A stretch of 7,931 nucleotides of DNA, taken from assembly GCA_009780545.1 (NCBI GenBank), contig WQZW01000057.1, positions 1 to 7,931 of the forward strand. Direction: 5' to 3'. The translations under genes and the position numbers were made by a program. The notes beneath the pieces were generated by a model. That model did not search any database and was not told where the DNA came from. It saw nothing but the letters and a program-made list of their open reading frames with translations. The stretch is from Treponema sp. GTDB taxonomy: Bacteria > Spirochaetota > Spirochaetia > Treponematales > Breznakiellaceae. This document shows positions 1-7,931 of this stretch, one piece after another (within the stretch, counting starts at the first letter, position 1; every line of letters starts with the position of its first letter).

Positions 1-806
1 ACGCTCTGGATTCCCTGGGCTATGTCCTCCTGCGAGACCCAGTAGAACAGGGAACCGGCGGATGCGTAGTCGTAATCTTCCCTTATCAGCTCCTTGGACG
101 AGTGAATGAAAGCCCTGTCCATTTGCAGGCTCAGGCCGTTCCCGCCGGGATCCTTCAGTTCGGCATTGCCGGCCATGATCACCCGGCGTTCCCCGTCCCC
201 GGTGCGGTCCAGGATGAGGATGTTGTTGATCGCGTTGTCGGTTACGTCCCCGGTAACGATGATCGTGTCCCTGAACCGCTTGACCGAGTTGGCCGCCAGT
301 TCCAGGGCCGGCGTGGACAGGAGGATGCGCCGGTACAGCCTCCGGTACTCCACTTGGCCGGCCGGCAACAGCACGTCGTTGGCAAAAAACGAAACCAGCG
401 TAACCAGGACGCCGACCGTAACCGCCGGAAGGAAAATGTTCCTGAAGGAAAGGCCGGAAGCCAGCATGATAAGTATTTCATTGTCGCTGGTCAGCCGACC
501 TATGGCGATCAGCATGCCGACAAGACAGGCGAAGGGGGCCGACAGCGAAATGATGCCGGGCAGGGCGAAAAGCAACAGCAGGGCAACCTGGCCCGCCGGA
601 ACGCGTTTGGTAAGGATGTCCTGTGCCATCAGGATGAGCTGGTTAAAAACGAAGATGACGAAGAAGAAGAGAAAGCAGGCGGAAAAGGTGAAAAGGGCCT
701 CTTTGAGGATATAGCGGTAGATGGTCGGGGACAGGGAACGGTGGCTTTCCATACCGGCCGCCGCCGCCCGATTCCGGCGGCCGAACCCGGAGAACAGGTT
801 TCTCAT
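1..806 (-). CDS. LptF/LptG (YjgP/YjgQ) family permease, 3' end outside window
   Basis: The reading frame is open from the ATG at 806 to the window edge, giving the first 268 residues. The start (stretch YILKEALFTFSACFLFFFV at about 30-50) and the segment LTSDNEILIMLASG at 105-118 are typical of LptF/LptG. Hydrophobic helices are visible at about 38-60, 74-102 and 124-144. After the third, the chain becomes hydrophilic (145 onward), consistent with the periplasmic beta-jellyroll domain. The remaining helices would lie beyond the window. In the family, two such subunits work with the ATPase LptB to lift lipopolysaccharide from the inner membrane. Some treponemes lack LPS yet keep such genes, so the substrate is open. 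ATG 806 overlaps the dut stop as ATGA, suggesting coupled translation. ATG 752 is an alternative start. LptF and LptG cannot be told apart here. Confidence 0.85.
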   Translation of the reverse strand, partial: MRNLFSGFGRRNRAAAAGMESHRSLSPTIYRYILKEALFTFSACFLFFFVIFVFNQLILMAQDILTKRVPAGQVALLLLFALPGIISLSAPFACLVGMLIAIGRLTSDNEILIMLASGLSFRNIFLPAVTVGVLVTLVSFFANDVLLPAGQVEYRRLYRRILLSTPALELAANSVKRFRDTIIVTGDVTDNAINNILILDRTGDGERRVIMAGNAELKDPGGNGLSLQMDRAFIHSSKELIREDYDYASAGSLFYWVSQEDIAQGIQS

Positions 807-1255
807 CCGGTGGACCCAAACCCGCCCGAGCCCCGGTCGGTGGGGGAAAGCTCCTCTTCGGCCACTTCTTGTATCTCCGCCCGGAACACCGGTACCAGGA
901 CAAGCTGGGCGATGCGGTCGCCGTTTTTGACGGTAAAAGTCTCCGGGCCGAGGTTGACCAGCAGCACGGCAACTTCCCCCCGGTAATCGCTGTCGATGGT
1001 ACCGGGCGTGTTCAGCACGGTGATTCCCCGAGAAAACGCAAGGCCGGAACGTGGCCTGACCTGCAGCTCGAAGCCCTCCGGTACCTGTACCTTCAGCCCG
1101 GTGGGAATCTTCGTCCGGGAGGAAGGCTCCAGGGTGAGATTCCCGTCCAGAAAGGCCCGCACGTCCAGTCCCGCGGCCCCCTCGGTCTCGTACTTCGGCA
1201 GGGAAACCCCCTCGTGCAGTCTGGATACTTTCAGCGTTATTATTGTTGTCCGCAT
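803..1255 (-). CDS. dut: dUTP diphosphatase (dUTPase), trimeric type
   Basis: This 150-residue protein hydrolyses dUTP to dUMP and pyrophosphate, keeping uracil out of DNA and supplying dUMP for thymidylate synthesis. All five motifs of the homotrimeric dUTPase family are present in order: AGLDVRAF; RPRSGLAFSRGI; GTIDSDYRGEVAV, with the aspartate and tyrosine of the uracil pocket; GDRIAQLVLVPV; and the glycine-rich C-terminal arm DRGSGGFGSTG that closes over the triphosphate. The length is normal for the family. I chose ATG 1255 because the fold begins at once (MRTTIITLKVSRL). An upstream in-frame ATG at 1447 would only add sequence that is the tail gene read in another frame. The gene starts 22 nt after the last Rpn-tail gene and overlaps the permease start by 4 nt, so it probably shares their transcript. 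Confidence 0.96.
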   Translation of the reverse strand: MRTTIITLKVSRLHEGVSLPKYETEGAAGLDVRAFLDGNLTLEPSSRTKIPTGLKVQVPEGFELQVRPRSGLAFSRGITVLNTPGTIDSDYRGEVAVLLVNLGPETFTVKNGDRIAQLVLVPVFRAEIQEVAEEELSPTDRGSGGFGSTG

Positions 1256-1277
1256 AGCCTTCGGGGGTTCCTCTTCA

Positions 1278-1469
1278 TCACGCACCGACCTGAAGGCCTG
1301 CAACGGTCTCCATGTCAAGGCCGGTGATCTCGCAGACCAGTTCCAAGGAAAGTCCTTTGGCAAGGGCATTTCGGGCCGTTTTCTCCACGCCGGCTTCCAG
1401 GCCAGCCTCCCTACCTTCCTCGTACCAGGCTTTCTGGGCATCCTCAAGGTTCCATTCGGTTAGCAGCAT
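1278..1469 (-). CDS. Free-standing Rpn C-terminal tail protein, copy C (putative RpnS-like antitoxin)
   Basis: This 63-residue protein has no nuclease domain. It is nearly the same as the last 68 residues of the Rpn protein encoded just upstream. It begins MLLTEWNLEDAQKAWYEEG, aligning with the internal methionine 225 of Rpn (MLLEEWKIEDAQEAWYEEG). Two tetrapeptide units follow (REAG, LEAG), then VEKTARNALAKGLSLEL and a C-terminal segment ending ITGLDMETVAGLQVGA. Its first part is closest to copy B and its second part to the Rpn gene's own tail. It starts 5 nt after the TAG of copy B; that stop is followed by a second in-frame TAG. Its ribosome site is weak (AGGTG about 11 nt upstream), so coupled translation is likely. 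By analogy with E. coli RpnS it may bind and inhibit the Rpn nuclease; this is inference. It could also be a decayed duplication. Confidence 0.7.
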   Translation of the reverse strand: MLLTEWNLEDAQKAWYEEGREAGLEAGVEKTARNALAKGLSLELVCEITGLDMETVAGLQVGA

Positions 1470-1474
1470 GGCTA

Positions 1475-1690
1475 CTACGCACCTGCCCGAAGGCCTGCAA
1501 CGGTTTCCATGTCGAGACCGGTTATCTTGCATATTACCTCAGGCGACAATCCTTCCATTAGAGCATTTCGGGCCGTTTCCCTTTTGATTTCCGCTAGGCC
1601 CATTTCCCTGCCCTCTTCCCTGCCAGCTTCCAGGCCTTCCTCGTACCAGGCTTCCTGGGCATCCTCAAGGTTCCATTCGGTTAACGGCAT
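1475..1690 (-). CDS. Free-standing Rpn C-terminal tail protein, copy B (putative RpnS-like antitoxin)
   Basis: This 71-residue protein corresponds to the Rpn tail alone and starts at the methionine equivalent to Rpn residue 225 (MPLTEWNLEDAQEAWYEEG). The tetrapeptide stretch is the longest of the three copies: LEAG, REEG, REMG and a degenerate LAEI. Then comes KRETARNALMEGLSPEV, and a C-terminal segment ending ITGLDMETVAGLRAGA. It is the most diverged copy in its second half, yet the frame is intact, which favours selection over decay. It begins 2 nt after the rpn stop codon (TAG-CT-ATG) with only a weak G-rich ribosome site (GGCGGGTG), so it probably depends on ribosomes finishing rpn. A role as an inhibitor or partner of the Rpn nuclease is inferred from family biology and position. 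Confidence 0.7.
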   Translation of the reverse strand: MPLTEWNLEDAQEAWYEEGLEAGREEGREMGLAEIKRETARNALMEGLSPEVICKITGLDMETVAGLRAGA

Positions 1691-1692
1691 AG

Positions 1693-1899
1693 CTACTGCA
1701 CACCCGCCTGAAGGCCCGCAACGGTCTCCATGTCAAGACCGGTGATCTCGCAAATGAGTTCCAAGGAAAGTCCTTTGGCAAGGGCATTTCGGGCTGTTTT
1801 CTCCACGCCAGCTTCCAGGCCTTCCTCCCTGCCCTTCTCTATGCCTTCCTCGTACCAGGCTTCCTGGGCATCCTCGATCTTCCATTCCTCGAGCAGCAT
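1693..1899 (-). CDS. Internal in-frame RpnS-like tail protein nested in rpn
   Basis: An in-frame ATG at 1899 (Rpn residue 225) lies 8 nt downstream of a perfect GGAGG inside the coding sequence. Initiation there would give a 68-residue protein made of the Rpn tail only (MLLEEWKIEDAQEAWYEEG to the stop). Two things support real use. The ribosome site is better than those of most genes in this window. The two free-standing tail genes downstream also start at exactly the equivalent methionine, as if the copied unit were this inner gene. In E. coli Rpn genes, a short product made this way dimerises and blocks the long nuclease. Here it would be the first of three tail proteins. Expression is not demonstrated. 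Confidence 0.65.
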   Translation of the reverse strand: MLLEEWKIEDAQEAWYEEGIEKGREEGLEAGVEKTARNALAKGLSLELICEITGLDMETVAGLQAGVQ

Positions 1900-2571
1900 A
1901 TTGATTACCTCCGTACCGTGCTTTTCCAAAAACTCCCGCAGAACATCGTTTTCCATGCAGTACCTTACGGCCGCCTCCATCGCTTCGTCAGGGGTCATCG
2001 TCTTGCCGTACTCCCTGAGTTTGGCTATGAGGAAGCTGTAATCGGCAAGCTCCTTGCATTTCGCCGCAAGGCCCAAATTGTGCCCTTCGTTGATATTGTA
2101 CACCTGAACCACCAGTTCGAGCGGAGGCCCGTCCCCGGTCAGGGTCCGAAGATCACCGGCATCCTTGAAGGCATCGGACAGCTTGAGTATCCTGTGGTCG
2201 GGATACGGTGCCTTGCCGTTATACAGGACGATAAAAATTGGATACGGAACTTTTTCAAGTGCCCGCTGGTAGATATTTCGGCGGTCTGCGATTTTTTCGT
2301 ATATCCGGCCGATGTACATAAGCAGGCGGAGCGGCATGTTGTGGTTGATGCCGGACTGATGTTCGATCAAAACAACCAGGCGATCGTCCACGGTGAAGGA
2401 GATGTCGTTGACGCGTCCCATGAAAAGGGCCGATCGGATGGTGTTGATGTCGATCGGGACGTCCGCCGGCAGGTCGATGCCCTGGATTGCGGAGTAAAGC
2501 CTGCGCAACGAGTCCGGGTTGCCGAAAAGCTGCGAAAATACGCTGTCCTTGTGCTTTACGTTTGCGCCCAT
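1693..2571 (-). CDS. rpn: Rpn-family recombination-promoting nuclease / putative transposase (PD-(D/E)XK)
   Basis: This 292-residue protein belongs to the Rpn (YhgA-like) family, often labelled putative transposase. Members are DNA endonucleases; E. coli Rpn proteins have been reported as toxic anti-phage effectors held in check by their own separately translated C-terminal tails. The N-terminal part opens with KHKDSVFSQLFGNPDSL. The nuclease core shows D56 in GRVNDISF, then VVLIEHQS with E70 and Q72, fitting the D...ExQ variant of PD-(D/E)XK. A helical middle (about 165-220) leads to a tail from residue 225 with glycine every fourth residue (IEKG, REEG, LEAG) and a C-terminal segment around ITGLDMETVAGL. 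ATG 2571 has GGGGAG 5 nt upstream. The gene lies behind the pnp terminator with its own promoter and is followed by two tail copies. Phage defence is inferred, not shown. Confidence 0.9.
   Translation of the reverse strand: MGANVKHKDSVFSQLFGNPDSLRRLYSAIQGIDLPADVPIDINTIRSALFMGRVNDISFTVDDRLVVLIEHQSGINHNMPLRLLMYIGRIYEKIADRRNIYQRALEKVPYPIFIVLYNGKAPYPDHRILKLSDAFKDAGDLRTLTGDGPPLELVVQVYNINEGHNLGLAAKCKELADYSFLIAKLREYGKTMTPDEAMEAAVRYCMENDVLREFLEKHGTEVINMLLEEWKIEDAQEAWYEEGIEKGREEGLEAGVEKTARNALAKGLSLELICEITGLDMETVAGLQAGVQ
1908..1912 (-). promoter_or_regulatory. Shine-Dalgarno site inside rpn for the internal start
   Basis: The minus strand reads GGAGG here, followed by 8 nt (TAATCAAT) and ATG 1899. It is encoded by the codons for T220-E221-V222 (ACG GAG GTA). 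Match and spacing are both close to ideal, making internal initiation plausible. Confidence 0.65.
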
Positions 2572-2589
2572 CGTGGCTCCCCTAGGTTT

Positions 2590-2618
2590 ATTTTAGGGTA
2601 TTCGCCACCGAAATTCAA
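2590..2618 (-). promoter_or_regulatory. Sigma-70-type promoter of the rpn cluster
   Basis: The minus strand has TTGAAT (2618-2613), a 17-nt spacer and TAAAAT (2595-2590). This is a 4/6 match to the -35 and a 5/6 match to the -10 consensus at ideal spacing. The expected transcript start, near 2583, leaves only about 12 nt of leader, almost all of it ribosome site (GGGGAG at 2582-2577). The -35 box lies just outside hairpin element E1. No other clear promoter appears before dut, so dut and the permease may depend on it. Confidence 0.6.
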
Positions 2619-2626
2619 GTAAAGTG

Positions 2627-2902
2627 AGCCAATCCGCGCGGCAGATTGGCTTCGGAGTTTTACTGCACCTCCCGCAGAGGCTACGGTAAAACTCCACGCC
2701 TGTTCCTGAAATCGTGTGGGGGGGCCAAGCCCCCCTTCGCTCCAGACTTGCTACCATTATGGCGTGGAGATTTGCGTAGCAAATCTCCTAAAGAATTGTG
2801 GAGTGCCTTCGGCACGTAGCAATTCTTCCGCTACCCCCCGAACGGGGCGCTGCCCCGTAACGCCCCGCATCCACGGCGTGGAGATTTGCCCCTCAAATCT
2901 CC
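2627..2902 (-). repeat. Modular hairpin element E1 (pnp-rpn intergenic region)
   Basis: This non-coding stretch is a chain of inverted repeats. In plus coordinates: 2627-2651 (AGCCAATC...GATTGGCT); 2654-2695 (10-bp arms GGAGTTTTAC/GTAAAACTCC with a smaller inner hairpin); 2719-2735 (GGGGGGC-CAA-GCCCCCC); 2766-2788 (GGAGATTTGC-GTA-GCAAATCTCC); 2791-2827 (AAGAATTG/CAATTCTT enclosing GTGCC-TTC-GGCAC); the GC block 2836-2867; and 2880-2902 (GGAGATTTG/CAAATCTCC). GGCGTGGAGATTTGC occurs twice (2761-2775, 2875-2889). Three blocks are shared with E2 in the same orientation: 2824-2868 (42 of 45 bases identical to 5661-5705), 2719-2745 (25 of 27 identical to 5605-5631) and 2629-2657. It may be a mobile palindromic element and/or an RNA processing or termination module. 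I do not recognise a named family. Confidence 0.8.
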
Positions 2903-2942
2903 GGAGTCCATCATCCGCAGAATGACGGACCACCCGCCAAGC

Positions 2943-2978
2943 AAAAAAGCGGTTCCGAGACCGTAGCCTCGAAACCGC
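2943..2978 (-). terminator. Rho-independent terminator of the rpsO-pnp transcript
   Basis: The minus strand has GCGGTTTCGAG, an 8-nt loop and CTCGGAACCGC (2978-2949), an 11-bp stem with one G-U pair, followed at once by six T (2948-2943). It lies 27 nt after the pnp stop codon. The wobble pairs only in minus-strand RNA, agreeing with the direction of pnp. Confidence 0.9.
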
Positions 2979-3005
2979 CGCCTTCAAATCCTCAACTGCC
3001 GGATC

Positions 3006-5213
3006 CTACCTCCGATCCCTGTCCCTGGGCGGCCGCCGATCTCCCCGTCCCCGATCCGGACCGCGATCCCGGTTGTAGCCGCCGCCGCTCGGGGCCGCAT
3101 CTTCCGCAGGTGCCCCGTCGGGGTCTATGGCGTCGATGTAGGAGAGGTTGAGCCTTCCCATCCGGTCGATCTCGGTCAGCTTGACCGGGATTTCCTGGCC
3201 TTCCTTCAGGACATCGGTAACCACGGAGATTCTCTGGCGGGAAAGTTTGCTGATGTGGACCAGACCTTCCTTGCCGGGCAGAATCTCGACAAAGGCCCCG
3301 AACTCCATGATCCGCTTTACCACGCCGTTGTAGATCCTGCCCGGTTCCGGGTCGGAAGCTATGCCCATGACGGCGATCTTCGCATCCTCGGCATCCTGGG
3401 AATTCTTGGCGAAGATCGTCACCGTGCCGTCGTCCTCGGTGTTGATCTTGACGCTGTACTGCTCGCACAAGGCCTTGATGTTCTTGCCGCCCGGCCCGAT
3501 CAGCGCCCCGATCCGGTCGATGTCGATGTGCATCGACAGTATTTTCGGCGCATACTCGCTGATCGCCTCCGCCGGTTTGCAGAGCGTGGCGTTCATAATG
3601 GAAAGAATGTGCAGTCTTCCCCGTTTTGCCTGGTCCAAGGCCCGCCGCATGATCTCGGTGGACACGCCGGCGATCTTGATGTCCATCTGGAAGCCGGTGA
3701 TCCCGTCCTCGGTTCCGGCCACCTTGAAGTCCATGTCTCCCAGGTGGTCTTCCTCGCCCAGGATGTCGGACAGCACCGCATAGCGGTCCCCGGCGCCGCC
3801 TTTGCCCTCGGTGATCAGCCCCATCGCGATGCCGGCAACCGGTTTCTTCATCGGCACGCCGGCGTGGAGCATGGCCAACGTTCCCCCGCAGACCGATGCC
3901 ATCGAGGACGAACCGTTGGACTCCATTATCTCGGAGACGACACGCACCGTGTAAGGGAAGATGTCCTTGCCGGGAACCATGGCCTCGAGGGAACGCCGGG
4001 CCAGATAGCCGTGCCCGATTTCCCGCCGGCCGGTTCCGGTCCTGCCGACCTCGCCCACCGAGTAGGGGGGGAAGTTGTAGTGCAGCATGAAGTTTTCCCG
4101 CCGGTCGCCTTCGATGTCGTCGAATATCTGTTCGTCGAAAACGGTCCCCAGGGTGGTTACCACCAGGGCCTGCGTTTCGCCGCGGGTAAAAAGGGCCGAA
4201 CCGTGGGTCCTGTCCAGGATTCCCACCTCGCAGGTGATGTTCCTGATATCCTCGGTTCCCCGGCCGTCAACCCGTTTGCCGTTGTCCAGAATCCCCGAGC
4301 GGAGAATCTCGTATTCCATCTCCTCGAACAGGGCGGCAAAGAGCTTCTTCTGGGTTTCGTCCTCAAGCCCGGCGGCGTACTTTGCGGCAAGTTCGGCCTT
4401 GACCGCCTTTGCCCCGTCATACCGCTCGAACTTGGTCGGCAGGAAGCAGGCGACCTGCAGTTTCGGGTACGCCTCGGCCCGGATGGCGGCGGCGTTTTCC
4501 AGCACATGGCTCGGTTCGGTCAGCGGCAGCTTGGGCTTGCCGGCCAGTTCCCGCAGCTTGTCCTGCAGGTCGCAGCATTCGATGATCACCGTGCGGGCCT
4601 TTTCCAGGGCCTCGATCATCAGGTCCTCGCTGACTTCCTTCGCCCCGCCTTCGACCATGGTGATCCCGTCCCGGGTTCCGGCAACGACGATCTCCAGGGT
4701 GGACTTTTCGATCTGTTTGAAGGTGGGATTGACCACCAGCTCGCCCTCGACCTGGCAGACCCGCACCCCGGCAATCGGGCCGTTGAAGGGAATGTCCGAG
4801 ATGTGGACGGCGGCGGAGGCCGCGATAATGGCAAGCATGTCAGGCGGATTGACCTGATCGGTGGAAAGCGTGGTGGGGATGAGTTGGATCTCCCGGCCGA
4901 AGCTCTTGTCGAAAAGGGGCCGCATCGGGCGGTCGATCAGCCGGCTCACCAGGATTTCCTTGTCCTTGGGCCTCGTCTCCCGCTTGATGAACCCGCCCGG
5001 TATCTTGCCGGCGGCGTAGTAGCGTTCGTTGTAGTCCACGGTGAGGGGAACGTAGTCCAGGCCCTCCACCGATTCCGCGGAGGAACAGACCGTGGCAAGC
5101 ACCGCCGTTCCGCCGTATCGGGCGAAAACCGCCCCGTTTGCCTGTTTGGCAATCCTGCCGGTCTCCAGGATGACTTCCTTGCCGGCGATTTGCAGGGTTG
5201 TTTGTTGCATCAT
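3006..5213 (-). CDS. pnp: Polynucleotide phosphorylase (PNPase)
   Basis: This 735-residue trimeric 3'-to-5' exoribonuclease releases nucleoside diphosphates using phosphate and works in RNA turnover. The domains are complete: first RNase PH domain (about 12-145), helical linker (about 150-300), second RNase PH domain (about 315-545), KH domain (about 555-615, GxxG loop IGPGGKNI at 572-579), S1 domain (about 623-692), and an Arg/Gly/Asp-rich tail (about 710-735) of low complexity. Signature stretches are FPPYSVGEVGRTGTGRREIG (381-400), SEIMESNGSSSMASVCGG (427-444), and DMDFKVAG with QMDIKI (493-514), which carry phosphate-binding and catalytic acidic residues of the second core. ATG 5213 overlaps the rpsO stop as TAATG; a second ATG follows directly. 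No separate ribosome site is obvious, so translation is probably coupled to rpsO. A terminator follows the gene. Confidence 0.98.
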   Translation of the reverse strand: MMQQTTLQIAGKEVILETGRIAKQANGAVFARYGGTAVLATVCSSAESVEGLDYVPLTVDYNERYYAAGKIPGGFIKRETRPKDKEILVSRLIDRPMRPLFDKSFGREIQLIPTTLSTDQVNPPDMLAIIAASAAVHISDIPFNGPIAGVRVCQVEGELVVNPTFKQIEKSTLEIVVAGTRDGITMVEGGAKEVSEDLMIEALEKARTVIIECCDLQDKLRELAGKPKLPLTEPSHVLENAAAIRAEAYPKLQVACFLPTKFERYDGAKAVKAELAAKYAAGLEDETQKKLFAALFEEMEYEILRSGILDNGKRVDGRGTEDIRNITCEVGILDRTHGSALFTRGETQALVVTTLGTVFDEQIFDDIEGDRRENFMLHYNFPPYSVGEVGRTGTGRREIGHGYLARRSLEAMVPGKDIFPYTVRVVSEIMESNGSSSMASVCGGTLAMLHAGVPMKKPVAGIAMGLITEGKGGAGDRYAVLSDILGEEDHLGDMDFKVAGTEDGITGFQMDIKIAGVSTEIMRRALDQAKRGRLHILSIMNATLCKPAEAISEYAPKILSMHIDIDRIGALIGPGGKNIKALCEQYSVKINTEDDGTVTIFAKNSQDAEDAKIAVMGIASDPEPGRIYNGVVKRIMEFGAFVEILPGKEGLVHISKLSRQRISVVTDVLKEGQEIPVKLTEIDRMGRLNLSYIDAIDPDGAPAEDAAPSGGGYNRDRGPDRGRGDRRPPRDRDRR

Positions 5214-5482
5214 TACTTGCGTAGGCCCAGTTCCTTGATGAGGGCGCGGTAGCCCTCGAGGTTGTAGTTCTGGAAGTACTTCATCAGCCGCTTCCGCTTG
5301 CCGACCAGCACCAAAAGGCTCCGCTGGCCGTGCTTGTCCTTTTTGAACGTCTTGCAGTGTTCGGTCAGTTCCCTGATCCGTTCGGTAAGCAGGGCGATCT
5401 GAACCTCCGAGGTTCCCGTGTCCTTCTCATCCTTGCCGAACTTGGCAATGATGGACGCAACTTTTTCTTTTTCCAAAGCCAT
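5213..5482 (-). CDS. rpsO: 30S ribosomal protein S15
   Basis: This 89-residue protein has the standard S15 length and sequence: GTSEVQIALLTERIRELTEH, then KDKHGQRSLLVLVGKRKRLM, which carries the conserved HGQRSL and KRKRL contacts to 16S rRNA, and LEGYRALIKELGLRK at the end. S15 binds the central domain of 16S rRNA early in small-subunit assembly. The start is fixed by GGAGG at 5493-5489, 6 nt before ATG 5482. A small hairpin (AATTG-TACC-CAATT on the minus strand, 5507-5494) sits directly ahead of the ribosome site and could affect translation. The gene is joined to pnp by a 1-nt stop/start overlap. This tight rpsO-pnp pairing is common in bacteria, but the gap that normally separates the two is missing. 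Confidence 0.98.
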   Translation of the reverse strand: MALEKEKVASIIAKFGKDEKDTGTSEVQIALLTERIRELTEHCKTFKKDKHGQRSLLVLVGKRKRLMKYFQNYNLEGYRALIKELGLRK

Positions 5483-5504
5483 TTATTTCCTCCAATTGGG
5501 TACA

Positions 5505-5534
5505 ATTTTAACTTCCGGGCCCGAGCCGATCCAA
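5505..5534 (-). promoter_or_regulatory. Possible rpsO-pnp promoter
   Basis: The minus strand has TAAAAT (5510-5505), the same -10 hexamer as the rpn promoter, 18 nt downstream of a weak -35, TTGGAT (5534-5529). That -35 overlaps the outer arm of the first hairpin of element E2, so the hairpin edge may supply part of the promoter. Only three -35 positions match the consensus, so confidence is limited. Confidence 0.4.
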
Positions 5535-5721
5535 TCTGCCACGGCAGATTGGATTCGGAGCTTTGCATAGCAAAGCTCCACCCGTTTACCCGATAAACTC
5601 ATGCGGGGGGCCGAGCCCCCCTTCACTCCAGCCAAAGGTTGTCGCAAGCGACAACCTCCGTCTTCCGTTACCCCCCGAGCGGGGCGCTGCCCCGCAACGC
5701 CCCGCCTTTACCGGCAAGGCG
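5529..5721 (-). repeat. Modular hairpin element E2 (ribF-rpsO intergenic region)
   Basis: This non-coding region has the same architecture and orientation as E1. In plus coordinates: a 12-bp hairpin 5529-5554 (ATCCAATCTGCC/GGCAGATTGGAT); a 10-bp hairpin 5557-5579 (GGAGCTTTGC-ATA-GCAAAGCTCC); a small GTTTA/TAAAC hairpin 5584-5598; GGGGGGC-CGA-GCCCCCC 5605-5621; a 10-bp hairpin 5636-5657 (AGGTTGTCGC/GCGACAACCT); a GC block 5661-5705; and CGCCTT/AAGGCG 5703-5721, which ends at the ribF stop codon. The GC blocks and the CCAATC hairpin are conserved with E1, while stems in the other slots differ. It separates ribF from rpsO-pnp and could stop, process or stabilise transcripts; no T-run follows any stem. 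Confidence 0.8.
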
Positions 5722-6315
5722 CTATGTTTTCCCGCCAACGTTGGTTTCCAGGCGACGGCCCAAAAGCCGTTCGGCTTCCTCGACACGGCCTTCGGCCAAT
5801 GCCCGGCGTATCCTGCTTGAGCTTATCGGCAACCCGCCGTCAAGAACCGGCGGCGAAACCCAGGTTTCGACCCCTTTCCGCCCGGCAAGCACGGCGATTT
5901 CGTCCGAACCGATGCCGGGCCGATGCCCGCAACGGAAGTCCTCGCCCAGGACCAGAAGCTTCGTCCTGGGGCCGCCAAGCAGAAGGTCGATAAAGTCCCT
6001 CCCCTCCATCATACCGAATCGTCCGGAAAAGTCAATCGGCACGGCAAGTTCGATGCCAAGATCGGCCAGGAGGGACATTTTCCGCTCATGGCCGAAGATG
6101 TCGCCGGGGAAGGTTTCCGGGGTCAGCGTCCTTGCCGGGTTTTCCTTGAAAGTGACGACCGTGGGAATGCAGCCGGCCTCGGCCAGGACGCGGCGGATGA
6201 GGGCGAGGTGCCCCAGGTGCAGGCCGTCGAAAACGCCCACGGTGATGGCCAGCGGGCGGGAATCTTCCATAATAGTGCGCCCGGCCACGAAGCGTTCCCA
6301 GTCAATCACGAGCAT
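5722..6315 (-). CDS. ribF: RibF-type FAD synthetase (FMN adenylyltransferase module only)
   Basis: This 197-residue protein matches the N-terminal nucleotidyltransferase half of bifunctional RibF, which transfers AMP from ATP to FMN to make FAD. Visible motifs are ITVGVFDGLHLGHLALI (HxGH-type nucleotide site HLGH), TFKENPAR, the segment LLVLGEDFRCGHR and ISSSRIRRALAEGRVEEAER. Bifunctional RibF is usually about 300 residues and carries a C-terminal riboflavin kinase domain. Here the chain stops at LLGRRLETNVGGKT, just where that domain should begin, and repeat element E2 starts at the next base. FMN would have to come from another kinase or from uptake. I chose ATG 6315, which has GGAGG 13 nt upstream and overlaps the truB end by 14 nt; ATG 6270 is possible but has a poorer fit. 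It was either naturally short or truncated by the element. Confidence 0.88.
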   Translation of the reverse strand: MLVIDWERFVAGRTIMEDSRPLAITVGVFDGLHLGHLALIRRVLAEAGCIPTVVTFKENPARTLTPETFPGDIFGHERKMSLLADLGIELAVPIDFSGRFGMMEGRDFIDLLLGGPRTKLLVLGEDFRCGHRPGIGSDEIAVLAGRKGVETWVSPPVLDGGLPISSSRIRRALAEGRVEEAERLLGRRLETNVGGKT

Positions 6316-7195
6316 AGACGTATCCGTACCTCCAGTTGCCGTTCGGGTCCTGCCGTTCCAGGACGGCAAGAAGATTGTTTTGGCAGAACAGGGCGGCGGC
6401 CGATTCCTCGGCCGGCAGGTTCAGGGGGGAAAGCCGGTCGAGTGGGCTGCCGGCGGCGACCTTCCTTGCGTCATCGGGCCCCAGTTCGATGCGGGGCATG
6501 CCCAGCCGGTCGAACAGGCCGGGCGAAACCGGCAGCAGTGAAGGGAAGCGGTCGCCGTCCTCGGGGGAAACGGCCTCTTCCAGGGAAAAGCCGGCAACGT
6601 GCGTCCTGCAAAGGGCGGCCAGCGAGGCACGGCTTCCGGCCGCCAGGGCGATGTCCCGAGCCAGCGAGCGTATGTAGGTTCCGCTTGAGCACCGGACGGA
6701 AATACCGGCCAGCGGCGGCTCCCAAAACCCGAGTTCCAGCGAGAAGATCTCCACTTCCCGGCCGTTCATTGCGGGACTTTCCCCCCGGCGTGCCAGGACC
6801 GAGGCCCGTTCCCCGCCGACATGGATCGCCGAGTATTCAGGCGGAACCTGGGTAATCTTCCCCCGAAAGCTTTCCAGGGCCGTTTCGACCGCCTGCCTTG
6901 TGGGAAGCGGCGCCTCGGCGACAGGCTTGCCCTCGGGATCCAGCGTGTCGGTTTCGATGCCGAAGCGGATCGTCCCTTCGTAACGTTTGTCGCAGCCGGT
7001 AAACCAGCGATTCAACTTCAGGGCCCGGCCGGTCAGCACCAACAGCAGCCCTTCGGCGAACTTGTCCAAGGTGCCGGTATGCCCCGCCTTGCCGGAACCG
7101 ATGCAGCGTTTGACCGCGGCAAGCGAGTCGAAGGAGGTGAGTCCGGCACTCTTGCGGAGGAGGATCAGGCCGGCAGGTGCGGGGGATTTGCTCAT
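6302..7195 (-). CDS. truB: tRNA pseudouridine(55) synthase TruB
   Basis: This 297-residue enzyme converts uridine 55 in the T-loop of tRNAs to pseudouridine. The start MSKSPAPAGLILLRKSAGLTS fits the TruB N-terminus (family pattern G-ll-DKPaGlTSf). The catalytic aspartate lies in GHTGTLDKFAEGLLLVLTG, where many TruB proteins have PLATG after GTLD. KRYEGTIRFGIETDTLDPEG, QVPPEYSAIHVGGERA and GISVRCSSGTYIRSLARDI follow as expected. The last 60 or so residues would be the divergent C-terminal RNA-binding part. ATG 7195 is preferred because the family start begins right there; upstream in-frame codons run through hairpin-rich DNA. The ribosome site is weak (AAGG 2 nt before ATG). A TATACT box just upstream (7208-7203) could give a nearly leaderless transcript, but its -35 is poor. 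The end overlaps ribF, indicating joint expression. Confidence 0.96.
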   Translation of the reverse strand: MSKSPAPAGLILLRKSAGLTSFDSLAAVKRCIGSGKAGHTGTLDKFAEGLLLVLTGRALKLNRWFTGCDKRYEGTIRFGIETDTLDPEGKPVAEAPLPTRQAVETALESFRGKITQVPPEYSAIHVGGERASVLARRGESPAMNGREVEIFSLELGFWEPPLAGISVRCSSGTYIRSLARDIALAAGSRASLAALCRTHVAGFSLEEAVSPEDGDRFPSLLPVSPGLFDRLGMPRIELGPDDARKVAAGSPLDRLSPLNLPAEESAAALFCQNNLLAVLERQDPNGNWRYGYVYARD

Positions 7196-7274
7196 CGCCT
7201 TGAGTATAACGGCAAAAGCCGCCGGTTGAAAACCGGTAGGATAGGATCGGGCCGACGGAGTTGTAGACAAGCGG

Positions 7275-7299
7275 GCCCAATCTCCTGCGGAGATTGGGC
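7275..7299 (-). repeat. Isolated CCAATC-type hairpin related to E1/E2
   Basis: A perfect 11-bp palindrome (GCCCAATCTCC-TGC-GGAGATTGGGC). Its outer half matches the CCAATC hairpins at 2627-2651 and 5529-5554. Its inner half repeats the GGAGATT of the 2766-2788 and 2880-2902 stems. It may be a minimal copy of the same repeat family. Confidence 0.6.
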
Positions 7300-7302
7300 T
7301 AG

Positions 7303-7341
7303 GGAGAAGCGGCGGCCTCCTTTGGAGACCGCCGCCTCTCC
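7303..7341 (-). other. 18-bp stem hairpin, RNA-level on minus strand
   Basis: The two 18-nt arms pair along their whole length around an AAA loop in minus-strand RNA. Sixteen pairs are Watson-Crick and two are G-U (positions 6 and 14 of the stem). In the opposite RNA these become A-C mismatches, so the structure favours transcription toward truB. With no T-run, it may be an RNase III-type processing site or mRNA-protecting stem downstream of the lipoprotein gene. Confidence 0.6.
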
Positions 7342-7448
7342 ACGCATCGGTCTGTCGGAAACCGGCGGGGTTCGGGGCGGAATCCGCCGGTTTGCGTTTT
7401 GTTTTCGCGCCCCGTTCGGCGACTTGGCCGGTTGGCGAACGGGGATTG

Positions 7449-7859
7449 TTATTGTTTGGTGTAGATATATTCTGGCAAAGACTTTCGATAAAGAGTTCTA
7501 CGGTCCGAAGAGAGATAATAAATAGTGGTAACTTCTCTGCCGCTTTCACCGAGACTCGCTTCTAACATAAATAATTTAAGCGTATATGATAATGGATATA
7601 AAGCACTATCTGCTTCATTGTTGATGCCACTTTCGGCGGATATTACCTTAAAAAGATACTTGTCGCCAAACAGGGTTTCACGTAAAGAATCAGGAGAAAA
7701 TATCCAGCTATTATCAATGTCTTTAACCCATGTACCAAGAAGTTCCTGCGGAACTATTCCCGTATACTCTTCCACATTGTTTTGGCAAGCGGTAACCGAA
7801 AATCCAATTGCCGCGACCACCGCGGCAAGCACCGTAACTTTGAGCGCGTTCCTTTTCAT
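7449..7859 (-). CDS. Small putative lipoprotein of unknown function
   Basis: This 136-residue protein has a signal peptide: basic start MKRN, hydrophobic run VTVLAAVVAAIGF, and lipobox VTAC with cysteine 25 as the likely lipidation site. The mature part is about 112 residues. It contains ELLGTWVKDIDNSWIF, a turn-strand pattern seen in small beta-barrel lipoproteins, then alternating strands with basic and tyrosine-rich residues up to the end YIYTKQ. I do not recognise a specific family. ATG 7859 has GGAGG (7869-7865) 5 nt upstream, a strong ribosome site. The mature-part codons are AT-rich (27-47% GC per 60-base line) against about 60% around it, while the signal-peptide codons are closer to the surroundings. 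This suggests recent acquisition or replacement of the mature part. It would be anchored to a membrane facing the periplasm or surface. Confidence 0.8.
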   Translation of the reverse strand: MKRNALKVTVLAAVVAAIGFSVTACQNNVEEYTGIVPQELLGTWVKDIDNSWIFSPDSLRETLFGDKYLFKVISAESGINNEADSALYPLSYTLKLFMLEASLGESGREVTTIYYLSSDRRTLYRKSLPEYIYTKQ

Positions 7860-7882
7860 GGGAACCTCCGTTTTTTTGGATC

Positions 7883-7921
7883 GCCCGCGCCTTTGCGGGC
7901 AATCGCGGATTCTGAAATCCG
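7883..7921 (-). other. Leader hairpins upstream of the lipoprotein gene
   Basis: Two inverted repeats lie between the window edge and the lipoprotein start: 7883-7900 (GCCCGC/GCGGGC) and 7906-7921 (CGGATT-CTGA-AATCCG). On the minus strand they are followed by a run of seven A and then the ribosome site, so they are leader structures rather than a terminator for that gene. They could also end an upstream gene outside the window. No promoter is clear in this short stretch. Confidence 0.4.
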
Positions 7922-7931
7922 AAAGATTACC

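Follow-up and report, generated by a model that had tools for sequence, protein, structure and literature searches.

What do further copies of an antitoxin gene do behind a toxin gene that already contains one? The question is raised by a locus in the window (i.e. the whole 7,931-nucleotide stretch of Treponema sp. DNA that was analysed), where a gene for an Rpn nuclease is followed on the same strand by two free-standing genes, t2 and t3, that are homologous to its C-terminal tail (Table 1). A sequence-only reading of this DNA had proposed that one toxin would be matched by up to three tail proteins, and that the extra copies might neutralise related Rpn nucleases from elsewhere. Stand-alone RpnS genes are already known for E. 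coli: the main text of a preprint (Zhong et al. 2023 preprint, PMC10327210) describes ypaA behind rpnE and a second rpnC_S behind rpnC, calls both second copies, with YpaA as the second copy of RpnE_S, and reports that YpaA protein is made. What is new here, as read from the translations, is the mismatch in repeat number between the free tails, which have 5 and 3 four-residue units, and the resident tail, which has 4. No mention of such a free-versus-resident mismatch was found in the literature searched, which included the main text of PMC10327210.

Table 1. Positions in the window of the rpn gene, its inner start and the tail genes
Feature	Position	Strand	Description
rpn (RpnL)	1693..2571	-	292-aa ORF, ATG start; PD-(D/E)XK-type nuclease, Rpn/YhgA-like family, with C-terminal tail
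GGAGG ribosome-binding site of inner start	1908..1912	-	8 nt 5' of ATG 1899
inner rpnS	1693..1899	-	68-aa tail from in-frame internal ATG; four 4-residue units
repeat helix, inner tail	1795..1842	-	16 residues; from translation
t2	1475..1690	-	free tail gene, 71 aa, ATG start; five 4-residue units
repeat helix, t2	1574..1633	-	20 residues; from translation
t3	1278..1469	-	free tail gene, 63 aa, ATG start; three 4-residue units
repeat helix, t3	1377..1412	-	12 residues; from translation

The nuclease domain of rpn matched PF04754 at 26.7 bits, above the cutoff of 21; matches to TIGR01784 (43 bits, cutoff 52.1) and PF12784 (19.6 bits, cutoff 27.4) fell under their thresholds. A protein search with rpn returned 3115 homologues, the 119 listed best ones being 50-65% identical to it, and the informatively named homologues among the matches listed include Rpn family nucleases of Treponema. 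Five residues, N55, D56, E70, H71 and Q72, the putative catalytic residues of the Rpn nuclease, were invariant in 29 aligned relatives, as was the internal methionine homologous to ATG 1899. The in-frame ATG with GGAGG at 8-nt spacing to which the sequence-only reading had drawn attention is present in the window, and we used 110 unique related rpn genes, mostly from spirochaetes with some from other gut bacteria, to look at codon usage around it. GGAGG was found exactly 8 nt 5' of the inner ATG in 92 of these 110 genes. The glutamate four residues before the inner methionine was encoded by GAG in 105 of 105 cases, compared with 753 of the 1872 glutamate codons that these genes have elsewhere in their nuclease parts, and the serine or threonine codon preceding it ended in G in 80 of 86 cases, compared with 276 of 1817 elsewhere; because the 110 genes are akin, p-values overstate their independence, although the contrast is still very large. 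Since the protein is indifferent to these synonymous choices and the ribosome-binding site needs them, the codon usage of these relatives shows the inner start to be under selection at synonymous sites. An internal start is among the features that define RpnL/RpnS in E. coli (PMC10327210), and the nested layout that had been claimed by comparison with E. coli Rpn genes is borne out by this selection on the internal ribosome-binding site. On sequence grounds the identification of rpn as a putative RpnL/RpnS gene-within-gene toxin-antitoxin is therefore well supported.

The inner tail, t2 and t3 all begin at the homologous methionine, and the starts of t2 and t3 follow the preceding stop codons by 2 and 5 nt, respectively. 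The protein search placed t2 and t3 together on one 16,482-base contig. In pairwise BLASTP comparisons the inner tail was 83% identical to t3 (E ~1.7e-36) and 69% identical to t2 (E ~1e-31), while t2 and t3 were 68% identical to each other (E ~5e-30). The helix between WYEEG and ARNAL is 16, 20 and 12 residues long in the inner tail, t2 and t3, i.e. the copies differ from the resident tail by +1 and -1 unit, and t3 shares 21 of its 22 C-domain residues with the resident tail. In addition t3 is a mosaic, with a t2-like start and a remainder that resembles the inner tail (maximum chi-square permutation test, p = 4e-4). The earlier description of two intact tail copies that start at the same methionine, after gaps of 2 and 5 nt, thus holds, although they are not plain copies, given unit numbers of 4, 5 and 3 and the mosaic structure of t3. 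Two simpler accounts of t2 and t3 were rejected: chance open reading frames are ruled out by the BLASTP E values (1e-30 to 1e-36), and plain recent duplication is ruled out by identities of 69% and 83% together with 5 and 3 units versus 4.

Synonymous change exceeded amino-acid change in all three comparisons among the tails (for t2 versus t3, pS was 0.44 and pN 0.16; Fisher p 2.7e-4). This substitution pattern shows that the free tails bear the mark of coding (purifying) selection, part of which may date from their toxin-attached past. Neither t2 nor t3 has GGAGG before its start, and their predicted pairing with the anti-Shine-Dalgarno sequence (-6.9 and -7.8 kcal/mol) is weaker than that of the inner start (-10.8 kcal/mol); the corresponding values for rpn and dut are -7.5 and -6.0 kcal/mol. 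Because the gaps are so short, t2 and t3 are likely to be translated by stop-start coupling. An alignment profile of the tails gave a weak match (E 0.048) to the crystal structure of RpnA_S (7th0). Separately, the C-terminal part of the profile gave five matches to a 'CAP REPEAT' chain in PDB 8vd6, at E 5.1e-15 and far above 7th0. PADLOC returned no match, and none of the 18 pattern matches obtained when viral contigs were scanned with the tail alignment was confirmed as a relative.

The significance of the unit numbers comes from experiments on E. coli RpnC. As reported in the main text of the preprint, RpnC_S with one added repeat no longer counteracts RpnC_L, and the reverse is also the case, i.e. 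RpnC_S blocks RpnC_L only when the repeat numbers are equal (PMC10327210); this same-repeat rule derives from a single E. coli protein, the sole system tested by experiment. Taken with this rule, 5 and 3 units against 4 suggest that the extra tails are probably not added doses of the resident antitoxin.

A homology search for rpn followed by tail-only ORFs in other spirochaetes had been proposed as a check, and the same layout was found. In one genome scan an intact rpn had free tails directly behind it in at least 4 of 80 rpn loci, a lower bound because many of the 80 loci end at a contig edge. Further searches covered 195 genomes, 390 genomes and six genomes in full, with pairs taken from the matches listed and from fetched regions (tail matches fetched: 22/22 for G229, 20/20 for G244, 23/26 for G197 and 28/36 for G200). 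Among the matches listed, these searches gave at least 23 pairs of a free and a resident tail within 304 nt of each other, the window's two included and some of them sharing a genome or an orthologous locus, so that the pairs are partly non-independent. Helix length was equal in three of the 23 pairs (at L262, L279 and L304), and in those three the C-domain was of another class, with 9 to 11 of 22 residues identical; both features were equal in 0 of 23. Random pairings of free tails and rpn genes between four genomes agreed in length in 94 of 612 cases and in both features in 11 of 612. Adjacent pairs are thus no more alike than random ones, which indicates an absence of matching and not its avoidance. 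When free tails were compared with the Rpn toxins encoded in the same genome, 3 of 205 pairs matched, compared with the 11 of 612 between genomes, i.e. there was no enrichment and no target was found; this tally was made with single-anchor-type tails (43 rpn and 19 free) and took as rpn any tail preceded by an open frame of more than 80 aa, three of the 43 having frames of only 87-120. Among relatives that share one form of the C-domain, tail lengths differed in steps of four residues.

Some loci were treated individually. Pairs at L072 (1189 nt) and one at L262 (1226 nt) were left out because their gaps exceeded 1000 nt, and one at L022 (1442 nt) because it ran past the end of the searched stretch. 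A minimum length of 45 aa removed the second copy at both L225 and L232, as well as the copies at L246, L255, L258 and L298. L152, in which the nuclease frame is broken, and L088, in which the nuclease is cut by the contig end, were retained; L088 and L176 are one place and were counted once. Short-read assembly collapses identical tandem copies, and a mismatch could arise as an artefact in this way. Chromosome-sized contigs (G197, G200, G229 and G244) carry nine of the 23 pairs and the E. coli loci described below come from complete genomes, so that doubt on this point stays for the other 14.

Decay of the tail ORFs in related genomes had been named as a sign against functional tails, and here the evidence is divided. 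Truncated downstream copies occur in six related loci (L225, L232, L246, L255, L258 and L298, the homology being doubtful in the last two) and two broken downstream copies occur in L156; on the other side, the free tails of the 23 pairs are intact. Three further sets of loci differ from the pairs in the state of the nuclease gene. In L138, L139, L141, L143, L159 and L165 the nuclease frame is in pieces and the GGAGG site and the tail ORF that follows it are intact, a biased count because these loci were selected for short open frames. In L163, L167 and L151 the site and tail are present without an in-frame nuclease match, and L243 (G229; 2073-2899, minus-strand orientation) has a run of three tails that is not directly preceded by an intact rpn.

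Mismatch is also found in E. coli. Among 12 sampled rpnE loci (L178 and L209-L219: MG1655 plus 11 taken from the 60 records listed among 5371 that matched, all from complete genomes and with nine different length pairs), the repeat numbers of rpnE and ypaA were equal in one (L214) and differed in 11, by one unit in MG1655. An independent draw from the observed lists of rpnE lengths would give half a match in 12, so that here too the mismatch is close to random expectation and reflects an absence of matching, not avoidance. For rpnC the resident and free copies had equal repeat numbers in 0 of 4 fetched loci, a set that leaves out L223, which is disrupted by an insertion sequence, and includes L224, whose free copy is annotated as start-less. 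RefSeq gives RpnE of E. coli K-12 as inactive and ypaA as a pseudogene, and the mismatch there could therefore reflect relaxed constraint.

Comparison of the tails indicated how such differences might arise. In 12 of 13 tail pairs similarity was higher over the first 18 codons than over the last 25, the exception being the window's inner tail versus t3, one of three window comparisons. Tails on chromosome-sized contigs appear to combine a start anchor with repeats in varying number and a C-domain from one of 13 classes. Three genomes (L249, L281 and L307) share, at 100% identity, a 146-151 nt block that extends from the last repeats over the C-domain and stop codon into the beginning of the next tail. 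Judged by flanks that are 88-90% identical, L281 and L307 are orthologous loci with differing arrays, and L251 and L266 (89-95%) are orthologous loci with differing tails. These sequence comparisons show that the tails recombine as modules, with recombination in the window's own tails directly indicated by the t3 mosaic only and the identical-block evidence coming from other loci. The sample of relatives comprises one genome per species, and no pair of states from before and after such an exchange was observed within a species.

The rpn array itself sits between pnp and dut (window 803-5482). Among the 12 best pnp matches from 190 genomes searched, dut came directly after pnp in 10; in the other 2 lptFG came next and dut was not detected. 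Neither rpn nor a tail was detected at the pnp stretches of these 12 relatives. Since the array lies between pnp and dut here and was not found there in the relatives, it was probably inserted, which is consistent with the horizontal movement reported for rpn genes (PMC10327210). The end of t3 and dut are 22 nt apart, so that dut expression may by now rely on transcripts that run through the array. Elsewhere in the window there are GC-rich intergenic repeats upstream of rpn and rpsO (2761-2902, 2824-2868, 5552-5579 and 5661-5705), among them a 45-nt unit present twice, at 2824 and 5661, with 93% identity between the copies, and a hairpin-like 28-nt unit in three copies. Positions 5722-6318 encode a RibF-like protein (about 200 aa) whose matches to the usual RibF models are confined to their first part and lie under the cutoffs, and 7449-7859 is a 136-aa ORF with a signal-peptide-like, cysteine-containing start, lipoprotein-like by eye and without a Pfam or NCBIfam match.

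The reading that we favour, at a probability of about one half, sees the free tails as displaced, non-cognate RpnS genes that would have formed in the manner of rhs tips and been kept because they neutralise matching Rpn toxins. A tail would have been duplicated, displaced and recombined, its conserved first 14-18 codons serving as the anchor, much as rhs C-termini are displaced. With unit numbers of 4, 5 and 3 the free tails are probably non-cognate to the adjacent toxin, and they would be kept by neutralising Rpn toxins with matching tails, which might be earlier versions of this toxin, or relatives in the genome or met by transfer. That the free tails act as RpnS, and on what, we infer by analogy. 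The earlier suggestion that the extra copies could neutralise other Rpn nucleases fits better than its companion, an effect on dosage. Because the antitoxin is the toxin's own C-terminus, both are re-keyed at once whenever the tail changes, and the previous antitoxin is left an orphan. A more tentative extension, against which the odds lean, is that the rpn loci of spirochaetes accumulate in this way inherited arrays of antitoxins that were once intragenic and are non-cognate: each recombination in the tail anchor would re-key the toxin together with its inner antitoxin, the old tail would stay downstream, with a start of its own, as an immunity gene against earlier or foreign versions, and unit number combined with C-domain class would form a specificity code.

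The main and serious rival, although we consider it unlikely, is that the tails are neutral or near-neutral leftovers without function, which were duplicated and displaced at the repeat-rich end of rpn, drift in unit number and are lost. The equality of the free/resident mismatch with random pairing is what such leftovers would give, and the truncated and broken copies at related loci, the ribosome-binding sites of t2 and t3, weaker than that of the inner start, and the annotation of RpnE and ypaA in K-12 point the same way. Less easily accommodated are the intact frames, indels in multiples of four codons and a pN well under pS between t2 and t3, as well as the intact free tails in the 23 pairs and the production of YpaA protein in E. 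coli (PMC10327210).

Two other accounts assign the copies a role at their own locus. The free tails could be further cognate antitoxin for the adjacent RpnL, made by coupled translation and raising the ratio of antitoxin to toxin, as would suit the shared operon order with gaps of 2 and 5 nt, the C-domain common to t3 and the resident tail, and the naming of YpaA as a second copy of RpnE_S (PMC10327210). This dosage claim is nevertheless disfavoured, and we regard it as quite improbable: the unit numbers are off by +1 and -1 where only equal repeat numbers block, and length and C-domain together agreed in none of the 23 pairs, with the E. coli loci giving one match for rpnE and none for rpnC. 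Alternatively, the free tails might be silent cassettes, i.e. a store of new tails for the toxin that is drawn on by recombination, so that their expression would be irrelevant. The mosaic t3, common anchors with differing C-domains and the identical block in three genomes would all be expected of such a store; recombination alone gives this pattern, however, without copies being kept for that purpose, and the copies have retained start, stop and coding selection, so that we judge this very improbable.

The preferred reading, displaced non-cognate antitoxins, would make tail re-keying a simple means by which immunity arrays could arise in an anti-phage system that works inside the cell. Free-standing RpnS genes have so far been called second copies, and the mismatch here and in E. 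coli poses the question of whether they provide more of the same dose or protection against other Rpn proteins. The closest known counterparts of the locus are E. coli rpnE-ypaA and rpnC with its second rpnC_S, which like the window have a nuclease gene with an internal start for a C-terminal antitoxin, tails with a varying number of four-residue repeats, a stand-alone tail homologue directly downstream on the same strand, and a repeat mismatch between free and resident tails; in contrast to E. coli, the free tails of the window number two, arranged in tandem, and each differs from the resident tail by one repeat. In the available account of rhs genes (Jackson et al. 2009, PMC2935791), the dissociated tips downstream have the core in common with the gene but not the tip, and they are said to be shunted to a position where they are silent. 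The rpn tails resemble them in that displaced C-termini lie downstream with a common anchor and diverge beyond it, and in that one tip or module recurs at different loci, whereas the displaced piece in rpn is of the antitoxin type, has its own start codon and about 65 codons, and differs mainly in repeat number and C-domain. The nearest functional parallel, as far as the source describes it, is provided by the T6SS loci, in which arrays of orphan immunity genes lie behind a toxin that they do not match and are presumed to give protection from other variants (Kirchberger et al. 2017, PMC5361080). T6SS effectors, however, are injected between cells and their immunity protein is encoded by a separate gene, whereas Rpn is intracellular and its antitoxin lies within the toxin gene.
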